Translations under genes and position numbers: made by a program
Shown here: piece by piece, positions 1 through 48,848 of the stretch
Layout of the letters: each line of letters begins with the position of its first letter
How positions within the stretch are numbered: position 1 is the stretch's first letter
Source: Thermoplasmata archaeon
GTDB lineage: Archaea > Thermoplasmatota > Thermoplasmata > Lutacidiplasmatales > UBA184
DNA length: 48,848 nucleotides
Direction: 5' to 3'
NCBI GenBank assembly: GCA_030037395.1
Contig: JASHRJ010000110.1
Span: 1 to 48,848 of the forward strand
Notes under the pieces: model-generated
What the model was told of the DNA's origin: nothing
The model's input: the letters and a program-made list of their open reading frames with translations, nothing else
Database searches by the model: none

Positions 1-1771
1 CCGGGACCGCCTCCTCGACCGTCGCCACCAGGCCGACGTCGGCCGCCCGAAGGGCCGGGGCCGCGGGGTCGCGGTTCACCGCGAGGACCGCCCCGGCCCG
101 CTGCCAGCCGACCATGTGGTTCGCGGCGCCGCGCACGCCGAGCAGGACGGCAAGCCGCGGGGCCGCCGCGCGCCCCGTGAGCCCGATCTGGCGGGAGTAC
201 GGCAGCCACCCGGCGTCGACGACCTTGCGGGTCCCGACGACCGCGGCTCCCCAGCGAAGGAGCGTCGGCGCGAGCGCGGCGATCGCCTCGGGACCGCCGA
301 CCCCTAGGCCGACGGCGACCATGACGTCGGCGCGGTCCACCTCGCTCGGATCGGGGGCCTCGTGCGTCTCCCCGAGCGTCCGGACCGCCGCCGAGGGTCG
401 AGGGACCGACACGTCGGTCCACCCGATCTCCCCACGGGGCAGGGTGGCGGTCGGTTCTCGCGCCAGGCCGATCGGGACGGTGGCGATCGTCGGACGGGAG
501 CGCGAACGGATCGTGGCGTACGTGCCGCCGCCGAACGACGGTTTGTCCCACAGGAGCTCCTCGCCCGGGCCGGCGCGAACGCCGGTGGCGTCGCCGACCG
601 CTCCCAGGCTGCGCGCGGCCGCCAGGCGGCCGGCGACCTCCCGCCCGAACGGCGTCGCCGGCAAGACGACCGCCGCGGCCTTGGGGCGGGCCTCTACGAG
701 CGCGCCGAGCCCCTCGGCGGCATCGCGCGCGTCGAACGGCTCGCCGGGGTGACCGAGACGGTAGCCGGCAAGGGCTCCCGCGCTCTCGAGGAGGTCGGCG
801 GCGCTCCGATCGGGGGGCGACCCGTAGACCGCCGCGGTGACGAAGTGGGCCGGTACCTCGTGCCGGAGATGGGCGAGGAGCGAGCCCGCGCCGGGCTCGA
901 CGGTCCCGCCCGCCCCGGAGGCGAGCACCACGATCTCCCGGCGCGGGTCCGGCGCCGGCGGCCACGGCAGCGGGGGCGGCGGGCCCGGGGGGAAGCGCAG
1001 GCGTGGCGCCAGGAGCACCATCGCCTCGGCGACCCGCCGATCGACCGGACCGTCCGCGAGGACCCGCCCCGCGCGCGGGAACGCCGCGGGGCGGACCGCC
1101 TGAACGATCGTCGGCGAGCCGGCGCTCCCGACCTCGGCGACCGGAAGGCCGAGCGCCCGCGCGTCGACGGTCTCGAGAAGCCGCTCGTCGACCTGGGCGT
1201 ACTGCTCGGCGGTCGCGTGGAGCGGCTTGGCGATCTTCTCTCCTACCGAGACGAGCGCCGGGCGCCGGACGACCACCTCCGCCTTCCCTCGCCCGGCGTC
1301 GACGGTGACGGCGAGGCGGTCGGCCCCTTCCGGCACGATCGCGCGCGCCGAGGCGGCCAAGGGGAGGCCGAGCTGACCGGCGACCTCGGCCGGGAGAAGG
1401 CCGGTGTCGCTGTCCGTGCTCCGGGCGCCCGCGAGGAGGAGGCTCGGCCCGAGCGGGCGCACGGCCGCGGCGAGGATGCGCGACGTGGCGAGCAGGTCCG
1501 AGCCGGCGAAGGCGGGGTCGCAGAGGTGGAGGGCGCGGCGGGCGCCGAGCGCCAGCGCCTCGCGGAGCGGGCGCCGCGCCCCCGGCGGCCCGAGGGAGAC
1601 GACCACGACCTCCTCGGCGGGCCGCCGCAGCTCGAGCGCCACGCGAAGCGCCCGCTGGTCGAACGGGTTGAGGAGGAGCTCCGTCGGGTCGCGCAGGACG
1701 GTCCGGCGGTCCGGGTCGTACCGCAGCTCCTCGGAGGAGGGCACTGCCTTCGCAAGGACGACGACCGTCAC
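1..1771 (-). CDS. Fused electron-transfer flavoprotein beta-alpha (EtfB-EtfA), partial at window edge
   Basis: The reverse strand is open from a GTG at 1771 to base 1 (about 590 codons) and is not offered as a single ORF in the track. The first roughly 250 residues read as an ETF beta subunit (start MTVVVLAKAVPSSEELRYDP, later VTVDAGRGKAEVVVRRPA). After a proline-rich linker (FPPGPPPPLPWPPAPDPR) an ETF alpha subunit follows, ending in the FAD-binding domain (GTRKVVDAGWLPYSRQIGLT, then RGAANHMVGWQRAGAVLAVN). ETFs carry electrons from acyl-CoA or similar dehydrogenases to quinone oxidoreductases or bifurcating complexes. The two subunits are normally separate genes. A TATA-like element centred near 1797 puts transcription start close to the GTG, suggesting a leaderless mRNA. 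The C-terminus lies outside the window. Confidence 0.85.
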   Translation of the reverse strand, partial: MTVVVLAKAVPSSEELRYDPDRRTVLRDPTELLLNPFDQRALRVALELRRPAEEVVVVSLGPPGARRPLREALALGARRALHLCDPAFAGSDLLATSRILAAAVRPLGPSLLLAGARSTDSDTGLLPAEVAGQLGLPLAASARAIVPEGADRLAVTVDAGRGKAEVVVRRPALVSVGEKIAKPLHATAEQYAQVDERLLETVDARALGLPVAEVGSAGSPTIVQAVRPAAFPRAGRVLADGPVDRRVAEAMVLLAPRLRFPPGPPPPLPWPPAPDPRREIVVLASGAGGTVEPGAGSLLAHLRHEVPAHFVTAAVYGSPPDRSAADLLESAGALAGYRLGHPGEPFDARDAAEGLGALVEARPKAAAVVLPATPFGREVAGRLAAARSLGAVGDATGVRAGPGEELLWDKPSFGGGTYATIRSRSRPTIATVPIGLAREPTATLPRGEIGWTDVSVPRPSAAVRTLGETHEAPDPSEVDRADVMVAVGLGVGGPEAIAALAPTLLRWGAAVVGTRKVVDAGWLPYSRQIGLTGRAAAPRLAVLLGVRGAANHMVGWQRAGAVLAVNRDPAAPALRAADVGLVATVEEAVP

Positions 1772-1793
1772 GAACGCCCTCGCGGCGCCGTTC

Positions 1794-1800
1794 GATATGA
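1794..1800. promoter_or_regulatory. Shared TATA-like element between divergent etf and CPBP genes
   Basis: GATATGA sits 26 bp from the ETF GTG (1771) and 27 bp from an in-frame GTG (1824) of the CPBP gene on the other strand. Both spacings fit leaderless archaeal promoters, so one roughly symmetric TATA could serve both directions. It overlaps the ATG (1797) that the ORF track suggests for the CPBP gene, which argues against that ATG. This is inferred from spacing only. Confidence 0.45.
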
Positions 1801-1823
1801 GCCCACGCTCCCTGTCCGGCGCG

Positions 1824-2630
1824 GTGGCGGCACGGGGCGGGCCCGGGATCGGCGGGGTGGGACGAGAGGCGATCCTCCGGTACGGGATCGGGCTCGGGGT
1901 CCTGGTCCTCGCCATCGTCAGCCAGTACTTCGTGCCGGAGAGCTGGCCGGCGTCGCGGGGTGTCTACGGCTCCCTGGCCGGCGATCTCGCCATCGTCTAC
2001 GGGATCCCGATCGTCGCGCTGGCGTTCCTCGTCGGATCGGGGCCGCTGCGCCGGTGGGCGGCGAACCTCCGGCCCGCGACGGTGCTCGGGCTCAGCTGGT
2101 TCGGGGCGATGGCCTGGCTCGGGCTCGCGATCACGCTGGTCCTCGGGATCGTGTACGCGATCGTCGATCCGGCCGCCCTCAAGCTGCTCTCCCGCCCGAA
2201 CCCCGCTCTCGAGCAAGCGATCGGGGACCCCTGGCTCTACGTGGCGCTGTCGTTCGGCGTCGGGGCCTGCGAGGAGACGATCTTCCGGGGCTGGGTCTTC
2301 GGGTTCTGGGTCGGGCGGACCCGCTCGTGGGTGGTCCCGGCCGTCCTCTCGAGCGTCCTGTTCGCCGGCGTCCACCTCTACTACGGCACGACGTACGGCG
2401 CGGCGGCGCCGCTCATCTTCCCTACCCTGTTCCTGCTCGGCTTCGGCTTCGCCGCGACGTACCGCGCCTCGGGCGGCAACCTGGTCGTCGTCGCGCTGCT
2501 GCACGGCGCGTACGACGCCACCGCCTACCTGACCCTGGTCTCGCCCCTCGCGGGCAACGGCGCCCGCTACCTGCTCCTGGGGGTCGCCGGGATCGTGGGG
2601 CTGGTCTACTACGTCTGGGAGCCTTCCTGA
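1824..2630 (+). CDS. CPBP family intramembrane metalloprotease
   Basis: This is a polytopic membrane protein of about 268 residues with roughly seven hydrophobic segments. It carries the CPBP (Abi/CAAX-protease) signatures: EETIFRGW (the EExxxR motif), then FAGVHLYY, then LLHGAYDA. The glutamates and histidines of these motifs form the active site in the family. Family members process prenylated proteins or peptides, or act in immunity to self-made peptides; the substrate here is unknown. The start is uncertain: ATG 1797 gives nine more residues, but it overlaps the likely TATA box, so GTG 1824 is preferred. The gene is divergent from the ETF fusion and is followed by a strong hairpin. Confidence 0.85.
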   Translation: MAARGGPGIGGVGREAILRYGIGLGVLVLAIVSQYFVPESWPASRGVYGSLAGDLAIVYGIPIVALAFLVGSGPLRRWAANLRPATVLGLSWFGAMAWLGLAITLVLGIVYAIVDPAALKLLSRPNPALEQAIGDPWLYVALSFGVGACEETIFRGWVFGFWVGRTRSWVVPAVLSSVLFAGVHLYYGTTYGAAAPLIFPTLFLLGFGFAATYRASGGNLVVVALLHGAYDATAYLTLVSPLAGNGARYLLLGVAGIVGLVYYVWEPS

Positions 2631-2632
2631 CG

Positions 2633-2668
2633 GCCACGGCCGCCGCCCCGGGCCGGCGCGGCCGTGGC
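2633..2668 (+). terminator. GC-rich inverted repeat just after the CPBP stop
   Basis: Eleven-base arms (GCCACGGCCGC and GCGGCCGTGGC) match perfectly around a 14-nt loop, starting 3 nt after the TGA. There is no T-tract, so it is not a classical archaeal terminator. It may be a transcript-end or mRNA-stability hairpin. Confidence 0.35.
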
Positions 2669-2709
2669 GGGGGCGTCAGGGTCATGAACGGGCGCCGTAC
2701 CCGCCGCCG

Positions 2710-3135
2710 ATGGCCTCGGGCGATGACGAGCTCCGTGCGATCCTGACCCGGGCGAGCACGATCGCCGTCGTCGGCCTCTCCGAGAAGCCGGAGCGGGACT
2801 CCCACGAGGTCGCCCGGTACCTCCGGGCCCAGGGATACCGGATCGTCCCGGTCAACCCGGCCGTCCCCGAGGTCCTCGGGGAGCGGGCGTACCCCTCGCT
2901 GTCGGCGATCCCCCCCGGGGTGCCGGTCGACCTCGCCGTCATCTTCCGCCGCGGCGACGCGGTCCCGGCCGTCGTCGACGAGGCGATCGCCCGGCGCATC
3001 CCGGCGATCTGGATGCAGCTCGGGGTCGCCCACGCGGAGGCGGCGGCGAAGGCGCGGGCCCACGGGATCGCGGTCGTCGAGGACACGTGCTCGATGGCGA
3101 CCCACCGGCGGCTCGGCCTCCCGGCCCGGAGCTAG
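2710..3135 (+). CDS. CoA-binding domain protein (YccU-like)
   Basis: This 141-residue protein is a single Rossmann-like CoA-binding domain of the CoA_binding_2 type. The N-terminal strand and glycine loop read IAVVGLSEKPERDSHEVARYL, followed by the typical GYRIVPVNP and, near the end, GVAHAEAAAKA and VVEDTCSM. Stand-alone proteins of this type are widespread and bind CoA, but no reaction is established. The length is normal for the family. The GTG of the next gene begins 4 nt after its stop, so the two are likely cotranscribed. Confidence 0.85.
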   Translation: MASGDDELRAILTRASTIAVVGLSEKPERDSHEVARYLRAQGYRIVPVNPAVPEVLGERAYPSLSAIPPGVPVDLAVIFRRGDAVPAVVDEAIARRIPAIWMQLGVAHAEAAAKARAHGIAVVEDTCSMATHRRLGLPARS

Positions 3136-3139
3136 TCCC

Positions 3140-3916
3140 GTGGCGGCGGCCGCGTCGGCTCCCTCGATCCCCACGCCGCCGGTACGCCGGGCCCCTCCGC
3201 TGCGGGAGCGAGGGACGGTCCGACACGGCGAGCTGCGCTGCGGCCGTTGGAGGCTCCACGGCATCGCGAAGGTCGTAGGGGACGTGGACGTGGCCGACGG
3301 CGGGTTCGACGGGACGCTGGTGGTCGGGGGCCAGCTGATCGCCGGCCGCCTCCGCGCCTTCGGCCGCCTGGACGTTCGCGGACCGATCGTCGTGCGGGGG
3401 AGCCTCCGCACCCGGGGGACGCTCCGGGCCGGCGCCGCGATCCGCGCCGGGACGGCGGACCTGGAAGGGAGCTGCGAGGCGGTCGGGCCGCTCGAGGTCG
3501 AAGGGGAGCTGCGGTCCCGGGGCTCCCTGCGCGGGCCGGAGGTGCGCGCCGGGGCGATCACGCTCGAGGGGACCGCGGCCGTCCGGCAGCTCACCGCGAC
3601 CGGCGCGCTGACGGCGACGTTCGGCGGCGACGCCCACCTCGGCCGGCTGGAGGCGCGGGACGTTCGGCTCCGGGGCCCGGCGCCGACCCTCGTCACGGAG
3701 GCGCTCGGTCGGCGCTCCACGGTCACCGTGGAGCGGATCGAGGCGGCGACCGTCTACGTTCGAGCGGCACGCGTCGGCTTCGTCCGGGCCCCGACGATCG
3801 TCCTCGGCCGGTACGCCCACGTCGTGGAGCACGAGGGCGCGATCGTGCGCGCGCACCCGAGCAGCCGCCTGGGGCCGGAGTCGTGGACCCCGCCGCCCCC
3901 CGGGCTCCGTCGCTAG
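3140..3916 (+). CDS. Bactofilin-like (polymer-forming cytoskeletal family) beta-helix protein
   Basis: This 258-residue protein is built from short repeats of alternating hydrophobic residues and glycines (GDVDVADGGFDGTLVVGG, LDVRGPIVVRGSLRTRGTL), the pattern of the right-handed beta-helix in bactofilins. The last part (VRAPTIVLGRYAHVVEHEGA) matches the closing turns often seen in archaeal polymer-forming cytoskeletal proteins. Bacterial bactofilins polymerise into scaffolds, but the archaeal role is unknown. Start GTG 3140 follows the previous stop by 4 nt. There is no signal peptide or membrane segment, so it should be cytoplasmic. The assignment rests on repeat pattern, not on catalytic residues. 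Confidence 0.7.
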   Translation: MAAAASAPSIPTPPVRRAPPLRERGTVRHGELRCGRWRLHGIAKVVGDVDVADGGFDGTLVVGGQLIAGRLRAFGRLDVRGPIVVRGSLRTRGTLRAGAAIRAGTADLEGSCEAVGPLEVEGELRSRGSLRGPEVRAGAITLEGTAAVRQLTATGALTATFGGDAHLGRLEARDVRLRGPAPTLVTEALGRRSTVTVERIEAATVYVRAARVGFVRAPTIVLGRYAHVVEHEGAIVRAHPSSRLGPESWTPPPPGLRR

Positions 3917-3929
3917 GCGGCCGTCGGGC

Positions 3930-3936
3930 CTTTATC
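3930..3936 (+). promoter_or_regulatory. TATA-like box of ileS
   Basis: CTTTATC within a very GC-rich stretch lies about 28 bp before the ATG at 3961, giving a leaderless or near-leaderless transcript. Confidence 0.5.
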
Positions 3937-3960
3937 CTCCCCGCCGCGTCGCCGCCGCCG

Positions 3961-6942
3961 ATGGTGGAGGAGGAGAGCGAGGCGGCCGCCTTCCGCCCGC
4001 TCGCGGTCGAGGCGACGGTCCTCGACTACTGGCAACGGACCGGCGTGCCGGCCCGCGCCCTGATCGCCCCCGCCGAGGGCCCTACGTTCCGCTTCACGGA
4101 GGGCCCCCCGACGGCGAACGGGCCGCCGCACCTCGGGCACGTCATCACCCGGATCCTCAAGGACGTCCAACTGCGCTACCGACGCCAGCGCGGCTACCGG
4201 GTGGTCAGCCTCCAGGCCGGCTGGGACTGCCACGGTCTGGGCGTCGAGATCGAGATCGAGAAGCGCCACGGCCTCCGATCCCGCCACGACATCGAGGGCT
4301 ACGGGGTCGAGCGGTTCTGCGCCGAGTGCCGATCGGATGCGCTCCGGGTCGCGGCGCTGTGGGAAGCGATGAGCCTGCGGCTCGGCTACTGGCTCGACTA
4401 CGGGCACCCGTACCGCACCATGGACGCCGCGTACGTCGAGAGCGTCTGGTGGTCGCTCCGCCAGCTGTTCGACCGGGGGCTGCTCGACAAGGGCCACTAC
4501 GTCCTGCCGTACTGTCCCCGGTGCGAGACGACGCTCAGCTCGCACGAGGTCGCCCAGGGCTACCGGGAGGCGACGGACCCGTCGGTCACGGTGGTCTTCC
4601 CGCTCGAGGAGGATCGCCGCCCGACGCGATCGCTCCTGGTGTGGACGACGACCCCGTGGACGCTGCCGGCGAACCTGCTCGTCGCGGTCCGGTCCGAGCT
4701 GCCGTACGTGACCGTCCGCCTTGCGGACGGGCGCGAGGTGGTGGTCGCCGAGGCGGCCCGCGCCCGGTTCGTCCCGGAGGACGCCCCGGTCGTGGCGCGG
4801 GAGCTCGGGCGGGAGCTCGTGGGCCGCGCCTACCTCCCGCCGTTCGATCTCCCCGGCCCGACCCCCGGCCGCCGTCGGGTCGTCGCCGACGACTTCGTGA
4901 CCGTCGACGAGGGGACCGGGATCGTCCACGTCGCGCCGAGCTTCGGCCCGGACGACTACCGCGTCGGCGCCCGGGAGGGGGTGGGCGTCTTCGATCCGCT
5001 CGACAGCCGCGGCCGCTTCACCGAGCAGGTACCCCTGGTCGCGGGTCGACCGTTCAAGGCGGCCGACCCGATCCTGGAGGAGGACCTCGCCCGGCGCGGG
5101 CGGCTCTACCGCTCGGGCACGGTCCGCCACACCTACCCGTTCTGCTGGAGGTGCGACTCGGCGCTGCTGTACCGCGCGATGGACTCCTGGTTCGTCCGGA
5201 CCTCGCGCGTCACCGACCGCCTCGTGCGGCACAACCGTTCGGTCACCTGGATCCCGGCCCACCTGCGCGACGGCCGGTTCGGCAACTTCCTCACCGAGGC
5301 GAAGGACTGGGCCCTCTCCCGGAGCCGCTACTGGGGCACGCCGCTGCCGATCTGGCTGTGCCCGGCGGGCCACGCGACGTGCGTCGGGAGCTTCGCCGAG
5401 CTCGCGGAGCTCACCGGCACGACCGTCGGGCCGGAGTTCGATCCCCACCGGGTCACAGTCGATCGCCTGCAGGTCCGCTGCCGTGTCTGCGGCGCGCCGG
5501 GCCGGCGCGAGCCGTACACTCTGGACGCGTGGTACGACAGCGGCGCGGCGCCGTTCGCCCAGTTCCACTATCCGTTCGAGCCCGGCCCGTTCGACCCGTC
5601 CGCGCCGCTCGACTACATTGCCGAGGGGATCGACCAGACCCGCGGATGGTACTACACCCTGCTCGTCCTCGCGGCGACGCTGTTCGACCGGCCGGCGTAC
5701 CGGACCTGCCTCACCAGCGGCCACGTCCTGGACGAGGGCGGGCGCAAGATGTCGAAGTCCCGCGGGGCGGCTCCGGACCCGTCCCGGTTCCTGGAGGAGG
5801 TCGGGGCGGATCCGGCCCGGTGGGCGTTCCTCTCCCTCGACTTCACCGAGGGGATGCGGATCACGCCGGGGGAGGCGGCGAAGGCCGCCCACCGGACCGT
5901 CGGCACCCTCGGGCACGTCGTCGCCTTCCACCTCGCGAACGCCCGGGAGGACCGGCTTCCGCCGGTCGCGGAGCGGCCGACCCCCTCGGGGGTCCTCGAC
6001 CGCTGGCTCCTCTCCCGGCTGGAAGGGACCCGAGCGGCGATCGAGCGGTCGCTCGAGGGGTTCGACCCGCGGGAGGCTGCGGCGGCGGTCCGGGGGTTCG
6101 TCGACGACCTGTCGACGTGGTACCTCCGTCGCTCGCGCCCGCGGTTCTGGGGCGAGTCCGGGCCCGAGGCCCGCGCGGAGGCCCACGCCAGCCTTTCCTA
6201 CACGTTGACGGGGTTCGCCCGCGCGATCGCGCCGCTGCTGCCGTTCGTCGCCGAGTGGACCTATCAGGAGGTCGGCGAGCGGCGGTTCCGCGACGCCGAC
6301 GCGTCGGTCCACCTCGCCGGGTGGCCGTCGGCCCTGGCCGACCGCGATCCCGAGCTGGAGCAGGCGATGGAGCGGCTCCGGGGCTGGGTCGAGCTCGGGC
6401 GAGCGCTCCGCCAGCGGGCCGGGGTGAAATCCCGCATCCCGCTCGCCGAGCTGCGCCTCTTCGGCGAGGCGGCGGCGCCGTCCGCGCTCGGCGCGGAGGC
6501 CGACCGCCTGCTCGCCGACGAGCTCAACGTGCGGGCGATCGTCCGCGCCGGGCCCGGCGCGGAGGCCCCCGACGACGCGGCGTGGGTCGTCGAGCGGCGC
6601 GACGGGAGGCCGGTCGCGGCGCTGCCGCGCACCCCGACCCCGGAGCTCCTCGAGGAGGGGTGGTCCCGGGAGCTCGGTCGTCGCCTGCAGCAGCGACGGA
6701 AGGAGCTCGGCCTGCGCTACAACGAGCCGGTGCGGGTCGTCGTCTCCGCGACCGGACCGCTCCTGAAGGCCCTTGGCGCCCGCCGGGAGGCGCTCGCCCG
6801 CCAGGTCGTCGCCGAGCCGCTGGAGCTCACCGAGGAGCCGCTCCCGGAGGGGCCGACGGTGCGGGCCTGGGAGTTCGAGGGGGTCCGGTGCGCCGCGCAG
6901 GTGATCCCCCGGGCCGCGGCGGCCGCTCCGGACCGGCCCTAA
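3961..6942 (+). CDS. ileS: Isoleucyl-tRNA synthetase
   Basis: This class I aminoacyl-tRNA synthetase of 993 residues charges tRNA-Ile. The HIGH signature appears as PPHLGHV (about residue 57), followed by the WDCHGL motif typical of IleRS. The KMSKS loop reads KMSKSRG near residue 597, and TRGWYYTLL precedes it as expected. The C-terminal half holds the anticodon-binding helices (LSTWYLRRSRPRFWGE) and the archaeal extension. A Cys4-like site (CPRCETTLSSHE) sits in the N-terminal half. The start ATG 3961 was chosen over the longer ORF in the track (3247), whose first 240 residues overlap the bactofilin-like gene in another frame. The 3' end overlaps the convergent AMMECR1 gene by 4 nt. Confidence 0.97.
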   Translation: MVEEESEAAAFRPLAVEATVLDYWQRTGVPARALIAPAEGPTFRFTEGPPTANGPPHLGHVITRILKDVQLRYRRQRGYRVVSLQAGWDCHGLGVEIEIEKRHGLRSRHDIEGYGVERFCAECRSDALRVAALWEAMSLRLGYWLDYGHPYRTMDAAYVESVWWSLRQLFDRGLLDKGHYVLPYCPRCETTLSSHEVAQGYREATDPSVTVVFPLEEDRRPTRSLLVWTTTPWTLPANLLVAVRSELPYVTVRLADGREVVVAEAARARFVPEDAPVVARELGRELVGRAYLPPFDLPGPTPGRRRVVADDFVTVDEGTGIVHVAPSFGPDDYRVGAREGVGVFDPLDSRGRFTEQVPLVAGRPFKAADPILEEDLARRGRLYRSGTVRHTYPFCWRCDSALLYRAMDSWFVRTSRVTDRLVRHNRSVTWIPAHLRDGRFGNFLTEAKDWALSRSRYWGTPLPIWLCPAGHATCVGSFAELAELTGTTVGPEFDPHRVTVDRLQVRCRVCGAPGRREPYTLDAWYDSGAAPFAQFHYPFEPGPFDPSAPLDYIAEGIDQTRGWYYTLLVLAATLFDRPAYRTCLTSGHVLDEGGRKMSKSRGAAPDPSRFLEEVGADPARWAFLSLDFTEGMRITPGEAAKAAHRTVGTLGHVVAFHLANAREDRLPPVAERPTPSGVLDRWLLSRLEGTRAAIERSLEGFDPREAAAAVRGFVDDLSTWYLRRSRPRFWGESGPEARAEAHASLSYTLTGFARAIAPLLPFVAEWTYQEVGERRFRDADASVHLAGWPSALADRDPELEQAMERLRGWVELGRALRQRAGVKSRIPLAELRLFGEAAAPSALGAEADRLLADELNVRAIVRAGPGAEAPDDAAWVVERRDGRPVAALPRTPTPELLEEGWSRELGRRLQQRRKELGLRYNEPVRVVVSATGPLLKALGARREALARQVVAEPLELTEEPLPEGPTVRAWEFEGVRCAAQVIPRAAAAAPDRP

Positions 6943-7535
6943 GCGGGGCCGAGGCTCCGCCGCACGACCGCCCCGCCGGGGGCCCGCTCCGCGAACACCT
7001 CGGCCTCGAAACGGGCGATCCGCACCGTCGGGTCCCGCCACGCCCCCCGGGCCGCCCCCGCCTTCTCGCACGTCCCGTCCAGGAACTGCTCCGCGGACCA
7101 GCGCTGCTCGACCGCGACCTGCGGCAGGAGGAGGCCGTGCGCCGCCGGGGCGTCCAAGAGGAGGCCGTCCCGCCCCACCACGACCGCCGACGGGAGCTGC
7201 TCCGGCCGGAGCGGGATGGGGTTCGTCAGGACCGACACCTCGGCGACGAGGGCCGCCAGGTCGGCGAGCTGGATCGGAGGGAACCTGGGGTCGTCCCGGC
7301 CGGCCGCCACCGCCGCACGGCGGATCGCCTCCGCCATCGGGAGGACCGGGAGCGGATACCCGACGCACCCCCGGAGGAGGTGGCCGGGTTCGCGGTACCA
7401 GCTGACGAACGCCCCGCGTCGCTCCGCGAACCGGGGCGGGAGGTCGCCCGCGGCCGGCGTCGGCCGGCCGAGCGCGGCCGCGAGAGCGTGCCGGGCGAGG
7501 CCGATCGCGAGCGCCCCGTCCTCGGGCCCGAGCAC
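6939..7535 (-). CDS. AMMECR1 family protein
   Basis: This 198-residue protein has the hallmark LRGCVGYP (family LRGCIG), preceded by FVSWYREPGH and followed by ISVLTxP-like SVLTNPIPL and a C-terminal EQFLDGTCEKAG segment. AMMECR1 proteins occur in archaea and eukaryotes as single-domain proteins and have no established biochemical function, though the invariant cysteine suggests catalysis. Start is GTG 7535. A weak AT-containing element (revcomp CCTTTGCG) lies about 28 bp upstream. The stop codon overlaps the ileS stop on the other strand (CTAA). Confidence 0.92.
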   Translation of the reverse strand: MLGPEDGALAIGLARHALAAALGRPTPAAGDLPPRFAERRGAFVSWYREPGHLLRGCVGYPLPVLPMAEAIRRAAVAAGRDDPRFPPIQLADLAALVAEVSVLTNPIPLRPEQLPSAVVVGRDGLLLDAPAAHGLLLPQVAVEQRWSAEQFLDGTCEKAGAARGAWRDPTVRIARFEAEVFAERAPGGAVVRRSLGPA

Positions 7536-7668
7536 AGCACGGGGAGCGGACCGGCGCGCAAAGGCTCTTCCGCCGCCCGGAGGCGTTGCCCGAGCCCCGG
7601 TTCCGGACTGAGGGTTCTCGTGTCGCGCGGGAACCGTCGCCCCGCGGCCGAGTCTTCGGCAACCCCGG

Positions 7669-8445
7669 TCACCCGACGACCCTCCTGAAGAGCCACAGCG
7701 TCGAGCTCCACGTGAGGGCGAGGATCATCCCGATGACCGCAAAGGCCTGGAGGAGGACCGCCCCGTCGAACCCGCTGACCATCAGGGTCCTCGCGGCGTC
7801 CGACATGTAGGAGATCGGGTTGTACCGGGTCACGGCCTGCATCCATGCCGGCAGGAAGGCCGCGGGCAGGAGCGCCGTGCTCGTGAACATGAGGGGAAAG
7901 GTGAGGAGCGTGCCCACGACCGACACGGTCTCGTTGCTCTTCGTCGCAAGCCCTACCGTCATGGTGAGCCCGGACCAGGCGACCCCGAAGCCGACCACGA
8001 TAAGGTAGATCAGCAGGACCCCCGGGACTCCCGTGGCGAAGGTCGCGCCCAGGAGCCAGGCGATCCCCAGCACGATGCTCGTTTGACAGGCGTATCGGAC
8101 CCCGTCGCTCAGGACCCGGCCCAGCAGGATCGCCCCCCTCTGGACCGGCGTGACGAGGAGGTTCGCGAGGTACCCGGTGTTCAGCTCGTCGACGATGGCG
8201 TTGGCGGACTGCATCGTGCTGTTGAGCGTGTTCAGGAACAGGATCCCCCCCACGGCGATCTCGAGGTAGCCTACGGTGGGGAACCCGGGAAGGTCCGCGA
8301 GCTTCGAGAACAGCTGCGTGAAGAGGACGAGGAACATCAGCGCACCGAAGAGCTGGAAGAAGATCCGTATCGGCGAGCCCCAGAACTTCGCCTGGGCCCT
8401 CCCGAAGACGTACCAGACGTCGCGCAGGCTCTGGACGGCGGACAT
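7669..8445 (-). CDS. ABC-2 type transporter permease (DrrB-like)
   Basis: This 258-residue integral membrane protein has about six hydrophobic segments and an ABC2-membrane domain; the N-terminal part (FWGSPIRIFFQLFGALMFL) and the conserved YNPISYMSDAAR segment are characteristic of daunorubicin-type (DrrB/NodJ) permeases. It should form the channel of an exporter with the ATPase encoded immediately upstream, whose stop overlaps its ATG by one base (8445). The substrate is unknown. The neighbouring divergent TetR gene suggests a drug-, toxin- or lipid-responsive efflux pump. Confidence 0.9.
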   Translation of the reverse strand: MSAVQSLRDVWYVFGRAQAKFWGSPIRIFFQLFGALMFLVLFTQLFSKLADLPGFPTVGYLEIAVGGILFLNTLNSTMQSANAIVDELNTGYLANLLVTPVQRGAILLGRVLSDGVRYACQTSIVLGIAWLLGATFATGVPGVLLIYLIVVGFGVAWSGLTMTVGLATKSNETVSVVGTLLTFPLMFTSTALLPAAFLPAWMQAVTRYNPISYMSDAARTLMVSGFDGAVLLQAFAVIGMILALTWSSTLWLFRRVVG

Positions 8446-9461
8446 CAGTACACCCCCCCACGGACCCCGCCGACCGGGGCGGGGGCCGCTCCGCGGGTAA
8501 GGTCGCCGCCTCGGATCCTCGAGCCGGTCTTCTGGAGGAACACATCGTCCAGGGTAGGGGCGGCAAGGTTGATCGACTCAAGGTGAACCCCCGCGCCGCG
8601 GACGAGCGTCACAATCTCGGGGACCAGCCGGCTCGCTTGCCGAGCGTAGACGACGAGCCCGCGGTCGACGTCGACGACCTTGTCGACCCCGGGAAGCGCC
8701 CGAAGGAGGCCCTCCAGAGGTTCCCACGGACCCGCCGCGGAGGTTGGGCCGAGGGTGAGAGCAAGGGTCTCCCCGCCGACCTGCTCCTTGAGGTCGGCGG
8801 GGGACCCGTTGGCCACGATCTTACCGCGGTCGATAATCGAGAGCTGACGGCACAGCTTGTCGGCCTCCTCCAGGTACTGGGTGGTTAGGAATACGGTCGT
8901 CCCGTCCTCCTTGTTCAGCCTCGACAGGTAACCCCACACCTTGGCCCGGGATTGAGGGTCCAGGCCGGTCGTGGGCTCATCGAGGAACACCAGTCTCGGC
9001 CGGTGGACGAGGGCAGCGGCCAGAGCCAGGCGCCGCTTCATGCCGCCGGAGTACTGCTTGGCCTTCCGGTCGGCGACCTCCTTGAGCTCCATCAGGTCGA
9101 GCAGCTCCTCGACCCGGCGCTGCAGCTCCGCGCCTTGCATCCGCTGAAGGTGACCCTGGAACAGGAGGTTCTTCCTACCCGAGAGGTCGCCGTCGACCAC
9201 CGTTTCCTGAGATTGAACTCCGATCGTCCTGCGGATCCCCTCCGGGTCGCGGTCCAGGTCGTGCCCGTCGATGGTGACCGAGCCGGAGGTCTTGCGGAGC
9301 AAGGTTGACAGGACCTTGATGGTCGTACTCTTCCCGGCTCCGTTGGGGCCCAGAAACCCGAAGAACTCGCCTTCCGGGACCTGCAAGGAGATCCCGTCAA
9401 CGGCCCGGGTCCCGCCGGCGTACACCTCGACAAGGTCCTCCACCACAACGATGTTCGACAT
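8445..9461 (-). CDS. ABC transporter ATP-binding protein (DrrA-like)
   Basis: This 338-residue ABC ATPase has Walker A GPNGAGKST, Q-loop VQSQ, signature YSGGMKRRLALA, and Walker B LVFLDEPTTGLD. The C-terminal segment (LAAPTLDDVFLQKTG) is typical of the DrrA family of exporters. The ORF track starts at 9533, but the coding start is ATG 9461 (MSNIVVVEDL), because the extra residues would span the promoter and operator. The TATA element at 9519-9526 would place the transcript start near 9495, inside the first operator site. It forms an operon with the permease and is likely repressed by the divergent TetR protein. Confidence 0.93.
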   Translation of the reverse strand: MSNIVVVEDLVEVYAGGTRAVDGISLQVPEGEFFGFLGPNGAGKSTTIKVLSTLLRKTSGSVTIDGHDLDRDPEGIRRTIGVQSQETVVDGDLSGRKNLLFQGHLQRMQGAELQRRVEELLDLMELKEVADRKAKQYSGGMKRRLALAAALVHRPRLVFLDEPTTGLDPQSRAKVWGYLSRLNKEDGTTVFLTTQYLEEADKLCRQLSIIDRGKIVANGSPADLKEQVGGETLALTLGPTSAAGPWEPLEGLLRALPGVDKVVDVDRGLVVYARQASRLVPEIVTLVRGAGVHLESINLAAPTLDDVFLQKTGSRIRGGDLTRGAAPAPVGGVRGGVY

Positions 9462-9488
9462 GGTCCGGCTCGGTCCTCCGAGGGTTGA

Positions 9489-9502
9489 GATACGGTCGTA
9501 TC
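9489..9502. promoter_or_regulatory. TetR operator site 1 (GATAC-N4-GTATC)
   Basis: GATACGGTCGTATC has 5-bp inverted arms around a 4-bp centre. It lies 28-41 bp before the ABC ATPase ATG, at the predicted transcription start, where a bound repressor would block initiation. The second copy 37 bp away supports it as a real site. Confidence 0.6.
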
Positions 9503-9518
9503 CTGCATGGCCGAGAAC

Positions 9519-9526
9519 CATATAAG
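9519..9526. promoter_or_regulatory. TATA element of the ABC exporter / TetR intergenic region
   Basis: CATATAAG (CTTATATG on the reverse strand) lies between the two operator sites and can serve the reverse-strand ABC operon, and possibly tetR as well. A second candidate for tetR, CTATAA, lies at 9540-9545. Confidence 0.5.
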
Positions 9527-9539
9527 ATACCATGGTATC
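9526..9539. promoter_or_regulatory. TetR operator site 2 (perfect 14-bp palindrome)
   Basis: GATACCATGGTATC is a perfect palindrome sharing the GATAC...GTATC arms of site 1. It directly abuts the TATA elements on both sides, so binding would block both promoters, consistent with autoregulation. Confidence 0.65.
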
Positions 9540-9565
9540 CTATAACCCACGGGAGGTGAGCCCTC

Positions 9566-10276
9566 GTGGCGCGCGCACCGACGACCCGGCCTCGAACGGC
9601 CCCCGGCACCGCCGCCCGGCGACGGGGGGCCACGCTCGAGGAGGCCCTGCTCGAGGCGGCTTGGGCGGAGCTCCTGGAGGTGGGTTACCGAGACCTCACC
9701 ATGGAAGGGATCGCACGCCGGGCCGGCACGAGCAAACCCGTGATCTACCGGAGGTGGTCGAGTCGCGTGGAGGTGGTGATCGCCGCCTTGCGGAGGCGGA
9801 GGGGTTCCCTCGTCGACCGCCTCCCCGACACCGGCTCGCTACGGGAGGACACCCTGGCGGTGCTGCGACACATGACGAAGAGATTCTCGGAGATTCCCCC
9901 CGCGGCTCGCCGCGGGTTGATCGCCGAGGCCTTCGCTGAGGCGAGGCTTTTGGAGAACGATCCTGCGGGTGACGTCATGCCCAGGATCATGCTCCCCATT
10001 CTCGCCCGGGCGGCGGAACGCGGAGAGATTCCCCGAGCGACGCTCTCCCCCCGGATCGTGAGACTTCCCGCGGACCTCGTGCGCCATGAGATGATGGTCG
10101 CCGATGCCCCGGTCCCGGAGAGGGCGCTTGGGGAGATCGTCGACGAGATATTCCTCCCCCTGGTCCGAGCGCGGCCGCATCTGCGGAGCCAGGAGGCCTT
10201 CCTCCGGCGTGGGAGGCTCGGCCACGGCCCTCGGCCAGCTCTCGCCTGGACGGAGCCCGCGACGCGGAAGGCTTGA
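9566..10276 (+). CDS. TetR/AcrR family transcriptional regulator
   Basis: This 236-residue protein has an N-terminal basic arm, then the TetR helix-turn-helix (LTMEGIARRAGTSKPVIYRR, about residues 47-66) and an alpha-helical ligand-binding domain. TetR proteins are dimeric repressors released by a small ligand. Here the divergent ABC exporter and the two GATAC-N4-GTATC sites between the genes make the exporter the likely target. Start GTG 9566 is supported by a strong Shine-Dalgarno GGAGGTGAG 6 nt upstream, unusual in a window where most genes look leaderless. Such TetR-exporter pairs are common in bacteria, so transfer is possible but not shown. Confidence 0.93.
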   Translation: MARAPTTRPRTAPGTAARRRGATLEEALLEAAWAELLEVGYRDLTMEGIARRAGTSKPVIYRRWSSRVEVVIAALRRRRGSLVDRLPDTGSLREDTLAVLRHMTKRFSEIPPAARRGLIAEAFAEARLLENDPAGDVMPRIMLPILARAAERGEIPRATLSPRIVRLPADLVRHEMMVADAPVPERALGEIVDEIFLPLVRARPHLRSQEAFLRRGRLGHGPRPALAWTEPATRKA

Positions 10277-10344
10277 GGCTCGGCGGCGGACGAACCGTTC
10301 CTGCGCGATCGCCAGGTCCCGGGCAAGGCCGCCCGGGGCGGACG

Positions 10345-10351
10345 TTTTATA
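10345..10351 (+). promoter_or_regulatory. TATA box of the L40e gene
   Basis: TTTTATA in GC-rich sequence is centred 29 bp before the ATG at 10377, implying a leaderless mRNA. Confidence 0.6.
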
Positions 10352-10376
10352 GCGAACGGCCGTCGGCGCCGACCCG

Positions 10377-10529
10377 ATGCCGTTCCCCGAGGCCGTCGAG
10401 CGGCTGCTCAACAAGAAGATCTGCATGAACTGCTCGGCGCGCAACCCGCCGCGCGCGGTGCAGTGCCGGCGCTGCGGCTACCACGGCCTGCGCGTCAAGT
10501 CCCGCGAGCGGTCGGGCAAGACCCAGTAG
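10377..10529 (+). CDS. rpl40e: Large-subunit ribosomal protein L40e
   Basis: This 50-residue zinc-ribbon protein is too short for the ORF track. It begins [20 protein letters not shown] and continues with [14 protein letters not shown]. Four cysteines in two CxxC knuckles (CMNC and CRRC) bind zinc. The sequence is highly characteristic of archaeal L40e, a component of the 50S subunit (in eukaryotes it is fused to ubiquitin). A TATA box lies 29 bp upstream. Its stop is 10 nt before the stop of the convergent glycosyltransferase. Confidence 0.96.
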
Positions 10530-10539
10530 CGCCCCTCGC

Positions 10540-11331
10540 TCAGGGCGGGAGCGACGGCCCTTCGCCCTGCGCGAACGGGATCGGGCGTCCCCGATGGGCC
10601 TCGCGCGCGAGGGCGAGCCGCTTGGTGAGCAGGAACCATAGGTTGCGGATCCCGTCCCGGCCGCTCTGGAGCTTCGGCGGGGTCGCCCGCTCCCCGTAGG
10701 CGATCGGCGTCTCCACGAACCGCAGCCCGCGGACGACCGCCTCGAGCTTCAGCTCCTCGCTGAACGGCATCCCGTCGGAGGCGAGGTGTACCCGGTCGAG
10801 GACCTCGCGACGGAACACCCAGAGGCCGCTCTGGCTGTCGACCAGGGTCCGCCCGGGAAGGTCGGAGACGTAGCGGTGGTAGGCGATCCGCACGAACAGG
10901 TTGAGCAGCCCGTTGCCGAACCGGTGCTCGGTCGTCATCGACCGGCGGGTCACCCGGGAGATCCGATCGCCGCTCAGGAAGTCGATCCCCTCGTCCAGGA
11001 CCCGCCGCGCCAAGGCCGGGATCGTTTCCACCGGGTACGTCCCGTCGCCGTCGGAGGTGGCGAGCAGCTCCCCGCGCGCCTCCCGGAACCCGGTCTTGTA
11101 GGCCCTGCCGTACCCCCGGCGCCGCTCGACCACGACGCGGGCCCCCTCCGCCGCGGCGATCGCGGCGGTCCGGTCCGTGGACGCCCCGTCCACCACCACG
11201 ACCTCCCAGTCGATCGGGCGGCCGGCGAGGATCGTCCGGTTCGCCTCCAGGGCCGCCCCTCGGAACCGCCGGACGACCTCCCCGATCGTCGGCGCCTCGT
11301 TGAGGGTCGGGATCACCAGCGAGCCGCGCAT
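10540..11331 (-). CDS. Glycosyltransferase family 2 (dolichol-phosphate sugar transferase-like)
   Basis: This 263-residue GT-A enzyme opens with SLVIPTLNEAPTIGEVV, followed by the nucleotide-sugar site VVVVDGASTDRT, the metal-binding region TSDGDGTYP (DxD), and a later SEELKLEAVVRGLRF segment. The arrangement matches polyprenol/dolichol-phosphate mannose or glucose synthases lacking C-terminal membrane segments. It would supply lipid-linked sugars for glycosylation of surface proteins, such as the N-x-S/T-rich pilin and PKD proteins encoded in this window (inference). Start ATG 11331 lies 29-30 bp from a CTTAAG element shared with the divergent archease gene. Confidence 0.88.
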   Translation of the reverse strand: MRGSLVIPTLNEAPTIGEVVRRFRGAALEANRTILAGRPIDWEVVVVDGASTDRTAAIAAAEGARVVVERRRGYGRAYKTGFREARGELLATSDGDGTYPVETIPALARRVLDEGIDFLSGDRISRVTRRSMTTEHRFGNGLLNLFVRIAYHRYVSDLPGRTLVDSQSGLWVFRREVLDRVHLASDGMPFSEELKLEAVVRGLRFVETPIAYGERATPPKLQSGRDGIRNLWFLLTKRLALAREAHRGRPIPFAQGEGPSLPP

Positions 11332-11357
11332 CCTCCCCCTCCGGAGCGCGTGGGTCG

Positions 11358-11363
11358 CTTAAG
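11358..11363. promoter_or_regulatory. Shared symmetric TATA-like element (GT2 / archease)
   Basis: CTTAAG is palindromic, and its centre is 29.5 bp from both the GT2 ATG (11331) and the archease TTG (11390). The equal spacing suggests one bidirectional promoter driving two leaderless mRNAs. Confidence 0.5.
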
Positions 11364-11389
11364 GGCGCCCGAGTTCTGCCGCCGCCGCC

Positions 11390-11833
11390 TTGGGACCCGC
11401 GCGGCGCGACCGGCCGGCCCGGCGATGGGGGCGGTTCCCGACCACCGCCGACGTGGGGCTCTGGGCGACCGGCCCGACCGCGCCGGCGCTGCTGGAAGGG
11501 CTCGGGCTCGCGCTCTACGGACTGTTCGCCGCGCCGTCGGGGGTGCGGCCCCGGCAGGAGCGGACGGTGCGGGCATCCGGCCGGGACGCTCCCGAGCTCG
11601 TCGTCGCCTTCCTCGGGGAGCTCCTCGCGCTCGTCGAGACCGACGCCTTCCTCGGCCGGCGCATCGACGCCCGGACCTCGGGCCCGGGGCCCCGCTCGGT
11701 CGTCGCCCGAGTGCGCGGGGAGCCGTTCGATCCCGCGCGCCACGTCGCGCGGACCGAGGTCAAGGCGATCACCTACCACGACCTCGTCTTCGACCCGCGC
11801 CGCGGGCGGGCCCGCGTGATCGTCGACCTGTAG
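11390..11833 (+). CDS. Archease
   Basis: This protein of about 147 residues shows the archease hallmarks TADVGLWATG near the N-terminus, ELVVAFLGELLALVE in the middle and KAITYHDLVF near the C-terminus. Archease is a calcium-binding chaperone that activates the RtcB tRNA ligase and can affect tRNA methyltransferases; an intron-containing tRNA-Tyr is present in this window. The predicted start is a TTG. No ATG or GTG is in frame between the promoter and the conserved region, and the CTTAAG element is 29.5 bp upstream. Confidence 0.9.
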   Translation: MGPARRDRPARRWGRFPTTADVGLWATGPTAPALLEGLGLALYGLFAAPSGVRPRQERTVRASGRDAPELVVAFLGELLALVETDAFLGRRIDARTSGPGPRSVVARVRGEPFDPARHVARTEVKAITYHDLVFDPRRGRARVIVDL

Positions 11834-11841
11834 GCGGTCCG

Positions 11842-12978
11842 CTACGGCATCCGGGCGACGACCTCGGTCATCGCCGCCCCCGGCCGTGGGAGCCGGCCGT
11901 GCTTGCCGAGGATCCGCTCGAGCGCCGCGAACGTGACCAGGAGGTCCGGCCAATCGGCGATCCCCATGTGGCCGAGACGGAAGATCTGCCCCACCAGCGA
12001 TCCCTGGCCGCCCTGGACGAGCACGTTGTACTCCCGCTCGAGCGCCTTGCGGAGCTGCGGGTCGCCGAGCCCGCTCGGGTTGCGGACCGCGGTGACGGTG
12101 TCCGAGGCGAACCGCGGGTCGGGGAACAGCTCGAGCCCGAGGGCTGCGACCGCCGCGCGGGCCGCCTCGGCGAGACGTCGGGTCCGGGCGAGACGGCCCT
12201 CGAGCCCCTCCTCCCGCAGGAGGACGAGCGCCTCCCGCAGCGCGAGGAACAGCGGCACCGCCGGGGTCCAAGGGGTGTCGTTCTTCTCCAACGAGGCAAG
12301 GTGCGCCGCGAGGTCGAGGTAGTACGTCCCGGGATGGAGGGCCGCCGCGGCGCGCTCGGAGAGGTGGACGAGGGCGAGGCCGGCCGGGGCGGCGAGGCCC
12401 TTCTGGCTGCCCGCGACGACCGCGTCGACCCCCCACGCCTCGATCGGCAGCGGGATGCCGGCGACCGCGCTGATCCCGTCCACGAGGAACAGGGCACCGG
12501 CGTGGCGGACGTGCGGCGCGATCGCCGCGAGGTCGTTCGCGAGGCCCACGCTCGTCTCGTTGTGCACGACGCAGACCGCGCGGACGTCTCCCGCCTCGAG
12601 CGCCGCGCGGACCTCCTCGACCGGGAGCCCCTTCCCCCACGGCGCGCGCACCGTGACGACGTGGCTCGCGTAGCGGCGGACGATCGCGTCGGTCCGGTCC
12701 CCGAAGTTTCCGTTGGCGACGACGACGGTCGTGCCGTCCTTGGGGACGAGCCCTGCGTACACCGCCTCGAGGCCGGCGGTGCCGCTCCCCGAGAGGACGG
12801 CCTGCCGCCCCTTCGCGCCGAAGGCGACCGGCAGGAGCTCCCGGATCTCCTGGACCACCCCGTGGAAGAACTCCCCGCGGTGGTTGAGCGACGGGGTCGC
12901 CATCGCGCGCAGGACCCGCGGGTGGATCCGGACCGGGCCGGCGATGAGGAACGTGGCCGTTTCGGGGTCGAACGTCAT
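11842..12978 (-). CDS. Class V aminotransferase (phosphoserine/alanine-glyoxylate type)
   Basis: This 378-residue PLP enzyme begins FLIAGPVRIHPRVLRAMATP and has the substrate/phosphate loop LSGSGTAGLEAV. The PLP lysine lies in VVAGSQKGLAAPAG and the C-terminal domain ends normally. It matches the archaeal serine-pyruvate/alanine-glyoxylate aminotransferase group. Because its ATG overlaps the stop of a 3-phosphoglycerate dehydrogenase homologue (ATGA), it most likely performs the phosphohydroxypyruvate-to-phosphoserine step, as shown for a related Methanocaldococcus enzyme. Alanine-glyoxylate activity is the alternative. The track ORF starting at 13848 is an upstream shadow. Confidence 0.9.
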   Translation of the reverse strand: MTFDPETATFLIAGPVRIHPRVLRAMATPSLNHRGEFFHGVVQEIRELLPVAFGAKGRQAVLSGSGTAGLEAVYAGLVPKDGTTVVVANGNFGDRTDAIVRRYASHVVTVRAPWGKGLPVEEVRAALEAGDVRAVCVVHNETSVGLANDLAAIAPHVRHAGALFLVDGISAVAGIPLPIEAWGVDAVVAGSQKGLAAPAGLALVHLSERAAAALHPGTYYLDLAAHLASLEKNDTPWTPAVPLFLALREALVLLREEGLEGRLARTRRLAEAARAAVAALGLELFPDPRFASDTVTAVRNPSGLGDPQLRKALEREYNVLVQGGQGSLVGQIFRLGHMGIADWPDLLVTFAALERILGKHGRLPRPGAAMTEVVARMP

Positions 12979-13922
12979 CGGCCGTCTCCGGCCGGGGCGG
13001 GGACGGCCCCGCGCCGCTCGGCGAGCACTTTCAGCACTTCGGCGACGACCTCGGTGCCCGCGCGCCGCTGCGCCTCCTCGGTCGAGGCGCCGAGGTGCGG
13101 CGTCGCGATCACGCGCGGGTCGTCCAGCAGCTCGCGGCGCGTCGGCGGCTCGACCTCGAAGACGTCCAACGCGGCGCCGGCGAGGCGGCCTCCCCGCAGC
13201 GCCTCCAGCAGCGCCCGCTCGTCGACCAGGGCGCCCCGGGCGACATTGACGAGGTAGGAGCCCGGCCGCATCCGGGCGAACGCGGCCGCATCCAGGAGGT
13301 GCCGGTTCTCCGGCGTGAGGGCGGCGTGAACGCTGACGAGGTCCGCCTCGGCGAGGAGCCGGTCGAGCGGGAGCAGGGCCGTGCCGTCGTCCGTCGACCG
13401 GACGTACGGGTCGTAGGCGATCGCGCGCGCGCCGAACGGCCGGAGCCGGCGGGCGACTTCGCGGGCGATCCGGCCGTAGCCGACGAAGCCGACGGTCCGG
13501 CCCGCGAGCTCGTGGCCCCGGGTCGACCGGTCCCACCGGCCGGCCCGCACGCTCCCGATCGACGGGAGCAGCTGGCGGACCAGCAGGAGGTACAACGCGA
13601 CCGACAGCTCGGCGACGCTCGTCGTCGCGGCCTGCGGCACGTTGAGGACCCGGATCCCGCGGGCCCGGGCCGCCTCGAGGTCCACGTTGTCGAGCCCGAC
13701 CCCGGCGCGGGCGACCAAGCCGAGCCGCGGCGCCTTCGCGATCAGCTCCGCGGTGACCTTCGTCCGGCTCCGGACGATCAGGCCCCAGGCGGCCGCGAGG
13801 TGGCCGTCGAGCTCCGAGGGTACGCCGCTCGCATCGACCAGGCGGCACGGCCCCGCCGCCAGCGCCTCGAGCGCGGCCGGATCGATCGGGTCCGCGACGA
13901 CCACGACCGGCGGCTCCGGCAT
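12975..13922 (-). CDS. serA: D-3-phosphoglycerate dehydrogenase (short form)
   Basis: This D-isomer-specific 2-hydroxyacid dehydrogenase of 315 residues oxidises 3-phosphoglycerate in the first step of serine synthesis. The NAD-binding fold appears as TVGFVGYGRIAREVARRL, and the catalytic Arg, Glu and His as NVARGALVDE, VFEVEPP and TPHLGAST. There is no C-terminal ACT or ASB regulatory domain, so serine feedback of the classical type is unlikely. The start ATG 13922 (MPEPPVVVV) replaces the track start at 14048, which would run into moxR. TGA overlaps the aminotransferase ATG, suggesting translational coupling. Confidence 0.9.
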   Translation of the reverse strand: MPEPPVVVVADPIDPAALEALAAGPCRLVDASGVPSELDGHLAAAWGLIVRSRTKVTAELIAKAPRLGLVARAGVGLDNVDLEAARARGIRVLNVPQAATTSVAELSVALYLLLVRQLLPSIGSVRAGRWDRSTRGHELAGRTVGFVGYGRIAREVARRLRPFGARAIAYDPYVRSTDDGTALLPLDRLLAEADLVSVHAALTPENRHLLDAAAFARMRPGSYLVNVARGALVDERALLEALRGGRLAGAALDVFEVEPPTRRELLDDPRVIATPHLGASTEEAQRRAGTEVVAEVLKVLAERRGAVPAPAGDGR

Positions 13923-13945
13923 CGGCCGGCCGAGCGGGGCGGCGG

Positions 13946-14923
13946 TCAAAAGGGCTTTGCGCCGGCGGGCCCGCTGGGCGCCTTCGGCACCGCCGTCCGC
14001 TCGAGCGCGGTCCGCACGATCGCCTCCCCCCGGACCCCGCGGATCCACGGCTCCGGCTTCACGACGATGCGGTGCGCGAGCGCGGGCTCGGCGAACGCCT
14101 TCACGTCGTCCGGCACGACGAAGTCCCTCCCGCCGAGGAGGGCCCGGGCGCGCGCGAGCTTCTGGAGGGCGAGCGAGCCCCGCGGCGAGGCCCCGACCTC
14201 GGCTCGGGCGTCGTCCCGCGTGGCCCGAACGAGGTCGACGATGTAGCCGGCGACCGACGGATCGAGCTCCACGCGCTCCACCGCCAGCTGGAGCCCTCGG
14301 AACGTCGCGAGGTCGGTGACCGCCGGGGCGTCGACCCGGTCGTCAGTCCGCGCGCGGCGCCGGGCCAGGATCGTCCGCTCCTCGCCCGGGTCCGGGTAGC
14401 CGACCTTCAGCCGGAGCAGGAACCGGTCGACCTGGGCCTCGGGGAGCGGGTACGTCCCCTCCAGCTCGAGCGGGTTCTCGGTCGCCAGGACCAGGAACGG
14501 CCGAGGCAGCGCGTAGGTCGTCCGCTCGCTCGTCACCTGGTACTCCTGCATCGCCTCGAGCAGCGCCGACTGGACCTTCGGCGGCGCGCGGTTGATCTCG
14601 TCCGCGAGCAGGACGTTCGTGAACAGCGGCCCCGGGCGGAAGGTGAACCCGCCCTTGCTCCCGTCGAGGACCTCCCCGCCGGTGATGTCGTGCGGCAGGA
14701 GATCGGCCGTGAACTGGATGCGCTGGAACGCGAGACCGAGGGCGAGGGCGAACGAGCGCGCCATCAAGGTCTTGCCGAGCCCGGGGAGGTCCTCGATCAG
14801 GAGGTGGCCGTCGGCGACGAGCCCCGTCAGGATCATGTCGACCGGCCCGCCCCGGCCGACGACCGCCGTCCGCACCGACTGCCGGATCTTCTCGGCGAGC
14901 GCGGAGGCGTCCGTCGGGCTCAT
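13946..14923 (-). CDS. MoxR family AAA+ ATPase
   Basis: This 325-residue AAA+ protein has Walker A EDLPGLGKTLMAR, Walker B VLLADEINRAPPKVQSALLE, the conserved MQEYQVT loop, sensor 1 LATENPLE and a C-terminal lid. MoxR ATPases act as chaperone-like maturation factors, usually encoded with DUF58 (VWA-like) and DUF4129/transglutaminase membrane proteins. That is the case here, although a 259-bp gap and its own TATA-like element (CCTTATGAG on the reverse strand) separate it from the upstream members. Its stop is 23 nt before serA. Confidence 0.94.
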   Translation of the reverse strand: MSPTDASALAEKIRQSVRTAVVGRGGPVDMILTGLVADGHLLIEDLPGLGKTLMARSFALALGLAFQRIQFTADLLPHDITGGEVLDGSKGGFTFRPGPLFTNVLLADEINRAPPKVQSALLEAMQEYQVTSERTTYALPRPFLVLATENPLELEGTYPLPEAQVDRFLLRLKVGYPDPGEERTILARRRARTDDRVDAPAVTDLATFRGLQLAVERVELDPSVAGYIVDLVRATRDDARAEVGASPRGSLALQKLARARALLGGRDFVVPDDVKAFAEPALAHRIVVKPEPWIRGVRGEAIVRTALERTAVPKAPSGPAGAKPF

Positions 14924-15182
14924 GCGGCTCCCCTCGCGGGCCCCGGACGCCGGCGGCTCATAAGGCGGCCGGCCCCCGGGGGGTATGCCCCGGCCGTAAC
15001 GAGCCGCGTCACCGTAGGCCGCTGCCCTCTCGGCGGTCTGACCCCGGCCGGGGTATCGGACGCCGGGGTTGTCCTCGCGTCAGTCTCGGCGGACGACCCG
15101 TCCGCATGGAGTCGGGAGGGACCCTTCGACGGCATCCGGGCCGCGGCCGCAGCCGCGCCGACCCGGCTAGGCGCCGGCGGAC
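14924..15182. other. Intergenic region upstream of moxR
   Basis: This 259-bp stretch holds no ORF with convincing coding character. A TATA-like CTCATAAGG at about 14957-14965 fits a moxR promoter about 38 bp before the ATG. The rest is GC-rich sequence without a recognisable RNA. Confidence 0.4.
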
Positions 15183-15704
15183 CTAAGCGCTTCGGGGGGC
15201 GGCGACTCCCCCCTCCTCGTGGGCAAGTCGGACCGCGACCAGGAGCAGCGCGACCGCCACGAGACCGCCGGCGACCCCGACCCCGAGGTTCTGGGTCGGT
15301 ACCGCGAGCGCGATCGTCCCGGCGAGCGCGACCCCGACCCCGGCGGAGGCGACCGTCGGCAGGGCCCTCCGTCCTCCCCCCCGGGGCCGGGCCGGATCGT
15401 CGGCGAGCCACACCAGGAAGACGAGCCCGGCAAGACCGGCGAGCAGCTCGGAGGAAGGTGCCGGAGGGGCTGCCGCCGTGAGCGCCGCGAGCGCGACCAG
15501 CGCCGGGAGGGCGGTAACGGCGCCCGGCCTCCCGCCGCTCGCGCCCCGCCAAACGGAGGCGACGAGCACGCCGGCGACCCCCAGCGCCGGTCCTACGAGC
15601 ACGGGCAGCCCGCTGAGGAGGCCGAGGACCGCGGCCACGGCGGCGAACAGCCCGACGGTCGCCGCGCCGCCCCCCTTCGGTTCGTCCGCGGTCGGCTCGC
15701 TCAC
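15183..15704 (-). CDS. Small polytopic membrane protein of the MoxR/DUF58 cluster
   Basis: This 173-residue protein consists mostly of alanine-, valine- and leucine-rich hydrophobic segments (about five or six), with a short polar N-terminus (MSEPTADEPKGGG) and a charged loop around DDPARPRGGGRR. No family is recognised. Its ATG overlaps the stop of the DUF58 gene by 4 bases (ATGA), so it is translated with that operon. It presumably sits in the cytoplasmic membrane as an accessory of the MoxR-associated complex. Confidence 0.7.
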   Translation of the reverse strand: MSEPTADEPKGGGAATVGLFAAVAAVLGLLSGLPVLVGPALGVAGVLVASVWRGASGGRPGAVTALPALVALAALTAAAPPAPSSELLAGLAGLVFLVWLADDPARPRGGGRRALPTVASAGVGVALAGTIALAVPTQNLGVGVAGGLVAVALLLVAVRLAHEEGGVAAPRSA

Positions 15705-16993
15705 GCGGTCCTCCGACGTGCCGGCTGGCGCAGGAACCGGACGAGCCCGTCAAGCGACCAGTAGTCGTCCCAGTCGATCACCGGGCCGTACCTCCATAGC
15801 TCGGCGAGGCGCACCTGGCGCTCTAGGAGCAGCAGGCGACGCTCTAGGGCTAGGTCCGGATTCGCGGGACCGCGAGCCGGTACCCTCAGGGGGAGGTCCG
15901 ATGGACTGAGGAGGATCACCGGGAAGCCGCGCCGCCGGACGTACGGGACGAGGTCCGAGGCCGGGTCGCCGGTCCAGGAGGAGACCACGAGCGCCGTCAC
16001 CCCGGGCCGGTAGTACCGGCCGAGGCCGTTGGCGCACCGGGCCGCCGGGCCGGCGACCTCGGCCCGGCGGCTCGCGAGCACCGCCCGGAGGAGGCGGAGG
16101 CGGTGGGCACGGCCCGAGGCGATCGGGACCGGCTCGACGAACTCGCCGAACGACGCGAAGCCGATCCGCACCTTGCCGCGCAGGAACGACTCCGCGATGC
16201 CGTAGATCGCCGCCCGCGCGACCTCGAGGAGCTGCTCGTCCAGCTCCGGGCCCGCCGAGGTCGGACGGACGTCCAGGACGATGAGCAGATCCCCGGTCCG
16301 GTCCAGCAGGAAGTCGTTCGCCAGCAGGCGTCCGACCCGGGCGCTCGCCCTCCAGTTGATCCGGCGCGGCGGCTCGTCCGGGGCCGCCTCCCGGATCCCG
16401 AAGAACTCCCCGCTCGGCCCGAGCCGCCGGGAGCGCGTCTCCCCCGGCAGGAGGATCGTCTGGTCGAGGCGCACCGCCCCGACCCGGCGGAGCTCGGCAG
16501 GGTACCGCTCGATCACGAGCTCCGGGCGATCGCCGTCGAGCTCCCGCTCGCAGACGCCGATCGGATCCCTCCACACCACCGGCGGGGCGGCGATCGTGGT
16601 CACCGACGGCCGGGGAACGGTCCACGCCGCGGAGAACCTCAGCCCGCCGGCGTCACGGAGACAGCGGACCGGACGGCGCTCCCCGGCGCCGAACGGAGGG
16701 GCGAGCGGAACCACGAGGTCGGCGACCGCCTCCCCGAGCTCCCCCCGCACCTCGCCGGCGACCTCCAGCTCCGGGCCGAGCCCTCCGGCGTGCCAGGTGA
16801 GGTCGGCCCGAGCCCCGGTCCCCGGGCCGGTCGCGGCCGCGGCGAACGGGGCGATCAACAGCGGCAGCGCCAGGAACAGCGGTGCCGGGGATCGCAGGGC
16901 GACCGCCAGCGCGGCGAGGACCGCGCCTCCCCCGAGCAGGAGGAGCGCCCGCGACGTCCATCGCGAGGGCGACGGCGGAGCCGCGCCGCTCAT
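15701..16993 (-). CDS. DUF58 domain protein
   Basis: This 430-residue protein has two N-terminal membrane segments (LLLLGGGAVLAALAVAL, then LFLALPLLIAPFAAAA), an extended beta-rich domain, and the DUF58 signature GPSGEFFGIREAAPDEPPR-RINWRASAR followed by a von Willebrand-A-like fold (LLIVLDVRP). DUF58 proteins accompany MoxR ATPases and DUF4129 or transglutaminase proteins in many prokaryotes, apparently in the assembly of extracellular or membrane complexes. Start ATG overlaps the stop of the preceding small membrane gene (ATGA) and the end overlaps the next start in the same way. Confidence 0.9.
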   Translation of the reverse strand: MSGAAPPSPSRWTSRALLLLGGGAVLAALAVALRSPAPLFLALPLLIAPFAAAATGPGTGARADLTWHAGGLGPELEVAGEVRGELGEAVADLVVPLAPPFGAGERRPVRCLRDAGGLRFSAAWTVPRPSVTTIAAPPVVWRDPIGVCERELDGDRPELVIERYPAELRRVGAVRLDQTILLPGETRSRRLGPSGEFFGIREAAPDEPPRRINWRASARVGRLLANDFLLDRTGDLLIVLDVRPTSAGPELDEQLLEVARAAIYGIAESFLRGKVRIGFASFGEFVEPVPIASGRAHRLRLLRAVLASRRAEVAGPAARCANGLGRYYRPGVTALVVSSWTGDPASDLVPYVRRRGFPVILLSPSDLPLRVPARGPANPDLALERRLLLLERQVRLAELWRYGPVIDWDDYWSLDGLVRFLRQPARRRTA

Positions 16994-17388
16994 CGGGACC
17001 GTTCGATGGCGTCGAGCCGGCGGCCGACGTACTGGCGGAACTCCTCGGTCGGCAGCCCGACCAGCTCTCCGATATCCTCGCCCGGCCGGGCCGGCAGATC
17101 CGGTCGAAGGGTGTACCGCTCGAGTCGGTCGAGCCGGAGGACGAGGTCCTCGCGGTACAGCTCCCCGGCGGAGCGGCGAGCGGCGGAGGGCGGGAGGTCA
17201 CCGGCCAGGGCGACCGGGTGGGCGGGAGCCCGGCGCGCGGTCCGCAGCGCGTCGACGACCGCGACCAGCGCCGCCCCGCAGCCCGCCGTGGTGATCGGCA
17301 GCGCGATCGCCTCCTGGCCGCGATAGAACACCGCGACCCCGACGGCAACGGCCGCCACGATCCCCCAGCCGACGACCGCCGCCCTCAT
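16990..17388 (-). CDS. Small membrane protein between DUF4129 and DUF58
   Basis: This 132-residue protein has two hydrophobic segments at the N-terminus (AAVVGWGIVAAVAVGVAVFY, then LPITTAGCGAALVAVVDAL) followed by a soluble, charged C-terminal half rich in Arg and Glu (LVLRLDRLERYTLRP, EEFRQYVGRRLDAIE). It belongs to the MoxR/DUF58 operon, overlapping both neighbours by ATGA. No family is recognised. The track offers a longer ORF (16990-18135), but its first 249 codons lie inside the DUF4129 gene in another frame. Confidence 0.75.
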   Translation of the reverse strand: MRAAVVGWGIVAAVAVGVAVFYRGQEAIALPITTAGCGAALVAVVDALRTARRAPAHPVALAGDLPPSAARRSAGELYREDLVLRLDRLERYTLRPDLPARPGEDIGELVGLPTEEFRQYVGRRLDAIERSR

Positions 17389-18287
17389 GCCGCACGCCCC
17401 GCCAGGTCCCGTTCGAGGGCGCGGATCGCCTCCCGGCAGCGCGCCGCCGCCTCCGGGCCGAGGGGGTGCGACGAGTACCGGGCCTCCTCGAAGAGGCGGG
17501 CGATCGCCTCCGACGCCGCGGGGGTCACGCCGAAGCGGGAGAGCGACGCGAGATGGATCTCCTGGGCGGTCATCGGCCCGAGGTCCCCGACGCGCGGGCC
17601 GAGGGCCCCGAGCAAGCGCAGGTAGAGGGCGACGATCGTCGCCCGGGGATCCTCGCCGCGATCGATCGCGCGTTCGGCGTCCGCCAGGGCCGCGCCGATC
17701 GCCGCCGGCGCCGGGGGCGCGGCGCCGGTCGCGGGGGGCCGCGCGCGGCGGTCGACCATCCACGAGAGGACCCCGGGCATCGCCAGCACGGCCACGGCCC
17801 CAACGGTGACGGCGACGATCGCTTCGAGCGTCCAGGACGGAAGCCGGAGGGTGGGGCTTCCGCCCGGCGACGTGCCGTTGCCGGGGTGGGAGGAGTTGTT
17901 GGCCGGCGTCGTGTTGTTCGCCGGGGTGGTCGAGTTCGTGGGACCCCCGGGGGTGGTGTAGGTGACGGTGCCGGAGCCGCCGACGCCGTGCACGAGCAGG
18001 TACGCGAACAGGATCCCGACGACGAGCAGGAGGACCAGCGGGAGCACCCCGATCCCCAGCGAGGGACCGGTCGCCCGGCGGAAGAGGAGGGACGCGAGGC
18101 CGACGAAGAGGGGGCTCAGCAGGAGCAGGCCCCACACCTCCGCCGGGAGGCTGATCACCAGCGAGCCGTCCCGGGCCGGCGGGGCGGCGGGGGCGCTCCC
18201 GAGGAGCAGCACCGTGGCGAAGCCGACGAGGAGCGCGAGCCCGAGCGCCATCGCCAAGGCCGGGAGGCGGACTGAGGAGAGGGCCAT
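17385..18287 (-). CDS. DUF4129 domain membrane protein
   Basis: This 300-residue protein has an N-terminal hydrophobic segment, two more membrane segments, an extracytoplasmic Asn/Thr-rich stretch with many N-x-S/T sites (NSTTPANNTT, NNSSHPGNGT), another membrane segment (TLEAIVAVTVGAVAVLAMPG) and a cytoplasmic C-terminal DUF4129 domain (IARLFEEARYSSHPLGPE). DUF4129 is often fused to transglutaminase-like domains in MoxR clusters; here it stands alone. It is the first gene of the ATGA-coupled operon, with a TATA-like GGATAAC about 37 bp upstream of ATG 18287. The track start 18896 is a shadow. Confidence 0.85.
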   Translation of the reverse strand: MALSSVRLPALAMALGLALLVGFATVLLLGSAPAAPPARDGSLVISLPAEVWGLLLLSPLFVGLASLLFRRATGPSLGIGVLPLVLLLVVGILFAYLLVHGVGGSGTVTYTTPGGPTNSTTPANNTTPANNSSHPGNGTSPGGSPTLRLPSWTLEAIVAVTVGAVAVLAMPGVLSWMVDRRARPPATGAAPPAPAAIGAALADAERAIDRGEDPRATIVALYLRLLGALGPRVGDLGPMTAQEIHLASLSRFGVTPAASEAIARLFEEARYSSHPLGPEAAARCREAIRALERDLAGRAA

Positions 18288-18358
18288 CGGAACCCCCGTG
18301 CCGGGTACCGTCGAGGCGAGGGATAACCCCTTGCGGCGGGGGGCGCCGGCCGGGCCCG

Positions 18359-19258
18359 CTAGCGGCCGGCGGGCGAGGGCGCCGTGCCCGGAACCGCAGG
18401 GGCGCGGAGGAGGTAGAAGCTCCGGCGCTCGTGCGCGAGCGGCACGACCGCGAAGTCGTCGACCACGTACCCTAGATCGAACGCCGCGCGGAATCCGTCC
18501 CGCACCGCGTGCCGCCAGCGCCGGACCGCCCCCGGCTCGTGGCTCTGCAGCGAGGCAAGGTCGAACGGGACCTCCAGCTGGGCGCTCGGGCCGCTCGGCT
18601 CGCCGACGGCGGTCGGGACCCGAAGGCCGCTGTCGCCGGTCTCGGTCTCCACGATCGCCGAGGAGGCGGCGTGGCGCCGAGCGACCGTCGCCGGGTCCGG
18701 CGCTTCCCCGGTGAGCCGCCGCTCGACGTCCGGGCTTGCGAGCGGCCAGCGCACGTGCAGGCGATCGGTCTCCCGGCCCGCGCCGGCCGCGCCGGCAAGT
18801 TGCCCAAAATACCCTGCGAGGAACCCGTCGGGAACGGCGCCCAGCCGGCGGACCGCGAGGGAGGCGCTGGGGCGATACACCGGGTCGAACCCCCACCGGA
18901 CCTCCGAGAGGCCGAGGCGCAGCACCTCGTCGCGCTGGTAGGCCTTCAGCCGCAGGCCGACCCGGTGGTTGCGGTACTCGGGCCGGACCGCCGTGACGTG
19001 AGAGAGATGGTAGAGCGTGCTGCCGTCCCAGCCGATCGACGAGACCGTCACTCCGGCGAGGTAGATGTCGGCGAACGCCCCGAGCACTAGGCCGCCGTTG
19101 TCCTGGAGGAGCCGCAGGAGCGGCGCGGGCACGGCGAGCGGCGCGTCGTCCCCGAGGGCCTCCCGTTGGAGCTCCTCGGCGTTCCGGAGCTCCTCGGGCT
19201 TGGCGAGCCGCCGGAACGCGAAGTCCGAAGGCCGGCCGGCCGCCGACAGACCCGCCAC
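18359..19258 (-). CDS. GNAT superfamily acetyltransferase (COG3375-like)
   Basis: This 299-residue protein has a GNAT fold in its first half (ELRNAEELQREALGDD, LGAFADIYLAGVTVS, LSHVTAVRPEYRNHRVGLRLK), where the last motif is the acetyl-CoA pyrophosphate-binding R/Q-x-x-G-x-G/A equivalent. The second half (EVRWGFDPVYRPSASLAVRR, LHVRWPLASP) resembles the larger predicted acetyltransferases of COG3375. The substrate is unknown. Start is GTG 19258 with a TTAAG element about 25 bp upstream, giving a leaderless mRNA. It is not coupled to its neighbours. Confidence 0.8.
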   Translation of the reverse strand: MAGLSAAGRPSDFAFRRLAKPEELRNAEELQREALGDDAPLAVPAPLLRLLQDNGGLVLGAFADIYLAGVTVSSIGWDGSTLYHLSHVTAVRPEYRNHRVGLRLKAYQRDEVLRLGLSEVRWGFDPVYRPSASLAVRRLGAVPDGFLAGYFGQLAGAAGAGRETDRLHVRWPLASPDVERRLTGEAPDPATVARRHAASSAIVETETGDSGLRVPTAVGEPSGPSAQLEVPFDLASLQSHEPGAVRRWRHAVRDGFRAAFDLGYVVDDFAVVPLAHERRSFYLLRAPAVPGTAPSPAGR

Positions 19259-19310
19259 GACGGGGCGACCGACGGACGCTACTTAACCGCGCGGCCGGCG
19301 CCGGCCCCGC

Positions 19311-19736
19311 TCACCGCCGGAGGCGGAGCTGGGCGAGCTTGTCGTCGTACCGGATCTGGTCCTCCGGCGTCAGGTCCCAGAGCAGGTCCTCCAGCTCGGG
19401 AATGTTGCGCAGGAACTCCGCCTTGCTCTTGGTCACCATGAGATGATCGAACCGACGCCGCGCCGCAAAGTACGAGCCCGAGAGGTATCCGCCGAGGATG
19501 ATCAGGATCGGGCCGACGATCACGAAGACGAGGTTGTAGTTCGCCTGCGCCGTATCGGTCGACCGGTTGATCGTATTGAACGGCGCCGAGTTCGCCAGCG
19601 GGGAGAACGCTCCGAGCGCGAGGATCGTCAGCAGGAAGCCTACGGCCAGCACCGTGACCGAGATCGGGGCCCGATGGCGTCGCAGCGCGAGCCGGAACCG
19701 GCGGTCGAACGGGAGCTCGGCCTCCTCGCGGTCCAT
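19311..19736 (-). CDS. Two-pass membrane protein, function unknown
   Basis: This 141-residue protein has a polar N-terminus (MDREEAELPFDRRFRLALRR), one hydrophobic segment (VTVLAVGFLLTILALGAF), a short extracytoplasmic loop with several Asn/Thr residues, a second hydrophobic segment (LVFVIVGPILIILGGYL) and a charged cytoplasmic tail (KSKAEFLRNIPELEDLLW-DLTPED). The tail resembles a helical interaction domain. Reverse-strand TATA CATAAGG lies about 27 bp before ATG 19736. No family is recognised with confidence. Confidence 0.75.
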   Translation of the reverse strand: MDREEAELPFDRRFRLALRRHRAPISVTVLAVGFLLTILALGAFSPLANSAPFNTINRSTDTAQANYNLVFVIVGPILIILGGYLSGSYFAARRRFDHLMVTKSKAEFLRNIPELEDLLWDLTPEDQIRYDDKLAQLRLRR

Positions 19737-19805
19737 GGCCCCCGCCGGAAACGCTCCCCCTTATGATGGTATCTTCGGCCCGTCGCGGGACCGACGCGCC
19801 TCCTC

Positions 19806-20588
19806 CTACGGCGGGCGCTCCGACTCCAACGGTCCCTCGGTCCCCGCAGGGGCCGTCCGGCCGTAGGCGGTCGGCGTCTCGTGGGCCGGCAGAGGGGCCG
19901 CGGTCGGGGGCGGTACCTCGGCGAGGACGACCCGGCGCCCGCGGTAGGCCAGCGTGGCGCCGGCGACGACTACGAGGGGAGCGCCGATCTCCCCGACCGG
20001 ACCGGCGATCGGTCCGAGGCCGAGGAGGAAGAACGCGACCGCGCCGAAGAGGGCCCCCGCCACCGGCCCGCCGCCGCGCGGGATCGTCGGCCCCCTCCCG
20101 CCGTACGACAGCAGCGCCCCGGCGACCGACAGGGCGGTGACGGCGACGGCGGTGAGCGCCGCGCCGGCAATCCCCAGCCCGTCGATCGTCGGCCCGGAAA
20201 GGTAGGCGGTGACGACCGCCAGCGCGAGGATCCCCCCGACCCCCGCGCGGAGCGCCAGGAGGTAGAACGGCACCGCCGCCTCCGCCCCCCAGTACCGGGA
20301 ACGGCGCGCGACCCGTTGCGCGACCTCGGTGCCGACGACCAGCCCCCCGAGGAACAGCACCGTCCCGGGGAGCGCCCCGTTCCCGAGGGAGACGCCGAAC
20401 AGCAGGTACGACCCGGCGAGCGGCACGCCGACGAAAAGGCCCACGGTGTAGGCCGCCAGGAGCTTCCGCTCGTCGAAGACGGTCACCGGGACCTGCGGGG
20501 TGGCGAACCGCCCGATCTCCAGCCAGACGAAGCCGGCGGACAGCAGGACGCCGACGACTCCGCCGATCGCGAGCGACGCTACGACCAA
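19806..20588 (-). CDS. Polytopic membrane protein, function unknown
   Basis: This protein of about 260 residues has seven or so hydrophobic segments (for example ASLAIGGVVGVLLSAGFVWL and LPGTVLFLGGLVVGTEV) and a proline-rich C-terminal tail. No domain is recognised. The preferred start is a TTG at 20588, two bases after the stop of trmI. No ATG or GTG lies nearby in frame, and the longer track ORF (to 20831) runs antiparallel to nothing but trmI coding sequence. It is likely cotranscribed with trmI. Confidence 0.65.
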   Translation of the reverse strand: MVVASLAIGGVVGVLLSAGFVWLEIGRFATPQVPVTVFDERKLLAAYTVGLFVGVPLAGSYLLFGVSLGNGALPGTVLFLGGLVVGTEVAQRVARRSRYWGAEAAVPFYLLALRAGVGGILALAVVTAYLSGPTIDGLGIAGAALTAVAVTALSVAGALLSYGGRGPTIPRGGGPVAGALFGAVAFFLLGLGPIAGPVGEIGAPLVVVAGATLAYRGRRVVLAEVPPPTAAPLPAHETPTAYGRTAPAGTEGPLESERPP

Positions 20589-20590
20589 GG

Positions 20591-21376
20591 TCAGTCGACC
20601 TTCCGGCCCACGGCAAGGAACGCCGTGTGCCCGAGCATCTCGAACGCCGGCCGCGTGCCGCCTTCCCCGACCTGGATCGGCCGCTCGAGCAGTTCCAGGG
20701 CCCGTACGTCGTCGAACCGCTCCGCCCGCAGTTCGCGGACGGTCCGTTCGAGCTGGTTGTAGGTCGGGGTGTACGTCGCCAAGAACCCACCGGCCCGCAA
20801 GGCGGCGCGCGCGGAGGCGCAGACCGCCCACGGCTCGGGAAGGTCCAGGATCACGCTGTCGAGCGGCTCGGCGCCCAGCCCGTCGCGTGCCACGTCGCGC
20901 TCGCGGAACGTCACCCGGGGCCCCAGCCCGGCCCGCTCGACGTTGCGGCGGGCGGCCTCGAGATGCTCGGGGCGGCGATCGTAGCTGTAGACGCGGCCCT
21001 GGGCCCCGACCGCCGAAGCAAGGACGATCGTGAGCGCCCCGGAGCCGGCCCCCGCCTCGGCGACGGTGGCCCCGGGGACGACCCCGGCGAGGAAGACGAG
21101 GTACGCCGCGTCCTTAGCCGTCACGATCTGCGCCCCGCGCTCAAGACCGGCAAGCAGATCGCCGGGCGCCGGGCGCACCAGCCGGTAGCGCGCGCCGAGC
21201 CACTCGATCGACTCGCCCGGCGGGCGACCGATCTGGCCGGAGAGGTCCAGCACGCCGCGCTCGCCGATCGCCTGCGGGCCGCGGTCCAGCCGGAGGAGGA
21301 GCCCGGCCGCGGCGGCCCGCTTGAGGACCGCGGTGTCCCCTTCGCGCCAGACGTCGGCGGGCCGCTCCTCAGGCAT
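20591..21376 (-). CDS. trmI: tRNA (adenine-N1)-methyltransferase, TrmI family
   Basis: This 261-residue SAM-dependent methyltransferase is expected to make m1A in the T-loop (position 58, and 57 in archaea) of tRNA. The N-terminal beta domain (GVLDLSGQIGRPPGES) is followed by QIVTAKDAAYLVFLAGVVPG, the SAM-binding AEAGAGSGALTIVLA, acidic loop YSYDRRPEHLEAA and catalytic-region DSVILDLPEPW. The C-terminal GGFLATYTPTYNQLE is also typical. A reverse-strand TATA (GGTATTAG) lies about 28 bp before ATG 21376. Confidence 0.93.
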   Translation of the reverse strand: MPEERPADVWREGDTAVLKRAAAAGLLLRLDRGPQAIGERGVLDLSGQIGRPPGESIEWLGARYRLVRPAPGDLLAGLERGAQIVTAKDAAYLVFLAGVVPGATVAEAGAGSGALTIVLASAVGAQGRVYSYDRRPEHLEAARRNVERAGLGPRVTFRERDVARDGLGAEPLDSVILDLPEPWAVCASARAALRAGGFLATYTPTYNQLERTVRELRAERFDDVRALELLERPIQVGEGGTRPAFEMLGHTAFLAVGRKVD

Positions 21377-21600
21377 CGCCGCCGACAGCGGCCGCCGCGG
21401 CTAATACCTCGCCCTGTCGCCGGCCCACCCGTGCGGGCCGCCGCGCCCGCACGCGCAGGAGGGACCGCACGACCGCGGTCGGTCGGCCTTATACCACCGG
21501 GCCCTGTGCGGGCCGCCCGGAGGGGAGGACGACGACGCGGGCAACCGGCGGCGCGCGCGCGGCCGTTCCCGTCCGCCGACCGAGCGGCGACGCGTTCCGC

Positions 21601-21674
21601 GCGGGCATAGTGTAGTCTGGTTATCACATAGGCTTGCCAAGCCTATAACCCGGGTTCAAATCCCGGTGCCCGCA
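21601..21674 (+). tRNA. tRNA-Gly (anticodon GCC)
   Basis: The acceptor arms GCGGGCA and TGCCCGC pair perfectly and are followed by discriminator A. The anticodon stem-loop is TAGGC-TTGCCAA-GCCTA (anticodon GCC) and the T arm is CCGGG-TTCAAAT-CCCGG. There is no intron and CCA is not encoded. No clear TATA lies at the usual distance upstream. Confidence 0.95.
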
Positions 21675-21792
21675 TCCGGCGTTCGGTCGGTCCCCGCAGG
21701 TCCCGTCGCGACTCCGTACCGGACGACCCCCCGGGGAGCTCCTTCGTCCAAAGCGCCAAGAGGAGGCCTTCGCTCGGCCGTTCCTCGCTGCC

Positions 21793-22833
21793 ATGGACCG
21801 AGGAGGGCTGGTTCTCGAGACGTCCGACCTCGGCTACTCCTATGCCCCCGGAAGGTTCGCCATACGGCATCTGTCGATCGGTCTTCGCCGCGGCGAGATC
21901 CTCGGCCTGCTGGGGCGCAACGGCGCGGGGAAGACCACCACCGTTCGGCTCCTCACGACCTTGCTCCCTCCGACCGAGGGGACGGCGGTGGTCCTCGGGC
22001 AGGACCTCCGGACCGGAGGGCGGGCCCTGCGCGCGCACCTCGGGGTCGTCCTGCAATCCGAGTCGCTCGACTTCGTGACGGTCGAGCGGAACCTCACGCT
22101 GTATGCGTTCCTCTGGGGCGTGCCCCGCGAGAAGGCGAAGGCCCGCGCGGAGGAGATGATCGAGCTGTTCGAGCTGGGAGAGGCGCGACGGCGCAAGCCG
22201 TGGGCGCTCTCGGGGGGGGAACGGCGACGGTTCCAGGTCGCCCGGGAGCTCATGCACGACATGGAGATCCTCTTTCTCGACGAGCCGACCGTCGGTCTGG
22301 ACGCGCTCGCCCGCCGGCGGATCCTGAGGTACCTTCGGGACCGGGCCCGCGGGGGTCTTTCCATCGTTTTCACGACCCACATCCTCCACGAGGCAGACAC
22401 GCTCTGCGACCGGATCGCCGTCCTCCACCTGGGCCGGCTGATCGCGCTCGACTCCGCCGAGGAGCTGAAACGCCAGCACGGCGGCGCGCGGGAGGTCTCG
22501 TTGACGTTCGCCGTCCCGCTCTCGACGGAGCTCCGGACCGAGCTCACCCGGGAACTCGCCGCCCGGGGCGCGACCGCCGTGCCGCAGGAGCCGAACGCGG
22601 ACGCCTCGGGCCGGCTGGTCTTCCAGGCGCGAGGCGCCGAGGAGCTCCTGCCGTGGATCAGCGGGTGGTCGCACACGAGGGGTCTGGCGGTCGACCGGAT
22701 GTCCGTTGAGGCGGCGACGCTCGAGGGCGCCTTTCTCGGGATGATCGAGGAGACCGACGAGGAGGCTCGGGACGGCGAGGCGGGCCGGTCCTCGCCCGAG
22801 AGGCTGCGCGGCACCGCGGGAGGAGTCCCGTGA
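21793..22833 (+). CDS. ABC transporter ATP-binding protein (second exporter)
   Basis: This 346-residue ABC ATPase has Walker A GRNGAGKTTT, signature LSGGERRRFQVAREL and Walker B MEILFLDEPTVGLDAL, plus a C-terminal regulatory domain of the DrrA/NatA type. The H-loop is VFTTHILHEAD. It should energise an ABC-2 exporter with the permease whose GTG overlaps its TGA (GTGA). A Shine-Dalgarno-like GAGGAGG lies about 25-30 nt before the ATG, and the gene follows tRNA-Gly by 118 bp without a clear TATA, so readthrough from the tRNA promoter is possible. The substrate is unknown. Confidence 0.92.
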   Translation: MDRGGLVLETSDLGYSYAPGRFAIRHLSIGLRRGEILGLLGRNGAGKTTTVRLLTTLLPPTEGTAVVLGQDLRTGGRALRAHLGVVLQSESLDFVTVERNLTLYAFLWGVPREKAKARAEEMIELFELGEARRRKPWALSGGERRRFQVARELMHDMEILFLDEPTVGLDALARRRILRYLRDRARGGLSIVFTTHILHEADTLCDRIAVLHLGRLIALDSAEELKRQHGGAREVSLTFAVPLSTELRTELTRELAARGATAVPQEPNADASGRLVFQARGAEELLPWISGWSHTRGLAVDRMSVEAATLEGAFLGMIEETDEEARDGEAGRSSPERLRGTAGGVP

Positions 22834-23603
22834 GACTGCCGCCGGTCCTGAGGCTCGTCGCGCGGAACTTTGCCTCGAATCTCGACCCGCTGACAATCAT
22901 CATCCGGTTCGGTCAGCCGGCCGTCACGATCGTCGTGCTCGGTACGATGTTCAGCTCGATCGTCTCCTCGAGCGTCACGGGCGGAACGTCGTACACCGCG
23001 TTCCTCGTGCCGGGGATGGTCGCCTTTCAGATGATCACCGGCGGCGTGGTGTCGGGCAACCTCTTCTGGCTCGACCGGCGATGGTCGATGGTCGAGCAGA
23101 TCTTCAGCGGGCCGTTCCTCCGCTCGGAGTACCTTGGCGGCCTCGTGCTCACGACCCTCCTGTTCTCGCTCGTCGGCGTCGGGGTGATGATGCTGGTCGG
23201 ACTGCCGTTCATCGGGGTGCCGGCCCTTTCCGCGGTCGGCGTCGGCGGGGTGCTGCTCACCGTCGGACTCGGCAGCATCTTCTTCGCCGGCTTGCTGATC
23301 GCCCTGGGCACCCGGCTGCGGTCCGCGAACGCCTACTTCACGATCCAATCCTTCCTCCAGCTGTTCGTCATCTTCCTCTCGACGGTCTACTACCCGGTGA
23401 CCTCGGCGACGCCGAGGGTCCTCGGCGTGATCTTCTACGGCAACCCCCTCACCTACGCGGCGAACACTATCCGCGACGCGTTCGCCGGCCGGCTGGGCTC
23501 GGGCGACCTGGTCTCCTTCGGGGTCCTCGGAGGGCTCGCCGCCGCGGCGTTCGGGGCGGCGATCTGGGGGTTCCGAACGATGGACCTCGGCCCGATCCAG
23601 TGA
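22830..23603 (+). CDS. ABC-2 type transporter permease (second exporter)
   Basis: This 257-residue integral membrane protein has about six hydrophobic segments (ITIVVLGTMFSSIV, VGVGVMMLVGLPFIGVPAL, FLQLFVIFLSTVYYPV) and the ABC2-membrane signature GNPLTYAANTIRDAF near the C-terminus. It is translationally coupled to the preceding ATPase. The pair parallels the TetR-linked exporter at 7.7-9.5 kb but shows no adjacent regulator. Confidence 0.9.
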   Translation: MRLPPVLRLVARNFASNLDPLTIIIRFGQPAVTIVVLGTMFSSIVSSSVTGGTSYTAFLVPGMVAFQMITGGVVSGNLFWLDRRWSMVEQIFSGPFLRSEYLGGLVLTTLLFSLVGVGVMMLVGLPFIGVPALSAVGVGGVLLTVGLGSIFFAGLLIALGTRLRSANAYFTIQSFLQLFVIFLSTVYYPVTSATPRVLGVIFYGNPLTYAANTIRDAFAGRLGSGDLVSFGVLGGLAAAAFGAAIWGFRTMDLGPIQ

Positions 23604-23930
23604 ACCCCCGCGCGGTCGGCGCCCGCCCCGCGATCGCTTCCGGCGGGCGGGCCTCCGTGACGAGGCGACGACCGCTGGTCGGCCGGCGGTGGTCCGCTCC
23701 AGCGCGCACGCCTGCGCCCCGGTCGCGGGACGCGACACCCACCGCGGTCCGTGCGGGCCCGGCGCCCGGACGGCCGGCACCGACCTCGCGATCGCCGCGC
23801 CGGCGACGTGCTTCGCGGCCACCCTCTCCTCCCGGTGGCTCGCGTTCGGCCCGAGGCCGTAGGCGCGCGGGGTGTCCGACCCCCCCGCAGAGGTATAGAC
23901 GGCGGCGCGGCATCCTCCCCGCGGGCCGGC
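23604..23930. other. Intergenic region before the HesB-like/MIP18 gene
   Basis: Of this 327-bp stretch, the first 50 bases contain an 8-bp inverted repeat (GCCCGCCC and GGGCGGGC) that could form a hairpin after the permease stop. A TATA-like GGTATAGAC at about 23891-23899 fits a promoter 31-36 bp before ATG 23931. A short plus-strand frame ending ATLSSRWLAFGPRP at 23862 lacks a credible start. Nothing else was recognised. Confidence 0.4.
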
Positions 23931-24644
23931 ATGACGGGTGGGGACGAGGGACCGCGGGCGGGCGGGAAGGAGGGGCCGGCGGCCGCGGTCCGGCTGCGCC
24001 TGAGCCCGCCCGCGCGTGATGCGCTGGTCCACGCGCTCGCCGGGCGCCCCGCCGGTTCCGGGGTCCGGGTCTGGGTCGAGCGGGGTCTCCACCCGCACGC
24101 CCAGATGATGATCGATCGGCCGAGCGTCCGGGACCACCCGGTGACGGTCGACGGCGTGCCGCTCCTGATCGACGAGGCGAGCGTCCACTTCCTGCGCGAC
24201 GCCTCGGTCGACTATCGGACCGATGCCGACCCCCCGGGGTTCGAGGTCGTCGGACCGTTCCTTCCTTCCCGGGCCGCGCCCGGAGAGGCTGCCCCGCTCC
24301 CGGCGCCCCCCGAGGGGGAAGCCGCCCCCCCGGGCCCGCACGCGGACGCGGAGGGCCGTGTCCGCGAGGCGCTCCGGTCGATCTACGACCCGGAGATCCC
24401 GATGAACATCGTCGATCTCGGCCTCATCTACGGCCTCGAGTGGTCCGCCGCCGGCGAGCTCGCCGTCCGGATGACGATGACCAGCCCGGGCTGCCCGGCG
24501 GTCGAGGAGCTGGTCCGGGAGGTCGAGTCGGCGGCCCGCTCCGCGAGCGGCGCGCCGTCGGTGCGGGTCGAGATCGTCTGGGAGCCGCCGTGGGGGCCGG
24601 AGCGGATGACCGCCTTCGCCCGGCGCCAGTTCGGCTACGCTTAG
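23931..24644 (+). CDS. HesB/IscA-like domain fused to MIP18 (DUF59) domain
   Basis: This 237-residue protein has two parts. Residues about 20-110 follow the A-type iron-sulfur carrier fold (VRLRLSPPARDALVHAL, GVRVWVERGLHPHAQ, DGVPLLIDEASVHFLRDAS, VDYRTDADPPGFEVVGP). All three iron-binding cysteines of that family are missing. After a Pro/Ala-rich linker, residues about 145-237 form a MIP18/SufT-type domain (IYDPEIPMNIVDLGLIYGLE, MTMTSPGCPAVEEL), including the conserved cysteine. MIP18 proteins help insert Fe-S clusters into target proteins. ATG 23931 was chosen because it follows the TATA; the track start at 23751 is too early. Confidence 0.82.
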   Translation: MTGGDEGPRAGGKEGPAAAVRLRLSPPARDALVHALAGRPAGSGVRVWVERGLHPHAQMMIDRPSVRDHPVTVDGVPLLIDEASVHFLRDASVDYRTDADPPGFEVVGPFLPSRAAPGEAAPLPAPPEGEAAPPGPHADAEGRVREALRSIYDPEIPMNIVDLGLIYGLEWSAAGELAVRMTMTSPGCPAVEELVREVESAARSASGAPSVRVEIVWEPPWGPERMTAFARRQFGYA

Positions 24645-24655
24645 CGGGGCATCCC

Positions 24656-26203
24656 TCAGCTCCCCGGGTTCCGGGGGAGCGGGGAACCGCAGGCCTGGCA
24701 GCTGCGTCGGATCGGAACGTTGGAGGCGCCGCACCTCGGGCAGGTCTTGGCGCCGTGCACCGTCGCGCTGGGACCGGTGGGTGGCAGCCAGCGGGAGAGG
24801 ACCGACGTGCGGTCGGCGGAAGCGTCGCGGCGTCGGACGACCCCGGAGACCCCGGCGAGGGCCGCGCCCACGCCGGCGGCGGCGAACAGCACCACGGCGG
24901 GGGGGATCCAGGTGAACACGGGCCGCGGCTGGACGTGGACCACCGCGGACGCCGCGGTGCGGACGCCGAGGGCATCCGTGACCACGCACTGCGCGACATA
25001 GGTCCCGGCCGCGGCGTAGCTCGTCGACCCGTTCGCGGCGTCGCTGCCGGCGGCGTTCGCGAGGGTCCGCCCGTTGCCGAGCGTCCACACGACGGCGAGG
25101 GGAGAGGTCCCCGGCGTCCCGACGCAGGCGAACGCCACGGGGTCGCCGACGGTCGCGTTGAGCGGCGACGCGCTCGCCGCGATCCCCGGCGCCGCGTCGA
25201 CGAAGATGGTCGCCGGGGCCGCGAGGTAGCGGTTCGAGGCGTGGTCCGTCACCTGGCAGGAGACCACGTACGTACCGGCCGCCGCGTAGGCGCGGCTCGT
25301 CGTGCCGGGCCCGGCGACGAGCGTCGTCCCGTTGGTGAAGTTCCAGGCGAACGTGTACGGTGGGGTCCCGCCGTCCGGCGTGCACGTGATCTGGTCGGGC
25401 AGGCCGGCGTCGACCCTCGGGAGGGCGACCGCGAGCGAGGCCACGAGGGAGGTGGCGGTCCCGGCGGTGAGGACGTTCGACTCGGTGGCGGAGGTGCCGT
25501 TCGCCGGGCATCCGGCGCAGCTGTCGACCGTCCGCACGTAGAACGAGTAGCTCGACCCCGCCGAGAGACCGGTGACGTTCGTCGCGGCGGAGGCGACGGA
25601 GTCGATCGTGGCATACGTGTCGGTGACGTTGTCGACGACCTCCTCGAGGTCGTACTCGCCGAACCCGATCCCCCCTCCGTAGCGGGCGGAGTTCGTCCAG
25701 GCGAGCGCGACGGAGGTCGAGGTGTTCGACGGCGAGCTCAGGACCGCGACGGCCGGCTGGGTTGCGTTGAGGACCGTGCTCGAGTCGGCCGCCGTACCGC
25801 CCAGCCCGAGCAGGCCGGTCTGGTAGTAGGCCGTAACGTTCCACCAGTAGGTGGCCCCGGGGGCGAGGTCGGGGACGACCGCGGTCGTCGTACCCTCGTT
25901 CGGTTCCTCCACCGCAAACGACCACGGACCTGACGGACCCGCCGTCGAGTAGGTGACGGAGTAGTTGTCGAAGTACGCCTCGGTGGAGGCATTCCACACG
26001 AGCGAGATCGCGGCCGGAGCGATCCCGTTGCTCGACAGGGCGAACGCGGCGGGCGGCGGCGCGGGGCCCGGAGCGGAGGGGCTGGCGCCGGAGCCCCGGG
26101 CCGGCGACGCGAACCCGATCGCGAGGCCTCCTACGACGAGCAGGACGGCCAGCAGGGCCGGGGGCGCACGCGCGCGCAGCGCGCCCCGCGGTCGGCGTCC
26201 CAT
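24656..26203 (-). CDS. Surface protein with FN3-like and PKD domains, membrane anchor and cytoplasmic zinc ribbon
   Basis: This 515-residue protein starts with a signal peptide or N-terminal anchor ([16 protein letters not shown]). Two fibronectin-III-like domains follow ([42 protein letters not shown]), then two PKD-like domains ([46 protein letters not shown]). A C-terminal membrane segment ([22 protein letters not shown]) leads to a cytoplasmic tail ending in a CPRCG...CQACG zinc ribbon. Numerous N-x-S/T sites suggest glycosylation. The zinc ribbon on the inside hints at signalling or anchoring rather than a purely structural role. A reverse-strand TATA-like GTATATC lies about 32-38 bp upstream. 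Confidence 0.85.
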
Positions 26204-26520
26204 GGCGAACGGTCACGACGCCGGCTCATGAGAGATATACCTTGCGCCAATCGTCGTGCGTTCCCGCGGACCGGCGAGCGGCTGCTTCGCACGGGGCCCC
26301 GTCGGCTCCCGAGGGCCGCCGCCCGCAGCCGCCGGTCGACCGAAGCGCAGAGCCCCGCCGAAGCGAGGAAGCGCACCGCGTCCAAGCGGTCCGTCGTGCG
26401 GGACCGTTCGTCCCCCGGAAGTCGGAGGCTCGAGCGGAAGGCCGCGAGGCAGGCCGACGCGCGCCCCGCCCGGTTCGCGTTCCCCAAAGGTCAAATAGCG
26501 GACCCCGGCTGGCGGGGCCC
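26204..26520. other. Intergenic region between PKD protein and rpoK
   Basis: This 317-bp stretch carries the divergent promoters: GATATAC near 26234-26240 (reverse) and TCAAATAG near 26491-26498 (forward). The 98-codon plus ORF from ATG 26228 is Arg/Pro-rich, spans the rpoK promoter, and is not credible. No RNA gene was recognised between the promoters. Confidence 0.4.
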
Positions 26521-26781
26521 TTGACGGCCGCTGCGAGCCTCGCGGCGTCCGGGAAGAGCGTTGTGAGCGATCGCCCGTCCCGATCCCCCCGGTCCCCGGA
26601 AGAGTATACGCGGTTCGAGCGCGCGCGCATCCTCGGGGCGCGGGCGCTCCAGGTGTCGCTCGGCGCCCCGATCCTGATCGAGATTCCGCCGTCGCTGGTC
26701 GACCCGGTGGAGATCGCGGAGCGGGAGTTCGCCGCCGGGCGGATTCCGATCACCGTCCGGCGCACCCGGGGCCTCGCCTAG
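26521..26781 (+). CDS. rpoK: DNA-directed RNA polymerase subunit K (Rpb6/omega)
   Basis: This protein of about 86 residues ends in the conserved Rpb6 core ([20 protein letters not shown], then [18 protein letters not shown] and PITVRRTRG). Subunit K clamps the assembled RNA polymerase. A TATA-like CAAATAG lies about 26 bp before TTG 26521, so a leaderless TTG start is preferred. GTG 26563 would give 72 residues and still keep the whole core. The track starts are far upstream and cross the promoter. Its TAG overlaps the convergent MTAP stop (CTAG). Confidence 0.92.
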
Positions 26782-27566
26782 ACGCCGGCCTGGTCGAGCG
26801 CGCGCGCGCAGTCGCACGTCGGCTCCGACGCGAGCCGCGGAAGGAGCCGGGCCAGCACCTCGGCCATCCGGGCGGAGTTGCGGGTCATCGTCTCCACGAT
26901 CTCCCGCGCGTCGACCGGTCGGTCGGCCCAGACGTCGAAGTCGGTGACCATCGCGAGGCAGGCGTAGCAGACGGCCCGCTCGCGGGCGAGCGTCACCTCG
27001 GGCACGAGGGTCATTCCGATGACGTCCGCGAAGCCGCGGAAGAACGCCGACTCGGCCCGGGTGCTGAACCGGGGACCCTCGACGCAGACGTACGTCTTCC
27101 CGTCGGCGCACGGCCACCCCAGCGCGGCGCCGGTCTCGGCGGCGGCGCGCAGGAGGTCCGGGCAGAACGGGTCGGCGAGCGACACGTGGTAGACCTTGCC
27201 CCCGTCGAAGAACGTCGTGGGACGCTGCTTGGTGAGGTCGACGAACTGGCGCGGGAGCACGAACGTCCCGGGCGGGAGCTCCTCGCGCAGCGAGCCGACC
27301 GAGCTCACCGTCACGATCGCCTCCGCGCCCAGGCCGACCAACGCGTCGACGTTGGCCCGGTAGTTGATGCGGTGCGGGGGGATCGTGTGGCCCGCGCCGT
27401 GCCGAGGAAGGAACAGGACGCGGACGCCGCCGACGCGTCCCTCCTCGATCGGGGCGGACGGCGCGCCCCACGGAGTCGACCTCCGGTGCACCTCGCGCGG
27501 GCCGTCGCCGAGCACGCCGGCGACGCCGGAACCTCCGATCACCCCGATCGTTCGGCGCGCGGCCAT
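26778..27566 (-). CDS. mtnP: S-methyl-5'-thioadenosine phosphorylase (MTAP/PNP family)
   Basis: This 262-residue nucleoside phosphorylase splits methylthioadenosine (or a related 6-oxopurine nucleoside) into base and ribose-1-phosphate. Signatures are [10 protein letters not shown] at the N-terminus, [20 protein letters not shown] (phosphate and ribose region), [10 protein letters not shown] and [13 protein letters not shown]. Archaeal homologues vary between MTAP and methylthioinosine/inosine specificity, which cannot be separated here by eye. ATG 27566 is 6 nt after the translin stop, and it is the last gene of a reverse operon. Confidence 0.9.
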
Positions 27567-27572
27567 CGTCCG

Positions 27573-28220
27573 TCACCCTTCCTTGGGCGCGGGGGGCCGT
27601 GCGCGAGCCAGGAACCGAGCCATGACGACGTCCCCGCGGGTCCGCTCGACCAGGCTCCGGGCCGCGTCCTGCTTCGGTTTCAGCTGGACGATCGCCCGGG
27701 TCGTGTCGAACCGGAGGAGCGCCTGCGTGAGCTCCTCCATCAGCCGCAGGTACCGCTCGGCGCCGTCGAGGTCGTCCGCGCCGAGGCGCTCCAGCGAGAG
27801 CCGGCGGATCTCGCCCACGACATCCCCGAGGCCGAGCAGGTACGGCTCCGGCTCCACCTCGAGGTCCGAGGGCCCCGGCAGCGGCTGACGCTCGACGATC
27901 GCGCCGAGGAGCGAGGCCTCGACCGCCTCCTGCAGCGCGTCGTGCACGATCGGCTCGTCGGCCCGGCCCTCCCGGCGAAGACGCTCCGACAGCTCGGCGA
28001 GCGACCCGCGGATCGAGGCGAGGTCCCCGCTCGACGGGATGCCCGCGTGCAGCCGGGTCATGGTCCCCTGCGCGAGGCGCCGCAGCCGTCGTGCCTGCTG
28101 GTACAGTTCCTCGCGCCGCAGCTCGCGCTGGCGGAGGTGCGTCTCGATCGCCGCCAGGACCCCGTCCGACACCGCCGGGGGATCGGGGGGGCTATCGGAA
28201 AAGGGTGAACCGTGCCCCAT
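27573..28220 (-). CDS. Translin family protein
   Basis: This protein of about 215 residues is all-helical (LRQRELRREELYQQARRLRRLAQGT, EAVEASLLGAIV, LGLGDVVGEIRRLSLERLGAD) and matches archaeal translin/TRAX homologues. These form ring-shaped oligomers that bind RNA or DNA, and some are RNases acting on tRNA fragments. ATG 28220 overlaps the end of the DUF357 gene by 29 nt. An alternative GTG near 28173 would remove that overlap and keep the domain. Confidence 0.85.
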   Translation of the reverse strand: MGHGSPFSDSPPDPPAVSDGVLAAIETHLRQRELRREELYQQARRLRRLAQGTMTRLHAGIPSSGDLASIRGSLAELSERLRREGRADEPIVHDALQEAVEASLLGAIVERQPLPGPSDLEVEPEPYLLGLGDVVGEIRRLSLERLGADDLDGAERYLRLMEELTQALLRFDTTRAIVQLKPKQDAARSLVERTRGDVVMARFLARARPPAPKEG

Positions 28221-28500
28221 CGCCCTTCCCGTCCAGGAGGCCCAGCCGGACCCCCGCGTCGATCCAGCCGTGGGCGTAGCTGACGGCCGCAAGCGCCCGG
28301 TCCCGGTCCCCGATCGCGGCAAAGTGCTCGGCGTCCGCGAGGTACGCCCGCGCCATCGCCAAGAGGTCGTCCGACCCGCCCCTCAGGAACGAGCGCTCGG
28401 GGGTCCCCGGGCCGACGGCGTCGAGCGCCTCGCGGGTGAGGCGGAGGTACCGGTCCAGCAAACCGGGCGCGCTCGGGCCGGCGCTCGTCGCCCCGCTCAT
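28192..28500 (-). CDS. DUF357 family protein
   Basis: This 102-residue helical protein has a C-terminal stretch ([40 protein letters not shown]) that is the conserved core of archaeal DUF357 proteins. Its function is unknown. It lies between transaldolase and translin: its ATG overlaps the transaldolase TGA (ATGA) and its end overlaps the translin start. A functional link to translin or nucleotide/RNA metabolism is only contextual. Confidence 0.85.
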
Positions 28501-29144
28501 CCCTTCGGGACCTTCTCCCAGTCCTTGAGGAACCGGGCGAGGCCGAGGTCGGTGAGCGGATGCTGGGCCAGCTTCTCCATGACCGCGAACGGCATCGTCG
28601 CGATGTCGGCGCCGATCTTGGCGGCCTCGAGCACGTGGATCGGGTGCCGGACGCTCGCCACCAGCACCTTGGTCGGAACGTGGTAGTTGCGATAGATCGT
28701 CACGATGTCCCGGACCAGCTCGATGCCGTCCTGACCCTGGTCGTCCAGCCGGCCGATGAACGGACTGACGTACGTCGCGCCGACCTTGGCGGCGAGCAGT
28801 GCTTGGTTGGCGCTGAACACGAGCGTCATGTTGACGCGGGTCCCCTCTCCCGACAGGAGCCGGGTCGCCCGAAGGCCGGCCGGCGTCATCGGGATCTTGA
28901 CATAGATCGACGGGTGCAGCCCGCGCAGGTGGCGTCCCTCCCGGACCATGCCGTCGACGTCGACGGCGACGACCTCCGCGGAGACCGACGGCACGCCGAG
29001 GGCGCAGACGTCGCGGAGGACCGACTCGAACGTCCGTCCCTCCTTCGCGACGAGCGTGGGGTTCGTGGTGACCCCGTCGAGGATCCCGGTCTCCCACATG
29101 GTACGGATCTCCGTCACGCTCGCGGTGTCCAGGAACAGCTGCAT
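28497..29144 (-). CDS. Transaldolase / fructose-6-phosphate aldolase family (TalC type)
   Basis: This 215-residue TIM-barrel aldolase begins [20 protein letters not shown] and has [13 protein letters not shown], the Schiff-base lysine in [39 protein letters not shown] and LVASVRHP. Members of this short family act as transaldolases or as fructose-6-phosphate aldolases, and in archaea they support pentose-phosphate interconversion. It follows a transketolase C-subunit-like gene by 33 bp, consistent with a shared sugar-phosphate pathway. It overlaps DUF357 by 4 bases. Confidence 0.93.
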
Positions 29145-29177
29145 CCGCTCGGTCCTCGGCCCGGGTAGCTCGCGCCC

Positions 29178-30125
29178 TTACTGAACCTTGCCCCGCAGCC
29201 GGAGCAGCTCCCAGGCCTCGTCCAGCGCCCGCTCGGCCCCCAGTCCGGCCCGGTCCAGCTCCGCGGCACCGGAGCCGACAAAGACGTCCGGCACGCCGAC
29301 GCGTCGCACCGGGACCGGCGCGTTCTCCGCCACCGCCGCCGCGACCGTCTCCCCGATGCCTCCGAGGAGCGCGTGCTCTTCCATCGTCAGCACCGCGCCC
29401 GTGTCCCGGGCCGCGCGCAGGACCGCCGCTTCGTCCAACGGCTTGAGCGACGCGACGTCGAGCACGCGCGCGGACACCCCGCCCCGGGCCAGCGCCCCGG
29501 CGACGTCGAGCGCTCGGGCGACCGCGCCGCCGTACGCGACGATCGCGAGGTCGGACCCCGACCGCAGCTCCTCCGCTCGCCCGAGGGCAAACCGGCCCTC
29601 GGTCACCGTCCGAGCGGCCGCCGACGGCAACCGCACGTACGCGGGGCCGTCGCGGGCCGCGACCGCGAGCAGGGCGGCGGAGGCCGACGGCCCGTCGGCG
29701 GGCGCGGCGACGGTCATCCCCGGGACCGCGCGCATGACGTCGAGGTCCTCCCCGAGGAGCGGGGGCTCTTCCCCGGACAGCCCGGTCGCCCCGCGGGGGC
29801 CGCCCACGATCTTGACGGCGGCGCGCGAACGGGCGATCCGTTGGCGCGCCGGCACGAGTCCCCCGGCGGCCAAGAGATCGGCAGAGAGCGCCACGAACAC
29901 GGTCCGGCCGCCGGAGGCCCGGGAGGCGGCCTGACCCAGGACCGCGGCGGCGTCCCCCTCGGCGCGCTCGAGCCGGCCCCCGAGGCGCGCGACGGCGCTC
30001 GGGGCGGGCGTGAGAAACGGAAGGTCCGCCTCAAGGAGCACGAGCCCAGGGTCCCCGCGCACGAGGCCGACCAACGCCTCCCGGCACGGCTCCCACGCCG
30101 GCGCGACCGGCCCACTTCCGCTCAC
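29178..30125 (-). CDS. Transketolase C-terminal-subunit-like protein (diverged)
   Basis: This 315-residue protein has a pyrimidine-binding domain and a C-terminal domain (DLDVMRAVPGMTVAAPADGP, GPAYVRLPSAAA, VARALDVAGALA, LKPLDEAAVLRAARDTGAVL, TMEEHALLGGIGETVAAAVA). The layout matches the C half of archaeal split transketolases. However, the usual GIAEQ motif reads RAEGD and the usual DGATHQ motif reads EEPPLL, so substrate or thiamine handling may be altered. No N-terminal (thiamine diphosphate-binding) subunit is adjacent. GTG 30125 overlaps the stop of a 15-codon upstream ORF (GTGA). Confidence 0.8.
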   Translation of the reverse strand: MSGSGPVAPAWEPCREALVGLVRGDPGLVLLEADLPFLTPAPSAVARLGGRLERAEGDAAAVLGQAASRASGGRTVFVALSADLLAAGGLVPARQRIARSRAAVKIVGGPRGATGLSGEEPPLLGEDLDVMRAVPGMTVAAPADGPSASAALLAVAARDGPAYVRLPSAAARTVTEGRFALGRAEELRSGSDLAIVAYGGAVARALDVAGALARGGVSARVLDVASLKPLDEAAVLRAARDTGAVLTMEEHALLGGIGETVAAAVAENAPVPVRRVGVPDVFVGSGAAELDRAGLGAERALDEAWELLRLRGKVQ

Positions 30126-30169
30126 CGGGGCGCCTCGGCTCGCGGCGCCCCGGGGGTCTGCCGCCGCAT
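30122..30169 (-). CDS. Possible 15-codon leader ORF before the transketolase-like gene
   Basis: ATG 30169 lies about 28 bp after a TATA-like CTATTACG (reverse strand, near 30193-30200), so it would be a leaderless start. The frame encodes MRRQTPGAPRAEAPR and stops at a TGA overlapping the GTG of the next gene. It could couple translation to that gene. Coding is unproven. Confidence 0.3.
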   Translation of the reverse strand: MRRQTPGAPRAEAPR

Positions 30170-30237
30170 CGCGGCCCCGCGAGGCGGCCGCACGTAATAG
30201 CGTAGGAGCCGCGGTCCGTCGCGGCGGAGCCGCTCGC

Positions 30238-31143
30238 CTACCGTCGCACCGCCTTGCGCGCGCCGGCAACGGCGGCCCGGGCGCCGCGCGCCGGGCGCTT
30301 CCGCTCGCCGCGCAGCGTGGCCAGGTCCTCGGCGTACCGGGCGTACCCGCGGTCGTCGAGCGGCGTCTCGAGGTACCCCGGGACCGCGGCCCATCGCGGG
30401 TCTCCGGCGAGGCGCCGCAGTCCCTCGGCGCCGATCTCCCCCTTGCCGATGTTCTCGTGCCGGTCGAGGTGCGAGCCGAGAGGCGCCTTCGCGTCGTTGA
30501 GGTGGAACGCCCGGACGCCCTCGACCCCGATCGTCGCGGCGATCCGGTCGACGAGCGCGCCGTACCCCTCCGCGGTGCGAAGGTCGAACCCCGAGGCGAA
30601 GAGATGGCACGTGTCGAGCGTGACCCCGAGCCGCCGCGCCTCGGGCACGCGGCCGAGGACCTCCGCCAGCTCCTCCAGGGTGCCGCAGAGCGTCGTCCCC
30701 TGTCCGGCCGAGTTCTCGAGGAGGAGCCGGGTCGGAGAGCCGGCCGTCTCGGCGAGCGCGGCGTCGAGGCTCGCGCACAGGCTCGTCAGGCCGGCGGAGG
30801 TCCCCGCCCCGAGGTGGGCGCCCGGGTGGAAGATCAGCGCGTCGACACCGAGCAGGTCCGCGCGGGCGATCTCGTCGCGGAACGCCTCCCGGGAGCGCCG
30901 GAGCATCTCGGGCTTCGGGCTCGCCAGGTTCAGCAGGTAGCCGTGATGGACCGCCGTCGCGTGGAGGTGGTGATCCCGGACCCCGTCGCGGAAGCTGCGG
31001 GCGGCACCGGCCGAGATCGGCGGTCCGGCCCACGTCTGAGGGCTCTTCGAGAAGATCTGCAGGGACTCGGCGCCGATCCGTTCGGCCTCGGCCGCCGCCT
31101 CCGCCAGGCCGTCGGCGATCCCGAGGTGCGCACCGAGGTACAT
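30238..31143 (-). CDS. nfo: Endonuclease IV (AP endonuclease)
   Basis: This 301-residue TIM-barrel metalloenzyme cuts at abasic sites in base-excision repair. Motifs include LGAHLGIADGL at the N-terminus, IFSKSPQTW, IFHPGAHLGAG, LLENSAGQG, LDTCHLFASGFD, FHLNDAKAPLGSHLDRHEN-IGKG and ETPLDD, which supply the trinuclear zinc ligands. A basic C-terminal tail (RPARGARAAVAGARKAVRR) is extra. It lies 57 bp downstream of the 5S rRNA gene on the same strand with only a weak TATA of its own. Confidence 0.95.
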   Translation of the reverse strand: MYLGAHLGIADGLAEAAAEAERIGAESLQIFSKSPQTWAGPPISAGAARSFRDGVRDHHLHATAVHHGYLLNLASPKPEMLRRSREAFRDEIARADLLGVDALIFHPGAHLGAGTSAGLTSLCASLDAALAETAGSPTRLLLENSAGQGTTLCGTLEELAEVLGRVPEARRLGVTLDTCHLFASGFDLRTAEGYGALVDRIAATIGVEGVRAFHLNDAKAPLGSHLDRHENIGKGEIGAEGLRRLAGDPRWAAVPGYLETPLDDRGYARYAEDLATLRGERKRPARGARAAVAGARKAVRR

Positions 31144-31199
31144 CGGACGAGGGAACCTGGCCCCCGAATCAGCCTAGCGACCCCGCGGCGGTCCCGGGA

Positions 31200-31322
31200 G
31201 GCTGACAGCTTTCCGCGGTTCCCGTAGGCTCGCGCACTTCAGTACCGCGCGGAACGCCAGTGGGCTTAACTGCCGGGTTCGGAATGGGACCGGGTGTTTC
31301 CCCACCGCTTTGGCCGTCAGCC
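31200..31322 (-). rRNA. 5S ribosomal RNA
   Basis: The reverse complement begins GGCTGACGGC and ends GCTGTCAGCC, which pair as the terminal helix (one G-U). Inside it reads AGCGGTGGGG, CCCATTCCGAACCCGG, TTAAGCCCAC and GTACTG, the conserved core of 5S rRNA. The length is 123 nt, and a TATA box lies 26 bp upstream. No 16S or 23S gene is near. The long plus-strand ORF across it is a shadow. Confidence 0.95.
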
Positions 31323-31343
31323 GAGCGGGCGGACCCCGGCGAC

Positions 31344-31352
31344 CTATTTAAT
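31344..31352 (-). promoter_or_regulatory. TATA box of the 5S rRNA gene
   Basis: CTATTTAAT (ATTAAATAG on the coding strand) is centred about 26 bp before the 5S 5' end and is one of the most AT-rich spots in the window. Confidence 0.7.
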
Positions 31353-31472
31353 CCTGCGGCCCCCGCTCGAGGCCCGGGCCGCGCCGGCACCCGCCGCCGG
31401 AAACCTTCATCTCGCGCGAGCCGTCGGTCGGCGCGCCGTGCGCGCGGTCCTTCGCCGGGCGGGACCGGTCGG

Positions 31473-33890
31473 GTGAGCGACGCGTCCGCGCCCTCCATAC
31501 CGGAGTACCGCCTCCTGCTGGACGTCGACCCCGCGGCGCTCCGCTGGTCCGGCACGGTCGACTTCGACGCCCCGCCCGGTCCGATCCCGCTGGACTGCGA
31601 GGGGCTGGCGGTGGCGCGGGTCCGGGTCGGGGACCGCCCGGTGCCGTTCCACCTCGACCCCGGGTCCGCCCGGCTGCTGTTCGACGTCCCAGGGCCCGGC
31701 TCGACCCCGGTGTCGATCGACTTCTCCGGGCAGGTCGAGACGAAGAACCTCTTCGGGTTCTATCGGTCGCGGCAGGGCGCAGCGTACCTGCTGACCACGC
31801 ACTGCGAGCCGACCGGGGCCCGGCGCATCTTCCCGTGCGTCGATCGTCCGGACCGGAAGGCCCGGATCGTTCTTCGGGTCCGGGCCCCGCGCGACCTCGA
31901 GGTGATCGCCAACGCCCCGCTCGACCGCTCCGAGGAGCGCGGCGGACGCCGGGAGTGGAGGTTCCAGCCCACCCCCGAGATGTCGACGTACCTGTTCTAC
32001 CTGGGGATCGGGCGGTTCGACCTGCGCGAGGACCGCGCCACCCGCGTGGTCGTTCGGGTGGCGACCCCGCCCGGCCGCGGGGGGTCCGCCGACTGGGCCC
32101 TTGCCTCGGCCGGTCGGATCCTCGCGGCCTACGAGACGTACTACGGGCTCGCCTACCCCTTACCGAAGCTCGACCTCATCGCGGTCGAGGAGCACGCCTT
32201 CGGCGCGATGGAGAACTGGGGAGCGATCAGCTTCCAGGAGACCCGGCTCCTGATCGACGAAGCGAGCGGCTCGTTCGCCCGGCGCGACGTCTTCGAGACG
32301 ATCTCGCACGAGGTCGCCCACCAGTGGTTCGGCAACCTGGTCACGATGAGCTGGTGGGAGGACATCTGGCTCAACGAGAGCTTCGCGTCGCTCATGGAGA
32401 CGAAGATCACCGACCGGCTCGAGCCGGGGCTGGAGCCGTGGTCCGACTTCTTCCTGCGGGTCGCCGGCAAGGCGGCGGCCGTCGACGGCGACTCCCTGCG
32501 CGTGACCCACCCGGTCCGCGCGCACGTCGAGCGACCGGACGAGATGAGCCAGATCTTCGACGAGATCAGCTACGGCAAGGGCTCGAGCATCCTCGCGATG
32601 CTCGACCGGTACCTGGGAGAGGAGCGGTTCCGGGCCGGCGTCACCGACTACCTGCAGCGATTCCGCTACCGCAACGCGCGGACCGACGACCTGCTCGAAG
32701 CGCTGGGCCGAGCGAGCGGAACGCGGGTGGCCGCGCTCGCGCGCCCCTGGATCGACCGACCCGGGCTCCCGCTGCTCACCGCCGACTCCGACCGCCGTGC
32801 CGTGCGGCTGCGCCAGCGGCGGTTCTCCTACCTCGGCGTGCTCGACGAGCCGCCGTGGCCCATCCCGCTCGTCGTCGAGCGGCCCAACGGCACCGAGGCC
32901 ATCCTGTTCGACCGACCCGAGCTCGAGCTCCCGGACCCGGACGGCTCGTTCGTGCTCCTCAACCCGGGGTCGATCGGCTTCTACCGCGTCCGGTACGACG
33001 CGGCCCTGCTCGACCGCCTGCTGACGGCGCTGCCGTCCCGCCCCGCCCGCGACGCCTGGGCGGTCGTGGACGACCTCGCGGCGTTCGTTCGGTCCGGCGA
33101 CGCCGACTGGCCGACGTACGCCCGCGCGATCCAGGCGCTGGGGTCGATCGGCGACCGGCTCGTCGTCGAGGCGATCACCACGACGCTCGTCGGGTTCGCG
33201 CTGGGGCACCCCACGGTCGACGCCGTCCGGCGGACGGCCCGCGACTATCTCGCGCTCCAGACCGAGCGGATCGGCCTCGACCGCGGCGCGGGCGAGCCGC
33301 CGGCGACCGGCGTCGCGCGGGACCGGCTCGCGTCGGGCCGGGTCCGCGTCGACCTCGACTTCGCCGCCGAGCTCGGGGCGCGGTTCTCCCGCTGGGCGTC
33401 GGTCGATCCGGATCTCCGGGCCGCGGTGGCGGTCGCCCGCGCGCGCACCGGGGGCGCCGAAGGCTTCGCCGAGCTGCAGCACGCGCTCGCGTCGGCGCCC
33501 ACGGATGCCGAGGCGCTGCGGTTCGTCCGAGCGCTCCCATGGAGTCCGGAGCCCGAGAGGGTCCGCGAGGTCCTCGAGCTCGGCTCCGCCGGCAAGCTCA
33601 ACCGCAGCCACGTGCGCACCGTCGCCTTCCAGGCGGCCGCGAACCCGCACGCCCGCGACGTCACCTGGGCCTGGCTCCGGGACAACGTCGACGCCCTCGC
33701 CGCCCTCTTCCGCGGCTCGGGGTACCTGCCGCTGGTGCTGGAGGAGACGCTGCCGCTCGTCGGCCGGGGCCGGGCCTCGGAGGTCCGCCGGTTCTTCGAC
33801 GGCCACCCGGTGCCGGACGGCACCCGGGGCCTCGCGAAAGGGCTCGAGCGGCTGGAGATCGGCGAGCGGCTCGCCCGACGGCTCGGGTAG
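31473..33890 (+). CDS. M1 family metallo-aminopeptidase (tricorn factor F2/F3-like)
   Basis: This zinc aminopeptidase of about 805 residues has the substrate motif GAMENWG, the zinc site HEVAHQWFGN and the third ligand in LNESFASLME (HExxH-x18-E). The N-terminal beta domain (YRLLLDVDPAALRWSGTVDF) and the long helical C-terminal domain are complete. In Thermoplasma the related factors F2 and F3 trim peptides produced by the proteasome and tricorn protease. GTG 31473 was chosen; the track start 31260 lies inside the 5S gene. An AT-containing AAACCTTCA about 70 bp upstream may be the promoter, leaving a short 5' UTR. Confidence 0.94.
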   Translation: MSDASAPSIPEYRLLLDVDPAALRWSGTVDFDAPPGPIPLDCEGLAVARVRVGDRPVPFHLDPGSARLLFDVPGPGSTPVSIDFSGQVETKNLFGFYRSRQGAAYLLTTHCEPTGARRIFPCVDRPDRKARIVLRVRAPRDLEVIANAPLDRSEERGGRREWRFQPTPEMSTYLFYLGIGRFDLREDRATRVVVRVATPPGRGGSADWALASAGRILAAYETYYGLAYPLPKLDLIAVEEHAFGAMENWGAISFQETRLLIDEASGSFARRDVFETISHEVAHQWFGNLVTMSWWEDIWLNESFASLMETKITDRLEPGLEPWSDFFLRVAGKAAAVDGDSLRVTHPVRAHVERPDEMSQIFDEISYGKGSSILAMLDRYLGEERFRAGVTDYLQRFRYRNARTDDLLEALGRASGTRVAALARPWIDRPGLPLLTADSDRRAVRLRQRRFSYLGVLDEPPWPIPLVVERPNGTEAILFDRPELELPDPDGSFVLLNPGSIGFYRVRYDAALLDRLLTALPSRPARDAWAVVDDLAAFVRSGDADWPTYARAIQALGSIGDRLVVEAITTTLVGFALGHPTVDAVRRTARDYLALQTERIGLDRGAGEPPATGVARDRLASGRVRVDLDFAAELGARFSRWASVDPDLRAAVAVARARTGGAEGFAELQHALASAPTDAEALRFVRALPWSPEPERVREVLELGSAGKLNRSHVRTVAFQAAANPHARDVTWAWLRDNVDALAALFRGSGYLPLVLEETLPLVGRGRASEVRRFFDGHPVPDGTRGLAKGLERLEIGERLARRLG

Positions 33891-33897
33891 CGGCGGC

Positions 33898-34389
33898 CTA
33901 CCGTGCCCGGCCGCGTCCGCGGGCCGGAGGCGCTCGCTCCGAGGAGGCCCAGATGTACCATGTCCCCCGCGCCTGGCTCAGCTGCTGGCCGTCGGCCCCG
34001 ATCAGGTCCCCCTCGGCGAAGGCGACGTGCCGGCCGCGCCGGAGCACTCGGCCGCGCGCGCTCAGCGTGTCCCCCTCCCGGGCGGCCCGGAGGAACTCGA
34101 CGTACAGGCTCGTCGTCGCCGTCGTCTCGTCCTCCGTCAGCAGGGAGACCACCGACGCCCCCATCGCCGTGTCGAGGATCGTCGCATAGACGCCGCCGTG
34201 GACGACCCCGTTGATGTTCAGGTGCCGATGCTCGACGCGCCCGGAGACGGTGCAGAACCCCCGGCCGCTCTTCTCGGCGACGACCCGGAATCCGACCTCC
34301 TGGTGGAAGCCGCCGCGTCGGGCCGCCCGGTACAGGTCGGGCAGCGGTCGGACGGGGCGGGGCTCGGGAAGGGCACGGCGGCGTGGCAC
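33898..34389 (-). CDS. PaaI-type hotdog-fold thioesterase
   Basis: This hotdog protein of about 163 residues has the PaaI motif region HLNINGVVHGGVYATILDTA (catalytic Asp/Glu and HGG), followed by TTSLYVEFLRAAREGDTLSA and a C-terminal GTWYIW strand. Members hydrolyse aryl- or acyl-CoA thioesters, including phenylacetyl-CoA intermediates. The position near a PaaA-like gene is suggestive, but the genes are not in one operon. GTG 34389 fits a promoter centred at 34417; ATG 34401 is the longer alternative but lies too close to that TATA. Confidence 0.85.
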   Translation of the reverse strand: MPRRRALPEPRPVRPLPDLYRAARRGGFHQEVGFRVVAEKSGRGFCTVSGRVEHRHLNINGVVHGGVYATILDTAMGASVVSLLTEDETTATTSLYVEFLRAAREGDTLSARGRVLRRGRHVAFAEGDLIGADGQQLSQARGTWYIWASSERAPPARGRGRAR

Positions 34390-34412
34390 AGCCACGGGCA
34401 TCGGCCGCGGCG

Positions 34413-34420
34413 GATAAGTA
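34413..34420. promoter_or_regulatory. Shared TATA-like element (thioesterase / MDD-family)
   Basis: GATAAGTA is centred 26-28 bp from GTG 34389 on the reverse strand and GTG 34443 on the forward strand, so one element could drive both leaderless genes. Confidence 0.45.
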
Positions 34421-34442
34421 CTGGGGAGCGACGTCCGCGCGC

Positions 34443-35558
34443 GTGCCGCGGCCGCACCGTCCCGGCGGCTCGGCGACGTTCGAGGCACCGCCGAACATCG
34501 CCCTGGTGAAGTACTGGGGGGTCCGCGACGCCGAACGGGTCCTCCCCTACAACTCGTCGCTCTCGGTGACCCTGGGCCGGTTCCGCTCGCGGACCCGGGT
34601 ACGGTTCGATCCGACGCTCGACGAGGACCGCGTCGTGCTGAACGGTGCCCCGGCGACCGGGGGCCCGAGGGCGGCGGTCGTCCGCATGCTCGACCGGGTC
34701 CGGGCGGCCGCGGGTTATGCGCTGCGCGCCGAGGTGACCTCGGAGAACAACTTCCCCACCGCGAGCGGCCTCGCCTCCAGCGCGAGCGGGTTCGCGGCGC
34801 TGGCCGGGGCCGCGAGCGCCGCGGCCGGCCTGCGCCTCTCGCCGCGGGAGCTCTCCCGGCTCGCCCGGCACGGCTCGGGGAGCGCCGCGCGGTCGATCTA
34901 CGGCGGGTTCGTGCTCTGGCGGGCGGGCCGACGCCCGGACGGCCGCGACTCGTACGCCCGCCCCCTGTTCGGTGAGGACCACTGGCCGGCGCTGGCCGAC
35001 CTCGTGGTCCTGGTCGCGAACGCCCCGGTCAAGACGGTCCGCTCGGCGGAGGCGATGCAGGCTACGGTCCGCACGAGCCCCGAGTACCCGCAGCGGCTCG
35101 CCCGCCTTCCGGAGCGGATCCGTCGCATCGTCCGCGCGCTCGCCGACCGCGACGCGGCCCGACTGTTCCCCCTGATCATGGAGGAGTGCGACGACTTCCG
35201 GCGGGTCTGCGAGACCACCCGCCCGCCCCTCGACTATCTCACGGCGACGTCGCGCGCTGTCCTCGCGGAGGTCCGATCGCTCAACCGGGCGGCGGGCCGG
35301 CCGGTGGCCGCGTACACCCACGACGCCGGCGCCCACGTGCACGTCTTCGTCCTCGCCCGCGACCTCCCCGCTGTCCGGCGACGCCTCCGCGCGCTGCCCG
35401 GGGTCACGGCCCTGCGGGTCGTGCGACCGGGACCGGGGGCCCGGCGGCTCGACGCGGGCGCGCCGACGGGGCGCCGCCGGCGGCCGGAGCGCCCGCGGGC
35501 TACAGGACGTGCCGGTCGAAGTCGTCCGGCGGCAGCTCGAGGCCGACCGCCGAGGTGA
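34443..35558 (+). CDS. Mevalonate diphosphate decarboxylase family enzyme (GHMP superfamily)
   Basis: This 371-residue GHMP protein begins the core with PPNIALVKYWGVRD, then LPYNSSLSVTLG, NNFPTASGLASSASGFAAL, HGSGSAARSIYGGFVLW and the active-site region AYTHDAGAHVHVF. The family decarboxylates mevalonate phosphates to isopentenyl phosphates for archaeal lipids. In Thermoplasma, homologues act as mevalonate 3-kinase or mevalonate 3,5-bisphosphate decarboxylase, so the exact substrate is open; the usual DAGPN here reads DAGAH with the Asp kept. GTG 34443 matches the TATA; the track GTG 34383 is upstream of it. An Arg-rich tail overlaps the convergent gene by 59 bp. Confidence 0.88.
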   Translation: MPRPHRPGGSATFEAPPNIALVKYWGVRDAERVLPYNSSLSVTLGRFRSRTRVRFDPTLDEDRVVLNGAPATGGPRAAVVRMLDRVRAAAGYALRAEVTSENNFPTASGLASSASGFAALAGAASAAAGLRLSPRELSRLARHGSGSAARSIYGGFVLWRAGRRPDGRDSYARPLFGEDHWPALADLVVLVANAPVKTVRSAEAMQATVRTSPEYPQRLARLPERIRRIVRALADRDAARLFPLIMEECDDFRRVCETTRPPLDYLTATSRAVLAEVRSLNRAAGRPVAAYTHDAGAHVHVFVLARDLPAVRRRLRALPGVTALRVVRPGPGARRLDAGAPTGRRRRPERPRATGRAGRSRPAAARGRPPR

Positions 35559-36324
35559 GCGCGCGGACCTCGTCCTTGAACTTCCCCCGCGCCTCGTCGT
35601 TCGTCCAACGCTTCAGACCGAACTCGATCGCCCGCCGGCTCGTCTCCGAGTTCGAGTGGCCGAACATGTCCAGGGCGCGCGGGTACCACTTGCGCACCGA
35701 GGCTTGGGCCTCCTCCGCCGAGCCGTAGTACGACGCGCCGTCCTGCACCATCCGCCGGAGGACGCTCGCCCCGAAGTTGAGGTGCAGCTGCTCCTCGCTG
35801 AGCATCAGCGGCATCGCCCGGGCCAGCGGCCCGTACGAGCACTCCTGGAACGCCCGCAGCTGGTAGACCCCCACGCGGTCGACCAGGCAGGTGAACGCGC
35901 CGACGTCCGACCATCGGTCGAACTTCATGTTGAACGCGTCGAGCTTGTGCTCGCCCTCGCGCTTGGCCAGGAGGTCGTCGATCATGCGCTGACCCTCCTC
36001 CCCGAAGTCGCGCAGGATCCGGCACGCCTGGAGCCCGTGGCGCGCCTCGTCGGCGACGATCCGTGCCTCGATCCAGCGGTCCTCCAGCGTCGGGGCTCGG
36101 TCCAGCCAAGGTCGGTGCTGCTGGATGGAGGCGAACTCCGTGTCCGCCTGCACGACCATGAGCTTGACCAGGAGCTTGCGCATCTCGGCGGGCACCTCGT
36201 CCGGTGTCTCGTACTTGCGCACGCCGGCCGAGGTCCCCCACAGGATCTCGCGGACCGGTTCGATCGTCTTGCCGTCCTTGAGCGTCGGAGCGACCGGGGC
36301 GCCGGACGGCGGTGAGGAGCTCAC
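35500..36324 (-). CDS. Ferritin-like di-iron oxygenase, PaaA/BoxB-like
   Basis: This 274-residue helical protein resembles the catalytic subunit of phenylacetyl-CoA (PaaA) or benzoyl-CoA (BoxB) epoxidases. Di-iron ligands are visible as VVQADTEFASIQQH, then ADEARHG (ExxH), FQECSYG and SEEQLHLNFG (ExxH). RAPTLEDRWIEARIV matches PaaA. No reductase or PaaC/PaaB partner lies in the window. The upstream gene is an enoyl-CoA hydratase, 25 bp away, as expected for ring-epoxide processing. It has its own TATA-like CTTTAAGG about 36 bp upstream, inside the hydratase 3' end. Confidence 0.82.
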   Translation of the reverse strand: MSSSPPSGAPVAPTLKDGKTIEPVREILWGTSAGVRKYETPDEVPAEMRKLLVKLMVVQADTEFASIQQHRPWLDRAPTLEDRWIEARIVADEARHGLQACRILRDFGEEGQRMIDDLLAKREGEHKLDAFNMKFDRWSDVGAFTCLVDRVGVYQLRAFQECSYGPLARAMPLMLSEEQLHLNFGASVLRRMVQDGASYYGSAEEAQASVRKWYPRALDMFGHSNSETSRRAIEFGLKRWTNDEARGKFKDEVRALTSAVGLELPPDDFDRHVL

Positions 36325-36349
36325 GGGGCCTCCCGGGGAACGAAAGGCC

Positions 36350-37132
36350 TCACCGGCCCTTAAAGACGGGCTTCCGCTTCTCGGCGAACGCGGCCAGCCC
36401 CTCCTTCGCGTCCTCCGTGACGAACAGCCGGTTCTGCAGTTCGCGCTCGAGCGCGAGCCCGGCCGGCAGCGGCATCTCGATCCCTTCGACGACCGACCGC
36501 TTGATGAGGCTGATCGCGCGCGCCGGTCCGTGCGCGAGCGCGCTGGCGTACGCCTGGACGTCCCGGGCGAACGACTCCTTCGGGTAGACGTGGTTGACGA
36601 GGCCGATCGCGAGCGCCTCGTCCGGGGTCAGGAGCTTGCCGGTGATCATCATGTCCAGCGCGCGGGCGGCGCCGACGAGGCGGGGCAGGCGCTGCGTACC
36701 CCCGGTCCCCGGCAGCACGCCGAGCGTCACCTCGGGGAGGCCGATCTTCCCCGAGTCCTTTGCCATCGCCCGCAGGTCGCAGGCGAGCGCGATCTCGAGC
36801 CCGCCGCCGACGCAGTGGCCGTTGATCGCGGCGAGGATCACCTTCGGCGTGGTCGCGAAGCGGTTGAGCGTCTCCTGGCAGTGCAGGCAGAACATCGCCT
36901 TGAAATCCGGCGCGCTCTGGCGGAGCATGTCGATGTCCGCCCCCGCGCTGAAGAACCCGGGGAGCGTGCTCGTCAGCACGACGACGCGCGCGGCGTCGTC
37001 GAAGCGGAACTCCTCCACCGCCTCGTCCAGCTCGCGCATCATCTCGAGATCGTAGGTGTTCGCCTTCGGCTTCCCGATCTCGATGTAGCCGACGTGATCG
37101 TCCGTCCGCGTCCGAATGACCTTGCCGTTCAT
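36350..37132 (-). CDS. Enoyl-CoA hydratase/isomerase (crotonase family)
   Basis: This 260-residue crotonase has the first oxyanion-hole segment [11 protein letters not shown], the second [19 protein letters not shown] and the catalytic-region [20 protein letters not shown]. Both catalytic glutamates of hydratases (GGGLEI and LPEV) are present. It hydrates enoyl-CoA esters in fatty-acid, amino-acid or aromatic degradation. Its pairing with a PaaA-like di-iron protein suggests a ring-opening or isomerising role like PaaG or BoxC (inference). ATG 37132 was chosen; GTG 37153 is possible. The TATA-like CGTTATCC lies about 57 bp upstream of the ATG. Confidence 0.92.
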
Positions 37133-37213
37133 CGCCGAACTCCCCGGGCTCACGCCACGGTGGGCGGAGCGGACCGGCGCGGGCGGATAACGCCGACGCT
37201 TGCGCGCCGCCGG

Positions 37214-37942
37214 TCAGCCCGGGTCCGCTCGTCCGGACCGGGGGGAGCCCCCGGCCCCGAGCTCCCGCACCGCCCCGTCCGGCGCGCCGACCACGACCCG
37301 GTCGGCGAGGCCGACGAACACCCCGGTTTCGACGACGCCGACGTGGTCCCGGAGCGCCCGGTCGAGCTCCGCCGGGCGGGCTACGGGTGCCGACGGTCGC
37401 AGGTCGAGGATCTCGTTGCCGTTCTCCGTCCGGTACGCGGCGCCGGCCACTCCCGTCCGGAGCGCGGGGCGGAGGCCGGCCTCGCCGAGCTCCCGCTCCA
37501 GGACCGGGCGGGCGAACGGCACGACCTCGACCGGGATCGGGGCCCGCGTCCCGAGCCGCGGCACGAGCTTAGAGCCGTCCACGACGATGACCCGCCGCGC
37601 CGAGAGGCGGGCGAGCAACTTCTCCCTCAGCAGAGCCCCTCCGCCGCCCTTCGTCAGGTCCAGGTTCGGCGCGACCTCGTCGGCCCCATCCAACAGGAGG
37701 TCGAACCGGTCCTCGCCCCGCAGGGGCCGGACGCCGAGGCCGAGCTCCCGAGCGAGGCGCTCGGTCGCCCCCGAGCTTGCCACGCAGTCGAACGCCGCGT
37801 CCGGGTACCGTTCGCGGATCGCGCGGACGGCGAGCTCGGCGGTCGAGCCGGTCCCGAGGGCGAGCCGCAGGCCCGGCGTGACGTAGGTGCGGACCGCCTG
37901 ACGGGCGGCGGCCGCCTTGGCGGCCCCGGTGGCGTCGGTCAC
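37214..37942 (-). CDS. rpiA: Ribose-5-phosphate isomerase A
   Basis: This 242-residue enzyme interconverts ribose-5- and ribulose-5-phosphate. Motifs are RLALGTGSTAELAV, FDCVASSGAT, LLLDGADEVAPNLDLTKGGGG and ALLREKLLA, with the catalytic glutamate in the last. It complements the transaldolase and the MTAP-derived ribose phosphate in this window. GTG 37942 fits a TATA-like TTCTTTAG about 24 bp upstream; the track start 37993 crosses that element. Confidence 0.95.
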   Translation of the reverse strand: MTDATGAAKAAAARQAVRTYVTPGLRLALGTGSTAELAVRAIRERYPDAAFDCVASSGATERLARELGLGVRPLRGEDRFDLLLDGADEVAPNLDLTKGGGGALLREKLLARLSARRVIVVDGSKLVPRLGTRAPIPVEVVPFARPVLERELGEAGLRPALRTGVAGAAYRTENGNEILDLRPSAPVARPAELDRALRDHVGVVETGVFVGLADRVVVGAPDGAVRELGAGGSPRSGRADPG

Positions 37943-38025
37943 GACGGGCCGAGCGCCCGCCCCTAAAGAAGCGCACGGCCGGGACGGCGACACGGCTATC
38001 TCGCCCTCCCGCTCCCCGCGGTCCG

Positions 38026-38754
38026 ATGCCGCCCCGGGGTCGGGGGAGCTCGCCCCCGGTCGTGGTCTCGGTCGGCGGCTCCGTGTTTCTCAGCGGGGAG
38101 GACGACGCGAAGTACCTCCAGGAGCTCTCCGACCTGCTCGTGCGGGTCGGCCGGAGCACGCCGCTGGTCGTGACCGTGGGGGGAGGCCGGACGGCCCGCG
38201 CCTACATCCGTCTCGGCCGCGCGCTCGGACTCACGGACGTGGAGCTCGACGAGCTCGGGATCGACGTGACCCGGATCCACGCGCGCCTCCTCGCGGGTCG
38301 GATCGGCCTGCCGACCCCGTCGCACCCTCCGGCGTCGGTCCGGGAGGCGGTAGAGGCGGTCCGGCACGCGTCCCCGGTGGTGCTGGGAGGCACCGAGCCC
38401 GGTCACACGACGGACGCGGTCGCCGCGCTGATCGCCGTGCGCCTGCGGGCGGCACGGGTGGTCAACGCCACCGACGTCGACGGGGTCTACGACGCAGACC
38501 CCCGGACCACCCCCGGTGCCCGGCGCTGGGAGCGGAGCTCGTGGCCCGCGTTCCTGCGGATCGTCGGAGCGACCACGTCCGACGCGCCGGGGCAGCGGTT
38601 CCCTTTCGATCGGTTGGGAGCGGAGGCGCTCGCCCGCGCAGGGATCCCCTTGGCGGTCGTCGCGGGCCGTGACCTCGGGAACCTCGAGGCGGCGATCGGC
38701 GGCCGCCCGTTCGTCGGGACCCTGGTGAGCGGCCAGGACGGTGGTCCGACCTGA
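38026..38754 (+). CDS. pyrH: Uridylate kinase (UMP kinase), archaeal type
   Basis: This amino-acid-kinase-fold enzyme of 242 residues phosphorylates UMP. It has PPVVVSVGGSVFLSGED at the N-terminus, VTVGGGRTARAYI, DELGIDVTRIHARLL, GGTEPGHTTDAVAALIA and NATDVDGVYDADPRT. These fit archaeal PyrH better than isopentenyl phosphate kinase or acetylglutamate kinase. A TATA-like GGCTATC lies about 28 bp before ATG 38026. The adenylate kinase gene follows closely, forming a nucleotide kinase pair. Confidence 0.92.
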   Translation: MPPRGRGSSPPVVVSVGGSVFLSGEDDAKYLQELSDLLVRVGRSTPLVVTVGGGRTARAYIRLGRALGLTDVELDELGIDVTRIHARLLAGRIGLPTPSHPPASVREAVEAVRHASPVVLGGTEPGHTTDAVAALIAVRLRAARVVNATDVDGVYDADPRTTPGARRWERSSWPAFLRIVGATTSDAPGQRFPFDRLGAEALARAGIPLAVVAGRDLGNLEAAIGGRPFVGTLVSGQDGGPT

Positions 38755-38786
38755 TCGGCCCGACGGGCCGCCCCCCGCGCCGCCTC

Positions 38787-39410
38787 GTGTTCTTGGGGCC
38801 GCCGGGAGCCGGCAAGGGGACGCAGGCGGTCCGGCTGGCCCGGGCCCGGCACCTCGCGCACCTGTCGACCGGCGACCTCCTCCGTGCGGCGGTCGCCGAG
38901 GGGACACCGCTCGGGCGCGCGGCCGACGCCCACATCCGGGCTGGCCGCCTCGTGCCAGACGACCTGGTCTTGGGGGCCTTGCGGGAGCGGATCGGGCGGT
39001 CGGACGCCCGGGCCGGGTTCGTCCTGGACGGGTTCCCGCGTACGCTTGCGCAGGCCCGGGCGCTCGACGCGATGGCGGAGCTCGACGCCGTCGTCTCGTT
39101 CGAGCTGCCGGAGCCGGTGCTGCTCGAGCGGCTGGCCGGCCGTCGGATCTGCCCGAAGTGCGGCGCGGTCTACCATGTGTCGGCGAGCCCCCCGCGGGAG
39201 CCGGGACGATGCGACCGGGACGGCGTCGAGCTTCGGCAACGACCGGACGACCGGCCGGAGGCGGTGTCCGTCCGGCTGCGGGTGTACGCCGAGCAGACCG
39301 AGCCGGTCCTCGCCTACTACCGGGAGCGCGGGCTGCTCCGCCCGCTGGACGCCTCGGGCTCGACCGACGAGGTCGCTCGGCGCTTGACCGCCCTGCTGGA
39401 GGGGGAGTAG
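38787..39410 (+). CDS. adk: Adenylate kinase (zinc-binding lid)
   Basis: This enzyme converts ATP plus AMP to 2 ADP. The P-loop is GPPGAGKGTQA, followed by LSTGDLLRAAV and the nucleotide site GFVLDGFPRT. The lid carries a zinc site (CPKCG...CDRDG, Cys3-Asp). GTG 38787 gives 207 residues but cuts into the first beta strand: in-frame codons just upstream encode RRL, matching the normal RxxxxGPPGAGKG start. The true start may be an unusual codon such as the CTG at 38751, overlapping the pyrH stop. Confidence 0.93.
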   Translation: MFLGPPGAGKGTQAVRLARARHLAHLSTGDLLRAAVAEGTPLGRAADAHIRAGRLVPDDLVLGALRERIGRSDARAGFVLDGFPRTLAQARALDAMAELDAVVSFELPEPVLLERLAGRRICPKCGAVYHVSASPPREPGRCDRDGVELRQRPDDRPEAVSVRLRVYAEQTEPVLAYYRERGLLRPLDASGSTDEVARRLTALLEGE

Positions 39411-39492
39411 CCCGCGGCGGGTCGGCCCGCCCCCGCCGTCCCCCGCTGGGGGCCGCTCACCCCGGGGGGTGGCGTAGACCCACAACGGCAAG

Positions 39493-39498
39493 TTTATA
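39493..39498 (+). promoter_or_regulatory. TATA box of tRNA-Tyr
   Basis: TTTATA is centred 28-29 bp before the tRNA 5' end at 39524 in otherwise GC-rich sequence. Confidence 0.65.
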
Positions 39499-39523
39499 GG
39501 CCGACCCCGGGTGGGAAGGCCAT

Positions 39524-39631
39524 CCCGGCTTAGCTCAGTGGTAGAGCGGGGGACTGTAGGCGAGTCTGCCGGAACCTCCGGCGGCCCCCGTGGAGATCCT
39601 CAGGTCGCCTGTTCGAGTCAGGCAGCCGGGA
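39524..39631 (+). tRNA. tRNA-Tyr (anticodon GTA) with intron
   Basis: The acceptor arms CCCGGCT and AGCCGGG pair perfectly, giving the archaeal Tyr identity pair C1-G72 and discriminator A. The D arm is GCTC-AGTGGTA-GAGC and the T arm is GCCTG-TTCGAGT-CAGGC. Joining GGGGACTGTAG to ATCCTC makes the anticodon stem-loop with GTA. The exons total 72 nt. Confidence 0.93.
39560..39595 (+). other. tRNA-Tyr intron (36 nt, canonical 37/38 position)
   Basis: The inferred intron runs from GCGAGTC to CGTGGAG and contains a 5-bp hairpin GCCGG-AACCT-CCGGC. The position after purine 37 is the standard archaeal site. Exact boundaries depend on the bulge-helix-bulge fold and could shift by a base or two. Confidence 0.75.
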
Positions 39632-39667
39632 CCTGACGGCCTTGGCCGGAGCGCCCCGGAGCCTGAT

Positions 39668-40576
39668 ATGCCGGCCGCGCGTGCTCCGGCCGGTCGCGTG
39701 GCGGTCCCCGTGGCAGGCACGTTCTCCGATTCCTGGAAGCTCACCAAGACGTCGTTCCGGCTGATCTTCGAGGACCGGGCCCTCCTGGTCTTCCCGCTCG
39801 TGGCCGGGCTTGCCATCCTCGGTGTGCTCGCGCTCCTGCTCGTCGGGGAGTACGCTCTGTTCCGGCCCGGCAGCGGGATCGCCAGCGGAAGCGGTCCGGT
39901 CGAGGCGGCCGGGGTGGTCGTCTTCCTCCTTGCCTACTTCGCGATGACGTTCCTCTCCGTCTACGGCACGGCGGCGTTGATCGGCGCGGCGACCCTGAAG
40001 CTCGGCGGCCAGCAGCCGACCGCGTCCGACGGGTGGAAGATCGCCCGGGCGCGGATCGGCCGCCTCCTCCTCTGGGCGCTCCTCACGGCGACCGTCGGCC
40101 TCCTGATCCAGGCGATCGCGAGCCGGGTGCGCGGGATCGGCGGGCTCCTGATCGGCGCCGTCGGCGGGGTCACCTGGGCGATCGCGACGTACTTCATGAT
40201 CCCGATCCTGATCTACGAGGACCAGCGGCCGTGGCCGGCGCTGAAGAGGTCGGCCCACCTGTTCACCTCCAGCTTCGGCCGCACGCTCGTGACGAACCTC
40301 GTCCTGGCCCTGCTCCTCGGGGTGGGGATCGTCGCCGCGGTGATTGTCGCCGTGGTAGGGCTCGTCTTCCTGTTCGGCGGCACCCTCGCCCTCGGCCTTG
40401 CGTTCCTGGGGGTCGGCATCGCCGTGGCGGTCGTGGTCGCGCTGATCGGGGCCGCCGCGGAGGGGATCCTGCGCGCGGCCTTGTACCGGTACGCGACGAC
40501 CGGCAAGATCGACCCGGATCTTCTGCCGTCGGCCTACCGCGCGTCGGCGACCGGCCCGGCGCCCCCGCTCCCGTAA
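39668..40576 (+). CDS. Polytopic membrane protein (DUF6159-like)
   Basis: This protein of about 302 residues has roughly six hydrophobic segments. It starts with a soluble FSDSWKLTKTSFRLIFEDRALL segment, then hydrophobic FPLVAGLAILGVLALLL and later YFMIPILIYEDQRPWPALKRS, a motif seen in a family of glycerophosphoryl-diester/EI24-like membrane proteins often annotated DUF6159. Glycine/valine-rich segments close the protein, with a short tail ENGxLPxAY-like (PDLLPSAY). ATG 39668 was chosen. It lies 36 bp after the tRNA with no clear TATA, so cotranscription with tRNA-Tyr is possible. Confidence 0.75.
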   Translation: MPAARAPAGRVAVPVAGTFSDSWKLTKTSFRLIFEDRALLVFPLVAGLAILGVLALLLVGEYALFRPGSGIASGSGPVEAAGVVVFLLAYFAMTFLSVYGTAALIGAATLKLGGQQPTASDGWKIARARIGRLLLWALLTATVGLLIQAIASRVRGIGGLLIGAVGGVTWAIATYFMIPILIYEDQRPWPALKRSAHLFTSSFGRTLVTNLVLALLLGVGIVAAVIVAVVGLVFLFGGTLALGLAFLGVGIAVAVVVALIGAAAEGILRAALYRYATTGKIDPDLLPSAYRASATGPAPPLP

Positions 40577-40609
40577 CGGGGGCGGCTACGCGGCCCTCGC
40601 GGCTCCCGA

Positions 40610-40681
40610 TGCGGTTGTCGGGATTCGAACCCGAGTAGGTAGCTTGGGAAGCTACCGTCCTAACCACTAGACCACAACCGC
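40610..40681 (-). tRNA. tRNA-Gly (anticodon CCC)
   Basis: On the reverse strand the acceptor arms GCGGTTG and CAACCGC pair perfectly, with discriminator A. The anticodon arm is GTAGC-TTCCCAA-GCTAC (anticodon CCC) and the T arm is CTCGGG-TTCGAAT-CCCGA. There is no intron. A TATA-like GGTATCT lies about 29 bp upstream. Confidence 0.95.
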
Positions 40682-40730
40682 GCGCGGTCCGGGCAGTCGG
40701 CCCGGCAGATACCGTTTTGCGCCGTGACCG

Positions 40731-41219
40731 TCAGAGAAGCAGCCCGACCGACTCGCCCGGGATCGACGGGGCGCTCGCGAGAAGGTCCCCGTTGGACACG
40801 AGCCCCTCCGCAGCGCGGCTCACGAACCCGGCCCGCTGCAAGAGCCGGCGGGTGCGCGCAAGGTCGGTGGACGAGAGCGCGACCAGCGGCTGGTTGCCGT
40901 CTCGGGCGACAAGGATGGCGACGCTCTGGATGTTGACCTTCTCCCGGGCGAGGACCTCCAGGACCCGCAGGAAGCTGCCGGCGCGGTCCTCGAGGCGAAC
41001 GGCGAGCATCTCCCGGACCTCAGGGGCATAGCCGGCCTGCGCGAGGAGCGCCATCGCCCGGTCCGGGTCGCTGACGATGAGCCGGAGGCTCCCGCGACCG
41101 GCGGCAGCGTCGGCGCTGATCGCCGCGAGGTTGATCCTCTCGCGCGCCAACGCCCGGGCGACGCCCGCCAGCGCGCCCGGCCGGTTCGGCAACGACAGCA
41201 GGATCTCCCGCAGGACCAT
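40731..41219 (-). CDS. Double ACT-domain protein
   Basis: This 162-residue protein consists of two ACT domains: residues 1-65 (LPNRPGALAGVARALARERI, LRLIVSD) and about 68-135 (VRLEDRAGSFLRVLEVLARE, VNIQSVAILVA). ACT domains bind amino acids and regulate metabolic enzymes; stand-alone double-ACT proteins probably act as sensors or in trans. Neither catalytic nor DNA-binding parts are present. The reverse-strand TATA (GTATAG) lies about 29 bp before ATG 41219. The partner enzyme is unknown. Confidence 0.88.
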   Translation of the reverse strand: MVLREILLSLPNRPGALAGVARALARERINLAAISADAAAGRGSLRLIVSDPDRAMALLAQAGYAPEVREMLAVRLEDRAGSFLRVLEVLAREKVNIQSVAILVARDGNQPLVALSSTDLARTRRLLQRAGFVSRAAEGLVSNGDLLASAPSIPGESVGLLL

Positions 41220-41285
41220 CCGGGGCGCTCGAACGGACCGTCGGACTATACGTTCTCCGCCGGAGCGGCGTCTCGGTCGGGCACC

Positions 41286-41293
41286 TATTTATA
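41286..41293 (+). promoter_or_regulatory. TATA box of the pilus-like operon
   Basis: TATTTATA predicts a transcript start near 41317, about 35 nt before ATG 41352. The first gene would therefore have a short 5' UTR, unlike many neighbours. Confidence 0.6.
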
Positions 41294-41351
41294 CCTCAAC
41301 CGAACCTAAGAACCGCTGCCGCGAGGGGCGAGAGCTCTCGGACGGCAGCGG

Positions 41352-42398
41352 ATGGGGGAGAGCAGGCTCGCGCGGTCGCGGTCCGGCCTTCGCCGCCCCC
41401 GTCGGCTGCGCCGGGGGCGGCGCGGGGTCGTCGCGGTCGTCGGGACGCTGCTGGCGCTGCTCGTGTTCTTCGCGCTGTTCGGGGTGTTCCTCACGCAGTA
41501 CCTTCCGCTCTGGATGACCGACAACGAGAGCCAGCTCTCCAACGAAGCGCAGGGGTCCCTCGCCGCTCTCAAGAACGGGATCGACCTGCAGTACGCGCTC
41601 GGGACGATCCCGATCCTCTCCGTCCCGTTCACGATCAGCTCGGCGAGCGTCCCGCTGCTCGCCCAGCCGACCGAAGGGACCCTCTCCTACCTTACCGGCT
41701 GTCCTTCCGGCTTCTATCCCGGCAACGGTACGCCGGTCGTGCCCGGCTCGTGCTCGTACGCGCGGATCACCTACACGGTCGGTGGTGGTGCCGTCCGGAA
41801 CAACCCGTACGTCGGCTCGGCGCCGTCGAACATCCTGACGTTCTCCCTTCCCAACCGCTACTACACGCCGATCACGTACTACCTCGAGGAGGACGCCGTG
41901 GAGGCGTCGCAGGGCGGGGGCCACCAGCTGATGGTGCTGCCTCCGCCGATCAACGTCAGCAAGACCGACGGCAACGTCACGGTGACCTCGAGCCTGGTGG
42001 ACCTGCTCGGCAACGCATCGACCTACACCGGCCTTGGCTCTAAGGACGTGACGAGCCACCTGGTGTCGAGCTCCCGCATCACGTCGACCGACCGGTTCCT
42101 GAACGGTCCGACCTGCGCTACGAACCTCTCGAGCTGCGTCGCCATGTCGTTCAACGTGACGATCACCCTCGGGGTCCACAGCGTCTGCGCCTGGTACAAC
42201 TATCTCGCGAACGTCACCGTGGGCTCGGGCGCCTCGTCGACCGTCTCCGGCTCGTGGGGCTCCGGTGCGCCGTCGTCGACGGTGTGCACCGCGTCGACCA
42301 CCCAGACCTACGACCTCACCCTCACGCTCCTGAACGTGGACTACGCCACGACGTTCGTCGCGCAGGACCAGCTCGGGTTCAACGCCGGAGGTCTGTAG
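41352..42398 (+). CDS. Type IV pilin-like / archaellin-like secreted protein
   Basis: This 348-residue protein has a very basic N-terminus (SGLRRPRRLRRGRRG) followed by a hydrophobic helix (VVAVVGTLLALLVFFALFGV), the class III signal layout cut by archaeal prepilin peptidases after Gly25. The mature part is beta-rich, with six cysteines and many N-x-S/T sites (NVSK, NVTV, NAST, NLSS). It is larger than most pilins and may be a major or minor subunit, or an adhesin-like pseudopilin. It is the first gene of a tight operon with secretion ATPases and T2SF membrane proteins. Confidence 0.8.
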   Translation: MGESRLARSRSGLRRPRRLRRGRRGVVAVVGTLLALLVFFALFGVFLTQYLPLWMTDNESQLSNEAQGSLAALKNGIDLQYALGTIPILSVPFTISSASVPLLAQPTEGTLSYLTGCPSGFYPGNGTPVVPGSCSYARITYTVGGGAVRNNPYVGSAPSNILTFSLPNRYYTPITYYLEEDAVEASQGGGHQLMVLPPPINVSKTDGNVTVTSSLVDLLGNASTYTGLGSKDVTSHLVSSSRITSTDRFLNGPTCATNLSSCVAMSFNVTITLGVHSVCAWYNYLANVTVGSGASSTVSGSWGSGAPSSTVCTASTTQTYDLTLTLLNVDYATTFVAQDQLGFNAGGL

Positions 42399-42404
42399 GC
42401 TGCC

Positions 42405-44072
42405 GTGTCGAGCTCGTCGTTCCGGGTGAAGATCCCTCGCTCCGCGGGCGGCGAGGGGGCCTCGCCGGGGCCCCCGGCGCCGACGGACGGTGGGTCCCCG
42501 ACGGACCTCCCGGGCACGTTCATCACCGCGATCCCGGCGCTGGCCGGGCCCGAGGTCCGCGAGCTGCAGGTCCGTCCGGTGAGCCCGCCGTACTCGTACG
42601 CGCGGGTCACCTACAACGAGAAGACGAAGGAGTTCGTCTACGAGGTGATCGAGCCGCAACTGTCGGCGCACGAGCGGCAGCTCGTCGCCCACCTCAAGGA
42701 GACCCTGACCAAGATCATCGGCGCCGACATCACGACGCTCTCCGGCACGGACAAGCGAGCGTACCTCCGCGGAGAGGCGGAGGGGTACTTCCGGTCCCGC
42801 GGGGTGCCGCTCAGTCCGCTGTCGCTCGAGCGGATCGTCTACTACGTCCTCCGGGACTTCGTCGGGTACGGCCCGGCCGACGCCCTGATCCTGGATCCGG
42901 AGGTGGAGGACATCTCCTGCGACGGGGTCGGCGTTCCGCTGTTCGTCTTCCACTCGAAGTTCGAGTCGGTGAAGTCGAACGTCGTCTTCGAGGACGAGGA
43001 CTCGTTGAACTCGTTCATCGTGATGCTCGGCCAGCGGTGTCTGAAGTCGGTCAGCGTCTCCGCACCGATCCTCGACGGGACCACGCCCGAGGGCCACCGG
43101 GTCCAGGCGACGTACGCGCGCGAGGTGACGACCCGCGGGGCGTCGTTCACGATCCGGCGGTTCAAGGAGCGACCGTTCACGCCGGTCGATCTCATCGCGA
43201 TGGGCAGCGCGAGCGACGAGATGGTCGCCTACTTCTGGCTGGCGGCCGAGCAGGGGGAGTCCCTGATCATCTGCGGCGGCCCGGCCTCGGGCAAGACGAG
43301 CACGCTCAACGCGATCGCGCTGTTCATTCCCCCGACCTCGAAGATCGTCTCGATCGAGGACACCCGCGAGGTGAACCTGCCGCACGAGAACTGGATCCCC
43401 GGCGCGACGCGGAGCGGCACCGGCGACCGCGGACCCGACGGGAAGGCGGCCGGCGAGGTGGACATGTTCGACCTGGTCCGGGCCGCGCTGCGGCAGCGGC
43501 CGAACTACATCATCGTGGGGGAGGTCCGCGGCAAGGAGACCTACACGATGTTCCAGGCGATGGCGACCGGTCACACGACCTACTCGACGATGCACGCCGA
43601 CAGCGTGAAGTCGATGGTCAACCGCCTGGAGAACCCGCCGATCAACACGCCGCGGATCCTGCTCAGCGCGCTCAACAACGTCGTGATCCAGCTGCAGACC
43701 CGGACCGACAAGGGGGTCGTCCGGCGCCTCAAGCAGGTCCTCGAGATTGTCGGCTTCGAGCCCGAGACGAACGAGCTGATCACGAACACCGTCTACGAGT
43801 GGGACCCGGCGACCGACGGCTTCGTGTTCAAGGGCCACTCGTTCCTGTTCGACAAGATCATGGAGCTCCGCAACTACACCGCCGACGAGATGGACGCGGA
43901 GTTCCGCCGGCGGACCGAGGTGATCCGCTACCTCGTCGACCACAAGATCAACGACTATCGGCAGCTCTGGCAGACGATCGCGCAGTACTACAAGGACCCG
44001 GCGGAAGTCATGGCGCGCGTCCACCCGGCGGGCGCGGCCGGGGCCGCGCCCCCGGCGGCTAAGGGAGGGTAG
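42405..44072 (+). CDS. Type II/IV secretion ATPase (FlaI/TadA-like), copy 1
   Basis: This hexameric ATPase homologue of 555 residues has an N-terminal domain (PPYSYARVTYNEKTKEFVYE), the linker DPEVEDISCDGVGVPLFV, Walker A GGPASGKTSTLN near residue 290, the Asp box SIEDTREVNLPHENW and Walker B IIVGEVRGKE near residue 367, plus the His box TTYSTMHAD. Such ATPases drive assembly of archaella and pili from the cytoplasmic face. GTG 42405 lies 6 nt after the pilin-like stop. Confidence 0.94.
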   Translation: MSSSSFRVKIPRSAGGEGASPGPPAPTDGGSPTDLPGTFITAIPALAGPEVRELQVRPVSPPYSYARVTYNEKTKEFVYEVIEPQLSAHERQLVAHLKETLTKIIGADITTLSGTDKRAYLRGEAEGYFRSRGVPLSPLSLERIVYYVLRDFVGYGPADALILDPEVEDISCDGVGVPLFVFHSKFESVKSNVVFEDEDSLNSFIVMLGQRCLKSVSVSAPILDGTTPEGHRVQATYAREVTTRGASFTIRRFKERPFTPVDLIAMGSASDEMVAYFWLAAEQGESLIICGGPASGKTSTLNAIALFIPPTSKIVSIEDTREVNLPHENWIPGATRSGTGDRGPDGKAAGEVDMFDLVRAALRQRPNYIIVGEVRGKETYTMFQAMATGHTTYSTMHADSVKSMVNRLENPPINTPRILLSALNNVVIQLQTRTDKGVVRRLKQVLEIVGFEPETNELITNTVYEWDPATDGFVFKGHSFLFDKIMELRNYTADEMDAEFRRRTEVIRYLVDHKINDYRQLWQTIAQYYKDPAEVMARVHPAGAAGAAPPAAKGG

Positions 44073-44074
44073 CG

Positions 44075-45034
44075 GTGGCGACCACGCACGTCCGCATCGC
44101 CCGCGCCGAACCGGCGGGCCGCCCGATCCGGGTGAAGCGCGGCGAGCAGCCGATCCCCTCCAGCCTCACGGCGTTCGAGCGGTGGGCCTGGAGGACGTTC
44201 GGCGCCCGCGTCCGGGCGAAGGAGCCCAACCTCGTCCTCGAGGACAACCTGGTCAAGGCCCACATGCGCGTGCGCGCCGACGAGTACTTGGCGGGCGTCT
44301 ACGCCACGACCGTCCTGGTCGCGATCGGGACGGCGGTCGTCGGCGTCGCCGGCGGGCTCTACTTCCTCCTCGCCCACGTCCTGCTCTTCGGCGCGCTCCT
44401 CTTCCTCCTGCCGGTGATCGCGACCCCGGCGGCGTTCTTCCTGCTCCAGTCGACCCCCGGCTCCCGGGCCACCGACCGGGGCCGCAAGATCGACCGTAAG
44501 ATCGGACCGGCGATGAGCTTCGTCTCGGCGATGAGCTCGGCCGACGTGAACGTCGACCAGATCTTCAAGGAGCTCGGCCGCCAGAAGATCTACGGCGAGG
44601 TCGCGGAGGAGGCGGCCTGGATCACCCGCGACACGGAGCTGCTGGGCGTCGACATCCTGACCGCGATCCGCCGCGGAGCGCAGCGCACCCCGTCCAAGAA
44701 GTTCCAGGACTTCCTGCAGGGGGTCGTCACCACCGCGACCAGCGGGGGCCAGCTGAAGCCGTACTTCCTGCTGAAGGCCGAGCAGTTCGAGCGCGAGCAC
44801 AAGCTCGAGATCCAGCAGCGCGTTGAGACGATGGGGCTTCTCGCGGAGACGTTCGTCACGGTGGTCGTCGCCTTCCCGCTGTTCCTCGTGATCATCATCG
44901 CGATCTTCGCGATCATCGGCGGGGGTGGGTCGTTCATGCTCGACATCCTCTGGGCGATCGTCGGCGCGATGATCCCGCTCTCGCAGCTCGGGTTCATTTT
45001 CTTCATGTACTCGCTCTCCCAGGAGATGATGTAG
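44075..45034 (+). CDS. T2SF-domain membrane protein, half 1 (TadB/TadC- or FlaJ-like)
   Basis: This 319-residue membrane protein has a cytoplasmic N-terminus, two hydrophobic segments (VLVAIGTAVVGVAGGLYFLL, HVLLFGALLFLLPVIA), a cytoplasmic T2SF domain (FVSAMSSADVNVDQIFKELG, LLGVDILTAIRRGAQRTPS, FQDFLQGVVTTATSGG) and two C-terminal segments. It corresponds to half of an archaeal FlaJ. T2SF proteins form the membrane platform that couples the ATPase to the growing filament. It starts 2 nt after ATPase 1 and ends 2 nt before its partner. Confidence 0.9.
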   Translation: MATTHVRIARAEPAGRPIRVKRGEQPIPSSLTAFERWAWRTFGARVRAKEPNLVLEDNLVKAHMRVRADEYLAGVYATTVLVAIGTAVVGVAGGLYFLLAHVLLFGALLFLLPVIATPAAFFLLQSTPGSRATDRGRKIDRKIGPAMSFVSAMSSADVNVDQIFKELGRQKIYGEVAEEAAWITRDTELLGVDILTAIRRGAQRTPSKKFQDFLQGVVTTATSGGQLKPYFLLKAEQFEREHKLEIQQRVETMGLLAETFVTVVVAFPLFLVIIIAIFAIIGGGGSFMLDILWAIVGAMIPLSQLGFIFFMYSLSQEMM

Positions 45035-45036
45035 CC

Positions 45037-46005
45037 ATGGCGACGGCCACCGCCCCGGCCTCGGTCCGGCGCGTGCGGGAGCTCGCCGCCGGCCCGACGG
45101 CCGAGTCCCGCGGGCTCAGCCGGGAGATCGTCTGCCTGATCGGCGGGGCGGTCGCCGCCGTCGCGCTGTGGGTCGTCGCCGCCCTGAACTACACGGGGAC
45201 GCTCTCGATCCAGCTGCGCCCCGGCGAGGGGGCGGGCACGAACCCGATGCTCGACTTCCTCGTGCTCGGGCTCCTCTGCCTCATCGCGCCGTACGGGTTC
45301 GCGATGAGCGAGAAGCAGCGGCGGATCGGGAAGATCGAGGACCGCCTCCCGGACTTCCTGCGGGACGTCGCGGAGGCCGGCCGCTTCGGGATGACCCTCT
45401 CGGACGCGATCGTCGTCGCGAGCACCGGCCGCTACGGGCTCCTGACGGACGAGATCAAGAAGATGGCCAGCCAGCTCGAGTGGGGCGTCCCCGTCGCGAC
45501 CGCGCTCCGGCTGTTCGAGGAGCGCGTCCCGACGCCGCTCGTGCAGCGGGTCGTCTCCATCGTCACCCGGGCGAACGAGGCGGGCGGGAGCGTCGCGGAC
45601 GTGCTCTCGATGGTCGCCCACGACACCCGGGAGGCGCAGCTCTCCGAGCAGTCCCGCCGGATCTCGATGCTGACGTACGTGACGGTGATCTACATCGCGT
45701 TCTTCGTGTTCATCGTCACCGTCTACATCATGGCGGCGATTTTCCTGCCGCAGATGATCGTCGCAGGCGAGGGGGTCAGCTCGTCGAACCTCGGCTCCGT
45801 GGGCGGCGTCTCGATCCAGTTCGCCTACGTGCCGATCCTGTTCCTCGCGTTCTTGGTCGCCGTCATCGTGCACGCGGTCGGCGACGGCATCATGGCCGGC
45901 GTCCTCTACAACGGGCGGCTGGCGGAGGGGCTGCAGCACGCGACGATCATGCTGTCGGTCGGCTGGCTGATGATGCGCTTCTTCGTGCCGATCCTGCACA
46001 CCTAG
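45037..46005 (+). CDS. T2SF-domain membrane protein, half 2 (TadB/TadC- or FlaJ-like)
   Basis: This 322-residue protein has two N-terminal membrane segments (IVCLIGGAVAAVALWVVAAL, MLDFLVLGLLCLIAPYGFAM), a T2SF domain (DRLPDFLRDVAEAGRFGMTL, WGVPVATALRLFEERV, VVSIVTRANEAGGSV) and further C-terminal segments. Together with the preceding gene it would make a complete two-domain platform that in most archaeal archaella (FlaJ/ArlJ) is one polypeptide, while bacterial Tad systems encode two. Confidence 0.9.
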   Translation: MATATAPASVRRVRELAAGPTAESRGLSREIVCLIGGAVAAVALWVVAALNYTGTLSIQLRPGEGAGTNPMLDFLVLGLLCLIAPYGFAMSEKQRRIGKIEDRLPDFLRDVAEAGRFGMTLSDAIVVASTGRYGLLTDEIKKMASQLEWGVPVATALRLFEERVPTPLVQRVVSIVTRANEAGGSVADVLSMVAHDTREAQLSEQSRRISMLTYVTVIYIAFFVFIVTVYIMAAIFLPQMIVAGEGVSSSNLGSVGGVSIQFAYVPILFLAFLVAVIVHAVGDGIMAGVLYNGRLAEGLQHATIMLSVGWLMMRFFVPILHT

Positions 46006-46012
46006 AGGGACG

Positions 46013-47758
46013 ATGGCCGGCGGAACCGATACCGAAAGCCCGTCCGCGGACGACCCCACGGGCGCACCGGCGACGAAGGCCGGGCGGCCGTTCTTCAACC
46101 CGTGGCTCCGGCTCGGCGCGGCGCTCCGGCACGGCTCGGCGGGCCCGCGACCCGTCAAGCTCGCGCGCCTCGGCGTCTCCGGCCAGGGCTCCGGCGAGGT
46201 GACGCCGATCCCGCCGCTCGACGACCCGGCGGTCCAGCAGCTCGAGCTCGTCCCGATCCTGCCGGGGTTCTCGTTCGTCCGCATCTCCTACCACACGCAT
46301 CGCAACGAGCACCTGTACGAGGTGATCGAGCCGCCGCTCTCGCCGCTCGAGCGGGACCTCACGACGCGGCTGCGCGCGGCCCTGATCTCGGAGTTCGAGC
46401 CGCTCCCCGAGCACGACGCCGAGACGAAGGCGAACGAGCTCCGCAAGATGGTCGATCGGATGCTGGCGGCCTGGCAGCTCTCGCCGGGGCCGACGACGAA
46501 GGGACGGATCCTCTACCACCTCGACCGGGACTTCATCGGCTACGGACGGGTCGAGGTGCCGATGGTCGACAGCGAGGTCGAGGACATCTCGTGCGACGGG
46601 GTCGGGATCCCGCTGTACATCTACCATCGGAAGTACGGCTCGATCCGCTCGAACCTCAAGTTCACGAGCGCCGAGGAACTCGACGACTACGTCATCTGGC
46701 TGGCCCAGCGCTCGGGCAAGCACATCTCCGTCGCCAATCCGATCCTGGACGCCACGGTGCCGGACGGCTCGCGGCTGCAGGCGACGCTCGGCAAGCACGT
46801 CACCAAGCGCGGCAGCTCGTTCACGATCCGGCGGTTCCGGGACAACCCGTTCACTCCGGTCGACCTGCTGAAGTTCCGCACGATGAGCCCCGAGATGATG
46901 GCGTACCTGTGGATCGCCATCGAGACCGGGCAGTCGATGATGGTGTGCGGCGGCACCGCGAGCGGCAAGACGACCACCCTCAACGCGACCCTGCTGTTCA
47001 TCCCGCCGCAGATGAAGATCGTCTCGATCGAGGACACGCGCGAGCTGAACCTGCCGCACGAGAACTGGGTCCCGTCGCTCACGCGGGGCGGCTACGGCAC
47101 GAAGAACGCCGTGAGCGGCAAGGCCCCGGGCGAGATCGACATGTTCGACCTCCTCGCGGCCGCGCTCCGCCAGCGGCCGCAGTACCTGATGGTCGGGGAG
47201 GTCCGGGGCGCGGAGGCGTTCATCGTGTTCCAGGCGATGGCGACCGGCAAGACCTGCTACACGACGTTCCACGCGGAGAGCGTGAGCGCGATGGTCCACC
47301 GCATGGAGAACCCGCCGATCTCGCTCCCCCGCTCGCTGGTCTCCGCCCTCAACCTCGTGCTGCTCCAGCGGCAGGTGAAGGTCGGGCAGAAGATGACCCG
47401 CCGGGTCCAATCGCTCACGGAGATCGTGGGCCTCGACCCCGAGACCAACGAGCTGATCACGAACTCCGTCTACTCGTGGAACCCGGCCGACGACACGTTC
47501 CTGTTCTCGGGCCACTCGTACATCTACGAGCGGGTCGCGCTGATGCGGAACTGGACGATGAAGGAGATGGAGCGCGAGGTTCGCAACCGCGTCGAGATGC
47601 TGGACGCGATGATGTCCCGCGACGCTCGGGCGACCCGCCAGCACCCCTACACGCACCGCGACGTCGGCCAGATGGTCTCCTTCTACTACAAGGAACCCGA
47701 GAAGGCGCTCGCCGAGGCGCAGGCGGAGCTCGCGCGGAACCCGCGGCCCCCGCGGTAG
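46013..47758 (+). CDS. Type II/IV secretion ATPase (FlaI/TadA-like), copy 2
   Basis: This 581-residue paralogue of copy 1 has the same layout: PGFSFVRISYHTHRNEHLYE, DSEVEDISCDGVGIPLYI, Walker A GGTASGKTTTLN near residue 312, Asp box SIEDTRELNLPHENW, Walker B LMVGEVRGAEAF near 392 and His box TCYTTFHAES. All catalytic motifs are intact in both copies, so both should be active ATPases. Copy 2 follows T2SF half 2 by 7 nt. One may power extension and the other retraction or a second filament (inference). Confidence 0.94.
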   Translation: MAGGTDTESPSADDPTGAPATKAGRPFFNPWLRLGAALRHGSAGPRPVKLARLGVSGQGSGEVTPIPPLDDPAVQQLELVPILPGFSFVRISYHTHRNEHLYEVIEPPLSPLERDLTTRLRAALISEFEPLPEHDAETKANELRKMVDRMLAAWQLSPGPTTKGRILYHLDRDFIGYGRVEVPMVDSEVEDISCDGVGIPLYIYHRKYGSIRSNLKFTSAEELDDYVIWLAQRSGKHISVANPILDATVPDGSRLQATLGKHVTKRGSSFTIRRFRDNPFTPVDLLKFRTMSPEMMAYLWIAIETGQSMMVCGGTASGKTTTLNATLLFIPPQMKIVSIEDTRELNLPHENWVPSLTRGGYGTKNAVSGKAPGEIDMFDLLAAALRQRPQYLMVGEVRGAEAFIVFQAMATGKTCYTTFHAESVSAMVHRMENPPISLPRSLVSALNLVLLQRQVKVGQKMTRRVQSLTEIVGLDPETNELITNSVYSWNPADDTFLFSGHSYIYERVALMRNWTMKEMEREVRNRVEMLDAMMSRDARATRQHPYTHRDVGQMVSFYYKEPEKALAEAQAELARNPRPPR

Positions 47759-47759
47759 C

Positions 47760-48665
47760 GTGGCGGCGCGGCGGCCGCCGGGCGGGCCGCGGGCCCGACC
47801 GGACCGTCCGTTCGCCGAGATCCCGGTCGGACCCGAACGCGCGGTCCGTCTCTGGAACGAGGACGCGCTCGCGGCCCTGCGCCGCCGCGCCCCCCGACCT
47901 ACGGTCGTCGTCACGAGCCCGCCCTACAACCTCCGGGTGCCGTACCGCAGCTACCGGGACGCCCGACCTCGGGCGGAGTACCTGGCCTGGATCCGGCGCC
48001 TCGGGGCGACGGTCGCGGACGTCCTGGACGGGCCCGGCTCCTTCTTCCTCAACGTCGCCGGCTCGCCGAAGGATCCGTGGCTCCCGTGGGACGCCGCCCG
48101 CGAGGTGGGCCGCTCCCTCGTCCTGCAGAACGTCCTGCACTGGATCAAGTCGATCGCCATCGACCGGCGGGCGCTCGGCGTCCGGGGGGCCGGCCCGCGG
48201 GAGGTCGCGGTGGGCCACTACAAGCCGCTCTCCAGCGCCCGGTACGTCCACGGCGCGCACGAGTACGTCTTCCAGTTCACCCACGCGGGCGACGTTCCGA
48301 TCGACCGGCTCGCGATCGGCGTGCCGTACCGCGACCGCTCGAACGTGCGCCGCTGGCGGCGACCCGCCTCGGAGCTGCGGTGCCGGGGGAACACGTGGTT
48401 CCTGCCGTACCCCACGATCCGCTCGCGCGCGCGGGACCGCCCGCACCCGGCGACGTTCCCGGTCGAGCTGCCGGAGTGGTGCTTCCGGCTCCACGGGGTC
48501 GGCCGGATCCGCCAGGCGGCGGACCCGTTCGTGGGGATCGGCGCGAGCGCCGTGGCGGCCGCCCGCCTCGGCCTGGACTTCGTCGGGTTCGATCTGGACC
48601 CAGGGTACCTCGCGGTCGCCGCCGAGCGCGTCCGGGCCGTACGGGGCTTGGCCCCTCCGGCCTAG
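47760..48665 (+). CDS. DNA methyltransferase, beta-class N4/N6 type
   Basis: This 301-residue SAM-dependent methyltransferase has catalytic motif IV TSPPYN near residue 53 and SAM motif I DPFVGIGASAVAAARLG followed by FVGFDLDPGYL near the C-terminus. This IV-before-I order defines beta-class enzymes; TSPPY favours N4-cytosine, though N6-adenine is possible. A target-recognition segment lies between. No restriction enzyme or specificity gene follows in the window. GTG 47760 begins 1 nt after the ATPase 2 stop, so it is probably part of the pilus operon transcript. Confidence 0.88.
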   Translation: MAARRPPGGPRARPDRPFAEIPVGPERAVRLWNEDALAALRRRAPRPTVVVTSPPYNLRVPYRSYRDARPRAEYLAWIRRLGATVADVLDGPGSFFLNVAGSPKDPWLPWDAAREVGRSLVLQNVLHWIKSIAIDRRALGVRGAGPREVAVGHYKPLSSARYVHGAHEYVFQFTHAGDVPIDRLAIGVPYRDRSNVRRWRRPASELRCRGNTWFLPYPTIRSRARDRPHPATFPVELPEWCFRLHGVGRIRQAADPFVGIGASAVAAARLGLDFVGFDLDPGYLAVAAERVRAVRGLAPPA

Positions 48666-48848
48666 CGTCCCGATCCGGTCTCGTCCGCGCCGCCGGACCC
48701 GTCGCCCGCCCCCGGCGGGCTCCACGTCTTCATCGGGGTGCGGCGCACCCCGGCCGCGGCGGCAAAGGCGTTCTTCGTACCTTCCTTCGCGCGGTGACCG
48801 GCGCTCACCACGGCGTCGCGCGCGGCGCCGCCGGCCCGGGCGGCCCCC
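48662..48848 (-). CDS. C-terminal end of an unknown protein (partial)
   Basis: A reverse-strand frame is open from the window end to a TAG at 48662, whose bases overlap the methyltransferase stop (CTAG). It reads AARAGGAARDAVVSAGHRAK, then KNAFAAAAGVRRTPMKTW and a Gly/Asp-rich tail. The Ala-rich, charged pattern suggests a helical or histone/membrane-associated protein, but nothing is recognised. Other short frames here are less regular. Confidence 0.4.
   Translation of the reverse strand, partial: GAARAGGAARDAVVSAGHRAKEGTKNAFAAAAGVRRTPMKTWSPPGAGDGSGGADETGSGR

Follow-up and report, generated by a model that had tools for sequence, protein, structure and literature searches.

A conserved archaeal fusion of a cysteine-free IscA/HesB-fold domain to a MIP18/SufT domain

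Escherichia coli NfuA begins with an IscA-fold domain without ligand cysteines and continues into a domain of another Fe-S trafficking family, i.e., an Nfu domain that holds a 4Fe-4S cluster via a CxxC motif; its degenerate A-type domain reportedly directs NfuA to apo-proteins (PMC8593673). Proteins of the SufT/MIP18/CIA2 (DUF59) group are marked by the motif DPE-X26-31-T-X2/3-C, and Mycobacterium tuberculosis SufT is a homodimer that binds no iron and contacts SufS, SufU, aconitase, and SufR via its conserved cysteine (PMC9045647). In Staphylococcus aureus, mutations of sufT and nfu act synergistically, and multicopy nfu partly relieves a sufT mutant, while Oligotropha carboxidovorans OCA5_c02770 consists of an Nfu N-terminus fused to SufT (PMC4982691). 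The molecular role of SufT/MIP18 proteins is unsettled, and the conserved natural fusion described here ties MIP18 physically to the A-type carrier family.

Within the 48,848-nt stretch of Thermoplasmata DNA under study (contig JASHRJ010000110.1; hereafter the window), an intact ORF at 23931-24644 (+) gives an uninterrupted 237-residue translation made up of a degenerate A-type (IscA/HesB-fold) domain, a linker, and a MIP18/SufT domain. As in NfuA, an N-terminal IscA-fold domain without ligand cysteines precedes a domain of another Fe-S trafficking family; in contrast to NfuA, that domain is MIP18/SufT, with one cysteine. The C-terminal domain shares DPE...T-x3-C with SufT/MIP18/CIA2 proteins, but bacterial SufT proteins typically consist of DUF59 only, whereas the fusion adds a dead A-type domain. 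In alphaproteobacteria, the Nfu N-terminus is probably a domain unlike IscA; OCA5_c02770 is comparable in that SufT is joined to the N-terminal part of another Fe-S protein (there Nfu). HCF101, comprising MIP18, an ApbC-type ATPase, and DUF971, likewise builds MIP18 as a module into a larger protein for Fe-S transfer, its partner being a P-loop ATPase instead of an A-type domain. DsrR of Allochromatium vinosum, described as an IscA-like protein that binds neither iron nor Fe-S and acting in the regulation of sulfur oxidation, differs in being stand-alone and without MIP18. We thus regard the fusion as a known design in a new form, not a new kind of system, and infer its function below.

A GTATAG sequence resembling an archaeal TATA box lies at 23893-23898 (+), 33-38 nt 5' of the ATG, and GTATA or GTAAA versions occur ~30-40 nt upstream of most genus g1 copies (by inspection). 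These elements suggest that the fusion gene is transcribed separately, from a promoter of its own and with little or no leader.

The MIP18/SufT half (residues 140-237; 24348-24641, +) matches DUF59 structures in the PDB and, over residues 143-214, Pfam PF01883 (E=2.9e-17; 63.1 bits vs. a cut-off of 23.5). Its motif is intact and invariant, running from D153-P-E155 through 28 residues to T184 and, after 3 residues, C188 (DPE-X28-T-X3-C). The C188 codon (24492-24494, +) specifies the residue at which the DUF59 motif has its reactive cysteine (PMC9045647). This residue, in the sequence SPGC, is the sole cysteine among the 237 and is invariant in 36/36 aligned rows, in agreement with the initial annotation, which had the MIP18 half retaining its SPGC cysteine. 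The score against the NCBIfam SUF_assoc equivalog TIGR02945 (102.6 bits) is under the threshold of 143.4, so the MIP18 half is a family relative and not a SUF_assoc equivalog. In a tree, the fused MIP18 halves cluster with standalone MIP18 proteins of genera g3-g5 from the same family, with weak support at that fork.

For the N-terminal domain (residues 20-112; 23988-24266, +), the match to Pfam PF01521 is under the cut-off (E=0.29), the NCBIfam NfuA model is matched at 1.8e-5 and the TIGR00049 A-type model at 1.4e-4, and a profile of 36 homologue rows finds E. coli IscA in a PDB set at 1e-11. A PHROGs search gave no match. The AlphaFold2 model of the fusion has a mean pLDDT of 87.2, with blocks of 90-98 in the N-domain, for which Foldseek returns IscA 1s98 at a probability of 1.00 (TM 0.74) and 1r94, 2d2a, and 1nwb at the same probability; overall, the matches of the model fall separately on DUF59 structures and on IscA, SufA, AQ_1857, and DsrR (PDB 2k4z). 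The N-region is thus predicted to adopt the IscA/HesB fold, the point on which a fold check had been proposed. The Pro/Ala/Gly-rich linker (residues 113-139; 24267-24347, +) has low pLDDT (62 and 51 in two blocks), and at a pTM of only 0.51 the model does not fix how the two domains sit relative to each other.

When aligned with E. coli IscA, the N-domain has no cysteine at any of the three ligand positions (C35, C99, and C101 in IscA). The IscA C35 loop (SGCSG) aligns to residues 51-58 (RGLHPHAQ; 24081-24104, +), which stand in place of the canonical GGCSG loop with the first cysteine. The C-x-C tail is also gone: carriers continue into it at the point where the N-domain ends (residues 104-112, FEVVGPFLP; 24240-24266, +), while the fusion runs into its linker instead. 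The A-type pattern devoid of its three iron-binding cysteines, noted at the outset, is therefore borne out. The ligand cysteines are absent from the N-domain of every fused copy found, and the cysteines present in a few homologues are at other positions (e.g., VDCV in genus g2). Owing to this uniform absence, we would not class the N-domain as an A-type carrier, although its predicted fold is that of the A-type family.

Six N-domain residues (R46, G52, P55, D81, F104, and P109) are invariant in 36/36 rows, with G52 and P55 forming a G-x-x-P motif at the site of the first cysteine loop. This replacement motif and the four other invariant positions argue that the N-domain is constrained, and not decaying, in its cysteine-free state. 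In the same alignment, mean pairwise identity is highest in MIP18 (0.63), intermediate in the N-domain (0.46), and lowest in the linker (0.20). The N-domain dN/dS is 0.14 and 0.32 in the two closest pairs; wider pairs give high values (median 0.57) that are unreliable owing to saturation and GC bias, and on which we do not rely.

Of 103 genomes in the window's Thermoplasmata family, at least 43, from 6/7 genera, carry the fusion; the count comprises 40 genomes with 41 full-length copies between them, and 3 further copies truncated by contig ends. Recurrence in separate assemblies rules out chance or an assembly or frame artefact, and the presence of copies across the family, together with universal cysteine loss and conservation, rules out an outlier or pseudogene, which settles the question raised earlier of whether homologues had kept their cysteines. 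The observation of a two-part, putative Fe-S assembly protein, with a cysteine-free A-type domain joined to a MIP18/SufT domain, is thereby confirmed. One genome (G062) holds two divergent fusion copies, L017:1501-2172 (contig C27) and L062:7867-8559 (C24). Since over half of the family's genomes (some of them incomplete) have no detected fusion, the protein would not be universally needed. No full-length fusion was found outside the family among 390 genomes from the phylum and 400 from the class. A wider contig scan, covering the best 80 loci and thus leaving room for rarer fusions elsewhere, yielded one, the Thermoplasmata record JASHSA010000039.1. Bacterial loci matching both halves (e.g., L079, L090, and L124) proved to be two adjacent genes, sufT then A-type; many bacteria have sufT next to an A-type gene. 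In the part of the literature covered, we found no report of an archaeal DUF59/A-type fusion.

An A-type match is present in 93 of the 103 family genomes, and most encode a canonical A-type carrier (GGCSG...CSCGKSF) as a separate gene. The assemblies with no A-type match are that of the window, which is 84% complete, and nine more, most of them incomplete. Many genomes encode a second, Cys/Gly-rich A-type protein, often adjoining the canonical carrier. This unusual paralogue (L041:3561-4007, L044:4677-5096, and more) has Gly/Cys-rich insertions such as GGGGCGCGSGGGGCGCG at the site of the first cysteine loop, as well as a GGCGCG tail; to our knowledge, this paralogue type has no precedent in the literature. 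At three loci, L042:5125-5535 (-), L043:933-1490 (+), and L045:1591-2055 (+), the cysteine-free domain is encoded alone, with no MIP18 remnant seen in the three downstream frames. The cysteine-free domains form one clade with these solo genes nested within it (99/94), which suggests that the solo genes are duplicates from which the MIP18 half was lost. When E. coli IscA and NfuA are included, the g2 Cys-rich A-type protein joins the cysteine-free clade (98/89) and NfuA falls outside it, on a long branch. These N-domain trees, with few columns and long branches, are provisional; they favour a single local origin of the cysteine-free domains and an independent resemblance to NfuA.

The window's genome encodes SUF core proteins, an ApbC/Mrp-type ATPase, and a standalone MIP18. 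No Nfu domain (PF01106) was detected in the 103 family genomes by a search that was positive in five control genomes. All five g2 genomes (5/5), two of them 98% complete, have the fusion as their sole detected PF01883 protein, so that what it binds and what its cysteine does would be testable within one polypeptide. Among identified neighbours, no conserved Fe-S assembly or SUF gene, sufBC included, lies beside the fusion; sufT beside sufBC is itself frequent without being universal. Nor was a conserved operon found, as neighbourhoods differ between genera: upstream lie an ABC-2 transporter (window), an alpha/beta hydrolase (sister genomes), or hemerythrin-like and unknown genes (other genera); the genes near g2 copies include those for an aminotransferase, TruB, Ni-SOD, and thioredoxin.

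On balance, we consider it probable that the fusion is an adaptor for Fe-S protein maturation, with docking left to the dead A-type domain and the productive contact to the MIP18 cysteine. The N-domain would not hold a cluster in the manner of an A-type carrier; having kept its fold, it would offer a surface on which a client apo-protein or a carrier with a cluster could dock. By way of the flexible linker, the MIP18/SufT domain could reach that same target and would act through C188, perhaps in cluster transfer. In mechanism, the fusion would be a counterpart of NfuA, with MIP18 standing in for the Nfu domain. This account draws on (i) retention of the fold with loss of the ligands in every copy, together with the invariant residues and the dN/dS below 1 in the two closest pairs, (ii) the intact MIP18 motif, alongside coexisting A-type carriers in most genomes and no Nfu domain in any of the 103, (iii) the SUF core and ApbC/Mrp-type ATPase of the window's genome and the g2 fusion as sole MIP18 protein, and (iv) the precedents of the degenerate NfuA domain, the SufT cysteine, the S. 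aureus nfu/sufT genetics, the Nfu-N-terminus-SufT fusion, and sufT/A-type adjacency. Weighing against it are the want of a conserved Fe-S neighbour gene, the many family members with no detected fusion, the low pTM, and the high, if unreliable, dN/dS of wider pairs. The suggestion in the initial annotation that the degenerate domain may have become a docking module is supported as an inference, with a close functional precedent in NfuA that it did not name.

A-type proteins are oligomers. This property, the cysteine-bearing and often tandem paralogues of the family, and the retained fold would also suit a hetero-oligomer module, whereby the dead domain pairs with canonical or Cys-rich carriers via the family's dimer surfaces and feeds their cluster to MIP18 or its client, without recognising clients on its own; we think this unlikely, though deserving of attention, as the window's assembly and nine others, most of them incomplete, have no detected A-type gene with which to pair. 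The structural match to DsrR and the three loci with a cysteine-free domain alone could instead indicate a module that serves regulation or stability and does not take part in delivering clusters, an explanation made improbable by the covalent link to an Fe-S factor in 43 genomes and by the lack of sulfur-oxidation genes among the neighbours seen. The same solo genes, in retaining the N-domain without MIP18, speak against a drifting relic of an accidental fusion in which MIP18 alone matters. Such a relic would fit the faster evolution of the N-domain relative to MIP18, but conservation far above that of the linker, invariant replacement residues, and persistence across six genera make it very improbable.

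The family may have evolved the NfuA design independently, with MIP18 in the role of Nfu and with the fusion replacing ordinary MIP18 altogether in g2, a scenario that we hold to be a serious possibility while stopping a little short of calling it probable. Were it true, it would suggest that the change from an A-type carrier to a cysteine-free docking domain happened more than once.

The immediate surroundings of the fusion gene in the window have features of their own. Just upstream, at 21793-23603 (+), genes for an ABC transporter ATPase and an ABC-2 membrane protein overlap by 4 nt; conservation of this pair does not extend to most relatives. The gene at 24656-26203 (-) is convergent with the fusion gene and encodes a predicted surface protein of 515 aa that has repeats of the fn3 and PKD types, a hydrophobic stretch, and a zinc ribbon at its C-terminus.
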